Assembly: GCF_028279465.1 (NCBI RefSeq)
Contig: NZ_JANQNS010000013.1
Coordinates: 62,001 to 126,000, forward strand
Source: Parasphingopyxis sp.
GTDB taxonomy: Bacteria; Pseudomonadota; Alphaproteobacteria; Sphingomonadales; Sphingomonadaceae
Direction: 5' to 3'
DNA length: 64,000 bases
Every line of letters starts with the position of its first letter. Position 1 is the first letter of the stretch. The notes below the pieces were generated by a model. It searched no databases, was not told the DNA's origin, and saw nothing but the letters and a program-made list of their open reading frames with translations. Shown one piece after another: positions 1 to 64,000 of the stretch. The position numbers were made by a program, and so were the translations under genes.

Positions 1-759
1 GCTGCGCGTACCGAATATTACATAGGCCTCTCCGGCATAGGTGCCTCCATCGCTGCCGCGATTGGCTCCGACGATTATATCGTCGATGCTGTCGCCATTG
101 ATATCGCCGGCCGAGGACACGCTGAATCCCAGCTGATCGCCGCCCTGATCGCCCTGCACGAGGAAGCCGGTTGCGGCATCGAGGTTTGTCAGATCGATGA
201 CCTGCCGCCCGTCCACTTCCGTGCCGAACCCGCCCACCGTGCCGAAAATCACATAAGCCTCACCGGCAGCACCGCCACCATCGCTACCGCCAGTAGCCCC
301 CACAATGAGATCGTCGATGCCATCACCATTGACATCGCCGGCCGACGAGACACTCCACCCCGCATTATCGTTCGCCATATCACCCTGGACGACAAAGCCC
401 TGGAACGCGGTCAGCCCGGACAGATCGACAACCGCGCGGCCGCCCACGATCGTGCCGAAATCCGCCCGCGTCTCCGGCATGCCGATGGTCAGCGCCAAGA
501 GCGCGGCTTTTTGTGGCGGCGGCGCATCTGGAAGCGGTGCACTCATCGGGGGCGCATCCAGCAAGCGCGCGCCCTGAATCGGGGCATCCAAACTCTGCGC
601 AATCGCAAAATGGCTGTCGGACACGGAAAGCGGCGGCCATGCCGCCATGTCGGGGGAGAACGGCAAGCGCATCCGGCCGATACCGCTTTTCTCGCGCGTC
701 GCCGGGTCCAAGATCGTATCGCTCATACTGCCCAGCGGATCGCGCAACAGATCGCTCAT
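1..759 (-). CDS. FG-GAP (integrin-alpha type) repeat protein, N-terminal part
   Basis: The reading frame is open from an ATG at 759 to the left edge, so only the first 253 residues are present. GGGAGG lies about 10 nt before the ATG. Residues 1-90 are Pro/Ala-rich without a signal peptide or membrane segment. Two repeats of about 79 residues follow (roughly 119-173 and 197-250). Each has an FVVQGD/FLVQGD start, a calcium-loop motif (DVNGDGIDD at 142-150, DINGDSIDD at 219-227) and a closing GEAYVIFGT. These are FG-GAP beta-propeller blades, usually found in secreted or surface adhesion-type proteins. Lack of an N-terminal signal suggests type I secretion by a C-terminal signal outside the window; that is inference. 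The full length is unknown. Confidence 0.85.
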   Translation of the reverse strand, partial: MSDLLRDPLGSMSDTILDPATREKSGIGRMRLPFSPDMAAWPPLSVSDSHFAIAQSLDAPIQGARLLDAPPMSAPLPDAPPPQKAALLALTIGMPETRADFGTIVGGRAVVDLSGLTAFQGFVVQGDMANDNAGWSVSSAGDVNGDGIDDLIVGATGGSDGGGAAGEAYVIFGTVGGFGTEVDGRQVIDLTNLDAATGFLVQGDQGGDQLGFSVSSAGDINGDSIDDIIVGANRGSDGGTYAGEAYVIFGTRS

Positions 760-1103
760 CTTCTGTTCCCCTCCCAAGGAAATTCTATACAATCTTCACC
801 ATGTTAGCGTCGGCAAGTCAAAGCCTGACAATGTCGGCATAATCCGCCGGTACTTGTCAGCCAGCATCGGCTGCGGGGTCCTGTTTGGGCTGCTATAAGC
901 AACCGGCTACGCGGAGAGGGTCATATACTATACGTAACGACTATGAGGTGTCGGTTGCGCGGCTGCTAACGTGCCCACACGCGCGCGCCAATCGAGGTCG
1001 CCCGATTTGTGTGCAGTGAGCAGCAGGGCTGATTCGCTTGGACGGCGAAGCCTGATCCGCATCTGCGTTATCGTCAGGGCAGTGACACGGTCCCAGATGT
1101 GCC
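760..1103. other. Intergenic stretch with no recognised gene
   Basis: These 344 bases separate the FG-GAP gene start from the end of the TIGR03032-type gene. Short frames on both strands have no family resemblance or convincing ribosome-binding site. An A+T-rich patch near 920-940 (tatactatacg) could belong to a promoter for the FG-GAP gene, but I could not place a clear -35/-10 pair. No hairpin with a U-run was seen. Confidence 0.5.
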
Positions 1104-2162
1104 CTACGCCTCGACTGAGATAACGTGCATAACTTCATCGGTCTTAAAGCCGATCGCGGAAGGCCGGCGCACACCCGGCAGGGCCGAAACGTCAAACAAT
1201 TCGCGAATAACCCCCTCGATGCGCACCCAATGGATCATATCGCCGGTTGCAAGATCAACGATTGCGAGGCCGCAACGCGGTTCGGTTTCCCGGTCCAGTA
1301 AAGCCTGATCGAGCGGCAGACCTGAAAAGGTTCGATTGTCGCGCGAGAGCGAGAGGCCGATAATTGCAAAACCGTTCCGGATAGTCAGGCCACGCGCATA
1401 GCCGGGGCAAAAGGCAATGGGCTCAAAAGTTCCGCTCTCGCGGTCGATCTTCCCGAATTCGCCGGTACCCGAATTGAGCAGATAGAGCTCGCCTCGATAC
1501 ATGCGTGGACTGTGCGGCATCGAGAGTTCTGCCGCTACGATCTCGTTTGTATTCACGTCGATGACGATCCCGCCATCGGCGCGCTTGTCCCGCCACCCGT
1601 CCGCCATATCGGATCGGGAAATCGCCGTTGCGAAAGCAGGTTTGCCTTCGATCATCGCCATGCCGTTCAGATGGCAGCGGTCTTCAGGCGAAATCTTGCT
1701 GATAAACGGTGGCTTCCAGAGCGGCCGAAAACTGTGCCCATCACTGACCGTGGCGATACAGGAAAAGCGTGTGGCAACAAAAACAGGCCGTCCATCTTGG
1801 GCGAAGCTTACATCATGCGCGTCTACATCGCCGGTGATCCAGCTTTGGTGCGGGCCATAAAGGGCATCAAAACCGTCAGGCGTTTGCTGACCGGTCGCGA
1901 GAACGTTATCGAGACGATAAATCTGATATTGGGTCGCGAGTGCCAAAGTCCTGGCGTCGTCAGTGACGGCGATACCCATCGAGCGCATGAAGGTCCGCTC
2001 GAAGATGGACAAACGCCCCTCTGGCTGGACGCCGATGAAATAGACTTTATTGCCCTGATAAGTCGTAAATACGATGCTGATCTGCTGTTGGGTGAGCCAT
2101 TGTGGGAAATGGCGAGAGCTCGTCAGCGCAAATTTTTCTTCGGTCTGCTTTGCTTTATTCAT
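1104..2162 (-). CDS. TIGR03032 family protein (paralogue 1)
   Basis: 352 residues with the TIGR03032 (DUF4915) pattern: a strand-rich, six-bladed-propeller-like protein with the motif EDRCHLNGMAM near residue 160, GWRDKR near 190, SMPHSPR near 214 and LNSGTGE near 226. An upstream in-frame ATG at 2189 would add nine residues, but CAAGAG sits correctly only for the ATG at 2162. No signal peptide is seen, so it is probably cytoplasmic. The molecular function of the family is not established. It is followed by the FG-GAP gene on the same strand and preceded by a paralogue, so the three may serve one surface-protein function; that link is inference. Confidence 0.8.
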   Translation of the reverse strand: MNKAKQTEEKFALTSSRHFPQWLTQQQISIVFTTYQGNKVYFIGVQPEGRLSIFERTFMRSMGIAVTDDARTLALATQYQIYRLDNVLATGQQTPDGFDALYGPHQSWITGDVDAHDVSFAQDGRPVFVATRFSCIATVSDGHSFRPLWKPPFISKISPEDRCHLNGMAMIEGKPAFATAISRSDMADGWRDKRADGGIVIDVNTNEIVAAELSMPHSPRMYRGELYLLNSGTGEFGKIDRESGTFEPIAFCPGYARGLTIRNGFAIIGLSLSRDNRTFSGLPLDQALLDRETEPRCGLAIVDLATGDMIHWVRIEGVIRELFDVSALPGVRRPSAIGFKTDEVMHVISVEA

Positions 2163-2423
2163 GCTAGCTGGCTCTTGTCTGAGGTACATCAGCGCGCGAT
2201 TTTATTGGCCCGTATCAGATCGCAAAATCGAATAGTATAATCCTAGGCATGTGGCGATCCCCGAACGAATGGCGATTATCGCCGACGTCGGTTCGAATAT
2301 TATGGGCTGTGTTGGCAGCCATTTGCGCAGCGTGAGGCCGGCAAATCTGCCAGCTTTGCGATCAAAGCAGAGCATTGGGAATTGTCATCGCCGAACCAGA
2401 CCGTAGGGCCATCCGCCATCAAG

Positions 2424-3566
2424 CTAGGGCGGATTCTCAATGGTAATGAAATCGCGCACCTCGTTCGATTGCGGGCCGAGCGTGAGTGCGTTCTTCACAC
2501 CGGGGAGTACGCAAACGTCGAACAGTTCCGTAATCGCTCCATCGAAGCGCAGCCATTGGATCACATCGCCGGACGAAAGCGAGAGGCACTGAAGACCGCA
2601 CCAAGCATCTGCATCTTTTTCTTTCAGGCGTTCATCCAGTGCGAGCCCTTCAAAGCGCCCGTGACGTGGCTTGGAAAGGCCGATGATCGCATGCTGTTTA
2701 TGTAGCGCGAGGCCGCGGGTAAAGCCCGGGCAGAATGCGAAGGGCACGAAGCTCTTTTTCTCCATATCGATCCAGCCCAGCTCGCCGGTGCCCGAATTGA
2801 GAAGCCATAGCCTGCCGTCGTGCCAGCGCGGCGAATGCGGCATGGAAAGCCCTTCGGCGACGATTTCGTCGGTCTCGACATCGATAACGACGCCGCTGTC
2901 GTGGCGCCGGTCTCGCCAGCCGTCGATCACGTCGGACTTGCAGACCGCCGTCACATATTTGGGTCGGCCATCGACCATGGCGAGGCCGTTGAGATGGCAT
3001 CGGTCTTCCGGCGCGAGCTTGGAAATGAAGTCTGGCTTCCATATCGGCCGGAAACTGTGTGTCAGACTGGGCTCGCACAGGCAGGAATATTTGGTGTTCA
3101 CGAACACCACGACGCCATTCTCGCATATGCCGACTTCGTGAAAGTCGATATTGCCGAGCGTCTGCATGTTGCGCGGCACATAAACCTTGTCATGCACTTC
3201 GTTGGCGAGTTGGTTCGACGCCAGCACGTTTTCGAGCCGGACGAGCTGGGTCAGCGTGCCCAGATAGAGCCGGTTGCTGTCCCCGGTGACGCCCATCGCC
3301 TGCGGATAGAGCGCTTCGTGCAGGGCGAGCTTGCCGTCTTTCCCATGGCCGATCAGGTATAGCCGGCCGGTCTGATAGGAGGTGAAGGCGATTGAGATAT
3401 TTCGGGTCGCCAAGAATCCCGCCAAGCCTTTCGAGAAGTCGATATCGATCTTGGCTGCTTCGCCCGCTGTCTCCTCTACAGCTTCGGTCTCCGCCGCCCT
3501 GTTTTCGCCAGTAGCAATCTCGGCCGGCGTCTTTTCGCCCGTGTTCGGAATCGTCCTGCTCTCCAA
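2424..3566 (-). CDS. TIGR03032 family protein (paralogue 2)
   Basis: 380 residues, clearly paralogous to the downstream gene: it shares EDRCHLNGLAMVDG, GWRDRRHDSGVVIDV, GLSMPHSPR, LNSGTGELG and a C-terminal LFDVCVLPGV. An acidic, Ala/Glu-rich N-terminal extension of about 45 residues is absent from the other copy. The start is a TTG at 3566 without a good Shine-Dalgarno; an ATG five bases upstream is out of frame, so the start is uncertain. The pair looks like a tandem duplication that has diverged considerably. Function is unknown; TIGR03032 proteins are annotated only as conserved hypothetical. Confidence 0.8.
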   Translation of the reverse strand: MESRTIPNTGEKTPAEIATGENRAAETEAVEETAGEAAKIDIDFSKGLAGFLATRNISIAFTSYQTGRLYLIGHGKDGKLALHEALYPQAMGVTGDSNRLYLGTLTQLVRLENVLASNQLANEVHDKVYVPRNMQTLGNIDFHEVGICENGVVVFVNTKYSCLCEPSLTHSFRPIWKPDFISKLAPEDRCHLNGLAMVDGRPKYVTAVCKSDVIDGWRDRRHDSGVVIDVETDEIVAEGLSMPHSPRWHDGRLWLLNSGTGELGWIDMEKKSFVPFAFCPGFTRGLALHKQHAIIGLSKPRHGRFEGLALDERLKEKDADAWCGLQCLSLSSGDVIQWLRFDGAITELFDVCVLPGVKNALTLGPQSNEVRDFITIENPP

Positions 3567-3626
3567 ATCATCGACTGCCAGTGGCTTTAAATAAAAACTA
3601 TATTACAATATCTTACAACACATGAA

Positions 3627-3717
3627 TGGCGGAGCGGGTGGGATTCGAACCCACGATAGGGGGTTACCCTATACACACTTTCCAGGCGTGCGCCTTCGAC
3701 CACTCGGCCACCGCTCC
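3627..3717 (-). tRNA. tRNA-Ser (GGA)
   Basis: The minus strand folds as a class II tRNA. The seven-base acceptor stem starts GGAGCGG and closes with CCGCTCC, followed by discriminator G and an encoded CCA. The D-arm contains GGCCGAGTGGTCGAAGGC, the anticodon loop is CTGGAAA (anticodon GGA, reads UCC/UCU), there is a long variable arm (a stem around TAGGGTAACCCCCTA) and a T-loop TTCGAAT. Total length is 91 nt including CCA. Confidence 0.97.
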
Positions 3718-3830
3718 GCATATCCTGGCAAGCGGTTGCACCTAAAGCGCGCGCGGCGTGTGCGCAAGGCTGTCCGGTCGGTTTCCGGCGACAGGCTGGC
3801 GCCGTGGCGAAAATCGGATAGATTGGCCGG

Positions 3831-4661
3831 ATGGCGACTGCGCATCCCGAAGGCCTGTCCGAACGTTCCCAGGGCGCAATATGGGCCATTGCCCGCGTCA
3901 CGACTCTGTTATGGATCGTTACGGTCGGACTGTTCACCCTGACCAGTTATCTCGATACGCGCAGTAGCGGTGGCGATATGCTGCAGATCGTTCAGATCTA
4001 CGCGCTCGGCTTTCTGCCCTGGCTGATCGCCACACCGTTGACCGTATGGGTCGGGATCGATCAGGCGCGGCGCCGGCCCGGTTGGGTGCGAATCGCCGTC
4101 GAAACCATCCTCCTTGCAGCCGGGATCACCTTCATCGTTCTGGCGAATATGGCGGTGATCGTCGCGGCCTATTGGGGCGTTACGGCGGGCGATATGCTGG
4201 CGGCCAACAGTTTTCGCGAATGGATATGGGATATCCTGATCTTCGCGGTCGCCTTGCTATCGGGCCATGTCCTCGGCGTCATACGGGGCCAGGTGCCGCA
4301 TGCGCCGCAGGATGAAGAGGCGGGCAAGATCGTCGTCCGCTCCGCGCACCGCGTGGATATTGTCGATATCGACGATGTGATCGCGGCCACGGCGCAGGGC
4401 AATTATGTCGCGCTCGTAACCGAAAATGGCGAGTTTTTGCATCGCGCGACCTTCGCGGAAATGAACGCGCTATTGGCGCGCCATGGCTTTGTGCAGGTCC
4501 ATCGCTCGCACCTTGTCCGGGCCGATGCGATTGTTTCCGTCCGGCGCGGATCGGGCCGTGCTCAGACCGTCCTCATGCCGGGCGGACGGGAATTTCCCGT
4601 GAGTGCATCGGGCAAGCGGGTGCTGGAACAGCTGCTCGAGGTGCAGCACGCGGCCGCCTGA
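3831..4661 (+). CDS. Membrane-anchored LytTR-family DNA-binding regulator
   Basis: 276 residues. The N-terminal half has about four hydrophobic segments (near 20-42, 52-74, 88-112 and 128-150). The C-terminal 100 residues are a LytTR DNA-binding domain: VRSAHRVDIVDIDDVIAA, GNYVALVTENGEFL, FVQVHRSHLVRADAIVSV and a closing LMPGGREFPVS. There is no receiver domain, so it is the membrane-sensor-plus-LytTR type common in sphingomonads rather than a response regulator. The ligand and targets cannot be read from the sequence. No strong ribosome-binding site precedes the ATG. It stands alone, upstream of a gene for a secreted protein. Confidence 0.88.
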   Translation: MATAHPEGLSERSQGAIWAIARVTTLLWIVTVGLFTLTSYLDTRSSGGDMLQIVQIYALGFLPWLIATPLTVWVGIDQARRRPGWVRIAVETILLAAGITFIVLANMAVIVAAYWGVTAGDMLAANSFREWIWDILIFAVALLSGHVLGVIRGQVPHAPQDEEAGKIVVRSAHRVDIVDIDDVIAATAQGNYVALVTENGEFLHRATFAEMNALLARHGFVQVHRSHLVRADAIVSVRRGSGRAQTVLMPGGREFPVSASGKRVLEQLLEVQHAAA

Positions 4662-4832
4662 TCGGTATCGGCCTTCTGCGCTCGGTACTGCCCTGAAAAT
4701 TTCGGCCCCGGTAGGACCGTATTCGTCCCAGCGTTGCGCATATTGGCCACATCGGCCCGGTCCGGGTCTTCAAACCATGGCGCGGGCTGTGAGAAGGCGC
4801 TTCCGATACATAACAGTCGGGAGACGCGCGCA

Positions 4833-5462
4833 ATGGTCCGGATCAATGCGAAAATCGCGAGTTGGGTAGCCGCAGCAGCTTTGCTGCCCGCCATGCCCGC
4901 ACACGCACAGACGCCGCAGGCTGGCGGAGACGGCGAGTTCGTCGAACCCTGCTCTGCTGCCCCGTTCCGCCAGTTCGACTTCTGGGTCGGTGAATGGGTG
5001 GCCTTCGACTATGATACCGGTGTCGTCCAGGGCATCGACCGGATCGAGACGATCGAACATGGCTGCGCACTCCGACAACAATGGTCGCAGATGACGGACC
5101 GGTATCGCACGCCCGGTGCGCCGCATCGTTATGGCGGTATGTCGATCACATCGCTCATACCGGGGCCGCGCTGGCAGCAGATGTGGGTCGGCAATGCCGG
5201 CGGCGCGATTACCGTGCAGGGCGAGCAGCGCGAAAGCGATGGCGCAATCGTGCTTAGCCACGAGTTCGTGGGTCCCGATGGCGCGGACTATCATCGGACC
5301 TGGTACTGGGTGCCCGAGGCGGATGGCACCGTGCATAGCTGGGGTGAAATTCGCGCGCGCGGCGAGGATGGCGAATGGGGTGAGCCGCAGGTGCCGTGGA
5401 ATCTGCGCTATGTCAGCCGGTCCGTGGTTGGCAATTTGGTCGAGGCGCCGGCGGACGAGTAA
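4833..5462 (+). CDS. Secreted DUF1579-like protein
   Basis: 209 residues. GGGAG about 11 nt before the ATG at 4833 selects this start over an upstream one at 4734. Residues 1-26 form a signal peptide ending in PAHAQ. The mature part begins with FRQFDFWVGEW and continues as a strand-rich domain with repeated tryptophans (QQMWVG, RTWYW). The FDFWVGEW opening is typical of DUF1579 / lipocalin-like secreted proteins of unknown function. The gene for a secreted cyclophilin follows after 42 nt on the same strand, so the two may be cotranscribed. Confidence 0.65.
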   Translation: MVRINAKIASWVAAAALLPAMPAHAQTPQAGGDGEFVEPCSAAPFRQFDFWVGEWVAFDYDTGVVQGIDRIETIEHGCALRQQWSQMTDRYRTPGAPHRYGGMSITSLIPGPRWQQMWVGNAGGAITVQGEQRESDGAIVLSHEFVGPDGADYHRTWYWVPEADGTVHSWGEIRARGEDGEWGEPQVPWNLRYVSRSVVGNLVEAPADE

Positions 5463-5504
5463 GCGAATCTGGAATAGCGGAATAAGCCATGGCACAAGGG
5501 CGGC

Positions 5505-6407
5505 ATGAAACAGCTTGCCCTGATCGCCGCCGCTCCGCTTCTCCTCGCCATGCAGGCGCCCGAAACACCGCAATCCCCGGCCGAAATCGTCGCCGCGACT
5601 ACCGAAGAGGATTGGCGGCCGATACTGCCGGAGAATCTACTGATCATGACGCTCGGCGATGGCGGTGAGGTCCTGATCGAGCTGGCGCCCGGTTTCGCGC
5701 CGATCCATGTCGCCAATATCCGCAGGCTGGCTCGGGAGGGCTGGTATGACGGGATCAGCATCAACCGTGTGCAGGACAATTATGTCGTGCAGTGGGGCGA
5801 TGCGAGCGGGAACAAGCCGTTGCCCGAAGGCATCGAGCGCGACCCGCCCGAAGAATATGATTTCGCGATGGGCGACACCTATCTCGCTGAATTCGTGAAC
5901 GTGCAGGACGGGCATTATGAACAATATTCGGGTTATCTGAGCGGTTGGCCGGTCGGGCACAGCCCGCGCGAAGACGGCGTGCGCAGCGGCACGCTCGTCC
6001 ATTGCTATGGCATGGTCGGCGTCGGGCGCGGCGACAATCCGGATACCGGCACGGGTGCCGAGCTCTATACGGTGATCGGCCATGCGCCCCGTCATCTCGA
6101 CCGCAATATCGCGCTGGTCGGGCGCGTAATCGAGGGGATCGAACATCTCTCCAGCCTGCCGCGCGGCACTGGCCCGCTGGGCTTCTATGAAGGCCCGGGC
6201 GAACGCGTGCCGATTGCGAGCGTGCGCCTCGCCAGCGAGTTGGAGGAGGCCGCACAGCCCCGCTTCGAAGTGATGCGCACGGATAGCGCGGCGTTTCGGG
6301 CCTATGTCGATGCGCGGGCCAACCGGACCGGCTGGTTCATCCGGCCTGCCGGCGCGGTGGACGTCTGCAACGTCAACCTGCCGATCCGGCGCGCGGCGGC
6401 CGATTAA
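5505..6407 (+). CDS. Secreted cyclophilin-type peptidyl-prolyl isomerase
   Basis: 300 residues. A short signal peptide (residues 1-19, ending LLAMQAP) precedes a cyclophilin fold. Recognisable are the strand VLIELAPGFAPIHVANI (about 56-72), INRVQDNYVVQWGD (86-99, equivalent to the family HRVI...FMVQGGD) and GAELYTVIGHAPRHLDRNIALVGRV in the second half. It would catalyse cis-trans isomerisation of prolyl bonds during folding of exported proteins in the periplasm. A C-terminal extension of about 60 residues is outside the core domain. Some active-site positions differ from the classical enzyme (N for H in the HRV motif), so activity is likely but not certain. Confidence 0.88.
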   Translation: MKQLALIAAAPLLLAMQAPETPQSPAEIVAATTEEDWRPILPENLLIMTLGDGGEVLIELAPGFAPIHVANIRRLAREGWYDGISINRVQDNYVVQWGDASGNKPLPEGIERDPPEEYDFAMGDTYLAEFVNVQDGHYEQYSGYLSGWPVGHSPREDGVRSGTLVHCYGMVGVGRGDNPDTGTGAELYTVIGHAPRHLDRNIALVGRVIEGIEHLSSLPRGTGPLGFYEGPGERVPIASVRLASELEEAAQPRFEVMRTDSAAFRAYVDARANRTGWFIRPAGAVDVCNVNLPIRRAAAD

Positions 6408-6516
6408 GCATCTTTGCGGGGCCTGCGGGCTCTGGTTAACCATCTATTATCGGTACTTTGTTCCGGAATTCGCCTAGCGCCGATGCTGCCGAATTTTCGA
6501 ATAGAGGGACGAAGCC

Positions 6517-7674
6517 GTGGCCGATGCCGGGACATCGCTGCCCCGCTGGATGCAGGGGGACTGGGCCGAGGATGCGCCCTTGCAGCGCGTGTCCGCCGCA
6601 CCCGTTCTGCACGAAGCTGGCGACTCCGCGGATGTCGGCGTTTCGAAAACGCTCGTCCTTGAAAGACCGGAACACGCGGCTGCAACGGGAAAACGCCCGG
6701 TTTGGTCAGGCGTCGTGGCTGGTTTGCTCGGACTGGTGGGCCTTGTTACGCTCAGCGCGGCCGGACTGGCGCTTCCCGAACGCGGGCTGACGGTTTCTTT
6801 GCCCGAAGCGCGGCCTTTCTCCGAACTGGTCGGTCACGCGCCTGATGGAAGCGCCCTACCGATGACGCTTACCCCTGCTGAAGAAGACGCGATCCGCGCC
6901 GCCATCGAAGCCGAGCTTGCCGAACATTCGGGTTATCAGGGGCCCGTGCCGTCCGGTATTGCGTTCCGCGCAGCAAGCGATGCCGACCGCGAACGCGCGC
7001 TCCACTGTATGACTCAGGCGATCTACTATGAGGCGGGGACTGAACCCGAGGCCGGGCAGCGGGCGGTGGCGCAAGTGGTGCTCAACCGTGTCCGTCATCC
7101 CGGTTATGCGAACAGCATTTGCGGTGTCGTCTATGAGGGCAGCGAGCGGAGCACCGGCTGCCAGTTCACCTTTACCTGTGATGGCGCGCTGGCCCGGCGT
7201 CCGCTGCCGAGCCTTTGGGCGCAGGCGCAGCGCTATGCCCGCGAAGCGATCGCCGGGCGGCAGTTCGGCGAGGTCGGCTATGCGACCCATTATCATACGC
7301 TCGATATCTGGCCCTATTGGGGGCGGACGCTCACCATGACCAACATGATCGGTCGGCATCTGTTCCACCGGTTGCGCGGAACGGCTGGCAGCCCGGGCGC
7401 CTTTACCATCCGCTATTCCGGCCGCGAACCCGCGCCGCGCCCCTGGCAACCACGCAATGCGGAAACGGCGATCGAGGAAACGGATATCCTGACCGATGCG
7501 CAGACCGCCGAAGACGGCCTGCCGCCTGCGCCCATAGCGCGCGCCGGTATCACGGAAGCCAATGTTACGCGTGAGCCGAACAATCTGCCGCGCAGCCGCC
7601 CGATCGAGGATGCGCTGCCGGATTCGCAAATCCGCCCCGAATATCGCGACAGCGGGCGCTGGATCGGCGGTTAG
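6517..7674 (+). CDS. SleB-type cell wall hydrolase, membrane-anchored
   Basis: 385 residues from a GTG start; AGAGGG lies about 10 nt upstream. A cytoplasmic N-terminus of about 60 residues is followed by one membrane segment (about 64-84) and a periplasmic Hydrolase_2 (SleB/CwlJ) domain near 160-285. That domain is recognised by LHCMTQAIYYEAGTEP, AVAQVVLNRVRHPGY, CQFTFTCDG and YATHYHT. The conserved Glu in YYEAGTEP is the presumed catalytic residue of this muramidase/transglycosylase-like family. In non-sporing bacteria such proteins are thought to trim peptidoglycan. The C-terminal 90 residues are low-complexity and Pro/Arg-rich. Confidence 0.9.
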   Translation: MADAGTSLPRWMQGDWAEDAPLQRVSAAPVLHEAGDSADVGVSKTLVLERPEHAAATGKRPVWSGVVAGLLGLVGLVTLSAAGLALPERGLTVSLPEARPFSELVGHAPDGSALPMTLTPAEEDAIRAAIEAELAEHSGYQGPVPSGIAFRAASDADRERALHCMTQAIYYEAGTEPEAGQRAVAQVVLNRVRHPGYANSICGVVYEGSERSTGCQFTFTCDGALARRPLPSLWAQAQRYAREAIAGRQFGEVGYATHYHTLDIWPYWGRTLTMTNMIGRHLFHRLRGTAGSPGAFTIRYSGREPAPRPWQPRNAETAIEETDILTDAQTAEDGLPPAPIARAGITEANVTREPNNLPRSRPIEDALPDSQIRPEYRDSGRWIGG

Positions 7675-7707
7675 GGGTTTTCTGTCAGAAACTTCCTTGC
7701 GGAAGTT

Positions 7708-7792
7708 CGCGGCACCGGCCCACTCCCCCTCCCGGCCTCCCATTGAGTATACCCTGTTGGGAGGCCGGGAGGGGGAGTGGGCCGGTGCCGCG
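7708..7792. repeat. Perfect 35-bp inverted repeat between convergent genes
   Basis: Bases 7708-7742 and 7758-7792 are exact reverse complements separated by a 15-nt loop. The arms are C/G-rich (core cccctcccggcctccca). It lies between the ends of two convergent genes, where such a hairpin may block read-through from both sides, although no U-run follows. The flanks (gtcagaaacttcc and gaaggtctgaca) are imperfectly complementary as well, so the element may be longer and decayed. The shape fits the short mobile palindromic repeats scattered through sphingomonad intergenic regions; copy number is not testable here. Confidence 0.85.
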
Positions 7793-7820
7793 CCTGAGCG
7801 TCAGCGAAGGTCTGACAAAC

Positions 7821-8333
7821 TTAACGCAACCGCATTTCATCGCCGCTGATCTCGACCGTCCCGACCCGTTCGAGGAAGGACTGGCCGAGCAGCGATATCG
7901 GCAGATCATTTTCCGCGACCATCGCGGGCACATTATGGCTGTCCACGGGGCCCAGTGCGACACGGTCGATCGTCACCGGCTTCAAAGGGATTGGGCCGCC
8001 CGCCGTCTGCGCCGTCGCCGTGAATTCGCCGGGACGCGCCTGGATGCCGGCGCGCTGCGCATCCTCGCGGGTCAGCACGACGCTGCTGGCGCCAGTATCG
8101 ATCAACATCCGGCTGGTCGCGCCGTTGATCCGGACATCGGCGTAGAAATGCCCGTCGGCGGCGCGGTCGATCGCAAATTCCGCGGATCCGTTGCCCGCCA
8201 CTTCAGCAAACGGCTTGGAATCGGCTGTTGTTGAGGATGCAAGCTCGACCGGAACCGGTTCGGCCTCGCGCTCGCCGCCGAGAAAGGCGAGCGCGATCAT
8301 CGCGAGACCGATTATCGGAAGCAGCTTTTCCAT
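7821..8333 (-). CDS. Retropepsin-like aspartic protease (TIGR02281 type)
   Basis: 170 residues. An N-terminal hydrophobic segment (about 4-19) anchors or exports the protein. The catalytic motif is LIDTGASSVVL with Asp at about 79, preceded by GHFYADVRING. The flap region GPIPLKPVTID and the C-terminal SLLGQSFLERV are typical of the bacterial clan AA single-domain proteases, which act as dimers like retroviral pepsins. Substrates are unknown. The gene is convergent with the SleB-type hydrolase gene, with a long inverted repeat between them. Confidence 0.9.
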   Translation of the reverse strand: MEKLLPIIGLAMIALAFLGGEREAEPVPVELASSTTADSKPFAEVAGNGSAEFAIDRAADGHFYADVRINGATSRMLIDTGASSVVLTREDAQRAGIQARPGEFTATAQTAGGPIPLKPVTIDRVALGPVDSHNVPAMVAENDLPISLLGQSFLERVGTVEISGDEMRLR

Positions 8334-8379
8334 GCCGCCATCATAGCGGCATGGGGTTAAGCAGCGGTTTCGCTGGCCG

Positions 8380-8616
8380 TCAGGCCGCGAGCGGCGCGAA
8401 GGCGTCGGTCTTGCCGCGGCTGCGGAACAGGCCGGTGCCGATCGTCGGCCCGCGTTCGAGGGGCAGGGCGGTGCCGCAAAAGGCGCATTCGGCGCTCATG
8501 CGTCCGATATGCCAGTGCGAGCGGCCACAGCCGGGGCAATGGTTGGTTTCGTTCGCCCGATAGACGATGCGAATTCCCAACCGGGCCGGGGTAAAGGCGT
8601 TCTGGTCGTGATACAT
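8380..8616 (-). CDS. Small zinc-ribbon protein
   Basis: 78 residues. It contains HCPGCG near residue 26 and ECAFCG near 43, a four-cysteine zinc-ribbon spaced like the metal-binding segment at the start of some NUDIX hydrolases. No catalytic domain follows; the rest is basic and ends AFAPLAA. GAGGAGA precedes the ATG. The role is unknown; a protein- or nucleic-acid-binding zinc ribbon is the only inference the sequence allows. Confidence 0.75.
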   Translation of the reverse strand: MYHDQNAFTPARLGIRIVYRANETNHCPGCGRSHWHIGRMSAECAFCGTALPLERGPTIGTGLFRSRGKTDAFAPLAA

Positions 8617-8713
8617 CGATTATCTCCTCTGCGTTCCTGTCGATGGAACGAGAGCGAGTATCGATGAACCGAGATGAATCGGCTGTGACCGGGATCACCG
8701 GTTTCTGTTCATC

Positions 8714-9418
8714 TTATTCGGGATGCGTGTCGCGTGGACCGCTGCGCATGCGTTGTGTGGAATTCTGCCGTGTCGAGCGGGTGTTGGCGCGTGCTGGCGG
8801 CGCGGTGTTACGCGCGGGAGCCTGGCGTACGGCGGAGCGTCCGCCTCGATTGCCGCTATCTGTGCGCCGCTGCGGGCGTGTGTTGGTGACCGGCGGATAG
8901 GGGCCGCGATAGCTGTTTCTCGCTCCGTCGCGATTGCGCCTGTTCTCGCGGCGCTCGCCACGCCGTTCCGCCCGGCGTTCCTCGCGTCTGATTTCGCGTC
9001 TTTCCTCCCGGCGGGCTTCGCGCCGTGCTTCCCGCCTTTGGCCGCGCGCATAACGGCGGGCCCGGCGTTCCTCCCAATGGCGGCGATGATGGTCCCGCCA
9101 GCGATAGCGATGGCCGAGCCGATCATAGACGTAGAAGGAATAGCCGGGATAGTAGAAGCCGTCATACCAGCCATAGGGGCCGTAGCGGTTATTGTAGAAG
9201 ACGCTGCCATAACCATAGCCGTTGCGGGCGACATAGGCGGCGTCCTCACATTCCGGGTAAAGATAACCGTCCTTGTCGTAACATTCGTCCGGGTAGAGAT
9301 TCCCGGCATAACGGTCGCTATAATAGCCGGTGCCATAGCCATCATAGATGGTGCAGCCGGACAGGCCGGCGGCTGCAACGGCTAGAAAGGCGATATTCCT
9401 GATGCGCGCGATCTGCAT
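8714..9418 (-). CDS. Arginine-rich, Tyr/Gly-rich lipoprotein
   Basis: 234 residues from the ATG at 9418, which has GGGGAAGAG in front; a start 21 bases upstream would disturb the signal sequence. Residues 1-22 are a lipoprotein signal with lipobox LSGC. The mature protein opens with a Tyr/Gly/Asp-rich segment (YDGYGTGYYSDRYAG and similar, to about 95). A highly charged helix of about 70 residues follows with many RREARREER-type repeats, then a Pro/Asn/Arg-rich tail. No family beyond 'hypothetical' is recognised. An outer-membrane or periplasmic location is inferred. The Arg-rich stretch could bind nucleic acid, LPS or anionic wall polymers. Confidence 0.75.
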   Translation of the reverse strand: MQIARIRNIAFLAVAAAGLSGCTIYDGYGTGYYSDRYAGNLYPDECYDKDGYLYPECEDAAYVARNGYGYGSVFYNNRYGPYGWYDGFYYPGYSFYVYDRLGHRYRWRDHHRRHWEERRARRYARGQRREARREARREERREIRREERRAERRGERRENRRNRDGARNSYRGPYPPVTNTRPQRRTDSGNRGGRSAVRQAPARNTAPPARANTRSTRQNSTQRMRSGPRDTHPE

Positions 9419-9543
9419 AGTCTCTTCCCCTTCGCCCAATATCCGGGCGCCCCAATAGACTGCGCATCATAAGGATCGCGTTTGAACCCCTTGTGAACCG
9501 CGACTATTGCCGCTGTTCCGGATCGGGACGCTCTTCGCCAACG

Positions 9544-9571
9544 AAAAAGGGGTCCGCAAGCGAGCCCCTTT
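9544..9571 (-). terminator. Terminator after pnp
   Basis: On the minus strand AAAGGGGCTC, a short loop and GGACCCC are followed by TTTTTCGTT, 24 nt after the pnp stop. This is a standard intrinsic terminator and closes the long rimP-pnp gene series. Confidence 0.85.
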
Positions 9572-9594
9572 CCCGTTACCGGTGATTTCGGCAG

Positions 9595-11853
9595 TTAGTC
9601 CTTGGTGATGAATTCGGGCAGATCGCCATCGGCGTCCTGCTTGCCCTTATTCTCATTGCGGTCGCCACGGTCACGGCGCGGACCGCGCCCACGACCGCCA
9701 CGGCCCCGGCCGCCCTTGTCACCACGCGGTTCACGCGGCGGGCGAGTGTCTTCGAGCTCTTCGCCGGTTTCCTGATCGACGACACGCATCGACAGGCGGA
9801 CCTTGCCGCGGCCGTCAATCTCGAGGACCTTGACCTTCACTTCCTGGCCTTCCTCAAGCTCGTCGGTCACCTTTTCGACGCGCTCATTCTTGATCTCACT
9901 GACATGGACGAGGCCGTCCTTCTGTCCCATGAAATTCACGAACGCACCGAAATCGACGATATTGACGACCTTGCCGTCGTAAATCTTGCCGACTTCCGGT
10001 TCCTCGACAATGCCTTCGATCCATTTGCGCGCGGCTTCGATCTCGTTGACGTCCGAAGAGGACAGCTTGATCACGCCCTCGTCGTCGATATCGACCTTGG
10101 CGCCGGTTTCCGCGACAATCTCGCGGATCACCTTGCCGCCGGTGCCGATAACGTCGCGGATCTTCTCTTTGTCGATCTGCATCGTCTCGATGCGCGGCGC
10201 ATAGTCGCTCATCTCGGTGTTCGGCGCACTGAGGGCTTTGGCCATCTCGCCCAGAATATGTGCGCGCCCGCCATGGGCCTGCTCCAGCGCGGTCTTCATG
10301 ATCTCTTCGGTTATACCGGCGATCTTGATGTCCATCTGGAGCGAGGTGATGCCCTTCTCGGTGCCTGCGACCTTGAAGTCCATGTCGCCGAGATGATCCT
10401 CGTCACCGAGAATGTCGGAGAGCACGGCGAAATCGTCGCCTTCCAGGATGAGCCCCATCGCGATGCCCGAAACGGGCCGCTTGAGCGGCACGCCGGCATC
10501 CATCATCGCGAGGCTGCCGCCGCAGACGGTCGCCATGGACGAAGAGCCGTTGGACTCGGTGATGTCGGAGAGAACCCGGATCGTATAGGGGAATTCCTCC
10601 GCATCGGGCAGGACCGGATGGAGTGCGCGCCAGGCGAGCTTGCCATGGCCGATCTCGCGCCGTCCGGTGAAGCCGAAGCGGCCCACTTCGCCGACCGAAT
10701 AGGGTGGGAAGTTATAGTGGAGCATGAACGGCGAATAGGAGAGGCCGTTCAGCCCATCGATCATCTGCTCGGCATCCTTGGTGCCCAGCGTCGTCGTAAC
10801 GATCGCCTGGGTTTCGCCGCGCGTGAACAGCGCCGAGCCGTGCGTGCGGGGCAGGAAATGCACCATCGCCTCGATCGGGCGGACTTCGTCGAGCTTGCGC
10901 CCGTCGATCCGCGTACCGTCCTTGATGATCGCGCCGCGCACGATCTCGGCTTCCAGCTTCTTCACGAGCTTGAGCGAAGCGAGATAGGCTTCCGGATCGG
11001 CTTCCTCGTCAAACGCATCGCGCGCCTTGGTGCGCGCTTCATTGATCGCGTCCTGACGCTCCTGCTTGTCGGTCAGCTTGTACGCCGCTTCGAGATCGGC
11101 GCCGATAAGATCCTTGAGCTTGGCCTTCACCGCGCTCTGGTCGATATCGACATCGATTTCCCACGGCTCCTTGGCGGCCTGTTCGGCGAGATCGATGATC
11201 GCCTGGACGACCTTTTTCGATTCCTCATGCGCGAACATGACGGCGCCGAGCATCACGTCTTCCGACAGCTCCTGCGCTTCGGATTCGACCATGAGCACGG
11301 CATTGTGCGTACCGGCGACGACGAGGTCGAGCTCGCCCTCGGCAACCGCTTCCATGCTCGGATTGAGCTGATATTCGCCATCCTTGTAGCCGACGCGCGC
11401 CGCGCCGATCGGGCCCATGAACGGGACGCCGGAGATCGTCAGGGCAGCCGAGGCCGCGACCATCGCCAAGATGTCCGGCTCGTTTTCGCCGTCATAGGAC
11501 AGCACCTGCGCGATCACGTTGATCTCGTTGTAGAAGCCTTCCGGGAAAAGCGGGCGGATCGGCCGGTCGATCAGACGGCTGGTCAGCGTTTCCTTTTCTG
11601 TGGCGCGGCCTTCGCGCTTGAAGAAGCCGCCCGGAATGCGTCCGGCGGCCGAGTATTTTTCCTGATAGTGGACGGTCAGCGGGAAGAAATCCTGCCCTTC
11701 CTTGACCGATTTGGCGGCCGTGACCGAGCACAGCACCACCGTGTCGCCGAGCTGCGCGAGCACCGCGCCGTCGGCCTGACGAGCCACCCGGCCCGTTTCG
11801 AGGGTCAGCGTCTGGCCGCCCCATTCGGTTTCGACTTTCTTTACGTCAAACAT
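9595..11853 (-). CDS. pnp: Polynucleotide phosphorylase
   Basis: 752 residues. The homotrimeric 3'-5' exoribonuclease degrades RNA phosphorolytically and is a degradosome partner. The start is the ATG at 11853 ([13 protein letters not shown]); the frame is open further upstream, but that part is not conserved. Two RNase PH domains come first (the second with [38 protein letters not shown] and the metal-binding [13 protein letters not shown]). A KH domain follows with [11 protein letters not shown] near 565, then an S1 domain ([13 protein letters not shown]). The tail is Gly/Arg/Asp-rich. It follows rpsO, as in most bacteria, but a terminator hairpin lies between them, so pnp expression may depend on read-through or its own promoter in 11854-11999. 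Confidence 0.98.
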
Positions 11854-11999
11854 CTTTTCATCTTCACTTTCTGCGCGCCGGCCGCCCCATGCGGTTCGGC
11901 GCTTTGTTGCAGGGACTGCACCGGCCCTGCGCGGTCTGGAAGCTCTCGCGCTTCCCTTGATATGGCCGCGTGCCGGATTGCCCGCGGTCCACAAACGAA

Positions 12000-12023
12000 A
12001 ACGGCTCCGTAGACGGAGCCGTT
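12000..12023 (-). terminator. Terminator between rpsO and pnp
   Basis: On the minus strand AACGGCTCCG, loop TCTA and CGGAGCCGTT form a perfect 10-bp stem followed by TTCGTTT, ten bases after the rpsO stop. It is a likely intrinsic terminator or attenuator that uncouples rpsO from pnp. Confidence 0.85.
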
Positions 12024-12033
12024 CCCCAAAACT

Positions 12034-12303
12034 CTATTTACGAAGGCCCAGCTTCTTGATGAGGTCCTGATAGCGGCCCTCGTCGACATTGCGCAGATAG
12101 CTGAGCAGGTTACGGCGCTTGTTGACCAGCATCAGCAGCCCGCGGCGCGAATGATGGTCCTTGTGATGGCCTTTGAAATGGTCGGTCAGGTTGGTGATCC
12201 GTTCGGTCAGGATCGCGACCTGCACCTCGGGCGAACCCGTATCGCCCTCTTCGCGGGCATGTTCCTTGATCACTTCGGCCTTGCGTTCGGCAGTAATCGA
12301 CAT
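12034..12303 (-). CDS. rpsO: 30S ribosomal protein S15
   Basis: 89 residues, the usual S15 length, from the ATG at 12303 with AAAGGAAT upstream. The family signature is complete: [34 protein letters not shown] and [11 protein letters not shown]15 binds the central domain of 16S rRNA and nucleates platform assembly. It lies 92 nt downstream of truB and is followed by a strong hairpin before pnp. Confidence 0.98.
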
Positions 12304-12395
12304 CGCATAATTCCTTTCGAGTCTTTGTGCGAGCAACCCTGTAAACAGGACGCTCGGGCATACTTCCAAGCACGCCGGACCATCCGGTACGCTTG

Positions 12396-13442
12396 TTAGA
12401 GGTTAAATCCGCGCACCACTTTCAGCTCGATCCCGTCGGATTCGACGAGCGCAACCGGAACAGACTGGTCGGTTGCAAGATAGAGCCCGGCAGTGGCGGA
12501 AACCCCGATCACCCGCTGCCCCATGCGGAGCTGCCTTGCCTGATCGGGAGCGACGGATAGAGCCGGGATGTCGTCCAGCCCTGCCGCCAATGGCAAGAGT
12601 GCCTGTTCAAGGCCGTGGCTCTTAGCGAGTTCGTCCAGTTTGTCCAGCGAAATCGCGCTTTTCAGCGAAAAGGGGCCGGCCTTGCTGCGGTGCAACATAG
12701 TGACATGACCAACCGTGTTCAAGGCGCGTGCGATATCGCGGGCGAGGGAGCGGATATAAGTGCCCTTCGATACAGTGGCGGTGAGGGTGACATTTTCGAT
12801 CCTCTCCCCTTGCGGGAGAGGATAAGAAGGCTTGGCGGCTTGCCGCCTAGCCGGAGTTGGAGAGGGGGCGAGGTAGGCATGCCCCTCTCCAGGCTGCGCT
12901 AGCCCGGTATCCGGGCAAGCTCCGCCATCCTCTCCCGCAAAGGGAGAGGAAAGAGTGAGCGAATACACAGTCACCTGCCGCGTCTTCATCTCCACATCCT
13001 CGCCGGCGCGCGCTCGGGCATAGGCCGGCTTGCCGTCGATCTTGAGCGCGGAATATTTGGGTGGGATCTGGTCTATCGGTCCAGTGAATTGCCGCAAAAC
13101 CGCCTCGATCTCGGAGAGGGAAGGGCGGTTTTCCGAGCGTTCGGTGATTTCGCCCTCGGCATCGAGCGTATCGGTCTCCGCCCCGAACCCAATCGTGAAT
13201 TCATAGACCTTGTCGCTGTCGAGCATCCGCCCGGCGAGTTTTGTCGCCTCGCCCAGCGCGATCGGCAGCACGCCGGAGGCCAGCGGGTCCAGCGTCCCGC
13301 CATGGCCGACTTTTGCCTTCGCATAGCCGCCGTCGCGCAACGCCCGCTTGACCGCCGACACGCATTGCGTCGAGCCGATGCCGACGGGCTTGTCGAGAAT
13401 GATCCAGCCATGCAGGGCGGGTTTTACGTCCGGGTCTGCCAT
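12396..13442 (-). CDS. truB: tRNA pseudouridine-55 synthase with in-frame palindromic insertion
   Basis: 348 residues, longer than the usual 300 or so. TruB makes pseudouridine 55 in the T-loop of tRNAs. Key motifs are [12 protein letters not shown] (15-26), [14 protein letters not shown] with catalytic Asp52, [19 protein letters not shown] (128-146) and [14 protein letters not shown] (225-238). Between the conserved strands VTVYSLTL and NVTLTATV, residues about 165-215 are a Pro/Gly-rich stretch absent from the family. It is encoded by a 151-bp palindromic element with the frame preserved. The insertion sits in a loop between strands, so the enzyme is probably still active. The start overlaps the end of the GNAT gene by 19 nt. 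Confidence 0.95.
12800..12950. repeat. Palindromic mobile element (RPE-like) inside truB
   Basis: The 151-bp element is bounded by near-identical inverted ends at 12800-12822 and 12928-12950 (core CTCTCCC...GGGAGAG), each itself a hairpin. Internally there are three further stems: GGCGGC/GCCGCC at 12834-12847, GGAGAGGGG at 12859-12867 with CCCCTCTCC at 12882-12890, and GCCCGG/CCGGGC at 12902-12916. The whole element is read through in frame as truB residues about 165-215. It resembles in behaviour the Rickettsia palindromic elements that insert into coding genes and keep the frame. No transposase is encoded. Confidence 0.85.
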
Positions 13443-13984
13443 TCCTCGGCCAATAGCCCGAAAACCGCCGTGTCGCGAACATATCCGGTCCAGGTGATTC
13501 GGTTTTTCCGGAGCGTGCCCTCATGCGTCGCGCCGAGTTTCAGCACGGCCGCCATCGACCGTTTGTTTCGCGCATCCACCCGAAACTCGATGCGGCGATA
13601 GCCGCAGGCGATGGCGTGATCGATCAGCAGCGTCTTCATCGTGCGATTGAACGGTCCGCCGCGTACGTCAGGCGCGATATAGGTTCCGCCGATCTCGAGC
13701 ACGGGCTGAAAACCGCCGGGCCGAATATAGTTGGTCATGCCAACCACATCCTCGCCATTCAGCACGATGAAATTCACCCAGTTTTCGGTTTCAGCCAGTT
13801 CGCCGATCCGGTCGAATCCGCGATCGAAATGCTCGCCGAGCATCGAGAAGGGATAGATATCCCAAATATCGGGATCCGCGGCGCAGGCGGCGCGCAATCC
13901 CTCGCGATGCGCTTCCGTGCGCAGTTCGAGGCGAACATCGCCATCGGATAGCGGTTGGGCGAGCATGGGGCGGTCGACGGTCAT
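13424..13984 (-). CDS. GNAT family N-acetyltransferase (RimJ/RimL-like)
   Basis: 186 residues. It has the acetyl-CoA-dependent GNAT layout: an N-terminal LRLE-like start (VRLELRTEAHREGL), the central strand VLEIGGTYIAPDVRGGPFN, then ACGYRRIEFRVDARNKRSMAAVLKLGATHEGTLRKN and a C-terminal strand [14 protein letters not shown]. This arrangement is typical of the RimJ/RimL-type acetyltransferases acting on protein N-termini or small molecules. The acceptor is unknown. It overlaps truB and was probably inserted into the rbfA-truB interval. Confidence 0.9.
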   Translation of the reverse strand: MTVDRPMLAQPLSDGDVRLELRTEAHREGLRAACAADPDIWDIYPFSMLGEHFDRGFDRIGELAETENWVNFIVLNGEDVVGMTNYIRPGGFQPVLEIGGTYIAPDVRGGPFNRTMKTLLIDHAIACGYRRIEFRVDARNKRSMAAVLKLGATHEGTLRKNRITWTGYVRDTAVFGLLAEEWQTRT

Positions 13985-14024
13985 GTGCGCCCATTGGCAG
14001 GCGATTGTGGCGGAGTCGGGGCGG

Positions 14025-14405
14025 CTATTCGGCCTGCGTTTCCTCTTCCGTCTCGTCGGGATCGGGAATCTCGACCAGACTGCGGACGCGGCAGCGCTGA
14101 TCGCGCGTGATCACGCTGCTGAACCGGTCGAACCTACCATTGCTGTTGACGTCGAACGCAATCGTCTCGGTAAAGCGCAGTCCGTTGCACGGCCCGAGAA
14201 ATTCGGCGCGATACCAGCGGCCATGATTGGCCTCGATCAGTAATATATCGCGCTCCGGCGCGCGCCAGTTGCGGATCGATCGGTTGGCGAACGGAATATA
14301 GGCCTGTTCGGGTTCGGCGGTTTCCGCGCCGTCATCCCGATCATCATAGGCTGCGGCCGGGGCAGTCAGCGTCAGAATGGCAATCGGGGCGAGAATCGTT
14401 TTCAT
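14025..14405 (-). CDS. Secreted DUF6491-like protein
   Basis: 126 residues. Residues 1-19 form a signal peptide ending AAAY. The mature domain contains IPFANRSIRNWRAPERD, ILLIEANHGRWYRAEFLGPC and two cysteines (in GPCNGL and QRCRV) that could form a disulfide. This pattern matches the small periplasmic DUF6491 proteins common in Sphingomonadales and Xanthomonadales; function is unknown. The C-terminus is acidic. The family name is from memory of its motif, so moderately certain. Confidence 0.7.
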   Translation of the reverse strand: MKTILAPIAILTLTAPAAAYDDRDDGAETAEPEQAYIPFANRSIRNWRAPERDILLIEANHGRWYRAEFLGPCNGLRFTETIAFDVNSNGRFDRFSSVITRDQRCRVRSLVEIPDPDETEEETQAE

Positions 14406-14535
14406 TCCGCGACAGCTATCCGCATCCGCCTGAACAGGGGCTGAGTGCGCGCTGCGGTGATGCTTGCACTGATGCGTATCGAAGGAGACTGTTATGGCGG
14501 AGTTTATCGGTGTATGGGCACCGCCGACAATGCCG

Positions 14536-15153
14536 CTAAGCTGAGGTCCCCTCTTTATCGAAGGGTACGGATATCAGGCCTTCCAACCCCTCGGTGAAAT
14601 GCTTGCGGCAGAGCGCGACATAGCGGTCATTACCCCCGATTTCGGTCTGCTCGCCGGCTTTCACCGCGTTGCCATGTTCGTCGATCCTGAGGTTCATCGT
14701 CGCTTTCTTTCCGCAAAAGCAGATGGCCTTCAGTTCTACCAGCGAATCCGAGATAGCTAACAGCGCTGCGGAACCGGGAAAGAGTTCCCCTTGGAAATCG
14801 GTGCGCAGACCATAGGCGAGCACCGGGATATCCGACTTGTCAGCAAGACGCGCGCACTGCCAGACTTGGTCCTTGGTCAGAAACTGCGCCTCGTCGATCA
14901 GGACGCAGGCGAGTGGGGTCTCGCGATGCTGCTCGAGGACTGCGTCATGGATGTTGCTATTCTCGTCAAAGCGATGTGCATCGCTGTGCAGCCCGATGCG
15001 CGAGCTGATCGCGCCGAAGCCCGGCCGATTGTCGAGCGCGGCGGTCCACAGCATCACCTGCATGCCGCGCTCGCCATAGTTGAACGCGGCCTGGAGCAGG
15101 TTCGAGGATTTCCCCGCATTCATCGACGCATAATAGAAATAGAGTTTGGCCAT
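14536..15153 (-). CDS. tdk: Thymidine kinase
   Basis: 205 residues of a type II thymidine kinase, phosphorylating thymidine to dTMP in the salvage pathway. It shows the P-loop MNAGKSSNLLQAA (about 11-23), the Walker B/catalytic ACVLIDEAQFL near residue 82-92, the lasso region GLRTDFQGELFPGSAALLAISD and zinc-binding cysteines in ICFCGKKA with a later CRKH. It is intact. It sits inside the rbfA-truB interval, separated by about 130 nt from the DUF6491-like gene. Confidence 0.97.
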   Translation of the reverse strand: MAKLYFYYASMNAGKSSNLLQAAFNYGERGMQVMLWTAALDNRPGFGAISSRIGLHSDAHRFDENSNIHDAVLEQHRETPLACVLIDEAQFLTKDQVWQCARLADKSDIPVLAYGLRTDFQGELFPGSAALLAISDSLVELKAICFCGKKATMNLRIDEHGNAVKAGEQTEIGGNDRYVALCRKHFTEGLEGLISVPFDKEGTSA

Positions 15154-15191
15154 TAGGCGAGCCTAGCGCCGCTAGCCGCCGCGCGCCAAGC

Positions 15192-15701
15192 CTATTGCCC
15201 CCAGGCCATGCCGAGCGCGTGATCGCGCACCGCTGTCGGCCATTTCGCGGTCAGCGTTTCGAACCGGCTCCGGTCGTCGGCGTACAGGGCGCGGATCGCC
15301 TCCTCGAAATGCGGATAGTCACCGGCCATCGCGCTGAGGAAATGATAAGCCGCGTCGCGTTTCGAACGGTCGGGCAGGCCGGCCTTGCGCGCCGTTTCGA
15401 CGAGCTTGCGCAGTGTCGCGGACGCGCCGCCCGGTTGTTTGGCGAGCCACTCCCAGTGCCGGGGGAGTAGCGTAACCTCCTTGGACGTCACGCCGAGTTT
15501 CGGCCGCCCGCGTTTCGGCGGTGCCGGCTCCTGCGCGAGCGCGCGGAGATCGAAATCGACCTGCTGTCCGGTCTCGTCGTCGAAGACGAGAATGTCCGAC
15601 GCCCGCTCGGTTTCGGGCATGCCGCGCAGGGTTTCGACGATATGGTTGCGCGGGCCGGTTGCGAGCCAGCTTTCGGTTACGAATGCGGTATAACTTGTCA
15701 T
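15192..15701 (-). CDS. DUF2239 family protein
   Basis: 169 residues from the second of two adjacent ATGs; GGAGG is five bases before it. Features include ILVFDDETGQQVDFDLR near 38-54, the hook-like RGRPKLGV and TLLPRHWEWLAKQPGGASATLRKLVE. These are the hallmarks of DUF2239, whose function is unknown. The RGRPKLG segment resembles an AT-hook, suggesting nucleic-acid contact; that is inference. It is the next gene upstream of tdk. Confidence 0.85.
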   Translation of the reverse strand: MTSYTAFVTESWLATGPRNHIVETLRGMPETERASDILVFDDETGQQVDFDLRALAQEPAPPKRGRPKLGVTSKEVTLLPRHWEWLAKQPGGASATLRKLVETARKAGLPDRSKRDAAYHFLSAMAGDYPHFEEAIRALYADDRSRFETLTAKWPTAVRDHALGMAWGQ

Positions 15702-15781
15702 CATAGCCTCCTGAACGGACGGCTATTTATGCCGGGGTAAAATGCGAGTCAATATACCCGGGTAAAAATATCTGCTTCCCG

Positions 15782-16624
15782 TCAATCGTCGGGTTTCCGG
15801 GTCTCCGCGCGGATCGTGTCGACACCCGACGGATCGATCGGCACACCATGGTTGAGCCGGGCATTGGCATGGCCGACCTGCTGCCAGCCCATTGCCGCCT
15901 GGATCGCGGTCCACTGGCCCTGCGCATCGAGGCTCTGGTTGCAGGCGAGCTTGGCAAGCCGGAGGCCGATCATCGGCCGTTTGGCGATCCGTTCGGCCAT
16001 GTCGAGCGTGAACCGATCGAGCGTTTCGCGCGGCACGACATGATTGACCATGCCGAGCTGCCGGCATTCCTCGGCGGTGAAACACGTGCCGGTGAACAGC
16101 ATTTCCTTGGCCTTGCGGTGCCCCACTTCCCAGACATGGGTGAAATATTCATGGCCGTTCACGCCGAACGCGACGACCGGGTCGGAAAAGCGTGCATCCT
16201 CGCTCGCGATCACGATATCGAAGGGCCAGACCAGCATCAGCCCGCCCGCGATGCATTGGCCCTGCACCTGGACGACGGTCGGCTTGGGCAGATTGCGCCA
16301 GCGCCAGCACAGGCCGAGATACATTTCCTGCTCGGTGCTCAGCTGCCCGGCCTGGCCTGGCTCATCGAAGCCGGCCCATAGCGTTACCGGATCGTGATCG
16401 GCGGGCCCCGACCGGTCCTTGAGGTCATGCCCGGCGGAAAAATGGTCGCCATTTGCCGCGATCACGATGCAGCGGATGTCATCGTCCTGCGCGGCATGTG
16501 TCAGCGCCCGGTCGACCTCGTAGAGCATCTGCGCATCCTGCGCGTTCGCCTTGTCGGCCCGATCAAGCGTGATCCGGGCGACATGTGTCGCGGGTTCGTC
16601 ATAGGTTATCCGCTCGAAATCCAT
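15782..16624 (-). CDS. Crotonase (enoyl-CoA hydratase/isomerase) family protein
   Basis: 280 residues from the ATG at 16624, which has GGAGGAG in front. The crotonase fold is evident from ARITLDRADKANAQDAQM, IRCIVIAANGDHFSAGHDLKD (oxyanion-hole region), VQGQCIAGGLMLVWPFDIVIAS and ARFSDPVVAFGV. At the positions of the two catalytic glutamates of classical enoyl-CoA hydratase this protein has Met (GGLML) and Val (DPVV). It is therefore unlikely to be a standard hydratase, although it should bind an acyl-CoA. The same variant occurs in some actinobacterial EchA paralogues. The DUF2239 gene follows and rbfA precedes. Confidence 0.88.
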   Translation of the reverse strand: MDFERITYDEPATHVARITLDRADKANAQDAQMLYEVDRALTHAAQDDDIRCIVIAANGDHFSAGHDLKDRSGPADHDPVTLWAGFDEPGQAGQLSTEQEMYLGLCWRWRNLPKPTVVQVQGQCIAGGLMLVWPFDIVIASEDARFSDPVVAFGVNGHEYFTHVWEVGHRKAKEMLFTGTCFTAEECRQLGMVNHVVPRETLDRFTLDMAERIAKRPMIGLRLAKLACNQSLDAQGQWTAIQAAMGWQQVGHANARLNHGVPIDPSGVDTIRAETRKPDD

Positions 16625-16685
16625 ACTGCTCCTCCCGCTGCATCGAGGCTGTGCGGTTTCGATAGCAGATTGCGGGCCGGGCAGC

Positions 16686-17078
16686 CTATTCCTCGCTCGA
16701 CTCGGACAGGTCGCGCGCAATTTTTGGATCGCGCAGGAGCCGGTCGATCTTGCCGCCCTCGTCGAAACTCTCGTCGAGCAGGAATTTGAGATCGGCCGCA
16801 TATTTGGTGTTCACGCGCTGCGAGACTTCGCCGCGCAAATAGCGGACATTCTTTTTCAGCGCGGCGAGCACTTCCTCCTCGTCGCCGCCGAGCAGCGGTT
16901 TCACGAAGACTGTGGCGTGGCGAAGGTCCGGCGACATCCGCACTTCGGTGACGCTGAGCATATGCGTCGCCAGCACCTCGTCATGCACGTCGCCGCGCGA
17001 AAGGATTTCGGACAGCACATGACGCACGCGCTCGCCGACGCGTAGCAATCTAACGGATTGTGTCTCTTCGGATTTCAT
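16686..17078 (-). CDS. rbfA: Ribosome-binding factor A
   Basis: 130 residues. The KH-like ribosome assembly factor binds the 30S subunit and helps mature the 5' end of 16S rRNA. The family pattern is clear: [51 protein letters not shown] and [19 protein letters not shown]. It follows infB, with a tiny Gly/Lys ORF in between. Confidence 0.97.
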
Positions 17079-17159
17079 TGGCGGTCACTATGTGTTGCGG
17101 CATGCGATTTAGGACTTAAGCCGGTAACGAGACCGCCGATCATGCAGGCGAAGGCTGGC

Positions 17160-17255
17160 CTATTTCTTGCCGCCCTTGTCGCCGCCTTTATCGCCGCCCT
17201 TGTCGCCCGGCTTGCCCTTGTCGCCGCCTTTGCCTGAATCTTTCTTGTCGCCCAT
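17160..17255 (-). CDS. 31-residue GGDKGG-repeat peptide
   Basis: A complete small frame lies between infB and rbfA. ATG at 17255 is preceded by GAGGGAGAG at normal spacing. The product is MGDKKDSGKGGDKGKPGDKG followed by three more GGDKG-type units ending GKK. It is almost entirely Gly, Asp and Lys, with no hydrophobic residue after Met1, so it should be soluble and disordered. The strong ribosome-binding site and its place in the infB-rbfA interval support expression. Function is unknown; binding to RNA or ribosomes is speculation. A low-complexity chance ORF remains possible. Confidence 0.6.
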   Translation of the reverse strand: MGDKKDSGKGGDKGKPGDKGGDKGGDKGGKK

Positions 17256-17308
17256 CTTGGCTCTCCCTCTTGTTTTGGCGGGAGCAGCCTAGGCGCATTT
17301 TGTGACAG

Positions 17309-19819
17309 CTACAATGTGCGCTCTTTTTCCTCGACCTCGAACACTTCGAGCGTATCGCCCGGCTTCACATCGTTCGTGTCCTCGAGCACGACGCCGCATT
17401 CGAGGCCCGAGCGGACCTCGTCGACATCGTCCTTGAAGCGCCGCAGCGATGCGATCGTCGTCGCGCTGACGATGACATCGTCGCGCATCAGACGGGTGCT
17501 GAGGCCCTTGCGGATAAAGCCTTCGGTGACGAGCAGGCCCGCCGCCTTATCCTTCTTGCCCGCCGGGAACACTTCCTTGATTTCGGCGCGGCCCACGACA
17601 TTTTCGATCCGCTCGGGGCCGAGCTCACCCGCCATTTCGGCTTTGATCTCGTCGAGCAGGTTGTAGATGATGTCGTAATAGCGCAGCTCGACGCTGTCGC
17701 GTTTTGCGATATCGCGCGCCTTGGCGTTGGGCCGCACGTTAAATCCGATGATCGGCGCGTTCGACGCGGCGGCCAGCGTCACGTCGCTTTCGGTGATGCC
17801 GCCGACGCCCGAATGCAGGACGCGGACCTTGATATCGTCGGTCGAAATCTGTTCGAGCGAACCGATAATCGCTTCCACAGACCCCTGCACGTCTGCCTTG
17901 ATGACGAGCGGGAATTCGATCGCCTGTGCTTCGCCCATCGCCGAGAACATATTCTCGACGCTGGTCGGCGTCTGTGTCGTGCGCGCCTTGTCGATGACGC
18001 CCTGGCGATAGGCGGCGACTTCACGGGCGCGCGATTCGTCCTCGACGACCGTCAGCGGATCGCCGGCATTGGGTACGCCCGACAGGCCGAGCACCTCGAC
18101 CGGCACGGAGGGGCCAGCCTCTTTCACCTGCTTGCCCTTGTCGTTGACCATGGCGCGGACCTTGCCGCTTTCGGCGCCGACGACGAAAATGTCGCCGCGC
18201 TTCAGCGTGCCGCGATTGACGAGCACGGTGGCGACCGGGCCGCGGCCCTTGTCGAGCTTCGCTTCGACGACCGTGCCTTCGGCTTCGCGGTCCGGATTGG
18301 CCTTGAGTTCGAGCAGTTCCGCCTGAAGCAGGATCTTCTCGGTCAGCTCGTCGAGCCCGTCGCCCTTGAGCGCCGAGATTTCGACATCCTGCACATCGCC
18401 GGACATCGCTTCAACGATCACTTCATGTTCGAGCAGCCGCTCGCGCACCTTTTGTGGATCCGCGCCTTCGACGTCCATCTTGTTGATCGCGACGATCATC
18501 GGCACTTCGGCGGCCTTGGTGTGATTGATGGCCTCGATCGTCTGCGGCATGATGCCGTCATCCGCGGCGACCACGAGGATCACGATATCGGTGACGTTCG
18601 CGCCGCGTGCGCGCATTTCGGTGAACGCAGCGTGGCCCGGCGTATCGAGGAAGGTGATTTCCTGACCGTCCTTGGTCTTCACCTGATAGGCGCCGATATG
18701 CTGGGTGATGCCGCCGGCCTCGCCCGACACGACTTCGCTGCCGCGCAAGGCGTCGAGCACGCTGGTCTTGCCGTGATCGACATGGCCCATGACCGTGACC
18801 ACGGCAGAGCGCGGCTTCAGATCTTCGGGCTTGTCCTCTTCGCCTTCCATGCCGAGTTCGACATCGGATTCCGACACGCGCTGGATATTGTGCCCGAACT
18901 CGGTGACGAGCAGTTCGGCCGTATCCTGGTCGATCGTCTGGTTGACGGTCACGGCCATGCCCATCTTGAACAGCGATTTCACCAGATCGGCGGCCTTTTC
19001 TTCCATCCGCTTGGCGAGCTCGCCGACCGTGATGGCTTCCGGAACTGTGACGTCCCGCGCTTTTTTGACCTTGGGCTGGTCATCGGCATGCGCGCGCTTT
19101 TCCTTGTCCTTTTCGCGGGCGCGCTTGAGCGCTGCGAGCGAACGCGAACGCGGGCTGCCATCGCCGTCGCGCAGCGCGCGATTGACGGTGAGCTTGGACC
19201 GTTCCTTGCGCTTCTCGCTGGCCCGCTTGGGCTTGCCCTTTTCTTCCTTCTTCTTTTCGGGACGCTTGGGTTTCGCGACCGGCGTGAAAGCGCGCGGCGC
19301 GGGCTTGTCGGGATCGAGCGTCGGACCGCCGGTTTCGGGTTCGATCGGCGCGGCGTCGGCGGTTTCGGCTGCCGCTGCGGCTTCCTTTTCGGCCGCCTCT
19401 TCGGCCTTGCGATTTTCCTCGGCGCGTTTCGCTTCTTCCTCGCTTTGCTGCTTCTTCGCTTCCTCCTCGCGGCGGCGCGTATCTTCGAGCTGCGCCAGCC
19501 GCGCTTCTTCGGCTTCGCGCAGCAGCTTCTCCTGCTTCTCCTTGCGGGTCAGCGTTTCGTCGGCTTCGCTCTTTTTCTTGGCGGCCGGCGCAGGCTTCTT
19601 GGCCGGTGCGGGCGCAGCGGGAGCCGGCGCTGTTTTCGCCTCTTCAGCGGGCGCAGGGGCGGGGGTTTCGCCCGGCTTGGTGAGCACGCGACGTTTCTTG
19701 CGCTCGACCACGACCGTATTCTTGCGGCCATGGCTGAACTGCTGCTGCACCTTGCCCTCGACGGTGCGCTTTACGCCGAGAGTTCGTGTGCCGAGTGTCT
19801 TCTTATTGTCGTCGCTCAT
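17309..19819 (-). CDS. infB: Translation initiation factor IF-2
   Basis: 836 residues. IF-2 is the GTPase that brings initiator tRNA to the 30S subunit and promotes subunit joining. A long charged N-terminal region (to about 250, Ala/Glu/Lys/Arg-rich with KKK and REEE runs) precedes an IF2-N helix bundle. The G domain has [32 protein letters not shown] and [10 protein letters not shown], followed by domains II-IV ending in [12 protein letters not shown]. The ATG overlaps the TGA of the preceding ylxR-type gene, so translation is coupled. Confidence 0.98.
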
Positions 19820-20553
19820 TCTAAGCCTTTGTCTTCCAACTCATTATCGTACGGTTCCCGCGAGTCTCGCCCCGCGGGACCGGCCGTTTCATTCGATCCA
19901 GAAAATTCCATCCAGCGCGAGATTGCGCCTGATACACGTTTTGCGGCCCGTTCGTCCACAATTGCGATATGAACTATATTTTCCCGGCCCAGCGCCGCGC
20001 CCAATATGGTGCGGTCCGCCGGAATAACCAACCCCCGCATGTCGCTGCCTTCCGCATCCATGCCGACGCGCCAGGCCTGATCGAGCTTGCGCCGTCCGTC
20101 TTCGGCCGCATCGGCGGCGTGGAGCAGCAGCTGCACCTGGCCCGCGCGCGCGGCGTCGCGCGGCTTTTCGGAGCCGGTGATCAGGGTGCCGCCCCGGGCT
20201 TCGAGGCCGAGCCGGTCCAGCGCATTGCGCGCCAGAGCGTCCGTGATGCGTTCCGCCAGATCGTCCGGGATCGTCAAAGCGTTGGTCTTGAACGCCCGGG
20301 CGAGGGCGCCACGCAGCTTGCCGCTGGCTATCGCGGCGCCGAACGCTTCGCCATCGGCGGAAATCCATGCGCCGCGTCCCGGTGCCTTGGCGCGGACGTC
20401 GGGCAATATCGTGCCGTCCGGCGACAGCGCCAGGCGGATCAACTCTTCGCGCGGCCGTACATCGCCCGAAAGGATGCATTTCCTTTCAGGCTGGCGCGTC
20501 CGGCGCTGGTTCGGCTTCAGGCCGTCCGCGGTCTCATTGTTCGCTGTCCGCAA
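19816..20553 (-). CDS. YlxR (DUF448) domain fused to an L7Ae-like RNA-binding domain
   Basis: 245 residues from a proposed TTG at 20553, with GGAGGA five bases upstream inside nusA. No in-frame ATG exists near the conserved start, and the ORF overlaps the nusA end by 20 nt. The YlxR part contains RKCILSGDVRPREELIRLAL and APGRGAWIS. The second half (GLEARGGTLITGSEKPRDAARAGQVQLLLHAADAAEDG) is an L7Ae/L30e-like fold. This fusion is the usual alphaproteobacterial form in the nusA-infB interval. YlxR binds RNA (an RNase P modulator in Firmicutes); a role in rRNA or tRNA metabolism is inferred. Confidence 0.9.
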   Translation of the reverse strand: MRTANNETADGLKPNQRRTRQPERKCILSGDVRPREELIRLALSPDGTILPDVRAKAPGRGAWISADGEAFGAAIASGKLRGALARAFKTNALTIPDDLAERITDALARNALDRLGLEARGGTLITGSEKPRDAARAGQVQLLLHAADAAEDGRRKLDQAWRVGMDAEGSDMRGLVIPADRTILGAALGRENIVHIAIVDERAAKRVSGAISRWMEFSGSNETAGPAGRDSREPYDNELEDKGLE

Positions 20554-22162
20554 CTGCGTCCTCCCCGGATGCGTCTGCGGCAGCGGCCGGTTCGTCGTCG
20601 AACCAGTGCGCGCGGGCGGCCATGATGATCTCGTTGCCCTGTTCCTCGGTAAAGCCATAGTCGCCGAGCACGCCGCCCTTGGGCTGCGGACGGGCAGGGG
20701 CGGCCTGGTCGCGGCGGCGCGGTTCGACGCGCTTTTTCTCGATCAGTTCGTCCGTGGCGAGATCGGCCAGATCGTCGAGCGTCTTGATCCCGGCCTCGCC
20801 GAGCGTGACCAGCATCTGCTCGGTCAGATATGGCATCTCGATGAGATCGTCCTCAACACCCAACTCCTTGCGCTTGGCGCGGGCGGCCTCTTCGCGCTTT
20901 TCGAGCGCTTCGACGGCGCGTGACTGGAGCTCGGTGGCGATTTCCTCGTCGAGCCCTTCGATCGCAGCGATTTCGGCCGGATCGACATAGGCGACTTCCT
21001 CGAGCTCGCTGAACCCTTCGGCGACGAGCAGCTGGGAGAGCGTTTCATCGACATCGAGTTCGGCCTGGAACATGTCAGACCGCTGCATGAATTCGGCCTG
21101 GCGCTTCTCGTTCGATTCATCCTCGGTCATGATGTCGATCGCCGAACCGGTAAGCTGCGAGGCGAGACGGACATTCTGGCCGCGCCGGCCGATCGCGAGG
21201 CTGAGCTGATCGTCGGGCACGACCACCTCGATCCGTTCTTCTTCCTCGTCGAGCACGACGCGGCTGACCGATGCCGGCTGCAGCGCGTTGACGACGAACG
21301 TCGCGAGATCTTCGGACCAGGGGATGATGTCGATCTTCTCGCCATGCATTTCCTGGACGACGGCCTGCACGCGGCTGCCCTTCATGCCGACACAGGCGCC
21401 GACCGGGTCGATCGACCCGTCATGGCTGATCACACCGATCTTGGCGCGGCTGCCGGGATCGCGGGCCGCGGCCTTGATCTCGATGATGCCGTCGTAGATT
21501 TCCGGCACTTCCTGCGCGAACAGCTTGCGCATGAAATCCGGATGCGCGCGGGTCAGGAAAATTTGCGGTCCGCGATTTTCGCGTACGACCTTGAGGATCA
21601 GCGAGCGGATGCGGTCGCCAACGCGGACGATCTCGCGCGGGATTTGCGCATCGCGGCGGATAACGCCTTCGGCGCGGCCGAGATCGACGACGATATGACC
21701 GAACTCGACGCGTTTGACGACGCCGGTGATGATCTCGCCGGCACGGTCCTTGAATTCCTCATATTGCCGCTCGCGCTCGGCCTCGCGGACCTTCTGGAAG
21801 ATCACCTGCTTCGATGCCTGCGCCGCGATCCGGCCGAACTCGATCGGCGGCAGTGGATCGACGATAAAGTCGCCGAGATTCGCGCCCTCCTGCAGCTTCT
21901 GGCCCTGTTTCAGGTCGACCTGCTTGAAATGGTCCTCGACCTCTTCGACAACCTCGACGACGCGCCACAGACGCAGATCGCCGGTCTCGGTGTCGATCTT
22001 CGCGCGGATATCGTTTTCCGCGCCGTAACGGGCGCGGGCGGCGCGCTGGATCGCGTCTTCCATCGCCTCGATGACGATCGCCTTGTCGATAATCTTCTCG
22101 CGCGCGACGGCATCGGCAATCGCGAGCAGCTCGGCTTTGTTAGCGGAAATGGCAGAGGCCAT
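20534..22162 (-). CDS. nusA: Transcription termination/antitermination factor NusA
   Basis: 542 residues from the ATG at 22162 (AAGAAGGAT upstream). It binds RNA polymerase and modulates pausing, termination and rRNA antitermination. Order: N-terminal RNAP-binding domain, S1 domain (GEIITGVVKRVEFGHIVVDLG), KH1 (GVISHDGSIDPVGACVGMKG with a GMKGSRVQ loop), KH2 (LSLAIGRRGQNVRLASQLTG) and two C-terminal acidic helix-hairpin repeats, as in other alphaproteobacteria. A short acidic tail ends the protein. rimP lies four bases upstream. Confidence 0.98.
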   Translation of the reverse strand: MASAISANKAELLAIADAVAREKIIDKAIVIEAMEDAIQRAARARYGAENDIRAKIDTETGDLRLWRVVEVVEEVEDHFKQVDLKQGQKLQEGANLGDFIVDPLPPIEFGRIAAQASKQVIFQKVREAERERQYEEFKDRAGEIITGVVKRVEFGHIVVDLGRAEGVIRRDAQIPREIVRVGDRIRSLILKVVRENRGPQIFLTRAHPDFMRKLFAQEVPEIYDGIIEIKAAARDPGSRAKIGVISHDGSIDPVGACVGMKGSRVQAVVQEMHGEKIDIIPWSEDLATFVVNALQPASVSRVVLDEEEERIEVVVPDDQLSLAIGRRGQNVRLASQLTGSAIDIMTEDESNEKRQAEFMQRSDMFQAELDVDETLSQLLVAEGFSELEEVAYVDPAEIAAIEGLDEEIATELQSRAVEALEKREEAARAKRKELGVEDDLIEMPYLTEQMLVTLGEAGIKTLDDLADLATDELIEKKRVEPRRRDQAAPARPQPKGGVLGDYGFTEEQGNEIIMAARAHWFDDEPAAAADASGEDAVADSEQ

Positions 22163-22166
22163 GGCT

Positions 22167-22694
22167 TTATCCTTCTTCTTCCGTAATCGTTTCGGCGCCT
22201 TCCATCGAAAGCGGCGCGGTTTCTGCAATCAGTCTGTCGGTCAAGATCAGCTTGGCCGAATGGATATTCTGAAAATCGAAAATATGGTCGTCCTTGCCAG
22301 CGATTTCGGCGTGGATCGCCGCGCCCTCGCGGCCCTTGAGCACGCCCCTATACTGTTTCTTGCCCATCACCGGTTCGATCAGGTTGAACCGCGCATCATG
22401 GCCGGCCCAGTCTTCGAAATCCTTCAGCCGCGTCAGTGGGCGGTCGATACCCGGCGAAGAGACTTCGAGCCGATAGGCGTTCTCGATCGGATCGGCCTCG
22501 TCGAGCATGTCGGAGAGCGCTCGCGAGATGGCCGCGCAATCCTCGATGACGAGCTGCCGCGTATCGGGGCGCTCGGCCATCACCTGCAGCACTGGCCCAT
22601 CCTCGCCGCTGATCATCTTGACGCGCACGAGCGCGAAGCCGAGCTTTTCGACTTCGGGTTCGATCAGTTGCGTCAGTGCGGCGATGTCCGCCAT
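22167..22694 (-). CDS. rimP: Ribosome maturation factor RimP
   Basis: 175 residues from the ATG at 22694. It aids 30S assembly, in particular the S12 region. The family pattern includes LIEPEVEKLGFALVRVKM, LVIEDCAAISRALSDMLD, YRLEVSSPGIDRPL and an SH3-like C-terminal domain. It is the first gene of the nusA-infB operon; a good -35/-10 pair lies about 95-125 nt upstream. Confidence 0.96.
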   Translation of the reverse strand: MADIAALTQLIEPEVEKLGFALVRVKMISGEDGPVLQVMAERPDTRQLVIEDCAAISRALSDMLDEADPIENAYRLEVSSPGIDRPLTRLKDFEDWAGHDARFNLIEPVMGKKQYRGVLKGREGAAIHAEIAGKDDHIFDFQNIHSAKLILTDRLIAETAPLSMEGAETITEEEG

Positions 22695-22788
22695 GCCGTC
22701 TCCATAGCATATATAAGTCTTGCCCGTGCCGGCCCGGGGCTTCCGGACCAGCCTCTGCAACGTCACCGATGTAGAGATAGGCAGGAGC

Positions 22789-22817
22789 TATATAGGCAGG
22801 GCTTTGATATCCGGCAA
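22789..22817 (-). promoter_or_regulatory. Sigma70-type promoter for the rimP-nusA-infB operon
   Basis: On the minus strand TTGCCG, a 17-base spacer and TATATA form a housekeeping-like promoter about 95 nt upstream of the rimP ATG. Its -35 box lies next to the -35 box of the divergent promoter. Confidence 0.6.
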
Positions 22818-22832
22818 GAGAAACCATAAATA
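22804..22832 (+). promoter_or_regulatory. Sigma70-type promoter for the PQQ dehydrogenase gene
   Basis: TTGATA, a 17-base spacer and TAAATA lie about 50 nt before the ATG at 22882. The footprint overlaps the divergent rimP promoter, so the two could compete for polymerase. Confidence 0.5.
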
Positions 22833-22881
22833 GGCGCGAAACGTATATAGACCGAGACTTCCGCCCCCTTAGGAGAATATC

Positions 22882-24012
22882 ATGCGAACTCTTTTTGCCA
22901 GCCTGTCGGTTATCGCTCTGGTTGCGTGCAGCGCGTCAGAAGGCGTGTCGGCGCAATCCACGGATGCGGAAACGAGCGTTGCTGCCGAAACCTTCACCGT
23001 AGAGGAACAGGGAGTGTTCGCCGAACCCTGGGCGATGACCTTCTGGGGCGACAATCTGCTCGTCACCGAAAAAGAAGGCGTGATGTGGCGCGTCGATCTA
23101 TCCACCGGCCAGCGGTTCGATATCGGCGGCCTGCCCGAGGTCGATTATGGCGGGCAGGGCGGATTGGGCGACGTCGTTGTCGGGCCGGGCGGCGAGTGGA
23201 TCTATTTCAGCTATGCCGAAGCCGGAGACGGCGAAACGCGTGGCGCCGTGGTTGCGCGCGGGCGGATAGCGATAAGCGGAGCCGGCGTAACGAGCATGAC
23301 TGATATCGAAACGATCTGGCGGCAGCTGCCCAAGACGGGCCGCCGCGGCCATTACAGCCATCGCATCGTCTTTGGCCCGGACGGCTATCTCTACATCGCT
23401 TCGGGCGACCGGCAGGAACTGGAGCCCGCGCAGGACATGACGAACAATCTCGGCACAGTCGTCCGCCTGAACCCCGACGGCAGCGTGCCGGAGGATAATC
23501 CGTTCGCGGACCAGGGCGGGATGACCGCAGAGATCTGGTCCTATGGCCATCGCAATCCGCTGGGCCTCGCTTTCGCGCCCGACGGTCGGCTCTGGGATGT
23601 CGAGCACGGTCCGGCAGGCGGCGACGAACTCAACCTTGTCCGGCGCGGCGTCAATTATGGCTGGCCGACCGTTTCGGACGGCGAGCATTATGACGGCCGT
23701 CCGATTCCGGACAATGATACGCAAACCGGGTTCGGCGAACCGGCCATCGTCTGGACGCCGGTCATCGCGCCGGGCGGCATGATCTTCTACACCGGCGATA
23801 TGTTCGCCGACTGGCAGGGCGATGCGCTGATCGCGGGCCTCTCGAGCAATGCGTTGATCCATGTCGAATTCGACGGCGATAGTGCGCAAGAAGTCGCGCG
23901 CTACGATTTCGGCAATCGCGTCCGCGAAGTCGAGCAGGGGCCGGACGGCGCGATCTGGATACTTGAAGACGGCGACGATGGGCGGTTGCTACGGCTGACG
24001 CCGGGCGCTTGA
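22882..24012 (+). CDS. PQQ-dependent aldose sugar dehydrogenase-like lipoprotein
   Basis: 376 residues. The N-terminal signal carries a lipobox-like LVAC at residues 13-16, suggesting a periplasmic lipoprotein. The rest is a six-bladed propeller of the soluble glucose/aldose dehydrogenase (Asd/YliI) family: FAEPWAMTFWGD, GGQGGLGDVVV, GHYSHRIVFGPDGYLYIASGD (catalytic His region), SYGHRNPLGLAFAPDGRLWDVEHGP and GGDELNLVRRGVNYGWP. It would oxidise sugars with PQQ in the periplasm. No PQQ biosynthesis genes are in the window. The TGA overlaps the ATG of the next gene. Confidence 0.92.
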   Translation: MRTLFASLSVIALVACSASEGVSAQSTDAETSVAAETFTVEEQGVFAEPWAMTFWGDNLLVTEKEGVMWRVDLSTGQRFDIGGLPEVDYGGQGGLGDVVVGPGGEWIYFSYAEAGDGETRGAVVARGRIAISGAGVTSMTDIETIWRQLPKTGRRGHYSHRIVFGPDGYLYIASGDRQELEPAQDMTNNLGTVVRLNPDGSVPEDNPFADQGGMTAEIWSYGHRNPLGLAFAPDGRLWDVEHGPAGGDELNLVRRGVNYGWPTVSDGEHYDGRPIPDNDTQTGFGEPAIVWTPVIAPGGMIFYTGDMFADWQGDALIAGLSSNALIHVEFDGDSAQEVARYDFGNRVREVEQGPDGAIWILEDGDDGRLLRLTPGA

Positions 24013-24668
24013 TGGGCGATCCCGTAAAGGTCGCAGACTATCGCCGCGATCTTGGCGCGAGCCTCGCCCGTATGTTCGAAAACGCGCTGGACTGGGAGCA
24101 TCTGCCCCATGTCCACGCGCATGCTTTCACCTCCATTGAGTTGCTCGAAGAATGCGAAAGCGGCTGGCGCGCAACGGTCGGCACGCCGCAGGGCGGCGCA
24201 CTGCTGATCGATCTTGAGCTGGATCGTGAGGCCGGATGCTGGACCACGAACAGCTATGCGGGCGATACGCTGGTCGGCCGGATCGTCACCCATGCGACGG
24301 CCACCGGACCCGACAGTTGCCGGGTGGATATCGAATTTCTCGTGCCCGACCCCGATGCCGCGCAGCGAGACGCGTTCGGCAGCTATTATCCGGCGCTCTA
24401 TGCACTGCTCTATGATGAGGATGAGGCGATGATGATCGCCCGCGCCGAAGCGGTGGAACGCGGACCGGCGGCACTGGACGAGCGCCGTACGGTGAAGCTG
24501 GCCAATCGCGAAGCTGCGACGGTTCCGCGCTACTGCCCCCATCTCGGTCTACCACTCGACGCGGAGCCAGATGACGACGGCACGATCACCTGCCCCTGGC
24601 ACGGCTATCGTTTCGACATCGCGACGGGGGAGTGCGTCAGCGGCGCTCAATGCGGCTGGCGGATCTGA
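24012..24668 (+). CDS. Rieske [2Fe-2S] protein with permuted oxygenase-like domain order
   Basis: 218 residues from an ATG overlapping the previous stop. The C-terminal part is a Rieske centre: C175-P-H177 and C194-P-W-H197, the exact CxH-x16-CxxH ligand spacing. The N-terminal 150 residues contain ENALDWEHLPHVH (23-35), which resembles the DxxHxxxxH iron-binding helix of ring-hydroxylating oxygenase alpha subunits. In those enzymes the Rieske domain comes first; here it comes last. It may be a compact, circularly permuted Rieske oxygenase or a protein that keeps only the fold. The substrate is unknown. Coupling to the PQQ dehydrogenase suggests a shared pathway. Confidence 0.8.
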   Translation: MGDPVKVADYRRDLGASLARMFENALDWEHLPHVHAHAFTSIELLEECESGWRATVGTPQGGALLIDLELDREAGCWTTNSYAGDTLVGRIVTHATATGPDSCRVDIEFLVPDPDAAQRDAFGSYYPALYALLYDEDEAMMIARAEAVERGPAALDERRTVKLANREAATVPRYCPHLGLPLDAEPDDDGTITCPWHGYRFDIATGECVSGAQCGWRI

Positions 24669-24726
24669 GACAGGCTGACACAGCCCTGCCGCTGTTAATT
24701 GACGATATGCCCGGGCCGGTCAGTTC

Positions 24727-25095
24727 TCAATGCGCATGGACGCGTTGGAACCAGCGCCAGCCATGCGCTCCGGCGAGCAGCAGCCCGCCAGCAACGGTTA
24801 ACGGGGTTTCGACATCATGTAAGGCTTCGACAAAGGCCGCGACAAACAGCAGCAGAAGCCCGAGCACCGCGATTACGGCGAAAAGGCGTCCGCCGCGGGT
24901 GCCGAGTGCGCTGGCTATCGCCAAACCAGAAACCGGTATCGCCAGCAAAACGAAAACGCGATGTACCCATTCCATGTCCGCCAAGCTCGCAAAGAGCGGC
25001 AGGAACGCTGCGCCGACGGGAAGAAGCAGGCAATGGGCCAGGCAAAGCCCGGAAAGCCCGATCGCGGTCGAGTCTAAGGTTTTCGCGATAGTCAT
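24727..25095 (-). CDS. MerC-family small membrane protein
   Basis: 122 residues from the ATG at 25095 with AGGGG upstream. Four hydrophobic segments (about 10-30, 42-62, 66-84 and 90-108) and the motif GLCLAHCLLLP in the first segment match MerC, an inner-membrane metal transporter in which the paired cysteines carry the metal. The C-terminus is HGWRWFQRVHAH. No other mer gene is nearby, and a Zur-like palindrome overlaps the likely transcription start. Zinc is therefore a more plausible cargo than mercury; that is inference. Confidence 0.8.
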   Translation of the reverse strand: MTIAKTLDSTAIGLSGLCLAHCLLLPVGAAFLPLFASLADMEWVHRVFVLLAIPVSGLAIASALGTRGGRLFAVIAVLGLLLLFVAAFVEALHDVETPLTVAGGLLLAGAHGWRWFQRVHAH

Positions 25096-25107
25096 GATTG
25101 AGCCCCT

Positions 25108-25126
25108 GATGATATACAATAACATC
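25108..25126 (-). promoter_or_regulatory. Zur-like operator at the MerC gene
   Basis: The minus strand reads GATGTTATTGTATATCATC, an imperfect 19-bp dyad 12-30 nt before the ATG. It differs in only a few positions from the proteobacterial Zur box ATGTTATAATATAACAT. A possible promoter, TTGCAC-N17-TAGATG, lies just upstream, so a repressor bound here would cover the start site. Confidence 0.5.
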
Positions 25127-25216
25127 TATGGATATCGCAGCCGCTGTGCAAGATGCTTTGTAGTTGGGGCGGCCGTCAATCGGTCAGACTCTAATACACT
25201 GTGCCAAAAAGAAAAC

Positions 25217-25242
25217 GGGGGCCTTCCGAACGGAAGGCCCCC
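25217..25242 (-). terminator. Intrinsic terminator after the 25268-25834 lipoprotein gene
   Basis: Eleven-base perfect arms (GGGGGCCTTCC and its complement) enclose a GTTC loop and are followed on the minus strand by GTTTTCTTTTT. It lies 25 nt after the stop of the SnoaL-like lipoprotein gene. Confidence 0.9.
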
Positions 25243-25267
25243 GCCTCAATTTTCGTGATGCAACCGC

Positions 25268-25834
25268 TTAGCCAGCGCTGAACGGCATGGACGAGTGGTG
25301 GAGAACGATCTTCAGTTCGCCATCTTCGTCTTCAATATAGCCGAACGTATATTCGACCTTCACTTCTTCACCTTCGGTAGTGGTGAAATAGTAATTGCCC
25401 ATCGCCATGGCGCTGTCGCTGTCGATGATCGTGCCTTCATTTTCCCAGCGCACATTGGTGTAGGGCGCGATGGCGAATCCGCCATCTTCCGCGATCGAGC
25501 CGCCGACGAAATAGGACAGGGCTTCATCGAAGGTGCCGCGGAACTGGTCTTCAGCGGCGAGCGTCGGCTTGAACAGGATGGTGGTGTCATCGCCATAGGC
25601 GTAGAAGCGCTCGATATGCTCGCGCGCGGCCTGCTGGTAATCGCCTTCCTCGGTGTAGACTTGGCCGATGGAGACGATGCCCTCGCCCCATGCCTGCTGC
25701 GCGGCGGTCACTTCTTCTTCGGTGATCGCTGCGCCTTCGCCGCCACCGGCGGATTCGGCCGAAGCTTCTTCGGAGGCCGGGGAACAGGCGGCGAGTACGG
25801 CTACGCCTGCGATAAGGGGAATAGTGCGTTTCAT
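25268..25834 (-). CDS. Lipoprotein with SnoaL/DUF4440-like domain
   Basis: 188 residues from the ATG at 25834 with AGGAG upstream. The signal peptide ends in lipobox LAAC (14-17), then an acidic Ser/Ala/Glu linker. The domain (about 40-185) has the alpha+beta cone shape of NTF2/SnoaL-like proteins: EEVTAAQQAWGEGIVSIG, AREHIERFYAYG, DEALSYFVGGSI and a closing strand VEYTFGYIEDEDGELKIVLHH. It is a ligand-binding or catalytic fold without diagnostic residues. It lies downstream of the carbonic anhydrase gene on the same strand (53-nt gap). Confidence 0.7.
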   Translation of the reverse strand: MKRTIPLIAGVAVLAACSPASEEASAESAGGGEGAAITEEEVTAAQQAWGEGIVSIGQVYTEEGDYQQAAREHIERFYAYGDDTTILFKPTLAAEDQFRGTFDEALSYFVGGSIAEDGGFAIAPYTNVRWENEGTIIDSDSAMAMGNYYFTTTEGEEVKVEYTFGYIEDEDGELKIVLHHSSMPFSAG

Positions 25835-25887
25835 TATGATAACTCCTGTTGGTGGTTGGGTAAAAAGTTGAGTTGGTTTCGCCGAAA

Positions 25888-26670
25888 CTATCCCTCGACG
25901 AAGAGGATTTCGCGATCGCCGGTCGGTTGAACGGGACGGGCGGTATTGCCGTAGAGCGCCGTGTAGGCGGCGATCTGGTCGGCCGACACGGTCACCGGTT
26001 CGCTCATGAACACCCAGTTCACGCCTTCGCTGCACGGCGGCGTCGTCAACGAGCCGGGGAAACGGAAGAAGCTGCGTGTTTCCGGCAGCAATGCGTTAGG
26101 ATCGAAGGTGATGCCCCCGAATGTTTGCGCGCCCTCCTCGTTGCTAAACGCCTCGAAAGCGGCCGCGAGCACGGTATTCGGTTCGCCTTCGGTCATGGAC
26201 ACGCCGATCACGGCGAGTTCGCCGTCTGCATTTGCGTGTACGAAGTGAATATCACCGGCTGGCTGTTCGCCTTCGATCGTATATTCGCTCGGCACATGCA
26301 CATGCACTTGAAGGAAGTCGTAACGCGTGCCTTCGAGCATGATATAGCCGCCTTCGGGCGCGACGAGATCGCTGTTATAGCCTGCGCCGTCGATGATCAT
26401 CGGGCCGCTTTCCCAATTGATCTCCAGCGTCACATCTTCGCTGTCGGTCGCCTCGGCGCGTACAAGATTGATCGGCGACTGGACGGTGCCGGTAGCGCAG
26501 GTTGCATATTCCTCGTGCACCGTGCCCCAGCTTGCCGGATTCTCATAGGTCCATGATGCTTGCTGCGTTTCGCCGCTTTCCGCGTCGGCCGTAGAGGCCC
26601 TATCCTCGGTAGCACTACCACATGCGGCGAGCGCCACGGCCGAGGCCGCAAGCAGCAAAGTCGTTCGCAT
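25888..26670 (-). CDS. Alpha-carbonic anhydrase, lipoprotein
   Basis: 260 residues from the ATG at 26670 (CAGGAGAG upstream). A lipobox LAAC follows the signal, so the enzyme is a periplasmic lipoprotein. It catalyses reversible CO2 hydration. Family features: CATGTVQSPINL, FLQVHVHVPSEYTIEGE (first two zinc histidines), GDIHFVHANADGELAVIGV (third zinc His) and the substrate-pocket segment GSLTTPPCSEGVNW with the conserved Thr-Thr. Two cysteines (CATG and PPCSEG) can form the usual disulfide. The family SEH is SEY here, which should not affect metal binding. Confidence 0.93.
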   Translation of the reverse strand: MRTTLLLAASAVALAACGSATEDRASTADAESGETQQASWTYENPASWGTVHEEYATCATGTVQSPINLVRAEATDSEDVTLEINWESGPMIIDGAGYNSDLVAPEGGYIMLEGTRYDFLQVHVHVPSEYTIEGEQPAGDIHFVHANADGELAVIGVSMTEGEPNTVLAAAFEAFSNEEGAQTFGGITFDPNALLPETRSFFRFPGSLTTPPCSEGVNWVFMSEPVTVSADQIAAYTALYGNTARPVQPTGDREILFVEG

Positions 26671-26829
26671 CGGTGGCTCTCCTGTTCGGCCGGGCATGTA
26701 AATCAGATCGGCTCACTCCGATATACATTCAACTCGGCGGTTTTGGATGGGTTCCAAATAGATTGTTTCGACACTGATCGATAGTCTTTGTCTATCGGAT
26801 GCGCCGCTTTCTTTTGAATGCTCTTAGCG

Positions 26830-27357
26830 TCAGTGCGCGCGGCCGAGTTCGCGCGCGCGCTCCATCGTCGCGTCGAGATCGAAGAGCCGCATCGTGCAAT
26901 AATCGACAAGCGTGAAGAACTGATCGGCCGGAGCATTTGGCATGGCCGAGCGGTAATCTGTCGCGCCGGCCTCGATTTCGCGGCTTCGGTCCAGAGCTGC
27001 GGCTTCGTCAAACGGAAAGACGACGAAGACATGTTCCTCGCCGACAGGTGGCGTTCTCGGCATGCAGCTGTTCATCAATATTCCTTGTTCCAGGAAATGC
27101 GTCCAGAGTTGCACGGTTTCCGGCGTCTCGCCGATCAGCGGTTCGATGACCTGAATCCGTTCACCGCGGCGTTCGTCCAGGTCGATGCCGGTGACGACCG
27201 CGCCCCGAAAAACGCTCGCATTTTGCGCGATCCGTTCGAGAGCATCGCTTCGAGCAGCCGCCGCAGCCTCTTGCGAGAAATATCGAATGCAGCTGCAGGC
27301 TGACGCTTCGAAGGGGATCATCGCGTACAGAATGATAAGGGCAACGAGGTTACGCAT
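26830..27357 (-). CDS. Secreted CSC-type (TIMP/NTR-like) protein
   Basis: 175 residues. The signal peptide (1-20) ends ASACSCIRY, so the mature protein would start with Cys-Ser-Cys, as in tissue inhibitors of metalloproteinases and other NTR-domain proteins. The following strands (ASVFRGAVVTGID, ERIQVIEPLIGETPETVQLWT, HVFVVFPF) fit an OB-like barrel, and two more cysteines (MNSCMPR, VDYCTMR) could pair with the first two. The gene starts immediately after the trmB stop, so it is probably in that operon. A protease-inhibitor role is inference; bacterial members are largely uncharacterised. Confidence 0.6.
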   Translation of the reverse strand: MRNLVALIILYAMIPFEASACSCIRYFSQEAAAAARSDALERIAQNASVFRGAVVTGIDLDERRGERIQVIEPLIGETPETVQLWTHFLEQGILMNSCMPRTPPVGEEHVFVVFPFDEAAALDRSREIEAGATDYRSAMPNAPADQFFTLVDYCTMRLFDLDATMERARELGRAH

Positions 27358-28047
27358 CTATCGGTCCTTCCGCCGATACCGGAAATACCACACTTCATGC
27401 CCTTTTTTGCGCGCCTTGGCCTCGTATCGCGTCTCCGGCCAGTCGGCCGGGCGATCGAGAAAATCACGCGGTGTTTTGGCCTGCCATTCAAAGTCCTCAC
27501 GCTGGCCCATGATCATCATCGACCAGCGGCAATAGGTCGGATCGTCCGTGCCCAGCCGGAATTCGCCGCCGGGCTTCAGCTTGGCCGCGATCATATCAAG
27601 CGGCCCGTAATTGACCATGCGCCGTTTTGCGTGCCGGTTTTTCGGCCAGGGATCGGGGTGCAGCAGATAGAGCCGGTCGAGCGAGGCGTCGGGCAGGCGC
27701 TCCAGCGCATCCAGCGCGTCGCCCATATGGATTCGGACATTGGTGAGATCGCGATCGCGGATATGCTTCAGCATCCCGACGACACCGGTTTCGTAATGCT
27801 CGCAGCCGATAGAGCCGGTTTTGGGTCGCGCTTCGGCCTGCGCGGCGAGATGTTCGCCGGACCCGAAGCCGATCTCGAATTCGAGCGGGCGCGTGCCGCC
27901 AAATAATTGCTCGGCCGTCAGCGGCCCGTCTTCCGGTATCGCAAATTCGGGCAGCATGGTCTCGAGCATGGCCTGCTGGCCGGCACGCAACTTATGGCCT
28001 TTCGAGCGACCGTATAGGCGGCGGATGGTGGCGGGATCCTCAGTCAT
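27358..28047 (-). CDS. trmB: tRNA (guanine-46-N7)-methyltransferase
   Basis: 229 residues. It installs m7G46 in the tRNA variable loop using S-adenosylmethionine. Motifs: RPLEFEIGFGSGEHL (SAM-binding motif I), GCEHYETGVVGMLK, LYLLHPDPWPKNRHAKRRMV (the family PDPWPK signature) and a C-terminal TRYEAKARKKGHEVW. The ATG overlaps the stop of the malonyl-CoA synthase gene by four bases. Confidence 0.97.
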   Translation of the reverse strand: MTEDPATIRRLYGRSKGHKLRAGQQAMLETMLPEFAIPEDGPLTAEQLFGGTRPLEFEIGFGSGEHLAAQAEARPKTGSIGCEHYETGVVGMLKHIRDRDLTNVRIHMGDALDALERLPDASLDRLYLLHPDPWPKNRHAKRRMVNYGPLDMIAAKLKPGGEFRLGTDDPTYCRWSMMIMGQREDFEWQAKTPRDFLDRPADWPETRYEAKARKKGHEVWYFRYRRKDR

Positions 28048-29561
28048 TGTGCGGCGAATAGTTCTGCATGGTCTTCGCGCAGTTTCGCCTTCTGCACCTT
28101 GCCCATCGCATTGCGGGGCAGGGCGTTTGCGAAGATGACGCGGCGTGGCTGTTTGAACCGGGCGAGTTGGGTTTCGATGGCGGAGAGAATAGCGCTTTCG
28201 CCGACCGCTTCGTCTTCGCGGACGATGATGGCGACGACCGCCTCGCCGAGATCGGGATGCGGGACGCCGATCACGGCGCTTTCGAACACACCCGGCACGG
28301 CGTCGAGCGCCAATTCGATCTCTTTCGGATAGATGTTGAGCCCGCCCGCGATGATGAGATCCTTCGCCCGGCCAACAATCGCCACACGGCCGTCCGCATC
28401 CATGGTCGCAATGTCACCGGTCACGAAATAGCCGTCGGGCCGCATCTCCTCTTCGGTTTTGTCGGGCTTCTTCCAATAGCCCTGGAACAGGTTGGGGCCC
28501 TTGATTTCGAGCACACCGGGCTCGCCGCGTTCCACTTCCTCGCCTCTTTCGTCGCACACCCGGGCACTGACGCCGGGGAGCGGGAAGCCGACTGTGCCGG
28601 GCACCCGGTCGCCATCATAGGGATTGGAGGTAATCATGCCTGCTTCCGTCATCCCGTAACGTTCGAGAATGCGGTGGCCGGTCTTGGTCTCGAAATCGGC
28701 GAATGTGCTTTCGAGCAACGGCGCAGAGCCGCTGATGAAAAGCCGCATATTGGCGCTTGTCCCCGAGGTCAGCTCGGGGTGATCGGCGAGCCTCACGTAG
28801 AAGGTTGGTACTCCCATTAACACCGTCGATCGGGGTAAATCGGCGATGATCGCATCGGTGTCGAAAGATCGGTGAAAACGGACCGTCGAACCGCCGAGCA
28901 GCGCGAGATGCAGTGCCACGAACAGGCCGTGCAAATGATAGATGGGTAGCGCATGGATCAGCACATCGTCCGGCTGCCAGCGCCAATAGTCTTTGAGCAC
29001 CAGCGCGTTGGACGCGAGATTGTCATGGCTGAGCATCGCGCCCTTCGAGACACCCGTAGTGCCGGATGTATAGAGGATGGCCGCCAGATCGTCGGGCGCG
29101 CGCGCGACGGTTTCGAAATCCTCACCCTCGGTTTCCGCGATCAGTGCGGCAAGGCTGCCCTGGCCATCGGCATCGAGCGTCAGCACCTTGGCATCATCAG
29201 CGAGTGGCGCGATTGCGGCTTCCTTCGCCGGATCGCAGACGATGATCGCCGGCTCAGCATCGCCGATGAAATAATCGAGTTCGGCCGCCGTATAGGCCGT
29301 GTTGAGCGGCACATAAACAAGCCCCGCGCGCAGGCTTGCGAGATAGAGCAGGACATTCTCGATGGATTTCTCGACCTGAAGGAGTATCCGCTCGCCGGGT
29401 TTGGCGCCGAGTGCGGCCAGCGCCCGCGCGCGCCGCGCCGTCGCCATGTCGAGATCAGCATAGGCAAGGCGGATTTCGGACCCCTCGACCAGGCATGGCT
29501 TGTCTCCGGCGCGCGCGGCGGCATTGGAGAATAGATCGTAGAGATTGGCCGTATCGCTCAT
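28044..29561 (-). CDS. matB: Malonyl-CoA synthase (MatB-type acyl-CoA ligase)
   Basis: 505 residues from the ATG at 29561. An ANL-superfamily adenylating enzyme with LAAILYTSGTTGVSKGAMLS (P-loop), RLFISGSAPL, ILERYGMTEAGMITSNPY, GYFVTGDIATMDADGRV and the C-terminal hinge/catalytic GRAKDLIIAGGLNIYP and LPRNAMGKVQK (catalytic Lys). The segment NPYDGDRVPGTVGFPLPGV is characteristic of malonyl-CoA synthases. The likely reaction is malonate + CoA + ATP to malonyl-CoA; other short dicarboxylates cannot be excluded. It overlaps its neighbours on both sides (ATGA), so it lies in one operon with DUF418 and trmB. Confidence 0.88.
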   Translation of the reverse strand: MSDTANLYDLFSNAAARAGDKPCLVEGSEIRLAYADLDMATARRARALAALGAKPGERILLQVEKSIENVLLYLASLRAGLVYVPLNTAYTAAELDYFIGDAEPAIIVCDPAKEAAIAPLADDAKVLTLDADGQGSLAALIAETEGEDFETVARAPDDLAAILYTSGTTGVSKGAMLSHDNLASNALVLKDYWRWQPDDVLIHALPIYHLHGLFVALHLALLGGSTVRFHRSFDTDAIIADLPRSTVLMGVPTFYVRLADHPELTSGTSANMRLFISGSAPLLESTFADFETKTGHRILERYGMTEAGMITSNPYDGDRVPGTVGFPLPGVSARVCDERGEEVERGEPGVLEIKGPNLFQGYWKKPDKTEEEMRPDGYFVTGDIATMDADGRVAIVGRAKDLIIAGGLNIYPKEIELALDAVPGVFESAVIGVPHPDLGEAVVAIIVREDEAVGESAILSAIETQLARFKQPRRVIFANALPRNAMGKVQKAKLREDHAELFAAQ

Positions 29562-30787
29562 GCCGCTGCACCTCTCAGTTTTTCGACTCGCCCACGCGAC
29601 AGGCTGCGCCAGAGCCATTCGAGCGGTCCATAGCGGAAATGCGCAAGCCAGGGTTTCGACCAGAGCAACATGAGCACCATCGTGCCGAATGCAAAGGGAT
29701 AGGCCTCGATCCGCCCGATCTGACCGAAGAGCCCGAGCCCCCAGCCATAGAAGATCAAGCCAAGCACCAGGCTTGCGCCGATATAGTTGGTCAGCGCTAC
29801 CCGGCCGGCGGCCGCGACGCGTGCGATCAACCGGCTCTCGGCGAAGCGGCGAATCGTCAGTATCAACAGGGCCGCCCAACCCACCGTCATCAACATGTCG
29901 AAGGGTGCGGACCAGACCAGCGCATTGGCGCCGATTACGACTGCGGCGAAATCGCTGGCAAAGGCCCATGCGGCGAGCATGGCAAGCGGAATGCCGCCGC
30001 CGACAAAGCCGATGACAGCCCAGCGGCGATAGCGCGCCGTGTCCCAGCCGCCGGTCAGCATGTTCGAGCGCAACAACGCCACGCCGAGCAGCATTCCGGC
30101 CAAGGTGATCGGCAGCATGGCCGCGAGGCCGATCAGCGGCCCTTCGACATTGGCGAGCCGGCTGGCGACGATATCGCCATAGCCGCCGGTGAACAGTGCG
30201 TGCTGCGCCTCGATTGCCGACTGATCGACGCCGAACATCCGTTCCTGCAAGGTAAGAATCTGAGCTTCTTCCGGATTATCCAAAACATAGCGATGAGCCG
30301 CCAGCCAGTTCAGCGCCAGATAACCGAGGGCCGCAAGGTGCACGCATAGCAGCGCGCCGGTCCAGATCAGCAACCCACGCACCGAGAGATTGGCGAAGAG
30401 CGGCAGGACCAGGCCGGTGATCGCGTAGAGCCGCAAAATGTCATTATTGGCGAGCAGGACCGCATGGGCGAGGCCGAAAACGAGCAACCAGCCCATCCGC
30501 ACCCAATGCCGGCGCGCGCCATTTCCCCCACGGCTTCGCGTACGCTCGATAACGAGCATGGCACTCGCGCCGAACAGGGCCAGAAACAATCCGCGCATCT
30601 TGTCTTCGACAAAGACGAAGCTCAGCGCCCAGGCGGCCAGATCGGGTGTCTCCATGCCGCCCCAGGCGCGGGGGTTGAAATAGGCGGCCGATGGCATCGC
30701 GAAGAAGAAGATGTTCATCAGCACGATGCCCATCACGGCAAAGCCGCGAACGGCGTCGAGCTCCATATGGCGGACAGCCCCGTTCAT
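29558..30787 (-). CDS. DUF418 family integral membrane protein
   Basis: 409 residues with about ten hydrophobic segments. It opens with the typical MELDAVRGFAVMGIVLMNI and contains MRGLFLALFGASAMLVIERTRSRGG, RMGWLLVFGLAHAVLL, DILRLYAITGLVLPLF and the C-terminal FAFGTMVLMLLWSKPWLAHFRYGPLEWLWRS with a conserved GPLEWLWR, all hallmarks of DUF418 (YeiB-like) proteins. The function is unknown; the family resembles membrane acyltransferases. It lies 89 nt after metK and overlaps matB by four bases. Confidence 0.9.
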   Translation of the reverse strand: MNGAVRHMELDAVRGFAVMGIVLMNIFFFAMPSAAYFNPRAWGGMETPDLAAWALSFVFVEDKMRGLFLALFGASAMLVIERTRSRGGNGARRHWVRMGWLLVFGLAHAVLLANNDILRLYAITGLVLPLFANLSVRGLLIWTGALLCVHLAALGYLALNWLAAHRYVLDNPEEAQILTLQERMFGVDQSAIEAQHALFTGGYGDIVASRLANVEGPLIGLAAMLPITLAGMLLGVALLRSNMLTGGWDTARYRRWAVIGFVGGGIPLAMLAAWAFASDFAAVVIGANALVWSAPFDMLMTVGWAALLILTIRRFAESRLIARVAAAGRVALTNYIGASLVLGLIFYGWGLGLFGQIGRIEAYPFAFGTMVLMLLWSKPWLAHFRYGPLEWLWRSLSRGRVEKLRGAAA

Positions 30788-30876
30788 CGGGCCAGTGTCT
30801 AGCTATTCCCGGTAAAATTGTCTTCTAGTACGAGCCTCGCGAGGAGCACTTCGCGTGAAGCCAGACACCCGGGAGA

Positions 30877-32109
30877 TCAAAGCGCTGCTTTGAGCGTGTC
30901 GACCAGATCGGTCTTTTCCCAGGGGAAGCTGTCGCCTTCGGCCGCGCGGCCGAAATGGCCATAGGCGGCCGACTGCCGGTAGATCGGCTTGTTCAGGCCG
31001 AGATGTTCTCGGATACCGCGCGGCGTGAGCCCGCCCAGGGCCGGAATGCTCATGATGGCCTCTTCGATCGCGGCATCGTCGACCGTCCCCGTCCCATGGG
31101 TGTCGACATAGAGCGAAAGCGGTTCGGAAACGCCGATCGCATAGGCGAGCTGAATGGTGCAGCGCTTGGCAAGACCCGCGGCGACAATATTCTTCGCCAG
31201 ATAACGGGTGATATAGGCCGCCGAGCGATCGACCTTCGTCGGATCCTTGCCGCTGAACGCGCCGCCGCCATGCGGGGATGCGCCGCCATAGGTGTCGACG
31301 ATGATCTTGCGGCCGGTCAGTCCGGCATCGCCGTCCGGTCCGCCAATCTCGAACGCGCCGGTCGGGTTGATGTGATAGACGGTGTCGTCGGACAAAAGGT
31401 CGGCCGGAATGATGTCCGCGACCGTTTTCTTTACATAGGCTTTGAGTTCAGCCTCTTTCTCGCCCTCATGATAGCCGGGAGCGTGCTGGGTCGAGACGAC
31501 GATCGCCGTGCAGGCGACGGGCTTGCCGTTCTCGAAACGCAACGTCACTTGGCTCTTGCTGTCGGGTTCGAGGAACGGCGCGACGCCGCTCTTCCGGTCT
31601 GCGGCCATGCGCTGAAGAATCTTGTGGCTGTAATCGAGCGTCGCCGGCATCAGGTCCGGCGTCTCGTCGCAGGCAAAGCCAAACATGATGCCCTGATCGC
31701 CCGCGCCCTCATCCTTGTTCGAACCTTCATCGCCAGCATCGACGCCCTGCGCGATATGTTCGGATTGGCCGTGCAGATGATTTTCGAAGCTCAGTGTCTT
31801 CCAGTGAAAACCATCCTGCTCATACCCGATGTCCTTGATCGTGCCGCGCACGGCTTCCTCGATCTCGTCCCGCGCGCCGGGAGCCCAGCCACCATTATCG
31901 GCATAAGCGTCCGCATCGTACATCGGCTTGCACCGAATCTCGCCGGCCAGCACGACCCGCTGCGTCGTCGTCATGGTTTCGCAGGCAACCCGCGCTTCGG
32001 GGTCCTTGGAAAGCATCAGATCGACGATGGCATCCGAAACCTGATCGGAAACCTTGTCCGGATGTCCCTCGGAAACGCTTTCGGACGTGAAGAGATAATT
32101 GCTGCGCAT
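30877..32109 (-). CDS. metK: S-adenosylmethionine synthase
   Basis: 410 residues. It makes SAM from methionine and ATP. Motifs: [21 protein letters not shown] (ATP and Mg site), [36 protein letters not shown] and [19 protein letters not shown] (P-loop-like). Length is slightly above the E. coli enzyme, as in other alphaproteobacteria, because of an insertion after the first domain. It follows lnt; a structured hairpin lies in the 82-nt interval and may control it. Confidence 0.98.
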
Positions 32110-32133
32110 GCTTTTCCTCGATCAGATAAAGAA

Positions 32134-32166
32134 AGACCGGCGAAGCCGTGTCGGCACGTCCGGTCT
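32134..32166 (-). terminator. Hairpin between lnt and metK (terminator or metK leader)
   Basis: The minus strand forms an outer AGACCGG/CCGGTCT stem and an inner GCCG/CGGC stem with an ACA loop, followed by TTTCTTTATC and then the metK ribosome-binding site. It could end lnt transcripts or act as a leader for metK. It does not match a SAM riboswitch consensus that I can recognise. Confidence 0.5.
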
Positions 32167-32191
32167 ACATATAAAGAATTCCTTATGTGCC

Positions 32192-33718
32192 TTAGCGGGG
32201 GCGCCGCATGAGTGCAAACGCCAATCCGGCGAGCAGCAAGGCGAATATCAGCGGGATGATGTTGCCGTAGCGCGCAAAGACCGTCGGGGCATCGGCAGCA
32301 GGCAGGGCTGCATCGATAGTCCCCGCTTCGAGATAGGGCAGATGCTCGACCACGCGGCCGCCGGCATCGATCACCGCCGATATCCCGGTCGGTGTCGAGC
32401 GGATCACCGGCAGGCCCTCTTCCATGGCCCTGAGCCGCGCTTGCGCAAGATGTTGGGGCGGACCCCAGGTGCCGAACCAGGCGTCATTCGAGGGATTGAA
32501 GAGAAAATCGGGCCGGTTGCCGGGATCGACAGTCCGGCCGGAAAAGATGATCTCGTAGCAAATCTGTCCGCCGACGCTGCCGAAACCGGGCAGTTCCAAC
32601 GTCTGCGGTCCCGGGCCCGGCCAGAAATCGAGATCACCGGGCGCGAGGCGCGACATGCCGACCGCTTCGAAGAATCCGCGGAGCGGCAGATATTCGCCGA
32701 AATGCACAAGGTTCGCCTTGTCGTACCGCCCGAGCATCTCCGCCTCGGCATTCATCGCATAAAGGCTGTTGCGTGCGCCCACGGCCCGGCGGCGGCCATC
32801 CTCCCCGGTTTCGACGATCAGCTTCGTGGCGCCCAGCAGGAGGATATCGTCCGGGCCGAGCAGGCTGGCGATCCGGAAGCGTGCGAGGGGCTCGTCTTCG
32901 ATGAATTCCGGCACGGCCGCCTCGGGCCAGAAGATCAGGCGCGGAGCATCACCGGTTTGTCCGGTCGTTTCCGTCAATCGCGCGAAATTGCGCGCGGCGA
33001 AAGCCGGGTCCCATTTTTCCGATTGGTCGATATTGGGCTGGATGACGCGGATCAATGGACGATCCGCGTCGGGCGATTGCGTGGTCGAATTTGGCAGAGT
33101 CACAAAACCGGCCAGACTGACGATGGCAGGAATGCCGACCAACATCGCCAAAGCCGACCACCGCCTGTCGCGAAATATGAGGAATATCGCGCCTGAAAGC
33201 AGGATGAGCAGGCCAGAAAGCCCATAGGTGCCGATGATGCGCGTCGCGGGGGTCAGCAGCGCCTCGCTGTCCATGCTCGCCACTGTGATGGCCGCGAGCG
33301 GGTTCCACGGAAAATTGAGCGGGATCGTCGCGCGCAGATATTCGGCCAGGATCCAGGTGGCGCCGAACAGGAGAACGAAGGTGACCGGCATCGCCTTGCC
33401 GACTCGCCATGCCAGTGCCGTTGCGAGGCCCGGAAACAGCGCAACATAGGCGGCGGTGATGAACACCCCGACCCAACCGAGCCAGGCGGGCATGGCCGCC
33501 TGATAGGTGAAGGCGGTGGCAATCCAGTTGAGCCCCAGGCCGAAATGCCCCAAGCCGAAAACCCATCCCATGGCGAAGGCAGAGCGCATCCGTTCGACGT
33601 TAAGTGTAAGCGCGATCAGCAAGGCGAATGCGGCCAGCGTTAACGGCCACAGGCCGAGCGGGGCGAATCCGGTGGCCGATACCGCCCCGGCGGCGAAAGC
33701 GACGAATAGCGCGCGCAT
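32192..33718 (-). CDS. lnt: Apolipoprotein N-acyltransferase
   Basis: 508 residues. The last step of lipoprotein maturation: transfer of an acyl chain to the N-terminal cysteine in the inner membrane. Six or so membrane segments fill residues 5-200, then a periplasmic nitrilase domain with the catalytic Glu (LIFWPEAAVPEF), Lys (GRYDKANLVHFGEYLPLR) and Cys (VGGQICYEIIFSG), and a final membrane helix (IPLIFALLLAGLAFAL). The many lipoproteins in this window are its substrates. It normally follows the tlyC-type gene; here a dehydrogenase gene and an opposite-strand VOC gene intervene. Confidence 0.96.
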   Translation of the reverse strand: MRALFVAFAAGAVSATGFAPLGLWPLTLAAFALLIALTLNVERMRSAFAMGWVFGLGHFGLGLNWIATAFTYQAAMPAWLGWVGVFITAAYVALFPGLATALAWRVGKAMPVTFVLLFGATWILAEYLRATIPLNFPWNPLAAITVASMDSEALLTPATRIIGTYGLSGLLILLSGAIFLIFRDRRWSALAMLVGIPAIVSLAGFVTLPNSTTQSPDADRPLIRVIQPNIDQSEKWDPAFAARNFARLTETTGQTGDAPRLIFWPEAAVPEFIEDEPLARFRIASLLGPDDILLLGATKLIVETGEDGRRRAVGARNSLYAMNAEAEMLGRYDKANLVHFGEYLPLRGFFEAVGMSRLAPGDLDFWPGPGPQTLELPGFGSVGGQICYEIIFSGRTVDPGNRPDFLFNPSNDAWFGTWGPPQHLAQARLRAMEEGLPVIRSTPTGISAVIDAGGRVVEHLPYLEAGTIDAALPAADAPTVFARYGNIIPLIFALLLAGLAFALMRRPR

Positions 33719-33806
33719 GCGAGCGCTATCGCGCGGGTGGGGGACTATTTCAATCGCTATCCGGACGGGCGTTCCAGCAAGGGCGGTTTTGGCCTATGGC
33801 GGACGC

Positions 33807-34232
33807 ATGACCGACCTCCCGCCATTCCATCTGGCCTTTCCCGTGCATGATCTGGACGCGGCACGGCGTTTCTATGGCGAGATCATCGGATGCGACGAAG
33901 GACGGTCGGACGATCATTGGATCGATTTCGATTTCTTCGGGCACCAGATCGTCGCTCATCTCGCCGCGAATGCCACTGCCCGTGCTGTCAGCAATGCAGT
34001 CGACGGCCATGACGTGCCCGTGCCGCATTTCGGCGCGGTGCTCGATTGGGAGGATTTCGCTGCGCTGCGCGATCGTTTCGAAGCGACCGAGACTCCCTGG
34101 GGCATCGAACCTTATGTCCGGTTCGAAGGGCAACCCGGCGAGCAGGCGACGATGTTCGTGCGCGATCCGAGCGGCAACGCGCTTGAATTCAAGGCGTTCC
34201 GGGATCGCGGCCAGATTTTCGCGAAAGACTAG
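33807..34232 (+). CDS. VOC-family (glyoxalase-like) protein
   Basis: 141 residues from the ATG at 33807. The vicinal-oxygen-chelate fold is shown by FHLAFPVHDLDAARRFYGEIIGC, the strand WIDFDFFGHQIVAHL, PHFGAVLDWEDFAALRDRFE and the closing PSGNALEFKAFRD. The likely metal ligands are His in the first strand (FHLAF), His in FGHQIVAH and Glu in ALEFK. The substrate is unknown. It is the only plus-strand gene in a long minus-strand series, and its TAG overlaps the stop of the convergent dehydrogenase gene in the shared sequence CTAG. Confidence 0.88.
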   Translation: MTDLPPFHLAFPVHDLDAARRFYGEIIGCDEGRSDDHWIDFDFFGHQIVAHLAANATARAVSNAVDGHDVPVPHFGAVLDWEDFAALRDRFEATETPWGIEPYVRFEGQPGEQATMFVRDPSGNALEFKAFRDRGQIFAKD

Positions 34233-35608
34233 CCCGCAGCTTCTTCCGTTTCCGGCTCGGGTTCGCGGGGCGGTGCATCAGGGTTGCTGACGCGCCAGAT
34301 GCGATTGCCGACATCGTCGGCGACCAGTAGTGCGCCGGTTGCATCCGTCATCACGCCGACCGGGCGGCCGCGCGCTTCGTCACCATCGAGAAAGCCGGTG
34401 AGTACGTCGATCATCTCGCCAACCGGGCGGCCATTTTCGAACCGGACGAACACGACCTTGTAACCGGAGCGCGGACGGCGGTTCCAGGACCCATGCTGCC
34501 CGATAAAGGCGCCATTGCTAAAGCGGCTGCCGAGTCGCGCGCGATCCGCGAATTCCAGGCCGAGCGAGGCGGTATGCGGCCCGAGTGCATAATCGGGCAC
34601 GCGCGCATATTGGGCCATGCGCGGCGTCAGCGGTTCGACGCGTTCGTCGAGATAGCGGCCCCAATAAATGCCGGGCCAACCATAATTCGAACCGAACACG
34701 ACTTCGCTCAGATAATCGGGCACGAGATCGCCGCCCAGCATGTCGCGTTCGTTGACGACTGTGTAGAGCCGGTTGCGGGTGGGCTCCCAGTCCAGGCCGA
34801 CCGGATTGCGCAGGCCCGCGGCAAAGATGCGGAAATCGCGCTCTTCGACATTCACCTCGAGCACCGCCGCGCGGTTTTCCTCGGCCGCCATGCCGCGCTC
34901 GCCGATATTGGAGTTCGAGCCGACCGCTACGTACAGGAGATTGGGATCGTCGGGGCTGGCCACGACATTCTTGGTCCAATGGCTGTTGGGTGCATTGGCG
35001 GGTAGTTCGACGATCAACTCGCCTTCGCCCTCGATCTCGGTCTGCCCCGGTTCGAACGGGAAGCGGATCAGCGCATCGGTATTGGCGATGTAGAGAAAGC
35101 CGCCGGCGACGGTCATGCCGAAGGGTGAGTTCATGCCGTTCGATTCATCGAGCAACGCCGTGCGCTGATCCGCGGTGCCATCGCCATCGACGTCGCGGAG
35201 CAGCGTGATGCGGTTAGCCGACGGGCCGAGCGCGCCGGCGCGGGTCATCAGCCGGCGTTCGAACCAGCCAGAGATGCCGCTATATTCGCGCGGTGGCGCA
35301 CGGGTTTCCGCGACCAGCACGTCGCCATTTTCCAGCGTCAGCATCCAGCGCGGATGATCGAGATCGTCCGCGAACAGATTGACTTCGAGTCCCTCGGCCG
35401 GCGTTGGCATTTCGCCGTCCTCCCAGCCGGTCGCCTCGGCGACATTGATCGTCGGAAAGGTCTCGGCGCGCGGCTCGACAAGTTCGGGGGTCGGCCCGCT
35501 GACCGCTTCGACGCTGAGCCGCGCCGGGTGCGGGCGAACCATAAGCCAGACGATGATGCCCAATACGATCAGGGCGAAGGGGATCAGAATTAATCTTCTG
35601 CGCGTCAT
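34229..35608 (-). CDS. Membrane-anchored sorbosone dehydrogenase-like PQQ propeller protein
   Basis: 459 residues. One N-terminal membrane segment (about 5-22) anchors a periplasmic propeller. Motifs resemble L-sorbosone/PQQ sugar dehydrogenases: WMLTLENGDVLVAETR, NRITLLRDVDGDGTADQRT, SPFGMTVAGGFLYIANTDAL, RNPVGLDWEPTRNRLYTVVNERD, VVFGSNYGWPGIYWG and GQHGSWNRRP with GRPVGVMTDATGALLVADD. It would oxidise a sugar or aldehyde; substrate and PQQ use are inferred. The ATG overlaps the tlyC-type stop by four bases, so it shares that operon. Confidence 0.88.
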   Translation of the reverse strand: MTRRRLILIPFALIVLGIIVWLMVRPHPARLSVEAVSGPTPELVEPRAETFPTINVAEATGWEDGEMPTPAEGLEVNLFADDLDHPRWMLTLENGDVLVAETRAPPREYSGISGWFERRLMTRAGALGPSANRITLLRDVDGDGTADQRTALLDESNGMNSPFGMTVAGGFLYIANTDALIRFPFEPGQTEIEGEGELIVELPANAPNSHWTKNVVASPDDPNLLYVAVGSNSNIGERGMAAEENRAAVLEVNVEERDFRIFAAGLRNPVGLDWEPTRNRLYTVVNERDMLGGDLVPDYLSEVVFGSNYGWPGIYWGRYLDERVEPLTPRMAQYARVPDYALGPHTASLGLEFADRARLGSRFSNGAFIGQHGSWNRRPRSGYKVVFVRFENGRPVGEMIDVLTGFLDGDEARGRPVGVMTDATGALLVADDVGNRIWRVSNPDAPPREPEPETEEAAG

Positions 35609-36513
35609 GTGTCGTCTTTGTCCTTCTCATCGTCCGCGGGCGGATAGAGTTTCAGCCGGGTCACGCGTTTGCTGTCGCCATCCGTCACTTCGATCTGCCA
35701 GCCGCTCGGATGGTCGAGCCGGTCGCCTTCGACCGGCACGCGCCCGGCCAGCACAAAGGCGAGGCCGCCCAGCGTATCGACATCTTCGTCGATCTCGCCG
35801 AGCCGTTCATCGATGATCTCTGCGACGTCATCGAGTTCGGCGCGCGCTTCGGCTTCCCAATGGCCCTGCGGCGTTTCGGTCAGCAGCTCGCTTGCTTCCT
35901 CGTCATGCTCGTCCTCGATCTCGCCGACGATTTCCTCGACGATATCCTCGATGGTCACGATACCCTCGGTGCCCGAATATTCGTCGAGCACAATGGCCAT
36001 ATGGGTGCGCGTAACCTGCATCTCGGCGAGCAGGTCGAGCACGCCCATCGATTCAGGCACATAGCGCGGTTCGCGGATGAAGCTTTCGATGCTTTCGGGC
36101 CGCGGTTCGTCCGATACCAAGGCGGCGAAGATATCGCGGATGTGGATCATCCCGATCACTTCGTCGAGGCTGTTCCGATAGACGGGCAGGCGGCTGTGCC
36201 CGGCCTCGGAAAACACCTTCACGACGGTATCGAAGCTCTCCTGCTCCTCGACGGCAATGATGTCGGCGCGCGGTACGCAGACATCGTCGGCGGTTGTCTC
36301 GCCGAAGTGGAGCAGCCGCTTGAGCATCTGCCGTTCGACGATCGAAAGATCGCTCTTATCTTCCGGTTCGGCCTGATGCTCGTCGATCGCCGCTTCCAGC
36401 TCGTCGCGCAGCGTCGCTTCGCCATTTTCGCCGAAAATCAGGCCGCGAAGCCCTTTCCATAATCGCCCGCCGCCATTTTCGGCAGGGGCGGTGCTACTCG
36501 ATTCCTCTGGCAT
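35605..36513 (-). CDS. CorC/TlyC-type CBS-domain protein
   Basis: 302 residues without membrane segments. A short N-terminal region is followed by the signature [31 protein letters not shown], two CBS domains (about 85-205, including [22 protein letters not shown] and [22 protein letters not shown]) and a C-terminal CorC_HlyC (transporter-associated) domain. This is the soluble CorC-like type found between ybeY and lnt in most proteobacteria. It is linked to Mg/Co efflux in some species; the old name hemolysin C is misleading. Confidence 0.93.
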
Positions 36514-36525
36514 GGAGTTGGTGTG

Positions 36526-37046
36526 CTATACCTCGTGCAGGTTCACAATAGGTTCGTATGGATCGGCGATGCCGAGGGCCGCGAGCGCAGATCGCTCCAT
36601 GGCTTCCATCGCGACGGCCTCGGCTTCGCCTGTTTCATGGTCATAGCCTAGCAAATGCAGCATCCCATGGACAATAAGATGGGTCGCATGATCGGCGATG
36701 GCAATATGCTTGGCTTTGGCTTCGGCGGTGCACACGCCATGAGCCAGCACGATATCGCCGAGCAATATCTCGCCATCGTCGCTATTCGCGAGGCCCGCGA
36801 GCATGTCGGTCTGGACCATCGGGAATGACAGCACGTTGGTCGGCTTGTCCTTGCCGCGATAGGCGGCGTTGAGCGCCTGCACTTCGGAATCGTCGGTCAG
36901 TTTCACCGATATTTCGACGGTGGCCGCTTCGTTAACGAGATCGCCATGGGGTGTCTGGAGAGCTGCTTGCGTGACGGCCTTGAGCGCAAGTTCGCTCCAG
37001 TTCGTTTCGTCAGTCCATGCATCGCCGCATTGTATCGCGACTGCAA

Positions 37047-37050
<4 letters not shown>
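36526..37050 (-). CDS. ybeY: Endoribonuclease YbeY
   Basis: 174 residues. A zinc-dependent RNase acting in 16S rRNA 3'-end maturation and ribosome quality control. The metal site is HLIVHGMLHLLGYDH, with three histidines in HxxxHxxxxxH spacing; the neighbouring strand GEILLGDIVLA and the motif KDKPTNVLSFP are also conserved. The ATG overlaps the phoH stop by four bases. Confidence 0.96.
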
Positions 37051-38038
<988 letters not shown>

Positions 38039-38039
<1 letters not shown>

Positions 38040-39388
38040 CAGGCGGCCTCTCTTTCGGCGAGCGCGCCGCCAAGGCTCTTCGGCCCGGCGCTGATGATAT
38101 CGACGTCGATCATCGCGCCGATCGGCGCATCGGTTTCGAGATGCACCGATTGCAGCCAGGGCGATTTGCCAATCCGCTGCCCCGGTTTGCGGCCGTCGCG
38201 TTCGAGCAGCAGCTGTGTACGCTTGCCGACGGTCTTGCGATTGAAGGCGAGCTGCTGTTCGTTGAGCAGCGCCTGCAGCCGCTGCAGCCGCTCGTCGGCC
38301 AGTTCCGGCGCGACGAAATCGTCGGTCATCTCGGCGGCCGGGGTACCGGGACGCGCGCTATATTTGAACGAGAAGGCTTGCGCGTAATCGGTCGCCCGCA
38401 CGATATCGAGCGTTGCCTCGAAATCCGCATCGCTTTCGCCCGGGAAGCCAACAATGAAGTCGCCGGAGATTGCGATATCGGGCCGGGCGGCGCGCATGCG
38501 CTCGATGATCGCCAGATAGCTTTCCGCGCTGTGGCTGCGGTTCATGGCCTTGAGGATCGGATCGGAGCCGGACTGTACGGGCAGATGCAGATAGGGCATC
38601 AGCGTTTCGACCTCGCCATGGGCGGCGATCAGGCCCTCGGTCATGTCGTTCGGATGGCTCGTCGTATAACGAATGCGCGCGAGGCCGGGGATCCGGTCGA
38701 GCGCGCGGATCAGACCGTCCAGGCCCTGCGTGCGTCCTGTATCGTCTTCGGCGGACCAGGCATTCACATTCTGGCCGAGCAGCGTGATTTCCTTCGCGCC
38801 CGCATCGACCAGCGCCTTGGCCTCGTCGATAATCGCACCCCATGGGCGCGATATCTCGGCGCCGCGCGTGTAGGGCACGACGCAATAGGTGCAGAATTTG
38901 TCGCAGCCTTCCTGCACGGTGAGGAAGGCGCTCGGCGCCTGTTTCGCGCGCTTCGGTAGCGCGCCGAATTTCGAATCCGCTGGCATATCGGTGTCGAGTG
39001 CATTCTCACTGCGCGCAGCTTTAGCGACGAGCTCAGGCAGATTATGATAGGCCTGTGGACCGACGACGATATCCACCTCTTTCGCCCGGCGCGGGATTTC
39101 GGCCCCCTCGGCCTGCGCGACGCAGCCCGCAACCGCGATCATCGGTGTCGATCCGTCCTCTCGCCGCATCCGCCCGATATCCGAATAGACCTTCTCGGCC
39201 GCCTTTTCGCGGATATGGCAGGTATTGAGCACGACGAGATCGGCCGCGTCCGCATCCTTGGCGGGCGACAATCCCTTCGCGTCCAGCAACTCCGCCATGC
39301 GCTCGCCATCATAGACGTTCATCTGGCAGCCGAAGCTCTTGACGAAATAGCTCTTTGGTAGAGGCTTGTCATGCATAGGCCGCCGCAT
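38039..39388 (-). CDS. miaB: tRNA-2-methylthio-N6-dimethylallyladenosine synthase
   Basis: 449 residues. A radical-SAM enzyme that adds the 2-methylthio group to i6A37 of tRNAs. An N-terminal UPF0004 domain supplies three cluster cysteines (SFGCQMNVYD, VLNTCHIREKA, AGCVAQAEG). The radical-SAM motif is EGCDKFCTYCVVPYTRG, and a TRAM domain ends the protein (VGKRTQLLLERDG). The ATG at 39388 is used here; a Met four codons later is equally possible. Its stop and the phoH ATG share one base. Confidence 0.97.
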
Positions 39389-39429
39389 CTAGTTTACCGC
39401 AGTATTAGGTGCAACCATCAGGTTTGCGG

Positions 39430-40065
39430 CTAATCATGGTTCTTTCGACGACTTCGAAGAATTCCTTTCGCCCATTGCCTACTGTAAGGCTTCGCTTTCG
39501 GATTTTCCAAAACCATTTGCGCGAGCTTGAGTTCATACTCCCGTAAACCTCGCAGCCCCGATTGGCCGAGTATCTTTTTGCGCTTTGTGACTTCCTGAGC
39601 AACCTCGAATGGAGTCATATCGCGATAGGGCCAAAAAAGGAGGTCAGTTGAAAAAGCCGTTGGAAGACTTGCTTCCAAGTATTCAAACAACCTGTCTTCC
39701 CAAATTTGCCCCCCGTTTGATCGATGAAAGTCGACTATTTGTGCTAGCTCGGTTTCGCTCATATCGGATAGAGGTTCAGGAAAATCGATGGCAGCGGCTT
39801 CGGCAAGTTCCTCTTCACTTGTCCAGCCCCATATCTCGAAGAAGGTCTCTTCTTGCCACTCCTTGCCAGTCAGTTTCTCTAGTTCAGAGAGGCTTTGCTT
39901 TGGATCGCCCACCCCATCATTTACCGCCGCAACGCACCTCTTCATTGCGTTACAAATCTGCGCTACGAAAGTTGGATCGGGCTGCGCGGTAAACTTGGAA
40001 ATTAGTTCCTTAACGCGTGGGCTGAGCTGAGAAGACGTCAAATCTGCCTCACGTGATGTTGCCAT
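39430..40065 (-). CDS. Hypothetical protein, possibly acquired
   Basis: 211 residues, no recognised family. It is hydrophilic and mainly helical by composition, without signal peptide or membrane segments. Notable are an acidic middle (about 70-125) rich in Glu/Asp and Trp (GKEWQEETFFEIWGWTSEEELAEA, first 20: GKEWQEETFFEIWGWTSEEE) and a basic tail ending RSRRKNHD. The DNA is visibly richer in A+T than the flanks, and codon use differs (more AAA, TTT and AAT). It interrupts the usual plsC-miaB order, so recent gain is likely. Confidence 0.6.
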   Translation of the reverse strand: MATSREADLTSSQLSPRVKELISKFTAQPDPTFVAQICNAMKRCVAAVNDGVGDPKQSLSELEKLTGKEWQEETFFEIWGWTSEEELAEAAAIDFPEPLSDMSETELAQIVDFHRSNGGQIWEDRLFEYLEASLPTAFSTDLLFWPYRDMTPFEVAQEVTKRKKILGQSGLRGLREYELKLAQMVLENPKAKPYSRQWAKGILRSRRKNHD

Positions 40066-40073
40066 TTATGTAA

Positions 40074-40862
40074 CTATAGGACAGCTCGGCCGCCAAGAGA
40101 AGCGGAGAGCGCTTGCCGGATTTGCTCGCGCGCCGTGGCGGCAATCTCTTTGCGGTCGTTACAATGGCTCGGGTCGAACGGGGTCAGGAACACTATGCGC
40201 ACCGGTATCACCGCGCGCCGGCACATGATGCGCCATGTATAGTGCAAAGCGCCTTCGGTGCCGATCCATCCGACTTCCGGCCCGGTTCCTTGAAAATCGA
40301 GCAGGATCGGCTGGACGCGGATACCGCGCGGGGGCGGGACGAGCACGGCGAAAAGCGAGGGTTTGAACGGCAACAGGCTGGTGCCGTCGGTCGTCGTGCC
40401 TTCGGGAAAGATCGTGATCGGCTGATGATCGGCAATCGCTTCTTTCAGCTCTTCGATTTGCCGGCCGACGCCGAGCCGGTCGCCGCGCGACACAAAAACC
40501 GTGTGATTGAGCGTCGCCAGCCAGCCGGTGATCGGCCATCTGCGGATTTCCGCCTTGGCAACGAACGCCGAGCGCGTGACGCCGCCGATGATTGGAATGT
40601 CGATCCAGCTCAGATGATTGGAGACATAGAAAACGTCTTCCTTCAAGGGGACGCCTTCGGTGACGATGCGGATGTTGAGGATCCAGGCGATACCGAACAG
40701 AAATCGCGGCGGCCAGGGCGATGCCTGACCCGCCAACCGGTATCCGCCGTGCAAGATCAGGCACACGCCCAGAAGCCCGAACATAGCGATCAGCCGGAGG
40801 AGAAATCTGACGGGTCCGAAAAATCCGATGGGCGGATAGCTTTCCGGGTTTTCCGTGCTCAT
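40074..40862 (-). CDS. 1-acyl-sn-glycerol-3-phosphate acyltransferase-like protein (copy 2)
   Basis: 262 residues from the ATG at 40862, overlapping the preceding acyltransferase stop. A membrane segment near 20-42 precedes the PlsC domain. The catalytic motif is VSNHLSWIDIP (the HxxxxD box, with NHLSWID), followed by ITGWLATLNHTVFVSRGDR and ITIFPEGTTTDGTSLLPFKP (the FPEGT box). It would acylate a lysophosphatidic acid or a related lipid. It lies in tandem with a related gene, and which of the two is the essential PlsC cannot be told from the sequence. Confidence 0.9.
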   Translation of the reverse strand: MSTENPESYPPIGFFGPVRFLLRLIAMFGLLGVCLILHGGYRLAGQASPWPPRFLFGIAWILNIRIVTEGVPLKEDVFYVSNHLSWIDIPIIGGVTRSAFVAKAEIRRWPITGWLATLNHTVFVSRGDRLGVGRQIEELKEAIADHQPITIFPEGTTTDGTSLLPFKPSLFAVLVPPPRGIRVQPILLDFQGTGPEVGWIGTEGALHYTWRIMCRRAVIPVRIVFLTPFDPSHCNDRKEIAATAREQIRQALSASLGGRAVL

Positions 40863-41596
40863 GCCGCTTGGCGCTGCGCCACATCTATTCCAAGAGCTTT
40901 GGCGATTGCAGTTTCGCACTGTTCGGCGATGTCCTTCCGATGTGACTCTTCGTCGATCGGGATCGGCTCCAGCAGATGGATCGTCACATCTTCGACGCCG
41001 CGCCGCGCGAATATCTTGCGTGCATTCGTGCCCGCATGGCTGCCGCTTGGCCAGATCAGATCGGCGCTATGCTCGCCATAATCGAGCGCGATCGGCTGTA
41101 CGGAAATATGGTCGACCGGCGGGATAACCGATCCGAACAGGGCCGGACGGAAGGGCATCAATTTGCCGTTGTTGAGTTTGCCTTCGGGGAAGAAGGCGAC
41201 AGACAGACCGTCATGCAGGGCGCGACGGATACGCTCCGCTTGCGCGCCGGCCGCGCGGCGATCGCTGTTCGCAATATAGATCGTGCCGACCATCGTCGCG
41301 AGCCAGCCGGCGATCGGCCAGCGGCGGACGGATTCCTTGGATACGAAGGACGCGCCGGTCGCGCCGCCGATCAGCAATATGTCCATCCAGCTCTGATGAT
41401 TGGCCGCGAAAAGGATCGTTCCGGGCGCGCGTTCACCGATGACCGTCGCACGCATCCCGCAGGCCCGGGCGCACCAGCCCAGAAAGCGCTGCGGCCAAGG
41501 AGAGCGTTGCCGGAACAAACGCCAGAGCAAATGGAGCGGTACGCAAAAGAGAATCAGCCCGGCGAGCCAGGCAAGGCGGAAAAGGAAGCGTATCAA
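40859..41596 (-). CDS. 1-acyl-sn-glycerol-3-phosphate acyltransferase-like protein (copy 1)
   Basis: 245 residues with an N-terminal membrane segment (about 5-24). Motifs are AANHQSWMDILLIGG (HxxxxD), GWLATMVGTIYIANSDRR and LSVAFFPEGKLNNGKLMPFRPALF (FPEG box); the family FPEGT is FPEGK here. It is a phospholipid-synthesis acyltransferase of the inner membrane. It follows fur by nine bases and is coupled to the second copy by an ATGA overlap. Confidence 0.9.
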   Translation of the reverse strand: MIRFLFRLAWLAGLILFCVPLHLLWRLFRQRSPWPQRFLGWCARACGMRATVIGERAPGTILFAANHQSWMDILLIGGATGASFVSKESVRRWPIAGWLATMVGTIYIANSDRRAAGAQAERIRRALHDGLSVAFFPEGKLNNGKLMPFRPALFGSVIPPVDHISVQPIALDYGEHSADLIWPSGSHAGTNARKIFARRGVEDVTIHLLEPIPIDEESHRKDIAEQCETAIAKALGIDVAQRQAA

Positions 41597-41605
41597 CGCG
41601 CGGTC

Positions 41606-42028
41606 CTAGCCGTCGCGATTGTGTGACACGCCATACAGCTCCATCCGATGATCGACGAGCCGATAACCGAGTTTCTCGGCGATACGCCGCTGCAGTTCTT
41701 CCAGCTCCTCGTCGACAAATTCGATGACCTTACCGGTTTCGACATCGATCAAATGATCATGATGATCGTCCGCGGCGGCCTCGTAGCGCGCCCGGCCGTC
41801 GCCGAAATCGTGGCGTTCCAGAATGCCGGCTTCCTCGAACAGCCGAACTGTCCGATACACCGTTGCAATCGAAATGCCGCTGTCCACTTTCGAAGCGCGT
41901 TCGTGCAAGGCCTCGACATCGGGATGATCGTCCGCTTCCGATAAGACGCCAGCGATCACGCGACGCTGTTCGGTAATGCGCAACCCTTTTTCCGCACACA
42001 GCGCTTCGATATCTATCTTTCGGCTCAT
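41606..42028 (-). CDS. fur: Fur-family metal-responsive repressor
   Basis: 140 residues. A winged-helix domain (GLRITEQRRVIAGVLSE, SGISIATVYRTVRLFEEAGIL) precedes a dimerisation/metal domain with DDHHDHLIDVETGKVIEF and a His in DHRMELYGVSH. The CxxC structural zinc motif of gamma-proteobacterial Fur is missing (LIDVETG in place of LICxxCG), as in the alphaproteobacterial Fur/Mur group. It may respond to iron or manganese. It lies between mucR and the acyltransferase genes, the usual alphaproteobacterial position. Confidence 0.93.
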   Translation of the reverse strand: MSRKIDIEALCAEKGLRITEQRRVIAGVLSEADDHPDVEALHERASKVDSGISIATVYRTVRLFEEAGILERHDFGDGRARYEAAADDHHDHLIDVETGKVIEFVDEELEELQRRIAEKLGYRLVDHRMELYGVSHNRDG

Positions 42029-42098
42029 AAGATGAGTCTAGAGGATAACCCCGGGGCTGAAAAGGGACGAGCGAACTGCAGCCGCGATTAAACGGCGT

Positions 42099-42521
42099 TT
42101 ATCTCTTTTTCCGCCGCGCCCCAGGCTTGCGGCCGAGACCGATCTTCTTGGCCAGCTTACGGCGCTGTTCGGCATAGTTGGGCGATACCATCGGATAATC
42201 GGCGGGCAGGCCCCATTTCTGGCGATACTCGTCCGGAGTCATGCCGTAATGCGTCATCAGGTGGCGCTTGAGCATTTTGAGCTTCTTCCCGTCTTCGAGG
42301 CAGACGATATAGTCCGGCTTGATCGACGACCGGATGGAGACGGCCGGTTCTGGTTTTTCTTCCGGGGCATTGGCTTCGTCGAGCTCGCTCAACGCGTTGT
42401 GAACATTCTGAATGAGAAGCGGCAGATCCGAAACGGCGACGCTGTTATTGCTAACATGTGCAGACACGATATCTGCCGTCAGCGTTATTAGAGTTTCGGT
42501 CATGTCGACAGTATCGGTCAT
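42099..42521 (-). CDS. mucR: MucR/Ros-family zinc-finger regulator
   Basis: 140 residues. The C-terminal half carries the MucR zinc finger: IVCLEDGKKLKMLKRHLMTH with one Cys, Asp and two His as ligands, then YGMTPDEYRQKWGLPADYPMVSPNYAEQR. The tail RKPGARRKKR is basic. MucR proteins bind A+T-rich DNA minor grooves and act as H-NS-like global regulators in alphaproteobacteria, often repressing their own gene. The upstream 42522-42619 interval is A+T-rich, fitting autoregulation. A second ATG six codons in is possible. Confidence 0.95.
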   Translation of the reverse strand: MTDTVDMTETLITLTADIVSAHVSNNSVAVSDLPLLIQNVHNALSELDEANAPEEKPEPAVSIRSSIKPDYIVCLEDGKKLKMLKRHLMTHYGMTPDEYRQKWGLPADYPMVSPNYAEQRRKLAKKIGLGRKPGARRKKR

Positions 42522-42619
42522 CGAAAGTCATCCTATTCGTAATCTGTTAACTCGTCGCATCGTGCGATATGCGTAGTGATGTATATCCGAAATGGATAAA
42601 TCAACTGCTTTTATCGCAA

Positions 42620-43114
42620 TTATTGTTCAGCAGGCGCATCTAGTTGAAGTGCTAACGTTATTGCATCGAAATGTTCGCCGTCACGACCGCTATAATAGTT
42701 TTTCCGCCGCCCGATTTGCTCGAATCCGATGGCGGAATAGAGATCGGCCGCCGCATTTCCGTCCCGGACTTCGAGGTGCAGCCGCGCGGCGCCGCGCGCT
42801 CTCGCCGTCCGCGCGACCTCCTTCAGCATATTGCGCCCGATCCCCTTGCCGCGATATTCAGGCTGTACAGCAATGAGCAGCAATTCCGCTTCGTCCACGA
42901 TCATCCGGGAGAGGGCAAAACCGACCGGCCGGTCGTCCTGCCGGTCTACGATAATCCAGCTGTTTGTATCACCGAGCATCCCCCGGCACTGCGCGCGCGA
43001 CCAGCCTTCGCCGAAACGCGGATCGAACGCGCCGTCCATGATTGCCATCACAGCGTCGAGATCGCGACGCGCGGCGCTGGTCGCCGGCTCGTCGCGAGAT
43101 GCGATAATCGTCAT
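42620..43114 (-). CDS. rimI: RimI-type GNAT acetyltransferase
   Basis: 164 residues. A GNAT domain with DEAELLLIAVQPEYRGKGIGRNMLKEV (acetyl-CoA motif QPEYRGKGIG), ARLHLEVRDGNAAADLYSAIGFEQIGRRKNYY and a final GEHFDAITLALQL. This is the pattern of RimI, which acetylates the N-terminal Ala of ribosomal protein S18. It overlaps tsaB by four bases, a pairing seen widely. Confidence 0.93.
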   Translation of the reverse strand: MTIIASRDEPATSAARRDLDAVMAIMDGAFDPRFGEGWSRAQCRGMLGDTNSWIIVDRQDDRPVGFALSRMIVDEAELLLIAVQPEYRGKGIGRNMLKEVARTARARGAARLHLEVRDGNAAADLYSAIGFEQIGRRKNYYSGRDGEHFDAITLALQLDAPAEQ

Positions 43115-43725
43115 TGCGGCGGGCGCGCATCGGGCGCCCGGCCATAGATCGGCTTGGGCGGCAAGGCCCGGAAGGATTGCGGAAGCCGGCGGACTTCTGC
43201 GGCGCGGGGATAGAGTTCGATGGCCTTCCCGGTTTCCGCCAGTGCCACAAGTTCGGCCGCCGCGTTGCCGACCAATAGCGGTTCTTCAATTACGTCAACG
43301 GCCGCCTCCGGCCGCAAGGATGCGAGCGGCGCGATTTCGGCAAAGGGTTCCTTGCTGAAGCGCTGCACGAACATTTCCCCATGACCTCCGAGAATCGTTA
43401 CCGCCAGTCTATCGGCTGCGGCGCCATCGGAAAAGGTCATGGCGGCCATCAAAGCGAGTGCCGAATAACCTTGCACGTTTGCCCCCCAGCCGAGGCCGAG
43501 CGCCCGGGCGGTGGCGAGGCCGACACGCAGCCCGGTAAAGCTGCCCGGCCCGCAATCGACGAGTATGGTATCCGCACGGCCACTGCCTGGCAGTTCCGCG
43601 ATCATCGGCACCAGCTTTTCCGCATGGCCGCGCCCGACGATTTCGTGCCGCTCCGCGACAAGCTCTTCCCCATCGATCAGCGCCACCGAACAGGCGTCGG
43701 AGGCGGTATCGATTGCGAGGATCAT
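43111..43725 (-). CDS. tsaB: tRNA threonylcarbamoyladenosine biosynthesis protein TsaB
   Basis: 204 residues. The ASKHA-fold partner of TsaD needed for t6A37 formation in tRNA. It begins MILAIDTASDACSVALIDGE and contains GHAEKLVPMIAEL, ILVDCGPGSFTGLRVGLATARAL (the GPGSFTGLR signature) and QGYSALALMA. It is intact and coupled to rimI. Confidence 0.96.
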   Translation of the reverse strand: MILAIDTASDACSVALIDGEELVAERHEIVGRGHAEKLVPMIAELPGSGRADTILVDCGPGSFTGLRVGLATARALGLGWGANVQGYSALALMAAMTFSDGAAADRLAVTILGGHGEMFVQRFSKEPFAEIAPLASLRPEAAVDVIEEPLLVGNAAAELVALAETGKAIELYPRAAEVRRLPQSFRALPPKPIYGRAPDARPPQ

Positions 43726-43740
43726 GCTGGCTCGCGCGGA

Positions 43741-44331
43741 TCAGGCTATGCGGTTGAACGTGTCGAATTCGGGCCGGGGACTGCGGTCGAAAATCGTTTC
43801 CGGATCGCCATAGCCAAGCGTCGAGATGAAATTCGCCTTATGCTTGGTCCCGTCGAAAAAGGCCGCATTGACCTTGTCATGATCGAAGCCGGACATCGGC
43901 CCCGTATCGAGGCCGATCGCGCGCGCGGCAATGATGAAATAGGCGCCCTGCAGGGAGCTGTTGCGGAAGGCGTGGTCCTTGCGCGCCTCGAGATCGCCCT
44001 CGAACCAGCTTTTCGCGTCGGTATGCGGGAACAGCCAGGGTAGCTCTTCGTGGAAATCGGGATCCATGCCGATCACGACGGCCGCAGGCGCCTCACGGAT
44101 CTTGTCCTTGTTGCCCTCCGATGCACAGTCGGCGAGCGTGTCCTTCGCGTCCTGGCTCATGCACCAGACGAAGCGTGCGGGTTGCTGATTGGCCGATGTC
44201 GGCCCCATTTTCAGCAGCTCGTATATCTGGTGGATATGGTCTTCGGTGACCGGCTTGTCGTGATAGCCGTTATAGGTGCGCGCGGTACGAAAGATCGTGT
44301 CGAGCGCGTCGTCAGACAGCGGCTTTCCCAT
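43741..44331 (-). CDS. RutE/HadB-type nitroreductase (malonic semialdehyde reductase-like)
   Basis: 196 residues. A flavin nitroreductase fold with FRTARTYNGYHDKPV, LLKMGPTSANQQPARFVW (FMN-binding), AFRNSSLQGAYFIIAARAIGLDTGPMSGFD and FISTLGYGDP. This set of motifs is that of RutE, which reduces malonic semialdehyde to 3-hydroxypropionate in pyrimidine breakdown. No other rut gene is present, so a general detoxifying reductase is an alternative. Confidence 0.88.
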   Translation of the reverse strand: MGKPLSDDALDTIFRTARTYNGYHDKPVTEDHIHQIYELLKMGPTSANQQPARFVWCMSQDAKDTLADCASEGNKDKIREAPAAVVIGMDPDFHEELPWLFPHTDAKSWFEGDLEARKDHAFRNSSLQGAYFIIAARAIGLDTGPMSGFDHDKVNAAFFDGTKHKANFISTLGYGDPETIFDRSPRPEFDTFNRIA

Positions 44332-44359
44332 CGATATCCCCTCTTGGAAACGGTTCGGA

Positions 44360-44929
44360 TCAGATCGCGCGAACTTCGGTCACTTCCGGCACATAGTGTT
44401 TGAGCAACTGCTCGATGCCCTGTTTGAGCGTCGCGGTGGACGAAGGACAGCCCGAACAGGCGCCCTGCATCTGCAGAAACACTTTGCCCTCTTGAAAACC
44501 GCGATAGACGATATCGCCACCGTCCTGGGCGACGGCCGGGCGCACGCGCGTTTCGATCAATTGGCGAATCTGCGCCACGATCTCGGCGTCCTCAGGATCG
44601 TCGTCGAAGCTTTCCGCCGGCACCGCGATATCGGCGGTATTGCCCTCCTTAAACAGGGGGGCTCCGCTCGCGAAATGGTCGAGCATCACGCCGAGCACAT
44701 CGGGCTTGAGCGTTGCCCAGTCGACGCCTTGCGCCGCCGTCACCGAGACGAAATCATAACCGTAGAACACGCCCGTTACGTCGCCGAGATTGAACAGCGC
44801 TTCGGCAAGCGGCGAGACACTCGCTTCTTCGGGCGCCGCGAAATCGCGGGTGCCGGTCGCCATAACCTGTTGGCCGGGCAGGAATTTCAGTGTTGCCGGA
44901 TTGGGCGTGGTTTCGGTTTCTATCAGCAT
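44360..44929 (-). CDS. NifU-family iron-sulfur carrier (Nfu type)
   Basis: 189 residues from the ATG at 44929 (MLIETETTPNPATLKFLPG, the typical family start); an ATG at 44983 would add 18 less conserved residues. An N-terminal Nfu_N domain (about 1-88) precedes a NifU C-terminal domain with VRPAVAQDGGDIVYRGF and the cluster-binding MQGACSGCPSSTATLKQGIE (CxxC). The protein delivers Fe-S clusters to target enzymes. It sits at the head of the nitroreductase-tsaB-rimI-mucR-fur series. Confidence 0.93.
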   Translation of the reverse strand: MLIETETTPNPATLKFLPGQQVMATGTRDFAAPEEASVSPLAEALFNLGDVTGVFYGYDFVSVTAAQGVDWATLKPDVLGVMLDHFASGAPLFKEGNTADIAVPAESFDDDPEDAEIVAQIRQLIETRVRPAVAQDGGDIVYRGFQEGKVFLQMQGACSGCPSSTATLKQGIEQLLKHYVPEVTEVRAI

Positions 44930-45041
44930 GACTTCGACATGGCGTTTCGGGGCTTTAGGATCAAGAGGTTGCGGGTTTTCCATTTGACAGGGGATGGGTT
45001 GGCGAACAGGTTGGTAACGGGTTCATGAGAGGAGAATTGCA

Positions 45042-45416
45042 ATGATCGTATTGCTGGGTCGGATTTTGCTGGGCGCGCTATTTGTGATGGCGGGCTTCAA
45101 CAAAACGCAGGGAATAGACGGGCTGGCCGGATTTCTCGAGACGGGGCCGGTGCCGGGTTTCATGGCCTGGCCAACCGCCATATTCGAAATCGTTGCAGGC
45201 CTGATGATTATCGTAGGCTTTTTTACCCGTTACGCGGCCGTCGCGCTGGCGCTATTCTGTATCGCGACCGGAGTTTTCTACCATCCAGCCGAAGACGGTG
45301 GGATCGATATCGGCGCGATGCTCAAGAATTTCTCGGTCGCCGGTGGTTTCCTGATCCTCTACACCCATGGCGCCGGTATGCTCAGCATCGACGCGCGCCG
45401 GGGCGGCACGGACTGA
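45042..45416 (+). CDS. DoxX-family membrane protein
   Basis: 124 residues with four membrane segments (about 2-22, 42-64, 68-86 and 94-114). GAGAGGAG lies before the ATG. It starts LLGRILLGALFVMAGFNKTQGIDG and contains GFMAWPTAIFEIVAGLMIIVGFFTRYAA, the common DoxX/DUF417-like pattern. The function of this group is unsettled (redox- or stress-linked in some species). DUF2461 follows 13 bases after the stop. Confidence 0.9.
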   Translation: MIVLLGRILLGALFVMAGFNKTQGIDGLAGFLETGPVPGFMAWPTAIFEIVAGLMIIVGFFTRYAAVALALFCIATGVFYHPAEDGGIDIGAMLKNFSVAGGFLILYTHGAGMLSIDARRGGTD

Positions 45417-45429
45417 GGGCGGTCGCGCC

Positions 45430-46086
45430 ATGATCCCGAAAAGCTTGTTCGATTTTCTGCGGGAATTGACCGACAATAATAATCGCGACTGGTTCAACGC
45501 GAATAAGGATCATTACAAGGCGGAGGTCGTTGCGCCGATTTCCGCCTTCATCGAACGGATGGCGCCGCGCGTCCATGCAATCAGCGAGCATATCGTCGTC
45601 GACCCGCGGCCCAATGGCGGATCGATGTTCCGCATCTATCGCGATACGCGTTTCTCGAAGGACAAGACGCCGTACAAGACCCATGTCGGCTGCCAGTTCC
45701 GCCACGCGGCGGGCAAGGATGCGCATGCGCCGGGCTTTTACGTGCACTTCGAACCGGGCAAATGCTTCTTCGGCGGCGGTGTGTGGCAGCCGCCGTCCGA
45801 GCCGCTGCGTGCGATCCGGCAGCGGATCGTCGACAAGCCCGGCGAATGGCGCGACGCGGTCGCGGGCATCGACGTTCGCGGCAATCAGCTGAAGCGCGGG
45901 CCCAAGGGTTTCGACCCCGAGCACGAACTGATCGAGGACCTGAAACGCAAGAGCTTTTTCGCCATGCATGAGGGCACGGAAACGCTCGCCCGGTCGAAAA
46001 AGTTGGAGGACGAAGTGGAAGCGCAGTTCCGCAGGGCCGCGCCGCTTATGCGATTCATTGCGGACTCGATCGGGGTCGCTTTTTAG
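45430..46086 (+). CDS. DUF2461 (TIGR02453) family protein
   Basis: 218 residues. It opens SLFDFLRELTDNNNRDWFNANKDHYK and has RIYRDTRFSKDKTPYKTHVGCQFRH, GFYVHFEPGKCFFGGGVWQPPSEPLRAIRQRI and LKRGPKGFDPEHELIEDLKRKSF, all typical of TIGR02453. The protein is cytoplasmic and its function is unknown. It is probably cotranscribed with doxX. Confidence 0.93.
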   Translation: MIPKSLFDFLRELTDNNNRDWFNANKDHYKAEVVAPISAFIERMAPRVHAISEHIVVDPRPNGGSMFRIYRDTRFSKDKTPYKTHVGCQFRHAAGKDAHAPGFYVHFEPGKCFFGGGVWQPPSEPLRAIRQRIVDKPGEWRDAVAGIDVRGNQLKRGPKGFDPEHELIEDLKRKSFFAMHEGTETLARSKKLEDEVEAQFRRAAPLMRFIADSIGVAF

Positions 46087-46253
46087 CCTTTCGCGCAATT
46101 TGCTTGCGTATTTGCGCAACATAACCCATATGCGCTGCAGCGCAGCATGAAGCGGATATCCTGCTTCTCCCAACAATCGGCAGCGTGATCGTCCGCCACC
46201 AAGCGGAACCGGCCGGTAACCAGCGCACGAATTTCCTGAGGCTTCCCTTATCA

Positions 46254-46307
46254 CGCGGGTCGTTTCGCAACCCGCGCCATGCGGCTGCGCACCCGATGAC
46301 GGTGCGC
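46254..46307 (+). other. Two stem-loops in the RNA helicase leader
   Basis: CGCGGGT (46254-46260) pairs with ACCCGCG (46270-46276), and GCGCACC (46287-46293) pairs with GGTGCGC (46301-46307). They lie 30-85 nt before the TTG start of the helicase gene in a 251-bp intergenic region. There is no U-run, so a regulatory leader is likelier than a terminator. Confidence 0.5.
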
Positions 46308-46337
46308 GCCTGCATGCCGCCTATGTGAGTATAACCA

Positions 46338-47672
46338 TTGACCAAATTTTCCGATCTCGGCCTGGCCGAACCCATTCAGCGCGCGCTTGCCGCGAAAGAC
46401 TATACGACGCCGACGCCGATCCAGGTGCAGGCGATCCCGCCGCTGCTCGACGGTCGCGATCTGTGCGGCATTGCGCAGACCGGCACCGGCAAGACGGCAG
46501 CTTTTGCCCTGCCTTCGCTGGATTATCTGGCCGAGGAAGAGGGTGCTCGCCGCGCCAAAGCCTGCCGCATGCTCATCCTCTCGCCGACCCGCGAACTGGC
46601 GAGCCAGATCGCGGACAGTATGCGCGGCTATGCCAAATATCTGCGGATGCGGATCGAGACAGTGTTCGGCGGCGTTCCGGTGAACAAGCAGAAACGCAAG
46701 CTTGAAAATGGCGTCGATGTTCTGGTCGCCACGCCGGGTCGGCTTCTCGACCTCATCGACCAGCGGGCGCTGACGCTCGAAGATGTCGAGATTTTCGTTC
46801 TCGACGAGGCCGATCAGATGTTGGACCTCGGCTTTATCCATGATCTCAAGCGGATCGAAAAGCTCCTGCCGCAGCGCAGGCAGAGTCTGTTCTTCTCGGC
46901 AACCATGCCGAAGAATATCGCCAATCTCGCCGACAAATTCCTCTACCAGCCAGTCAAAGTGTCGGTCGCACCGCAGGCGACCACGGCCGAGCGCGTCGAA
47001 CAGTATGCGACCTTTGTCGGGCAGAAGGAAAAGCAGGCGCTGCTGACGATGACGCTGCGCGACGAGGATATCAAGCGTGCGCTCATATTTTCGCGCACCA
47101 AGCATGGCGCGGACCGCATCGTCCGCTTCCTTGCCGGCGCGAAGATCGGGGCCGCCGCGATCCACGGCAACAAGAGTCAGCCACAGCGCGAAGCCGCGCT
47201 TGCGGCGTTCCGCTCGGGCGAGATCAAATATCTGGTCGCGACCGATATCGCCGCGCGCGGCATCGACATCCCGGCCGTCAGCCATGTCTTCAACTTCGAT
47301 ATGCCGAACGTGCCCGAGCAATATGTGCACCGGATCGGCCGTACGGCCCGGGCCGGGGCGAGCGGGATCGCCATCTCCTTCGTGAATGACGAAGACGAGC
47401 GCGGTTATCTGAAGGCGATCGAACGGCTGACCGGCATTCGGCTGGACAAACGGGCCCTGCCCGAGGATTTCGTCGCCAAAGCGGCAGAACTGCCCAAGGC
47501 TGCGCCGCGCAGCCATGGCAAGGGACCGAGAAACGGTAAACCCAAATCGCACAATCGCCGCCGCGGCGAACGCGCAGACGGACAGGGCCAAAAACGCCGC
47601 CGTCGCCGCAATCGCAACAAGAACGGCGTCGGGGCCCATCGCGGCGCGGTGAAGCGCCAGGGCAACCGCTAA
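46338..47672 (+). CDS. DEAD-box RNA helicase (RhlE type)
   Basis: 444 residues from a TTG start giving MTKFSDLGLAEPI, the normal family beginning; there is no in-frame ATG nearby. Motifs in order: Q motif (YTTPTPIQVQAIP), I (AQTGTGKTAAF), Ia (PTRELASQI), II (VLDEADQMLD), III (FFSATMP), V (VATDIAARGIDI) and VI (YVHRIGRTARAG). The C-terminal tail (about 380-444) is Lys/Arg/Asn-rich and should bind RNA. It acts in RNA unwinding, ribosome assembly or decay. The weak start and the structured leader suggest post-transcriptional control. Confidence 0.95.
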   Translation: MTKFSDLGLAEPIQRALAAKDYTTPTPIQVQAIPPLLDGRDLCGIAQTGTGKTAAFALPSLDYLAEEEGARRAKACRMLILSPTRELASQIADSMRGYAKYLRMRIETVFGGVPVNKQKRKLENGVDVLVATPGRLLDLIDQRALTLEDVEIFVLDEADQMLDLGFIHDLKRIEKLLPQRRQSLFFSATMPKNIANLADKFLYQPVKVSVAPQATTAERVEQYATFVGQKEKQALLTMTLRDEDIKRALIFSRTKHGADRIVRFLAGAKIGAAAIHGNKSQPQREAALAAFRSGEIKYLVATDIAARGIDIPAVSHVFNFDMPNVPEQYVHRIGRTARAGASGIAISFVNDEDERGYLKAIERLTGIRLDKRALPEDFVAKAAELPKAAPRSHGKGPRNGKPKSHNRRRGERADGQGQKRRRRRNRNKNGVGAHRGAVKRQGNR

Positions 47673-47705
47673 CTAAATGATGAGTCGAACGGCGTGGAGT
47701 AGCGC

Positions 47706-48320
47706 CTAGAGCGCGTCGACCGCCGCCACAATATCGCTGAGTTCCGGGCGCTCCCGATAGTCGCTTTCGACCATCTTGGCGCGCACCGTACCGTCCGTGC
47801 CGATCACCAGGATGGCCGGGCGCGGCACGCCGTTGGCGAAGCTTCCCTCGCCATATTGCGGGTCGCGCAGGTCGAAAGCGTCGATCATCGCCGAGCCTTC
47901 GTCTGACAGCATTGTGTAGCCGATATCCTCGCGCTCGGAGAATTCCGCGAGAACCGCCGGGGCGTCATAGCTCAGCGTCGCCAGCGTATAGCCGCGCGCT
48001 TCGAGATCGGCCTCGAGATCGCGGAATTCGACGAGCTGCGCCTGACATACGCTGCACCAGTCGGCGGACCGGTTGAAGGCCAGCACGATGCCGTTTTCAC
48101 CGACCAGATCGTCGAGGCGCCGTTCCGCGCCTGTCGCATCGAGGGTCAGGAAATCGGCGGGAATGGCCTCGCCGACTGCCGGCCCCGAATGCTCCATCGG
48201 TTCGCTCTCGATCTGTTCGGCCTGTTCCGCCGGTTCGGTTTCGGACGCCGTGTCCTGGGTACAGGCCGCGATACCGAGCGTGGCGGCCGCCGAGATGAAA
48301 AAGATGGTTGTTGCGCGCAT
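47706..48320 (-). CDS. Redoxin (AhpC/TSA-like) lipoprotein
   Basis: 204 residues. Signal peptide with lipobox IAAC (17-20), then an acidic Glu-rich linker and a thioredoxin-fold redoxin domain (about 48-204). The active site is RSADWCSVCQAQL (CxxC). Further features are YTLATLSYDAPAVLAEFSERE and FANGVPRPAILVIGTDG (cis-Pro loop). It is probably a periplasmic thiol-disulfide or peroxide-reducing protein. It is convergent with the helicase gene. Confidence 0.85.
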   Translation of the reverse strand: MRATTIFFISAAATLGIAACTQDTASETEPAEQAEQIESEPMEHSGPAVGEAIPADFLTLDATGAERRLDDLVGENGIVLAFNRSADWCSVCQAQLVEFRDLEADLEARGYTLATLSYDAPAVLAEFSEREDIGYTMLSDEGSAMIDAFDLRDPQYGEGSFANGVPRPAILVIGTDGTVRAKMVESDYRERPELSDIVAAVDAL

Positions 48321-48495
48321 GCTTCGAAACTCCCGAAAAGATGTCCGGCTTCCTATTCGCGAAAAAAGGCGGGGAGGTTACGATCTAGATCACAGTTTGG
48401 AACGATAGCTGAAAAAATCGCGCTCTCTCCCATGCTTGGCCTTGCCTGTTGGCGGCTGGGCATGAAATATGGCGTTGCAAAAAGGATGGGGCATT

Positions 48496-49038
48496 ATGAA
48501 CAAGAATATCATCATCATTATCGGTGCGGCGGTGGCCGCCTTTTTGGCTGTGCTGCTGATTCCACGACTGTTGGACAGCGGCGAAGATGAGGCGCCTGCG
48601 ACGGCTGAATCCTCCGATAATGGCGGCGATAGCGGTTCGACGGGCAGTGCGGGTTCGGCGTCATCATCCGGCGACGATAAAGACGATCCTGCGCAGTCGG
48701 CGCGCTCCGCGCGCGGTTCCAATCCGGTCCTGGAGGCCCAACTGGCCGAAGCAGTCCGTCAGGTGAATGCGGGTGGCCCGGTTGTGATAGATGAGTTTAC
48801 GACGATGACGTCGGCTCGGGCGCAAGGCAATCGCATACTCTACCGCTACGAGATTTCGCGGAATTTGAACGCGACACAGGTGTCGCAGTTCCAGCAATAT
48901 GCATCGAACCAGAACCAGCAGACGATATGCAGGCGGCCGGAAACGCGGCAGCTCATCGATATCGGCGGTGAGATCGAATATGTCTATTTCGGGCCGGGCA
49001 ACCGTTTTCTGTTCAGCACGGCGATAACGAGCTGCTGA
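48496..49038 (+). CDS. Membrane-anchored hypothetical protein with Ser/Gly linker
   Basis: 180 residues from the ATG at 48496 (AAAGGATGGGG upstream). One N-terminal membrane segment (about 4-22: IIIIIGAAVAAFLAVLLI) is followed by a low-complexity Asp/Ser/Gly/Ala linker (about 27-75). A periplasmic domain of about 100 residues has two cysteines (QQTICRRPE and the C-terminal ITSC), probably disulfide-bonded. The strand pattern ILYRYEISRNLNATQVSQFQ and EIEYVYFGPGNRFLFSTAI resembles small secreted alphaproteobacterial hypotheticals. Function is unknown. Confidence 0.8.
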   Translation: MNKNIIIIIGAAVAAFLAVLLIPRLLDSGEDEAPATAESSDNGGDSGSTGSAGSASSSGDDKDDPAQSARSARGSNPVLEAQLAEAVRQVNAGGPVVIDEFTTMTSARAQGNRILYRYEISRNLNATQVSQFQQYASNQNQQTICRRPETRQLIDIGGEIEYVYFGPGNRFLFSTAITSC

Positions 49039-49097
49039 GTGCTAAGTTCTGCGCCGCGTGTCGCCCGAACTTGCGCAATATCGGTGTCTTGTCGCCG

Positions 49098-50411
49098 CTA
49101 GAGCACATATTTGCTCAAGTCCGTGTCGCGCGCCACTTCGGCCAACTGCTTTTCGACATAGGCGGCGTCGATGACGAGCGTGTCCGCGTCGCCGTCGCGC
49201 TCTTCTGAGCCGGCGGCGAAGCTGATCTCCTCGACGAGCTTTTCCATGACCGTCTGAAGGCGGCGCGCGCCGATATTCTCGATCGACTGGTTCACCTCGG
49301 CCGCGATTTTCGCAAGTTCGGCGATCGCATTCTCGGTGAATTCGATCTCGACGCCCTCGGTGCCGATCAGCGCGCGATACTGTTCGGGCAGGTTCGCCTT
49401 GGTCTCGGTCAGGATACGCACGAAATCCTCTTCGGTCAGCGCGCGCAGTTCAACGCGGATCGGGAGGCGGCCTTGTAGCTCAGGCAGCATGTCGCTCGGC
49501 TTAGCGACGTGGAACGCTCCCGATGCGATGAACAGGATGTGATCGGTCTTCATCGGGCCATATTTCGTCGCGACGGTCGTGCCTTCGATCAGCGGTAGCA
49601 GGTCGCGCTGCACGCCTTCGCGGCTCACTGAGCCCCCGCGCACATCCGAAACCGCGATCTTGTCAATCTCGTCGAGGAAAACGATGCCGTTCGCTTCCGC
49701 ATTGGCGAGCGCGACCCGGGCGACATCGTCCTGATCGAGGCGTTTCTCCGATTCTTCCTCGACAAGCTTATCCCAAGCGTCGGCGACCCGCATCTTGCGC
49801 TTTTTGCGCGGCTGCTGCCCGAAGGCCTTGCCCATCATGTCGGAGAGATTGATCATGCCGACCTGACCGCTCATGCCCGGTATCTCCATCGGCATGTTCG
49901 GCGTGTCTTCCACCTCGATCTCGACTTCGGTGTCGTTCATGTGATTGTCAACGATACGCTGGCGGAAGCTCTCGCGCGTCGCATCGCTCGCTCCCTTGCC
50001 GGTCAACGCGTCGAGCAGCCGTTCCATGGCCGCCTTCGAGGCATCTTCGCGCACCGCTTCGCGGCGCCGATCCTTTTCGAGCCGTACCGCATCTTCGACA
50101 AGGTCGCGGGCGATCTGTTCGACATCGCGGCCGACATAGCCGACTTCGGTGAACTTGGTCGCTTCGATCTTCACAAAAGGCGCATCGGCGAGTTTGGCCA
50201 GACGGCGGCTGATCTCGGTCTTGCCGCAGCCGGTCGGCCCGATCATCAGGATATTCTTCGGCGTCACTTCGTTGCGCAATTCTTCGGACAGGCGCTGCCG
50301 CCGCCAGCGGTTGCGTAGCGCCACGGCGACCGCGCGTTTCGCATCGGTCTGTCCGATAATATGCTCATCAAGTGCAGCCACGATGGCTTTGGGGGTGAGG
50401 GCGTCGTTCAT
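49098..50411 (-). CDS. hslU: ATP-dependent protease ATPase subunit HslU
   Basis: 437 residues. The AAA+ unfoldase of the HslVU protease. Walker A is [17 protein letters not shown] (P-loop GPTGCGKT), Walker B is [14 protein letters not shown], the pore motif is [20 protein letters not shown] (GYVG), and the insertion domain lies near residues 110-240. The C-terminus DLSKYVL is the conserved tail that docks in HslV. It lies two genes downstream of hslV, separated by an oxidoreductase gene. Confidence 0.97.
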
Positions 50412-50468
50412 GGAGTCTCGTCAGGAAAAGAAAGTTTCAGGACAGACATGGGTGCTGGATGGAGAGCG

Positions 50469-51599
50469 TCAAGCCTCCGCCCCGCAACGCCAGCTCTCCG
50501 CAAGGCCGCGATGCCGCTCGACAATGCGCGCGATGTCCTCCGGTTGGGGTTCGGCCGTCCATTCGCCATGCTCGAACGTGCCGCCCAGGACAATCCCGTC
50601 CGGTCGGGGGAACATATATCCCTGGCGCACCGTATAGGCATAGTCGATCTCGGGTTGCGGGATCAGGACAGCGAGTTGACCGCGTACCGGTTCGAGTTCT
50701 TCGTCGCCGAATAATGCGCGGGCGCCGAGCCCGGTACAGTTGAAAACAAGCCGTTCGGGCAAGGCTAAGACTTCGGACGGGGTCGCAAAGTCGCGTACGA
50801 CAATCGTGCCGCCGGCAATCCGGATGTCGCGCATCAGTGAGGCAAGAAAACGCCCGGTTTGAACATACATGGTCCGGTAGCGCAGCATATTCTCGGCTGG
50901 GAACGGATGCGCGTTATAGGGCAGCGCCTGCCGATCCGGAAAGACCGGGTTCGGCGCGGCTGATCGCAAGCGGCCTTCGTCATAGGTGGGGAGCCAGCGG
51001 ACGCCGTAATCGTCGCCGACCATGATCTGCATGCGGCGGCGCGTGAAGTCTGTCGCCAAAACCCGCCTGGCGAGCCAGTTCTGCGTAACGGCGCCGCGGT
51101 CATAATAGCTCCCGGGCATGATCTGGCCGCCGGCGATGTTCGAGGTGGTGTTGGGCGGCAGCGCTTTTGCATAAATGCGAACGGGAAAACCTGCCTCTTG
51201 CAACAGGCGCGCGGTCGTCAGGCCCAACGCGCCGGCGCCGATTACGGCAACTGGACCTGCATGCCCCGGCAGGCCGAGAGCAATCGCCTCGCGCGAAGAC
51301 CCCCAGCACAACGATATGCCGGCGCCGCCATGGCCGTAATTGTGGACGATCGTCTTGCCGTCGAGGGGCTGGGTTTCGACGCGATAGCCGGAAGGTCTGT
51401 AAGGCCGTAGCCCGGCAATCGTCCGGATCACCCGGTTGGCGGAGACATTGACGCGCGGGAGACAGGCGGCACCGAACAGCGAAACAGGCCGCGGCGCTGT
51501 CGTAGCACAGCCCGCAACAGCGATTGCCGCCGATCCCGCGACAAGAGTGCGGCGAGAAATCAAGAGGGGCGATGGAGCGACTCTCACGCCCGCTTGCAT
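50469..51599 (-). CDS. FAD-dependent D-amino-acid oxidase-like protein
   Basis: 376 residues. The N-terminus LLISRRTLVAGSAAIAVAGC looks like a Tat-type signal (SRRTLVAG) ending in a lipobox (AVAGC), so export as a folded flavoprotein is likely. The FAD-binding Rossmann motif is GPVAVIGAGALGLTTARLL near residue 114-132. LVFNCTGLGARALFGDEEL and VRGQLAVLIPQP follow, and the C-terminus GTFEHGEWTAEPQPEDIARI resembles the D-amino-acid/D-aspartate oxidase group. The substrate is not certain. It sits 6 nt after hslV and 57 nt before hslU. Confidence 0.88.
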   Translation of the reverse strand: MQAGVRVAPSPLLISRRTLVAGSAAIAVAGCATTAPRPVSLFGAACLPRVNVSANRVIRTIAGLRPYRPSGYRVETQPLDGKTIVHNYGHGGAGISLCWGSSREAIALGLPGHAGPVAVIGAGALGLTTARLLQEAGFPVRIYAKALPPNTTSNIAGGQIMPGSYYDRGAVTQNWLARRVLATDFTRRRMQIMVGDDYGVRWLPTYDEGRLRSAAPNPVFPDRQALPYNAHPFPAENMLRYRTMYVQTGRFLASLMRDIRIAGGTIVVRDFATPSEVLALPERLVFNCTGLGARALFGDEELEPVRGQLAVLIPQPEIDYAYTVRQGYMFPRPDGIVLGGTFEHGEWTAEPQPEDIARIVERHRGLAESWRCGAEA

Positions 51600-51605
51600 A
51601 AAGGA

Positions 51606-52166
51606 CTAGCTGTCGGAGTCGATTGTTTCGACGGTCAGTTGGTCATTAGTGTAGACGCACACCTCCGCGGCGATCGCCATTGCACGGCGCGCAATCTTCT
51701 CCGCGTCCTTTTCATAGTCCTTCAGGGCGAGCGCCGCGGCGAGCGCATAATTGCCGCCGGAGCCGATGGCCGCGACGCCGTCGGCCGGTTCGAGCACATC
51801 GCCATTTCCGGTGAGGATCAGCGTGATCTCCTTGTCGGCGACCACCATCATCGCTTCCAAGTTGCGCAGATATTTGTCGGTTCGCCAGTCCTTGGCGAGT
51901 TCGACGGCCGCGCGCATCAGCTGGCCGTTATGCCGTTCGAGCTTGCTTTCGAGCCGTTCGAACAGGGTAAATGCGTCCGCCGTCGCGCCCGCAAACCCGC
52001 CAATCACCTGGCCATCGCCGAGTTCGCGGACCTTGCGCGCGTTCGGTTTCATTACGGTCTGACCCATCGAGACCTGGCCGTCTCCGGCGATCACCACTTT
52101 GTCGGAATCCCGCACGGCGAGGATGGTCGTGCCGTGCCAGGGTGCGCTGCTTCGATTTTCGTCCAT
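51606..52166 (-). CDS. hslV: ATP-dependent protease peptidase subunit HslV
   Basis: 186 residues from the ATG at 52166. The threonine peptidase of the HslVU complex. A 12-residue propeptide precedes [20 protein letters not shown], and the catalytic Thr is expected at residue 13 after processing. [26 protein letters not shown] and [24 protein letters not shown] are conserved. A sigma32-like promoter lies about 60-85 nt upstream, consistent with heat induction. Confidence 0.97.
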
Positions 52167-52230
52167 GTGCGCCGATATATGCGCGCTTCCGCCCGCCGCA
52201 AGCGCACGCGATCTTAAGATCGTGGTAACC

Positions 52231-52253
52231 ATTGGGCGTTACTTGTTTTTCAA
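52231..52253 (-). promoter_or_regulatory. Sigma32 (RpoH)-like promoter for hslV
   Basis: On the minus strand TTGAAA, an 11-base spacer and CCCAAT closely match the heat-shock promoter pattern TTGAAA-N11-14-CCCCAT. The position gives a leader of about 60 nt to the hslV ATG. hslVU is a known RpoH target, which supports the call. Confidence 0.65.
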
Positions 52254-52276
52254 CAGTTTGCGGGGGATTACCACCG

Positions 52277-54187
52277 ATGTCGTTGATCGACGATCCACAG
52301 GTAGCTGCGCTGCTCGGCGAAGTCAGCGATTTCGGCGTGTTCGCGATCGATCTCGATGGCATCTGCACAGCCTGGCAGCCGATTTCGAGCAATTACAAGC
52401 TCGCACCGGTCGAGGAAGTGGTCGGCTACCCGCTCGACCGATTTTATGCACCCGAAGACCGAAAAGCCGGTAAATATTGGGAAAATCTGCGAACCGCCCG
52501 GGAAACCGGCCGGATGGACACCGAAGGCCTGCGGCGGCGTTGGGATGGCAGCTATTCCTGGACGCGCATCAGCATCCTCCGGAAAGACGACGAAGCCGGT
52601 AAGCACATAGGCTATATCGGCGTTTCCTATGACGCCACACGGCAGCGCGATGCGGCCCGTGCACTGCACGCGAGCGAAGAAGCGCTGCGTATCCTAGTCG
52701 ACGGGCTGCGCGACCATGCCCTGTATATGCTCAGCAATAGCGGTCGGATAACCAACTGGAATGCCGGCGCGGAACGGATTACCGGCTATTCGGCCGACGA
52801 GGCGATCGGCCAGCATTTTTCGATTTTCTTCGACGAAGAGGATCGCGGCCGCGGCATACCCGAACACATTTTGGAACAGGCCCGCGTTGCGGGAAATTAC
52901 CGTGAAAAGGGCTGGCTCATCAAGAAGAGCGGAGAGCGGTTTCGGGCTAAATTATTCGCCCAGCTTCTATATGATGAGGATGGCGAAATACTCGGTTTCG
53001 GCGGCATTACCCGCGATATCACCGAACAATATGACACGGAGCGCAGTCTCGCCGCCGCGCAAGAGGCGCTCGCGCAATCGGAGAAACTGCGGTCGCTGGG
53101 TGAACTCACCGGCGGCATCGCGCATGATTTCAACAATCTGCTGACCGTCGTCCGCGGTTCTGCGGAGCTTTTGAAGAGTGCGAAGCTCTCGGATGAAAAG
53201 AAGGCGCGCCACCTCGATGCAATCGTTGAAACGGCGGACCGCGCCGCCGAACTGACTGGACAGCTTCTGTCTTTCGCGCGCCAGCAGCCGCTCCAACCGA
53301 AGCGCGTCGATATCAACGATGTGATCGTCGGAATGAAGGGGCTGCTCAATCGTACGCTTGGCGGTGGGGTCAGCATTCTTCTGACCCCCGGCGACTCGCT
53401 TTGGGACGTGCAGGTCGATCCGACTCAGCTCGAGAATCTCATCCTCAACGCCGCGATCAATGCGCGGGATGCGATGGAAGGTTCGGGGACGCTCACCCTG
53501 ACGACGCAGAATGTGAACCGCGAAGGCAGTGAAGAAGTCTGTCTGTCGATCTCCGATACGGGATGCGGCATCGCACCGGACATTATCGATCGGGTGTTCG
53601 AGCCATTTTTTACGACCAAGGACCCGGGCAAGGGCACGGGTCTTGGTTTGTCCCAGGCCTATGGTTTCGCGGCGCAGTCCGGCGGACGGCTGGACATTAA
53701 GAGCGAAGTCGGTCGCGGCTCCACCTTGAGCCTCTATCTGCCGCGCGCCTGGCCGGTGTCGAGCGATGCCAGCTTGGGCGCATCGGGCCAAGGCGATGAA
53801 CGGGATCTGCCTAGGGGCACGCGCGTACTACTGGTCGAGGATAGCCGCACCGTTGCTGTATTCGCCCAGTCCCTGCTCGAGGATATGGGCTGCGATGTCG
53901 TGCATGCGAGCAATGCCGAAGAGGCGCTCGTTGCGATCGAAGACGAACCGCAGGAATTCGACATTATCTTCTCCGACATCGTGATGCCGGGCATCAGCGG
54001 GCTCGATCTTGCGGAGAAAGTGCGCCGCCAGAAGCCAACTCTGCCGATCCTGTTGGCGACCGGATATAGCGAGGCTGCGGCGCGCGGCGAGGGCAGCGAG
54101 TTTCCGATCCTGCCCAAGCCCTATCGGCGCGAGATATTGTCGGCGAAGCTGTGCGAGACGCTCAACGCGTTCAGCGAAGCCGCCTGA
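52277..54187 (+). CDS. PAS-PAS hybrid sensor histidine kinase
   Basis: 636 residues, no membrane segment, so a cytoplasmic sensor. Two PAS domains (about 10-125 and 135-255, the second with [25 protein letters not shown] and a PAC-type [12 protein letters not shown]) precede a dimerisation domain with [16 protein letters not shown] (phospho-accepting His about 283), a HATPase domain ([38 protein letters not shown]) and a C-terminal receiver ([20 protein letters not shown] with Asp about 567). The signal and the output partner are unknown. The HDFNN H-box is that of the HWE-distinct FixL/NtrB-like HPK4 group. A TTG further upstream is possible, but the ATG at 52277 is preferred. Confidence 0.93.
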
Positions 54188-54198
54188 ACTGCTACAGC

Positions 54199-54804
54199 CT
54201 ACAGGTCGAGCGGACCGCTCGACAGGATTTCCAGATTGCGATCGTCGAGCGATTGACCGTCAAGCGCTGTGTCGCGCTCGCGGACCAGCTCGGCAATCTG
54301 ATCGCGAAACGTCGCCACTGCAGCCGTCAGCCAGCCATTGACCAGTGGATCGCCCGGCGCGTCGTCGACGTCGAAAAGGTCGAGGCGCTCGATAATCGCT
54401 TCGCCCGGCATGAAATATTCGTTGGTCACCCAGCGATTGGTCGTGAACCAATGGGTCGGGATACCTTGCGTGTTGCAGGATAGCGCAACGAAGTGGACGA
54501 CCTTGGCCGGCGTCTTGTCTTTGGTCTTCGGTTTGGCTTCCGCGAGCGGTTCGATACCGTCAAAGGCGTCGAGCGGCAGGAACAGGTGAAAATGGCCATG
54601 CTCGCCCGGTTCGCGCTGCTCCGGCGGGTGCGCGTGATAGAACCAGCGCGATTTGTTCGACGGGCTGACCGCGTCTTTTTCGGGATAATGGTCCCATTGC
54701 CGGAAATCGCAATCCGGCGGCACGACACGCGGAACGAGCGGCGTCCCCTGCGACGCCATTTGCTCGGTCAGAGCAAATAGCGTCGCCTCGGGACTTTCGC
54801 TCAA
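54199..54804 (-). CDS. Hypothetical His-rich partner of the Cys-repeat lipoprotein
   Basis: About 201 residues from a proposed TTG at 54804 that overlaps the TGA of the upstream gene (TTGA). A TTG at 54816 or an ATG at 54759 are alternatives, and no start has an ideal Shine-Dalgarno. There is no signal peptide. A histidine cluster lies in RWFYHAHPPEQREPGEHGHF (about 54-73), then HLFLPLD, and VVHFVALSCNTQGIPTHWFT follows near 103-122. The motif pattern recalls DUF6969, but I am not certain of the assignment. A metal-dependent enzyme or chaperone acting on the Cys-rich peptide is an inference from coupling and His content. Confidence 0.75.
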   Translation of the reverse strand: MSESPEATLFALTEQMASQGTPLVPRVVPPDCDFRQWDHYPEKDAVSPSNKSRWFYHAHPPEQREPGEHGHFHLFLPLDAFDGIEPLAEAKPKTKDKTPAKVVHFVALSCNTQGIPTHWFTTNRWVTNEYFMPGEAIIERLDLFDVDDAPGDPLVNGWLTAAVATFRDQIAELVRERDTALDGQSLDDRNLEILSSGPLDL

Positions 54805-55100
54805 TAGGCTGCGCAACAGCCTTCCGCGGCGGCGCAGCAGCCCTCGGCCGATGCGGTTTCAGTCGCGGCGCAGCAGCCCTCGGCCGCAGCGGCGCAGCAT
54901 CCTTCGGCAGCTGCCGCACAGCATCCTTCAGCCGCACAACAGCCTTCCGCGGCACAGCATCCGCCGGTCGCATCGCCCGCGGCAGCCGCGCAGCAGCGCG
55001 CCCCGCAGCTACAAGCTTGCAGCGCCGGAGCGGCGAGCGCGAGGCCGCCGGCGACGGCCAGCATCGATGCGAGGCTTCGTTTTTCGGTCTTATCGGTCAT
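54801..55100 (-). CDS. Secreted lipoprotein with Cys-Cys (EGCCAA) repeats
   Basis: 99 residues; GGGAG lies seven bases before the ATG. Residues 1-29 form a signal peptide ending LQA before Cys30 (lipobox LQAC). The remaining 70 residues are nearly all Ala, Cys, Gly and Glu. They hold a CSC pair, one RCC, one GGCC and six EGCC units spaced by Ala-rich linkers, giving 18 cysteines, and end GCCAAY. The repeat resembles the EGKC units of bufferins (copper-binding modified peptides) and also metallothioneins, but matches neither. A likely role is binding thiophilic metals in the periplasm or outer membrane. It is preceded by a GTAACC-N16-CGAA element. Confidence 0.85.
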   Translation of the reverse strand: MTDKTEKRSLASMLAVAGGLALAAPALQACSCGARCCAAAAGDATGGCCAAEGCCAAEGCCAAAAEGCCAAAAEGCCAATETASAEGCCAAAEGCCAAY

Positions 55101-55133
55101 GTGTATCTCCCAAGAGTGTTTTGGCCTTCCGGG

Positions 55134-55159
55134 TTCGAAGCCAAATCGCAGCCGGTTAC
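55134..55159 (-). promoter_or_regulatory. ECF (SigF-type) promoter for the Cys-repeat gene
   Basis: The minus strand carries GTAACC, exactly 16 bases, then CGAA, ending 34 nt before the ATG. This is the pattern I recall for promoters of the Caulobacter ECF factor SigF, which responds to heavy metals and oxidants and drives bufferin operons. No sigma factor gene is in the window. Confidence 0.65.
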
Positions 55160-55222
55160 ATACGCTGCGAAATTCGATACCGGGCCCTCGGGATGCACGG
55201 TCTCAGGTCCGCGGGTTTCGGC

Positions 55223-55636
55223 CTAGCGGTCGACGCCCTTGATCTTTCCCCATTGGCGCGCAGCCGTATAGCCGAGATATCCAGTCCCGAACAGCGCATA
55301 AAGCGGTTCGGGAATGCCTTCGAGATAGGCGTTCATGCCAGCCGCGATATTTTGGGCAGCCTCGGGCCGGAATGCGGCGAGCAGGCCCATCGGCAAGGCC
55401 CAAAGCAGCAGGACGTACATCACGTAGAGGAAGCTCGGGCGGGCTCGGCTCGTCCAGGGGTCAGCCGATTGCGCCTCCGCGATGATCGCGGACAACTGTG
55501 TGCGGATGGTTTCCGCCGCCTGGGTGCCTTCGAGCTTAAGCAGCTCAAGCTTGGCGCGGTCGCGCGCGTCACGGTCGGGCAGCACCCGGTCGATAACGGT
55601 GGTGAGCGGGCCCAAAAGCCCGGATAGGAACGACAT
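55223..55636 (-). CDS. GTA-type 3TM holin family protein
   Basis: 137 residues from the ATG at 55636 with AAGGAG upstream. The N-terminal third is amphipathic (LSGLLGPLTTVIDRVLPDRD, then helices rich in Lys/Glu). PWTSRARPSFLYVMYVLLLW begins the membrane part, with segments near 73-92 and 108-125, ending GYLGYTAARQWGKIKGVDR. This is the family described as holin of gene-transfer agents (three membrane segments). No other GTA or phage gene lies in the window, so it is a solitary copy whose role is unclear. Confidence 0.85.
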   Translation of the reverse strand: MSFLSGLLGPLTTVIDRVLPDRDARDRAKLELLKLEGTQAAETIRTQLSAIIAEAQSADPWTSRARPSFLYVMYVLLLWALPMGLLAAFRPEAAQNIAAGMNAYLEGIPEPLYALFGTGYLGYTAARQWGKIKGVDR

Positions 55637-55709
55637 GAGCAATCTCCTTTGGATACTATAGAGGTCCTAAACGAACCCGATAGGTTCCTACATTGCAAGG
55701 AAGATTGCC

Positions 55710-56687
55710 TTACTGGCTGGTTTCTATCGGGAAAATCGTTCCGGTGACCGAATAGATCGTGCGCATTCCGGCCTGCGCCCCGCCGCCAAGCGCATATGTG
55801 CGTCCACCGGCCTGATGAACGACGGCCAGCCCGTGCCGCGGGCCCGTGAGAGCCGGCCCTTCGCGCCATTCGAGCGTTTCGAGATCGAGGATATCGTGCC
55901 GATCAAAAACCGTGCCCTCATCGAGATTCTCGCCACCCACGATATGGAGCTGGCCCGGTGTGGAGAAGGCGGCATGGCCGCCTCGGCCGACCGGCATCGG
56001 CGGTAGCGTGCGCCAGCTGTTCGCGTTGAAATCGAATGCCTCGATGCGATCGATCTGGGTTCCCAGTTCGGCGCTCCGCCCGCCGGTCACGTATAGCGTA
56101 TCTTCGGTCAGCGCGATGGCGTGCGAATGCCGCGCCGTCGGCATGGGCGGACCTTGCCGCCATTGGTCCGTTTCGAGGTCGTACATCCAGAGGCTGGCAA
56201 GATCCTCCTCGCCATTCTGGCCGCCCACAAGGTAGAGCACACCGGATCTCCAGACCATCGCATGTTGGCCGATCGGGTGCGGTAGGGCCGCGAGTTCCTC
56301 CCAACGATCGGAGCCCGGCTCATGGACGAAGAGCATCGGGTTCTGATCCTGCTGGAAGGGCAGTCCGATATAGCCGCCAGAGGCGTAGAGCCATTCCCCA
56401 TCGGTCGCCATCGCGACATGATGCAGGGCGCGGGGCAGATCGGCGCATCGCTGCCAGCTTTCGGTGCGGACGTTATACTGCTCGCAACTTGCGAGCGTAC
56501 GGAAGAAGCCGATGCCGCCCGCAATATAGATGTCTTCGCCGATCGCGACGGCCGAAATTTCCGAACGCGGATCGCGCATCTCGCCGTCGCTGTGGGTTAG
56601 GCGGGGCCAGTTCCAGAAGATCAGCGCGGCGGCGAGGCCGAGTGCGAGAAACGCTATCGCTGTCCTGGCAAGCCTTCTGCGCTGCAT
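55710..56687 (-). CDS. Membrane-anchored Kelch-repeat protein
   Basis: 325 residues from the ATG at 56687; a start further upstream would run into the tRNA gene. An N-terminal membrane anchor (about 8-25: IAFLALGLAAALIFW) is followed by about six Kelch blades, each with a Gly-Gly and a spaced Trp: IYIAGGIGFF, LYASGGYIGLP, LYLVGGQNGEED, LYVTGGRSAELG, LHIVGGENLDEG and TYALGGGAQAG. It forms a periplasmic six-bladed propeller. Such proteins often bind ligands or glycans; no specific role can be given. Confidence 0.85.
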   Translation of the reverse strand: MQRRRLARTAIAFLALGLAAALIFWNWPRLTHSDGEMRDPRSEISAVAIGEDIYIAGGIGFFRTLASCEQYNVRTESWQRCADLPRALHHVAMATDGEWLYASGGYIGLPFQQDQNPMLFVHEPGSDRWEELAALPHPIGQHAMVWRSGVLYLVGGQNGEEDLASLWMYDLETDQWRQGPPMPTARHSHAIALTEDTLYVTGGRSAELGTQIDRIEAFDFNANSWRTLPPMPVGRGGHAAFSTPGQLHIVGGENLDEGTVFDRHDILDLETLEWREGPALTGPRHGLAVVHQAGGRTYALGGGAQAGMRTIYSVTGTIFPIETSQ

Positions 56688-56728
56688 CCCTGTGCCACTC
56701 TCGCTTGGGGGCATTTTTCGGAAAAGGC

Positions 56729-56805
56729 TGGTCGGGGCGACTGGATTCGAACCAGCGACCTCCACACCCCCAGTATGATGCGCTACCAGGCTGCGCTACG
56801 CCCCG
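56729..56805 (-). tRNA. tRNA-Pro (GGG)
   Basis: The minus strand folds as a 77-nt tRNA: acceptor CGGGGCG/CGCCCCG, discriminator A and encoded CCA; D-arm GCGCAGCCTGGTAGCGC; anticodon stem TCATA/TGTGG with loop CTGGGGG (anticodon GGG); T-arm with TTCGAAT. It reads CCC and CCU proline codons. Confidence 0.97.
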
Positions 56806-56883
56806 ACCAAGGGGGCGCGATGTAAATCCGAACGCTGCGCAATGCAAGCATGACCTCGGGCGAAGATCGCCCGGCAGGAGGCG

Positions 56884-57570
56884 CTAGGCGCCGATAAAGG
56901 TCGTGAATTCGCTGACGGGCACGCGATCGGTGCGCAAGCTGTTGATTGGCGCGTCGGGATCGTAATGGCCGAGCGCCATGCCGCAATAGAGCATATGCGT
57001 GTCGGGAACGCCGAGCCATGGCCGCACCATCTCGTGCAACACCGCCCAGGCCTCTTGCGGGCAACTGTCTATGCCTTCGGCCTGCGCGGCCAGCATCAGC
57101 GTCTGGATGAACATGCCGAGATGTGCCATCTGCCCGTTGCCGATGGCCAGCGCCCGGTCGATCGTGAAGAATAACCCGACCGGCGCATCGAAAAAGCGGA
57201 AATTGGCGGCCATCTGCATCATCCGGCCGGCCTTGTCGTCGCGCGAGATACCCGCCGCGCCGAACATTTCCTCGGCGTTGCGCATGCGCCGCTCGGTATG
57301 CGTTTCGCTCATCCCGGCCGGATAGATTTCGAACTCCGCCGCGCCGAGATCGACGCCGCTGGCAATGGCCTCCAGCGCGTGTTCTTTGAGCTCCTCCAGT
57401 TTGTCTCCCATGACGATATAAACCGTCCAGGGTTGCATATTGCTGCCCGAGGGCGAGCGGCTCGCCAATGCCAAAAGTCGCTCGACGGTTCCCCGGTCTA
57501 TCGGCGTATCGAGAAAGGCGCGGCGGGACTGGCGCGCATTGATCGCTTCCGAAACGGTCAGTTCGGCCAT
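56884..57570 (-). CDS. Nitroreductase family protein
   Basis: 228 residues. A flavin-dependent nitroreductase fold: AINARQSRRAFLDTPIDRGTVE, LLALASRSPSGSNMQPWTVY (FMN-binding R/S/N positions), APVGLFFTIDRALAIGNGQMAHLGMFIQTLMLAAQAEG and DTHMLYCGMALGHYDPDAPIN. It probably reduces nitroaromatics or quinones with NAD(P)H; the physiological substrate is unknown. It lies three bases after the ABM monooxygenase gene on the same strand. Confidence 0.92.
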   Translation of the reverse strand: MAELTVSEAINARQSRRAFLDTPIDRGTVERLLALASRSPSGSNMQPWTVYIVMGDKLEELKEHALEAIASGVDLGAAEFEIYPAGMSETHTERRMRNAEEMFGAAGISRDDKAGRMMQMAANFRFFDAPVGLFFTIDRALAIGNGQMAHLGMFIQTLMLAAQAEGIDSCPQEAWAVLHEMVRPWLGVPDTHMLYCGMALGHYDPDAPINSLRTDRVPVSEFTTFIGA

Positions 57571-57573
57571 CGC

Positions 57574-57885
57574 TCAGTCTTCGCCCATCAGCGTCCGGCC
57601 CGGCTCGGCGGTATAGGTTTTGACACTGACGCCGGTGATCTTGGCGCCGGACAGCGCTTGGTTGAAGGTTGCCATATGCGGGGCCTGGAAATGGGCGTTG
57701 AGCGCATCCTGATCTTCCCAGATCTCCGCTATGCGCATCACATCGGGTTCTTCCAGGGCGCGGCCATAGGAGTAGCTGATACATCCCGATTCCTTGCGCG
57801 TTTCCTCGATCATGGCGACTGCCGCGTCGTGCAGCCTGTCCAATTCACCGGCTTCCATCCGGACCCATCCTTCGACGATTATCAT
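57574..57885 (-). CDS. ABM-domain putative monooxygenase
   Basis: 103 residues from the ATG at 57885 with GTGGAGGGA upstream. The ferredoxin-like ABM fold is shown by MIIVEGWVRMEAGELDRLHD, AMIEETRKESGCISYSYGR, MRIAEIWEDQDALNAHFQAPHM and TYTAEPG at the end. These cofactor-free monooxygenases act on quinones or other aromatic substrates and form dimers. Cotranscription with the nitroreductase suggests quinone or xenobiotic redox chemistry. Confidence 0.9.
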   Translation of the reverse strand: MIIVEGWVRMEAGELDRLHDAAVAMIEETRKESGCISYSYGRALEEPDVMRIAEIWEDQDALNAHFQAPHMATFNQALSGAKITGVSVKTYTAEPGRTLMGED

Positions 57886-58056
57886 GATATTTCCCTCCAC
57901 TTGGTATCTGGGCGCGGTGCTAGCGCGCGGCCGCGCGGATGCAAATAAATTTGCCGCTATCAATGGCAGTTGCGCGAAACGCACCTTAGGTGATAGACGC
58001 GCGCCAATCACACGGGCGTAGCACATGCCCGATCATCCAGCTTACAGGTTCGCTTC

Positions 58057-58380
58057 ATGTCCGCCACACCCGTTCTTGCCGCAGCCGCTCCATCCGGAGG
58101 CACCGGTGCTTTCATTCTTCAGCTCGTACCGCTGATCCTGATCTTCGTGATCTTCTGGTTCCTGCTCATCCGCCCGCAGCAGAAGCGGATGAAGGATCAC
58201 CGCGCGATGATCGACGCCGTGAAGCGTGGGGATCGCGTGGTCACAGGTGGCGGCCTGCTCGGCAAGGTCACGAAGGTGAAGGACGACGAAGTCGAGATCG
58301 ATCTGGGCGGTGGGCAGAAGGTCACCGCGATCAAGGCGACGCTTTCCGACGTTCGCAATCCCAGCGCAGCCAACGATTAA
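58057..58380 (+). CDS. yajC: Preprotein translocase subunit YajC
   Basis: 107 residues. A short N-terminus, one membrane segment (about 22-42: LVPLILIFVIFWFLLIRPQQ) and a cytoplasmic domain with QQKRMKDHRAMIDAVKRGDRVVTGGG. YajC associates with SecDF at the translocon. It is followed by secD after 15 bases, the standard order. Confidence 0.97.
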   Translation: MSATPVLAAAAPSGGTGAFILQLVPLILIFVIFWFLLIRPQQKRMKDHRAMIDAVKRGDRVVTGGGLLGKVTKVKDDEVEIDLGGGQKVTAIKATLSDVRNPSAAND

Positions 58381-58395
58381 GGCGTATACCGACCG

Positions 58396-60000
58396 ATGAA
58401 CGATTTTCCGACATGGAAGGTCTGGATGCTCACGGCGCTGCTCATCGTCGGCGTGCTGACGGCTGTCCCAAGCCTGATGAGCGAACAGCAGCGGGCGATG
58501 CTGCCGGACTTCCTGCCGCAGCCGACAATCAATCTCGGCCTCGATCTGTCAGGCGGCGTGCATATCCTGCTCGAAGCGCAGACCGAGGAGTTTGAAGAAC
58601 AGCGGCTCCAGACCATGTCGGACCGCATCGAAGATGCGATGGAGGATGACGGGCCGGAAATCGAGATTGGCGGCCTCTCACGCAGCGGCGGCGAAATCAG
58701 CTTTACGGTGCGCAACGAAGCCGATCTTGACGATGCGATGGAACGCATCCGTGCGCTGACCCAGCCGGTCGGTTTTACCGGCGAGCGCGATTTCAGCGTC
58801 GAGAATGAGGATTCGCTGACCGTGGTCGTACGGCCGACCGAAACGGGTACGGCCGAAGCGATCAATACGGCGGTCCAAACGGCGACCGAAGTCGTTCGGA
58901 CGCGCATCGACGAGCTCGGTACGCGCGAGCCGACGATCATCCGCCAGGGCGCCGAACGGATCGTCGTACAGGTGCCGGGCCTCGACAGTCCGGAATCGCT
59001 GATGAGCCTGCTCGGCCGAACGGCGAGCCTCGAATTCCGCATGGTCAATTACGAAGCCGATCCCAATATGGCGCTGGCCTGCCAGGCGCCGATCGGCAGC
59101 GAAGCCTTGCCCTATGCCAATCAGGAGGAGGGTACGGGCTGCGTTATCGTCCAGCGCCGCGTGATGGTTTCGGGCGATCAGCTCGTCAATGCGCAGCAAG
59201 GTTTCGACCAGCAGACCGGCGAAGTAACCGTCAACCTGACTTTTGACGGCGCGGGCGGCCGCGCGTTTGGCCGAGTAACGCAGGAAAATGTCGGCCGACC
59301 TTTCGCGATCATTCTCGATGGTGAAGTGCTGTCTGCGCCAAACATCAACGAACCGATCCTGGGCGGCAATGCGCAAATCTCGGGCAGTTTTTCCGTACAA
59401 ACGGCCAATGAGTTGGCAATCGCGCTGCGCTCCGGACGGCTCCCGGTCGAACTCGCCGTTATCGAAGATCGCACGGTCGGTGCGGAAATCGGCGAGGAAG
59501 GCGTCCGGCTCGGCGGCCTTGCGGGCCTGATTGCGACAGTCGCGGTCATGACCTTCATGATTATCACCTATGGCCGTTTCGGTATCTATTCGAATATCGC
59601 GCTGGCGCTGAACCTGTTCCTGATCCTAGCGATCATGGCGATGCTCGATGCGACGCTGACCCTGCCCGGTATCGCCGGCTTCGTGCTGACCGTCGGCGCG
59701 GCGGTCGACGCGAACGTGCTCATCAACGAAAGAATACGCGAAGAGCAGAGACGCGGGCGCAAGCTTATCGATGCCGTGCAGACCGGTTATAAGGAAGCGA
59801 GCCGGGCGATTTTCGATGCCAACATCACCAACTTTATCGGTGGCGCGCTCATGTTCTCGTTCGGCTCGGGTCCGGTTCGCGGATTTGCGGTCGTGCTCGT
59901 CGTCGGTATCGTCACCTCGGTCTTTACCGCTGTCACCATTACGCGGATGATGGTCTCGGTCTGGATCAAGAATAAACGGCCCAAGGAGCTTGTGATCTGA
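58396..60000 (+). CDS. secD: Protein translocase subunit SecD
   Basis: 534 residues. A proton-driven RND-type subunit that pulls exported proteins across the inner membrane. One N-terminal membrane segment and the motif NLGLDLSGGVHILLE precede a large periplasmic P1 region, then five C-terminal membrane segments. The conserved segments are AIILDGEVLSAPNI and GAAVDANVLINERIREE, whose Asp helps carry protons. The stop overlaps the secF ATG by one base. Confidence 0.97.
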   Translation: MNDFPTWKVWMLTALLIVGVLTAVPSLMSEQQRAMLPDFLPQPTINLGLDLSGGVHILLEAQTEEFEEQRLQTMSDRIEDAMEDDGPEIEIGGLSRSGGEISFTVRNEADLDDAMERIRALTQPVGFTGERDFSVENEDSLTVVVRPTETGTAEAINTAVQTATEVVRTRIDELGTREPTIIRQGAERIVVQVPGLDSPESLMSLLGRTASLEFRMVNYEADPNMALACQAPIGSEALPYANQEEGTGCVIVQRRVMVSGDQLVNAQQGFDQQTGEVTVNLTFDGAGGRAFGRVTQENVGRPFAIILDGEVLSAPNINEPILGGNAQISGSFSVQTANELAIALRSGRLPVELAVIEDRTVGAEIGEEGVRLGGLAGLIATVAVMTFMIITYGRFGIYSNIALALNLFLILAIMAMLDATLTLPGIAGFVLTVGAAVDANVLINERIREEQRRGRKLIDAVQTGYKEASRAIFDANITNFIGGALMFSFGSGPVRGFAVVLVVGIVTSVFTAVTITRMMVSVWIKNKRPKELVI

Positions 60001-60980
60001 TGCGTCTTCTCAAGCTTGTCCCCGAAAACACGAATATCCAGTTCCTCAAATGGCGGAACATCGCGATTGCCATCTCGATCGTGCTAACGATCGGATCGAT
60101 AGCGCTGACCGCTACGCGCGGCCTCAATTTCGGCGTCGATTTCGCCGGCGGTCAGATGATTCAGGCAACCTTCACCGAAGATGCCGAAGCACCGGTCGGC
60201 GAACTGCGCGAGGACATCGCCGCGCTCGGAATCGAGGGCGCTTCGATCCAACGGTTCGGCGATCCGAACCAGGTCTCGATCCGCATGCGCGTGACCGAAG
60301 GCGCGGACGAGGATCCGGAGATCGCGAACGAGATATCGACCCGCGTCACCCAGATGATGCAGGCGGAATATGAAGGCGTAAGGATCGATTCAGTCGACTC
60401 GGTGTCGGGCAAAGTGTCCGACGAGCTGTTCCGCGCGGGTGCACTTGCGCTCGGTCTCGCGATGGTCGCAATCGCGCTCTATATCTGGTTGCGGTTCGAA
60501 TGGCAGTTCGGGGTGGGGGCGCTCTTCGCGCTATTCCACGACGTCGCACTCACATTCGGATTCTTCGCGCTCACCCAGCTCGAATTCAATCTCAATATCG
60601 TCGCGGCTTTGCTGACCATCATCGGCTATTCACTCAATGATACAATCGTCGTTTATGACCGAATACGCGAAAATCTGCGGAAATACCGCAAGATGGAGAT
60701 CGTGCCGCTGCTCGATCTGTCGGTGAACGAAACCCTCGCCCGGACCGTTATGACCAGCCTGACCATGGTGGTTGCGCTTGTTGTGCTGATTTGGGTCGGC
60801 CCGGACCTGCTGTTCGGTTTCACGGCCGCGATGCTGCTCGGCATCTTCATCGGCACGTATAGCTCCGTCTATATGGCCGCCCCCATCCTGATCTGGCTGA
60901 AAGTGGGATCGGATACCTTCGTGCCCGACGAGGCCGGACCCGATGGTCCGAAGGTCCATAAGGAGGGCTACGGTCGCTAA
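60000..60980 (+). CDS. secF: Protein translocase subunit SecF
   Basis: 326 residues. The partner of SecD. Motifs: GLNFGVDFAGGQMIQATF after the first membrane segment, SGKVSDELFRAGALALGLAM (start of the second), and TIIGYSLNDTIVVYDRIREN with the conserved Asp pair. Six membrane segments are visible in all. The ATG shares a base with the secD stop, and the TAA overlaps the next gene. Confidence 0.97.
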   Translation: MRLLKLVPENTNIQFLKWRNIAIAISIVLTIGSIALTATRGLNFGVDFAGGQMIQATFTEDAEAPVGELREDIAALGIEGASIQRFGDPNQVSIRMRVTEGADEDPEIANEISTRVTQMMQAEYEGVRIDSVDSVSGKVSDELFRAGALALGLAMVAIALYIWLRFEWQFGVGALFALFHDVALTFGFFALTQLEFNLNIVAALLTIIGYSLNDTIVVYDRIRENLRKYRKMEIVPLLDLSVNETLARTVMTSLTMVVALVVLIWVGPDLLFGFTAAMLLGIFIGTYSSVYMAAPILIWLKVGSDTFVPDEAGPDGPKVHKEGYGR

Positions 60981-61360
60981 TGGTCTCGCTGAAACGCGAA
61001 GGGCCAGCATCCGGACCGGTGATCACGGGTTTTGCCGGTAACGGCTTTCGCGTCGATAACGAGATTGTCGATGGCGGGTTATGGCTCACGCCGGAATGGG
61101 CGCGACCCTGGGCAGCGGACGATGTTGCCGCGCTCGACGCCAAAGCGCTCGATCCTCTTTTGTCGATCGAACCGTTGCCCGAATTTCTCCTGCTTGGAAC
61201 AGGCGCCAGCCTTCAGCGCCCTTCGCCGAGCTTTGTCGCGGCTGTGGAGGCGAAGGGGATCGGTGTCGAGGCGATGGACAGCCGCGCGGCCGCGCGCAGT
61301 TGGAGCCTATTGCGCGCCGAGGACCGCTGGTTCGTGGCCGCCTTGCTACCGCTCGACTAG
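60980..61360 (+). CDS. Mth938/DUF498 domain protein
   Basis: 126 residues. The Mth938-like fold is recognised by SGPVITGFAGNGFRVDNEIVDGGLWLTPEW, PLPEFLLLGTGASLQRPSPSFVAAVEAKGIGVEAMDSRAAARSWSLL (GTG loop) and the closing FVAALLPLD. The family (AAMDC-like) often follows secF in alphaproteobacteria, but its function is not known. The ATG overlaps the secF stop, and the 3' end overlaps the convergent glycosyltransferase gene by 15 bases. Confidence 0.92.
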   Translation: MVSLKREGPASGPVITGFAGNGFRVDNEIVDGGLWLTPEWARPWAADDVAALDAKALDPLLSIEPLPEFLLLGTGASLQRPSPSFVAAVEAKGIGVEAMDSRAAARSWSLLRAEDRWFVAALLPLD

Positions 61361-62512
61361 GCGTGAAAGATGCGTGAACAGCGCGTCGCTGTTCCGCTCC
61401 CAGGAAAATCTGTCGACTGTGGCGCGCACCGCATCCTGATCTGGCGGATCGGCGAGAATTCGTCTGGTTTCGGTGGCGATAGCCGCCGGCTCACGCGCCG
61501 TGATCGCGCCAGCCTCCGGCCGATCGATCAATTCCGCCGCGCCGCCCGCGCTGCTGATCACGATCGGCGTGCCGCAGGCTAGCGATTCGGTCCAGGCGTT
61601 AGCCAATCCTTCGGACACGGACGGCAAGGCCATCACATCGGCGGTCGCGAGCAGGGACGCGACTTCGGTGTGCGGCAGATTGCCGGGAAACCGAACACGC
61701 TCGCCCAGCCCCAACGCCCGCGCCTGCTTTTCGAGCGCCGGCCGGTCTGGGCCCTCGCCGATGCACCAGAGCGTCGCATCCGGAACATCCCGCAACGCGT
61801 CGATAACGATCGCCTGTCCCTTGCGCGGAATCAGCGCGCCGACCGTCACGATGAGCGGTCCGGTTATGCCAAGGCTCTGCTTTGCCTCGGCGCGGTCGAC
61901 TGGTCGGAAAAGCTCTTTGTCGATGCCGGTATAGTGAACGGTGATCTTGTCCGCCGCCATGCCCAGCGCCACCATGTCGACCTTGAGCGCCTCGCTGACA
62001 GCCAGCAGCCCGGATGCTTGCAACCCAGCCTCGCGGACCTGCTCGGCGCAACCCGGCTTCTTCCCCCAATAATGAATGTCGGCGCCGCGCGCCTTCACCG
62101 AAAAAGGCACACCGATATCGGCGGCGAGCCGCATTGCGGCGGGACCGTCAGGATAGAAGAATTCCGCATCGATAATGTCGAATGGGAAACGCTCATGAAT
62201 ATCGCGCAGCACAGGCATTACCGCGCGCGCCATAGCCGCGGGAGCACGCGACCCGCCGATTTTCGGGATCGATCGAAAACGTGGTCGATGGACGGTCACA
62301 CCCTTCCACATTTCCCGCTCCGGAACCGCCGCAAACTGCCGGTACTGTGCATGATGGTTTAGCGGCCATGGCGGTACGCCGATCGGCGCAACGACTTCCA
62401 GCTGCACATCGTCGCGCGCGGCCAAGGTCAGCGTCTGGCGTTCGACGAATCCGCCGAAAGTGGGCCGCGACGCGTCGGGAAACAGGGTTGCGAGGGTGAG
62501 CACGCGGAGCAT
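61346..62512 (-). CDS. GT4-type glycosyltransferase
   Basis: 388 residues with the GT-B two-domain plan. The N-terminal domain has TLFPDASRPTFGGFVERQ and ADIGVPFSVKARGADIHYWG; the C-terminal donor domain has LIVTVGALIPRKGQAIVIDAL, GEGPDRPALEKQARALGLG, VRFPGNLPHTEVASLLATADVMALPS and the catalytic EGLANAWTESLACGTPIV (EX7E motif). It would transfer a sugar in exopolysaccharide, LPS or glycolipid synthesis; the substrate is unknown. Confidence 0.92.
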   Translation of the reverse strand: MLRVLTLATLFPDASRPTFGGFVERQTLTLAARDDVQLEVVAPIGVPPWPLNHHAQYRQFAAVPEREMWKGVTVHRPRFRSIPKIGGSRAPAAMARAVMPVLRDIHERFPFDIIDAEFFYPDGPAAMRLAADIGVPFSVKARGADIHYWGKKPGCAEQVREAGLQASGLLAVSEALKVDMVALGMAADKITVHYTGIDKELFRPVDRAEAKQSLGITGPLIVTVGALIPRKGQAIVIDALRDVPDATLWCIGEGPDRPALEKQARALGLGERVRFPGNLPHTEVASLLATADVMALPSVSEGLANAWTESLACGTPIVISSAGGAAELIDRPEAGAITAREPAAIATETRRILADPPDQDAVRATVDRFSWERNSDALFTHLSRLVER

Positions 62513-62614
62513 GGTCCAGCGCTATAGCCGAACATCGTGCGCGCGGAACCCTCTGCACGATCATACGTGCAAGCTCTCTTGGCGGCTGCGTTCGGCTGCG
62601 CTAGAGGCATGGTT

Positions 62615-63412
62615 ATGCGTATCCAGTTCCGCCCTGTGGCGATCATGCTTGCCGCTGTCGCCTTTGCCCCGCTTGCTTCGTGCGCCGGCCCGAGCGCCCA
62701 AACCCGCGCCGACCAGCAATATGTCGCCCGCGACGTCAACACGCTCTACAATCTCGGCAAGGACCGGCTCGACCGGAACCAGTATAGCATTGCCGCGGCG
62801 ATCTTCTCCGAAGTCGAGCGCCAGCATCCCTATTCGCCCTGGGCGCGGCGGGCGCAGTTGATGGGTGCGTTCAGCTTCTATCTGGCGCAGGAATATCCCG
62901 AAGCGATATCGTCCGCGCGCCGCTTCCTCTCAATCCATCCCGGCAACCGCGATGCGCCCTATGCTTATTATCTGATCGCGGTCAGCTATTATGAGCAGAT
63001 TTCCGACGTCACCCGCGATCAATCCGTGACGCGCCAGGCGCAGGCCGCGCTCAACGAGGTCGTGCGCCGCTATCCCGACAGCGTCTATGCCGCCGATGCG
63101 CGGTTGAAGCTCGATCTGGTCAACGATCATCTCGCGGGCAAGGAGATGGAGATCGGCCGTTTCTACCAGCGCCGGCGGCAATGGCTGGCTGCGACCGTGC
63201 GTTTCCGTAATGTCGTCGACAGTTTCGATACGACGACGCACGCTCCTGAGGCGCTGATGCGGCTGACGGAAAGCTATCTCGCGCTCGGTATCGTCGAGGA
63301 AGCGCGCCGCGCTGCCGCCGTGCTCGGCAACAATTATCCCGAATCGCGCTGGTACGAACGGGCTTATGACCTGATGCGGCGGCACGGTAATCCGGCGGCC
63401 AGCGAGAGCTAA
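62615..63412 (+). CDS. bamD: Outer membrane assembly lipoprotein BamD
   Basis: 265 residues from the ATG at 62615, with AGAGG seven bases upstream; an ATG two codons earlier is less well placed. The lipobox is LASC at about 19-22. TPR repeats follow: LYNLGKDRLDRNQYSIAAAIFSEVERQHPYSPWARRAQLM, EAISSARRFLSIHPGN and QAQAALNEVVRRYPDSVYAADAR. BamD is the essential BAM-complex lipoprotein that inserts outer-membrane proteins. recN follows after 41 bases, the usual neighbour. Confidence 0.97.
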   Translation: MRIQFRPVAIMLAAVAFAPLASCAGPSAQTRADQQYVARDVNTLYNLGKDRLDRNQYSIAAAIFSEVERQHPYSPWARRAQLMGAFSFYLAQEYPEAISSARRFLSIHPGNRDAPYAYYLIAVSYYEQISDVTRDQSVTRQAQAALNEVVRRYPDSVYAADARLKLDLVNDHLAGKEMEIGRFYQRRRQWLAATVRFRNVVDSFDTTTHAPEALMRLTESYLALGIVEEARRAAAVLGNNYPESRWYERAYDLMRRHGNPAASES

Positions 63413-63453
63413 GGCCACTGGCCTGATCGCCAGAATCCGTTAAAAGCCGGACC

Positions 63454-64000
63454 ATGCTCACCGGCCTTTCCATTCGCGATGTTGTCCTGATTGAAGCGCT
63501 CGACCTTCGCTTCGAGAATGGTCTCGGTGCGCTGACCGGGGAAACAGGGGCGGGCAAATCCATACTGCTCGATGCGCTGGGTCTGGCGCTTGGTGTGCGG
63601 GCCGATAGCGGACTCGTGCGGCAGGGCGCCGAACGCGCGGTCGTCAGCGCGACTTTCGATATCCCGGCCAGCCATCCGGCGGGCGCGCTGCTGACCGAGA
63701 GCGGTCTGGATGCCGAACCCGGCGAGCCGCTGATCCTCCGCCGGATCGTCAAAGCGGATGGCGGGAGCCGCGCCAGTGTCAATGATCAGCCCGTATCCGC
63801 CGCCTTGTTACGCGAGATTGGTGGGCTGCTCGTCGAAATTCACGGCCAGCATGACGATCGCGGGCTTCTCAACGCCAAGGGCCATCGCGCGCTGCTTGAT
63901 GCGTTCGGCGGTGTGGATCTGACGAAGACTGGCAAGGCCTGGAGCGATTGGCGGACAGCCGAGTCAGTGTTGGCTGATGCACGGGCAGAGGTGGAAGAAG
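63454..64000 (+). CDS. recN: DNA repair protein RecN, N-terminal part
   Basis: The frame starts MLTGLSIRDVVLIEALDLRF and runs off the right edge after 182 residues. Walker A is ALTGETGAGKSILLDALGL (about 27-45), and EIHGQHDDRGLLNAKGH (about 129-145) matches the RecN Q-loop region. RecN is an SMC-like ATPase in double-strand-break repair. No clear alphaproteobacterial LexA box (GTTC-N7-GTTC) is seen upstream. Confidence 0.96.
   Translation, partial: MLTGLSIRDVVLIEALDLRFENGLGALTGETGAGKSILLDALGLALGVRADSGLVRQGAERAVVSATFDIPASHPAGALLTESGLDAEPGEPLILRRIVKADGGSRASVNDQPVSAALLREIGGLLVEIHGQHDDRGLLNAKGHRALLDAFGGVDLTKTGKAWSDWRTAESVLADARAEVEE

Follow-up and report, generated by a model that had tools for sequence, protein, structure and literature searches.

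An exported cysteine-repeat protein paired with DUF6969 under a predicted sigma-F-type promoter in Parasphingopyxis sp.

Bufferins (Buf1/DUF2282, Buf2 and Buf_EGKCG/oxazolin) are small exported Cys-motif proteins, encoded together with an MNIO (PF05114, DUF692) and a DUF2063 partner (PMC12452194, PMC3511200). They are MNIO-modified RiPPs, marked by thiooxazole heterocycles derived from Cys and by the chelation of copper. The sigma-F site of Caulobacter is GTAACC-N16-CGAA (Kohler et al. 2012, PMC3511200), and its sigma-F regulon under chromate or cadmium consists of a sulfite oxidase subunit and two DUF2282-DUF692-DUF2063(-DoxX) operons (PMC3511200); a definition given later (PMC12452194) makes these two bufferin operons. 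Caulobacter sigma-F responds to chromium and cadmium, not to peroxide, paraquat or diamide, and the sensitivity to Cr/Cd was not increased in Caulobacter lacking sigF or the MNIO genes (PMC3511200). The locus described here resembles a bufferin operon in its export leader, its predicted promoter and the presence of a dedicated partner gene, which here belongs to the Pfam family DUF6969.

The Cys-repeat gene and its DUF6969 partner

The window, i.e. the whole stretch of DNA that was analysed, comprises 64,000 nucleotides of Parasphingopyxis sp. (assembly GCF_028279465.1, contig NZ_JANQNS010000013.1). The locus contains the following features:

54199..54816, minus strand: DUF6969 (PF22308) gene, 205 aa, TTG start (E 1.1e-58)
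54801..55100, minus strand: Cys-repeat protein gene, 99 aa, ATG start, with orthologues in 5 sister genomes
54804..55013, minus strand: mature part with the Cys repeats, for which disorder is predicted (pLDDT about 45)
55014..55100, minus strand: predicted export leader MTDKTEKRSLASMLAVAGGLALAAPALQA, about residues 1-29, from hydrophobicity and conservation in relatives
55134..55160, minus strand: putative promoter of the sigma-F type (TGTAACC-N16-CGAA), 33 bases upstream of the ATG of the Cys gene, from sequence evidence

The Cys-repeat protein (99 aa; MTDKTEKRSLASMLAVAGGLALAAPALQACSCGARCCAAAAGDATGGCCAAEGCCAAEGCCAAAAEGCCAAAAEGCCAATETASAEGCCAAAEGCCAAY) has 18 Cys, with eight CC pairs, one CSC and six EGCC units; the position of the ORF and the counts of these motifs, repeated here, agree with those of the initial annotation. 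More than 3 CC pairs were found in no other window ORF of at least 50 aa, and when the residues of the protein were shuffled, 0.2% of the trials reached at least 8 CC pairs. The nearest orthologue retains all 18 Cys and differs from the window gene by 45 synonymous and 7 non-synonymous codons (4/2/51 differences at codon positions 1/2/3). Judged from these substitutions, the ORF is under clear protein-level selection and is a real gene. Orthologues within the genus range from 83 to 108 aa and from 11 to 20 Cys, so that the number of repeats varies. The initial annotation had named the lack of repeat-bearing homologues, or conservation of the signal peptide alone, as what would speak against its proposal; homologues with variable repeat number are present throughout the Sphingomonadales, and both their leader and their Cys are conserved. 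At the DNA level the repeat is modest (TRF: 24-bp and 18-bp units, about 3 copies, 81% match) and the EGCC units show mixed codon usage, which argues against a fresh slippage artefact. The predicted structure of the protein is disordered and gives no information. A second copy of the gene was rejected, the sole hit being a chance one (30% identity, 3 stops), and a scan for sigma-70 promoters and intrinsic terminators found none. Directly upstream of the Cys gene is a GTA-type holin gene (PF11351; 55223-55642), as also at L025, L026 and four more loci, and the holin loci of the relatives contain a lysozyme-like gene as well; this arrangement, found in several Sphingomonadales, is probably incidental synteny.

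The Cys-repeat protein starts with a hydrophobic Sec-type leader (ASMLAVAGGLALAAPALQA) which, judged from sequence, is strongly conserved. Among ten Erythrobacter-type genomes the pairwise identity of this leader is 84%, compared with 38% for the control, an orthologous lipoprotein leader from a nearby gene at these loci of the ten genomes. Conservation to this extent suggests a reader besides Sec, and DUF6969 would be the natural candidate for recognising the leader. The lipoprotein signal proposed in the initial annotation held up as an export leader, but its lipobox is not conserved across the family. The window protein has LQAC, whose Q at -2 is non-canonical with respect to [LVI][ASTVI][GAS]C, and the leaders of its relatives end in LSAC, TAAC or LAGC or are without a lipobox, being either lipobox-like or signal-peptidase-I-like. 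Given these mixed ends, the protein may or may not be lipidated.

The next gene downstream, which was missed in the initial annotation, overlaps the Cys gene by 16 bases. Its product matches the PF22308 (DUF6969) HMM with 198.6 bits, compared with a gathering cut-off of 27; no function is given for this family in Pfam. About 20 residues are invariant in an alignment of 48 diverse members (H43, Y44, P45, D48, Y60, H61, H63, E72, H73, G74, H75, F76, H77, H108, G118, F124, N127, W129, V130, R181 and D182), seven of them His, a set that appears enzyme- or metal-site-like. The AlphaFold2 model shows a confident fold (pLDDT 94.9), in which H73, H75 and H77 alternate along one strand (72-81) and H61, H63, H108 and H43 are located on or beside other strands; in this model the His cluster looks like a metal site. 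By inspection DUF6969 has no signal peptide, and it is predicted to be cytoplasmic. Fold searches with Foldseek against the PDB (best E 1.1), with VIA-align (best Z 3.3) and against BFVD (viral; best E 0.1) gave nothing credible, and neither did a sequence search of the PDB; no match from these searches marks DUF6969 as an enzyme, and the absence of a fold match does not prove that the fold is new. A relationship to MNIO was rejected (probability 0.3% in HHalign against one MNIO sequence, and no PF05114 hit in the Pfam scan), as was one to DUF2063 (probability 0.2% in HHalign against one DUF2063 protein).

Distribution of the gene pair and diversity of the repeats

Scanning the GTDB species genomes for DUF6969 identified at least 562 relatives. 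The family is present in 90 of the 385 sampled alphaproteobacterial genomes (about a quarter), and in 20 of the 398 genomes sampled across the phylum. Of the 79 best loci, 60 have a Cys-repeat tract no further than 1.5 kb from DUF6969. Beyond this distance only 4 tracts were found at the 79 loci (477 kb); these belong to three loci, which have, or adjoin, the same kind of linked Cys gene slightly further out. The linkage between Cys tract and DUF6969 has essentially no background. No tract was recognised by this criterion at the other 19 loci, some of which (L024, L025, L088) are threshold misses. Besides the Cys protein, no gene family is common to more than 17 of 80 DUF6969 loci, and the recurrent families are mostly lineage-specific.

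Within the genus DUF6969 is found in six of ten genomes, and the Cys protein is present in exactly these six and in none of the other four (p 0.005). At the family level, a leader-plus-repeat profile (E<1e-3) finds seven of the eight genomes with DUF6969 and none of the 28 without it (p 1e-6, by a statistic that ignores shared ancestry); a CAAC-type protein was found by eye in the eighth, G032. The repeat types beside DUF6969 include CCAA, CAAC, GCAAK, NPCAA/CNPCAAK, CGAC and KCAPK, and DUF6969 occurs twice in two genomes (L036/L037 and L039/L056), where the copies differ in the repeat class that accompanies them. The repeat classes group together on the tree of DUF6969, with 12 changes compared with 23.5 in shuffles, and the CC class appears on it at least twice independently.

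At L063 (Pontixanthobacter) DUF6969 has all the invariant His, while the neighbouring leader protein is rich in Arg, Ala and Glu and its Cys repeats are lost. Few Cys, and long Met-Asp/Glu repeats (EGDAM, ADDAM) instead, were found at L027:4890-5588 and L035:4652-4984; these repeats fit metal binding better than an obligatory Cys modification. At L020:987-1343 the leader and the GCKGCK repeats are in different frames, which suggests a frameshift or a sequencing error. In Rhodospirillales-type loci (L003:2286-3383, L065:2607-3833, L073, L078 and L093) CNPCAA-type repeats are located inside larger proteins: in L003 they are fused to a cytochrome P460 domain, and in L065 and L073 the repeat gene is divergent from an FGE/sulfatase-modifying-factor-like secreted protein and DUF6969. 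In Marinobacter (L080, L085, L089, L097, L098 and L099) the gene upstream of DUF6969 joins NPCA(T/A)K repeats to a cytochrome c domain of SoxA/TsdA-like type (tested with Pfam for L080); sigma-factor-like, zinc-finger anti-sigma-like, TVP38/FAD-oxidoreductase-like and radical-SAM-like genes are found nearby in several of the Marinobacter loci.

The upstream promoter and its predicted regulon

Aligning the upstream regions of the genus revealed a putative bufferin-type promoter in front of the Cys gene, which the initial annotation had missed. The motif, TGTAACC-N16-CGAA, is exact in five of the six genus members with DUF6969, and the sixth (L013) has CGTAACT-N16-CGAA, which differs in the first and the last base of the first box. 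The window genome contains 8 exact sigma-F sites compared with 0 for the reversed control pattern, and the genus as a whole 57 compared with 6 for the control. The sites of the window genome precede an ECF sigma factor with NrsF (sigF-nrsF), the Cys-DUF6969 operon, a DsbD-family protein, DUF1223, an ArsM-like methyltransferase, a divergent MerA-like FAD oxidoreductase, DM13 and a small membrane protein; the Cys-DUF6969 operon is predicted to be part of the sigma-F (heavy metal) regulon. The divergent ArsM-like gene, whose product ends in GCC, and the MerA-like gene (L171/L172; C16:230237-230305 of the same genome) share back-to-back sigma-F sites and may represent an arsenic/thiol branch of the sigma-F regulon, possibly an undescribed one.

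The sister genome G005, which does possess MNIO, has a sigma-F site preceding a complete Buf1-MNIO-DUF2063-DoxX operon (identified from ORFs) and another preceding its own Cys-DUF6969 operon, so that a single metal-stress regulon appears to contain both kinds of operon in parallel. Elsewhere, DUF6969 loci adjoin a sigma factor/NrsF (L068), DsbD with an ArsM-like gene (L092) and a bufferin operon (L088); at L088:2778-5000 the Buf1-like/MNIO/DUF2063 operon is located back to back with DUF6969, with sigma-F-like sites on both sides. Among the Sphingomonadales-type loci with a recognised Cys gene, a perfect site is found within 220 bases upstream in 8 of 41, compared with 0 of 346 control windows. 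The remaining Cys genes of this type, including many from Erythrobacter, have no sigma-F site, and these other lineages must therefore use other regulators. The presence of NrsF by itself does not follow that of DUF6969 across the family, since many genomes that lack DUF6969 have NrsF as well.

Proposed mechanism, alternatives and relation to known systems

We favour, with a probability of about 0.55, a metal-stress operon which encodes an exported Cys-repeat chelator and in which DUF6969 acts before export. The two genes would be expressed from the sigma-F-type promoter, and the Cys-repeat protein would be made in the cytoplasm with its strongly conserved export leader. DUF6969, being cytoplasmic, His-rich and dedicated, would act on this protein before it is exported, its most likely role being that of an enzyme that depends on metal and modifies the repeated Cys. 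The product would then pass via Sec to the periplasm, perhaps lipid-anchored, and chelate excess soft metal (copper, cadmium or similar). Genome comparison strongly supports the pairing and joint inheritance of the two genes, the conservation of the leader, the promoter with its predicted regulon and the independence from MNIO. We infer metal binding by the exported repeats from the predicted regulon and from the Met-Asp repeats that replace Cys in L027 and L035, Met being another soft-metal ligand, and a role of DUF6969 as enzyme rather than escort from its invariant His, Asp, Glu, Arg and Trp. A further-reaching proposal, which we put forward tentatively and hold at somewhat less than an even chance, is that DUF6969 founds a new RiPP maturase class, metal-dependent, Cys-modifying and without relation to MNIO, that acts on diverse exported Cys-repeat proteins, including the cytochrome fusions, and stands in for bufferins in the sigma-F regulon. 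The two readings offered by the initial annotation, a periplasmic metal sponge and the precursor of a peptide modified in a new way, both gain some support from the Sphingomonadales homologues and the predicted sigma-F regulon.

Alternatively, the repeats could form an unmodified thiol sponge, with DUF6969 as an escort in the cytoplasm, by which the thiols would be kept in a reduced or metal-free state up to the point of export. The spacing of the repeats is highly variable (CC, CxxC, Cx4C) and some members have Met-Asp for Cys, both of which are easier to understand under plain chelation than under a single Cys chemistry; they disfavour one obligatory chemistry and make an escort role possible, and DsbD and other redox genes within the predicted regulon would agree with it. 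The invariant His/Glu/Asp/Arg/Trp set of DUF6969, however, would be more usual at a catalytic or metal site, and the PDB fold searches found no escort-like fold; we consider an escort the less likely of the two. We give little credence to a redox or thiol role, by which the repeats would scavenge reactive oxygen, nitrogen or electrophiles, or carry persulfide, and DUF6969 would regenerate or load them. Such a role could be read from the relatives fused to cytochrome c or cytochrome P460 domains, and from the DsbD, the disulfide-reductase-family oxidoreductase and the DM13 protein of the predicted regulon, but it agrees poorly with the Cr/Cd response of Caulobacter sigma-F, which peroxide, paraquat and diamide do not elicit (PMC3511200), and DUF6969, in which inspection showed no signal peptide, would not be expected to come into contact with the protein after its export.

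The initial annotation was right that no MNIO is encoded next to the Cys gene, and none (PF05114) was found in the whole window genome, which is 99.99% complete. Among 80 genomes with DUF6969, MNIO is present in 41 and was not found in 39, which argues strongly that the Cys-DUF6969 system is independent of MNIO. It is very improbable that the protein is an MNIO-modified bufferin variant whose maturase is encoded elsewhere: the Sec-type leader, the EGxC-like units, the sigma-F promoter and the MNIO of those 41 genomes would fit, but MNIO is missing from the window genome and the other 39, DUF6969 shows no relation to the MNIO or DUF2063 sequence compared, and in G005 and L088 the MNIO adjoins its own Buf1-like precursor. 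For the window genome this explanation is close to refuted. That the ORF is spurious or mere low-complexity sequence, as its small size and the GC-rich, repetitive DNA might suggest, can practically be dismissed, being refuted by the strong synonymous bias and by the co-occurrence of its orthologues with DUF6969 in the genus, with the conserved Cys, the conserved promoter and the operon partner also speaking against it.

Regular Cys spacing is also a trait of the NCBIfam family NF038108 ('Cys-every-fifth RiPP peptide CefA'), for which the NPCAA relative L039 scores 33.7 (cut-off 30); the window protein has no match, and its identity as CefA was rejected. The CefA cut-off was exceeded in only 2 of 372 alphaproteobacterial genomes, neither of which had a DUF6969 match in the class search, so that CefA and the Cys repeats probably have only the period in common. 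Metallothioneins are cytosolic and have neither leader nor partner. The Cys-repeat protein is like them in being Cys-rich and of low complexity, with many adjacent Cys pairs, and unlike them in having an export leader and an obligate-looking partner. In the literature searched, which did not include many subscription papers, there was no mention of DUF6969, CNPCAA-type repeats or CefA, and no link of DUF6969 to exported Cys-repeat proteins or to a sigma-F promoter was found.

The Cys-DUF6969 pair is probably a widespread second bacterial route to a secreted metal sponge. An exported metal-buffering Cys peptide with a dedicated partner is a known theme, and there is a real chance that the partner represents a new maturase class. 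A Pfam family without assigned function, with at least 562 loci, is now joined to a definite substrate-like partner and a metal-stress promoter, so that its function can be put to a direct test. Should DUF6969 prove to modify Cys, it would represent a new class of RiPP maturase, for which nature offers many repeats as substrates; should it not, the pair would still be a second exported thiol system, independent of MNIO and under the bufferin promoter.

When compared with the known bufferin families by Pfam and NCBIfam profiles, and by motif for EGKCG, the Cys-repeat protein gave no match at E<=1, is not DUF2282 and has no EGKCG motif; in the place of a DUF2063 partner its neighbour is DUF6969. 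The resemblance to bufferins, noticed by the initial annotation in the EGxC unit, thus extends to regulation and anatomy but not to homology. As in bufferin operons, a small exported Cys-motif protein of variable repeat number with a Sec-type leader is encoded together with a dedicated cytoplasmic partner, under a predicted sigma-F promoter (GTAACC-N16-CGAA, with sigF-nrsF in the genome) and in a metal-stress context. RiPPs have a precursor gene next to a dedicated modifying enzyme; here the neighbour is a dedicated partner, which from its invariant residues may be an enzyme. Whereas the bufferin partners are MNIO (PF05114) and DUF2063 and the units EGKCG, here the partner is DUF6969, without detectable relation to either, and the units are EGCCAA, CAAC and NPCAA. 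From its sequence features, the Cys-DUF6969 system works like a bufferin in the logic of its export, promoter and partner, but it is not a bufferin.
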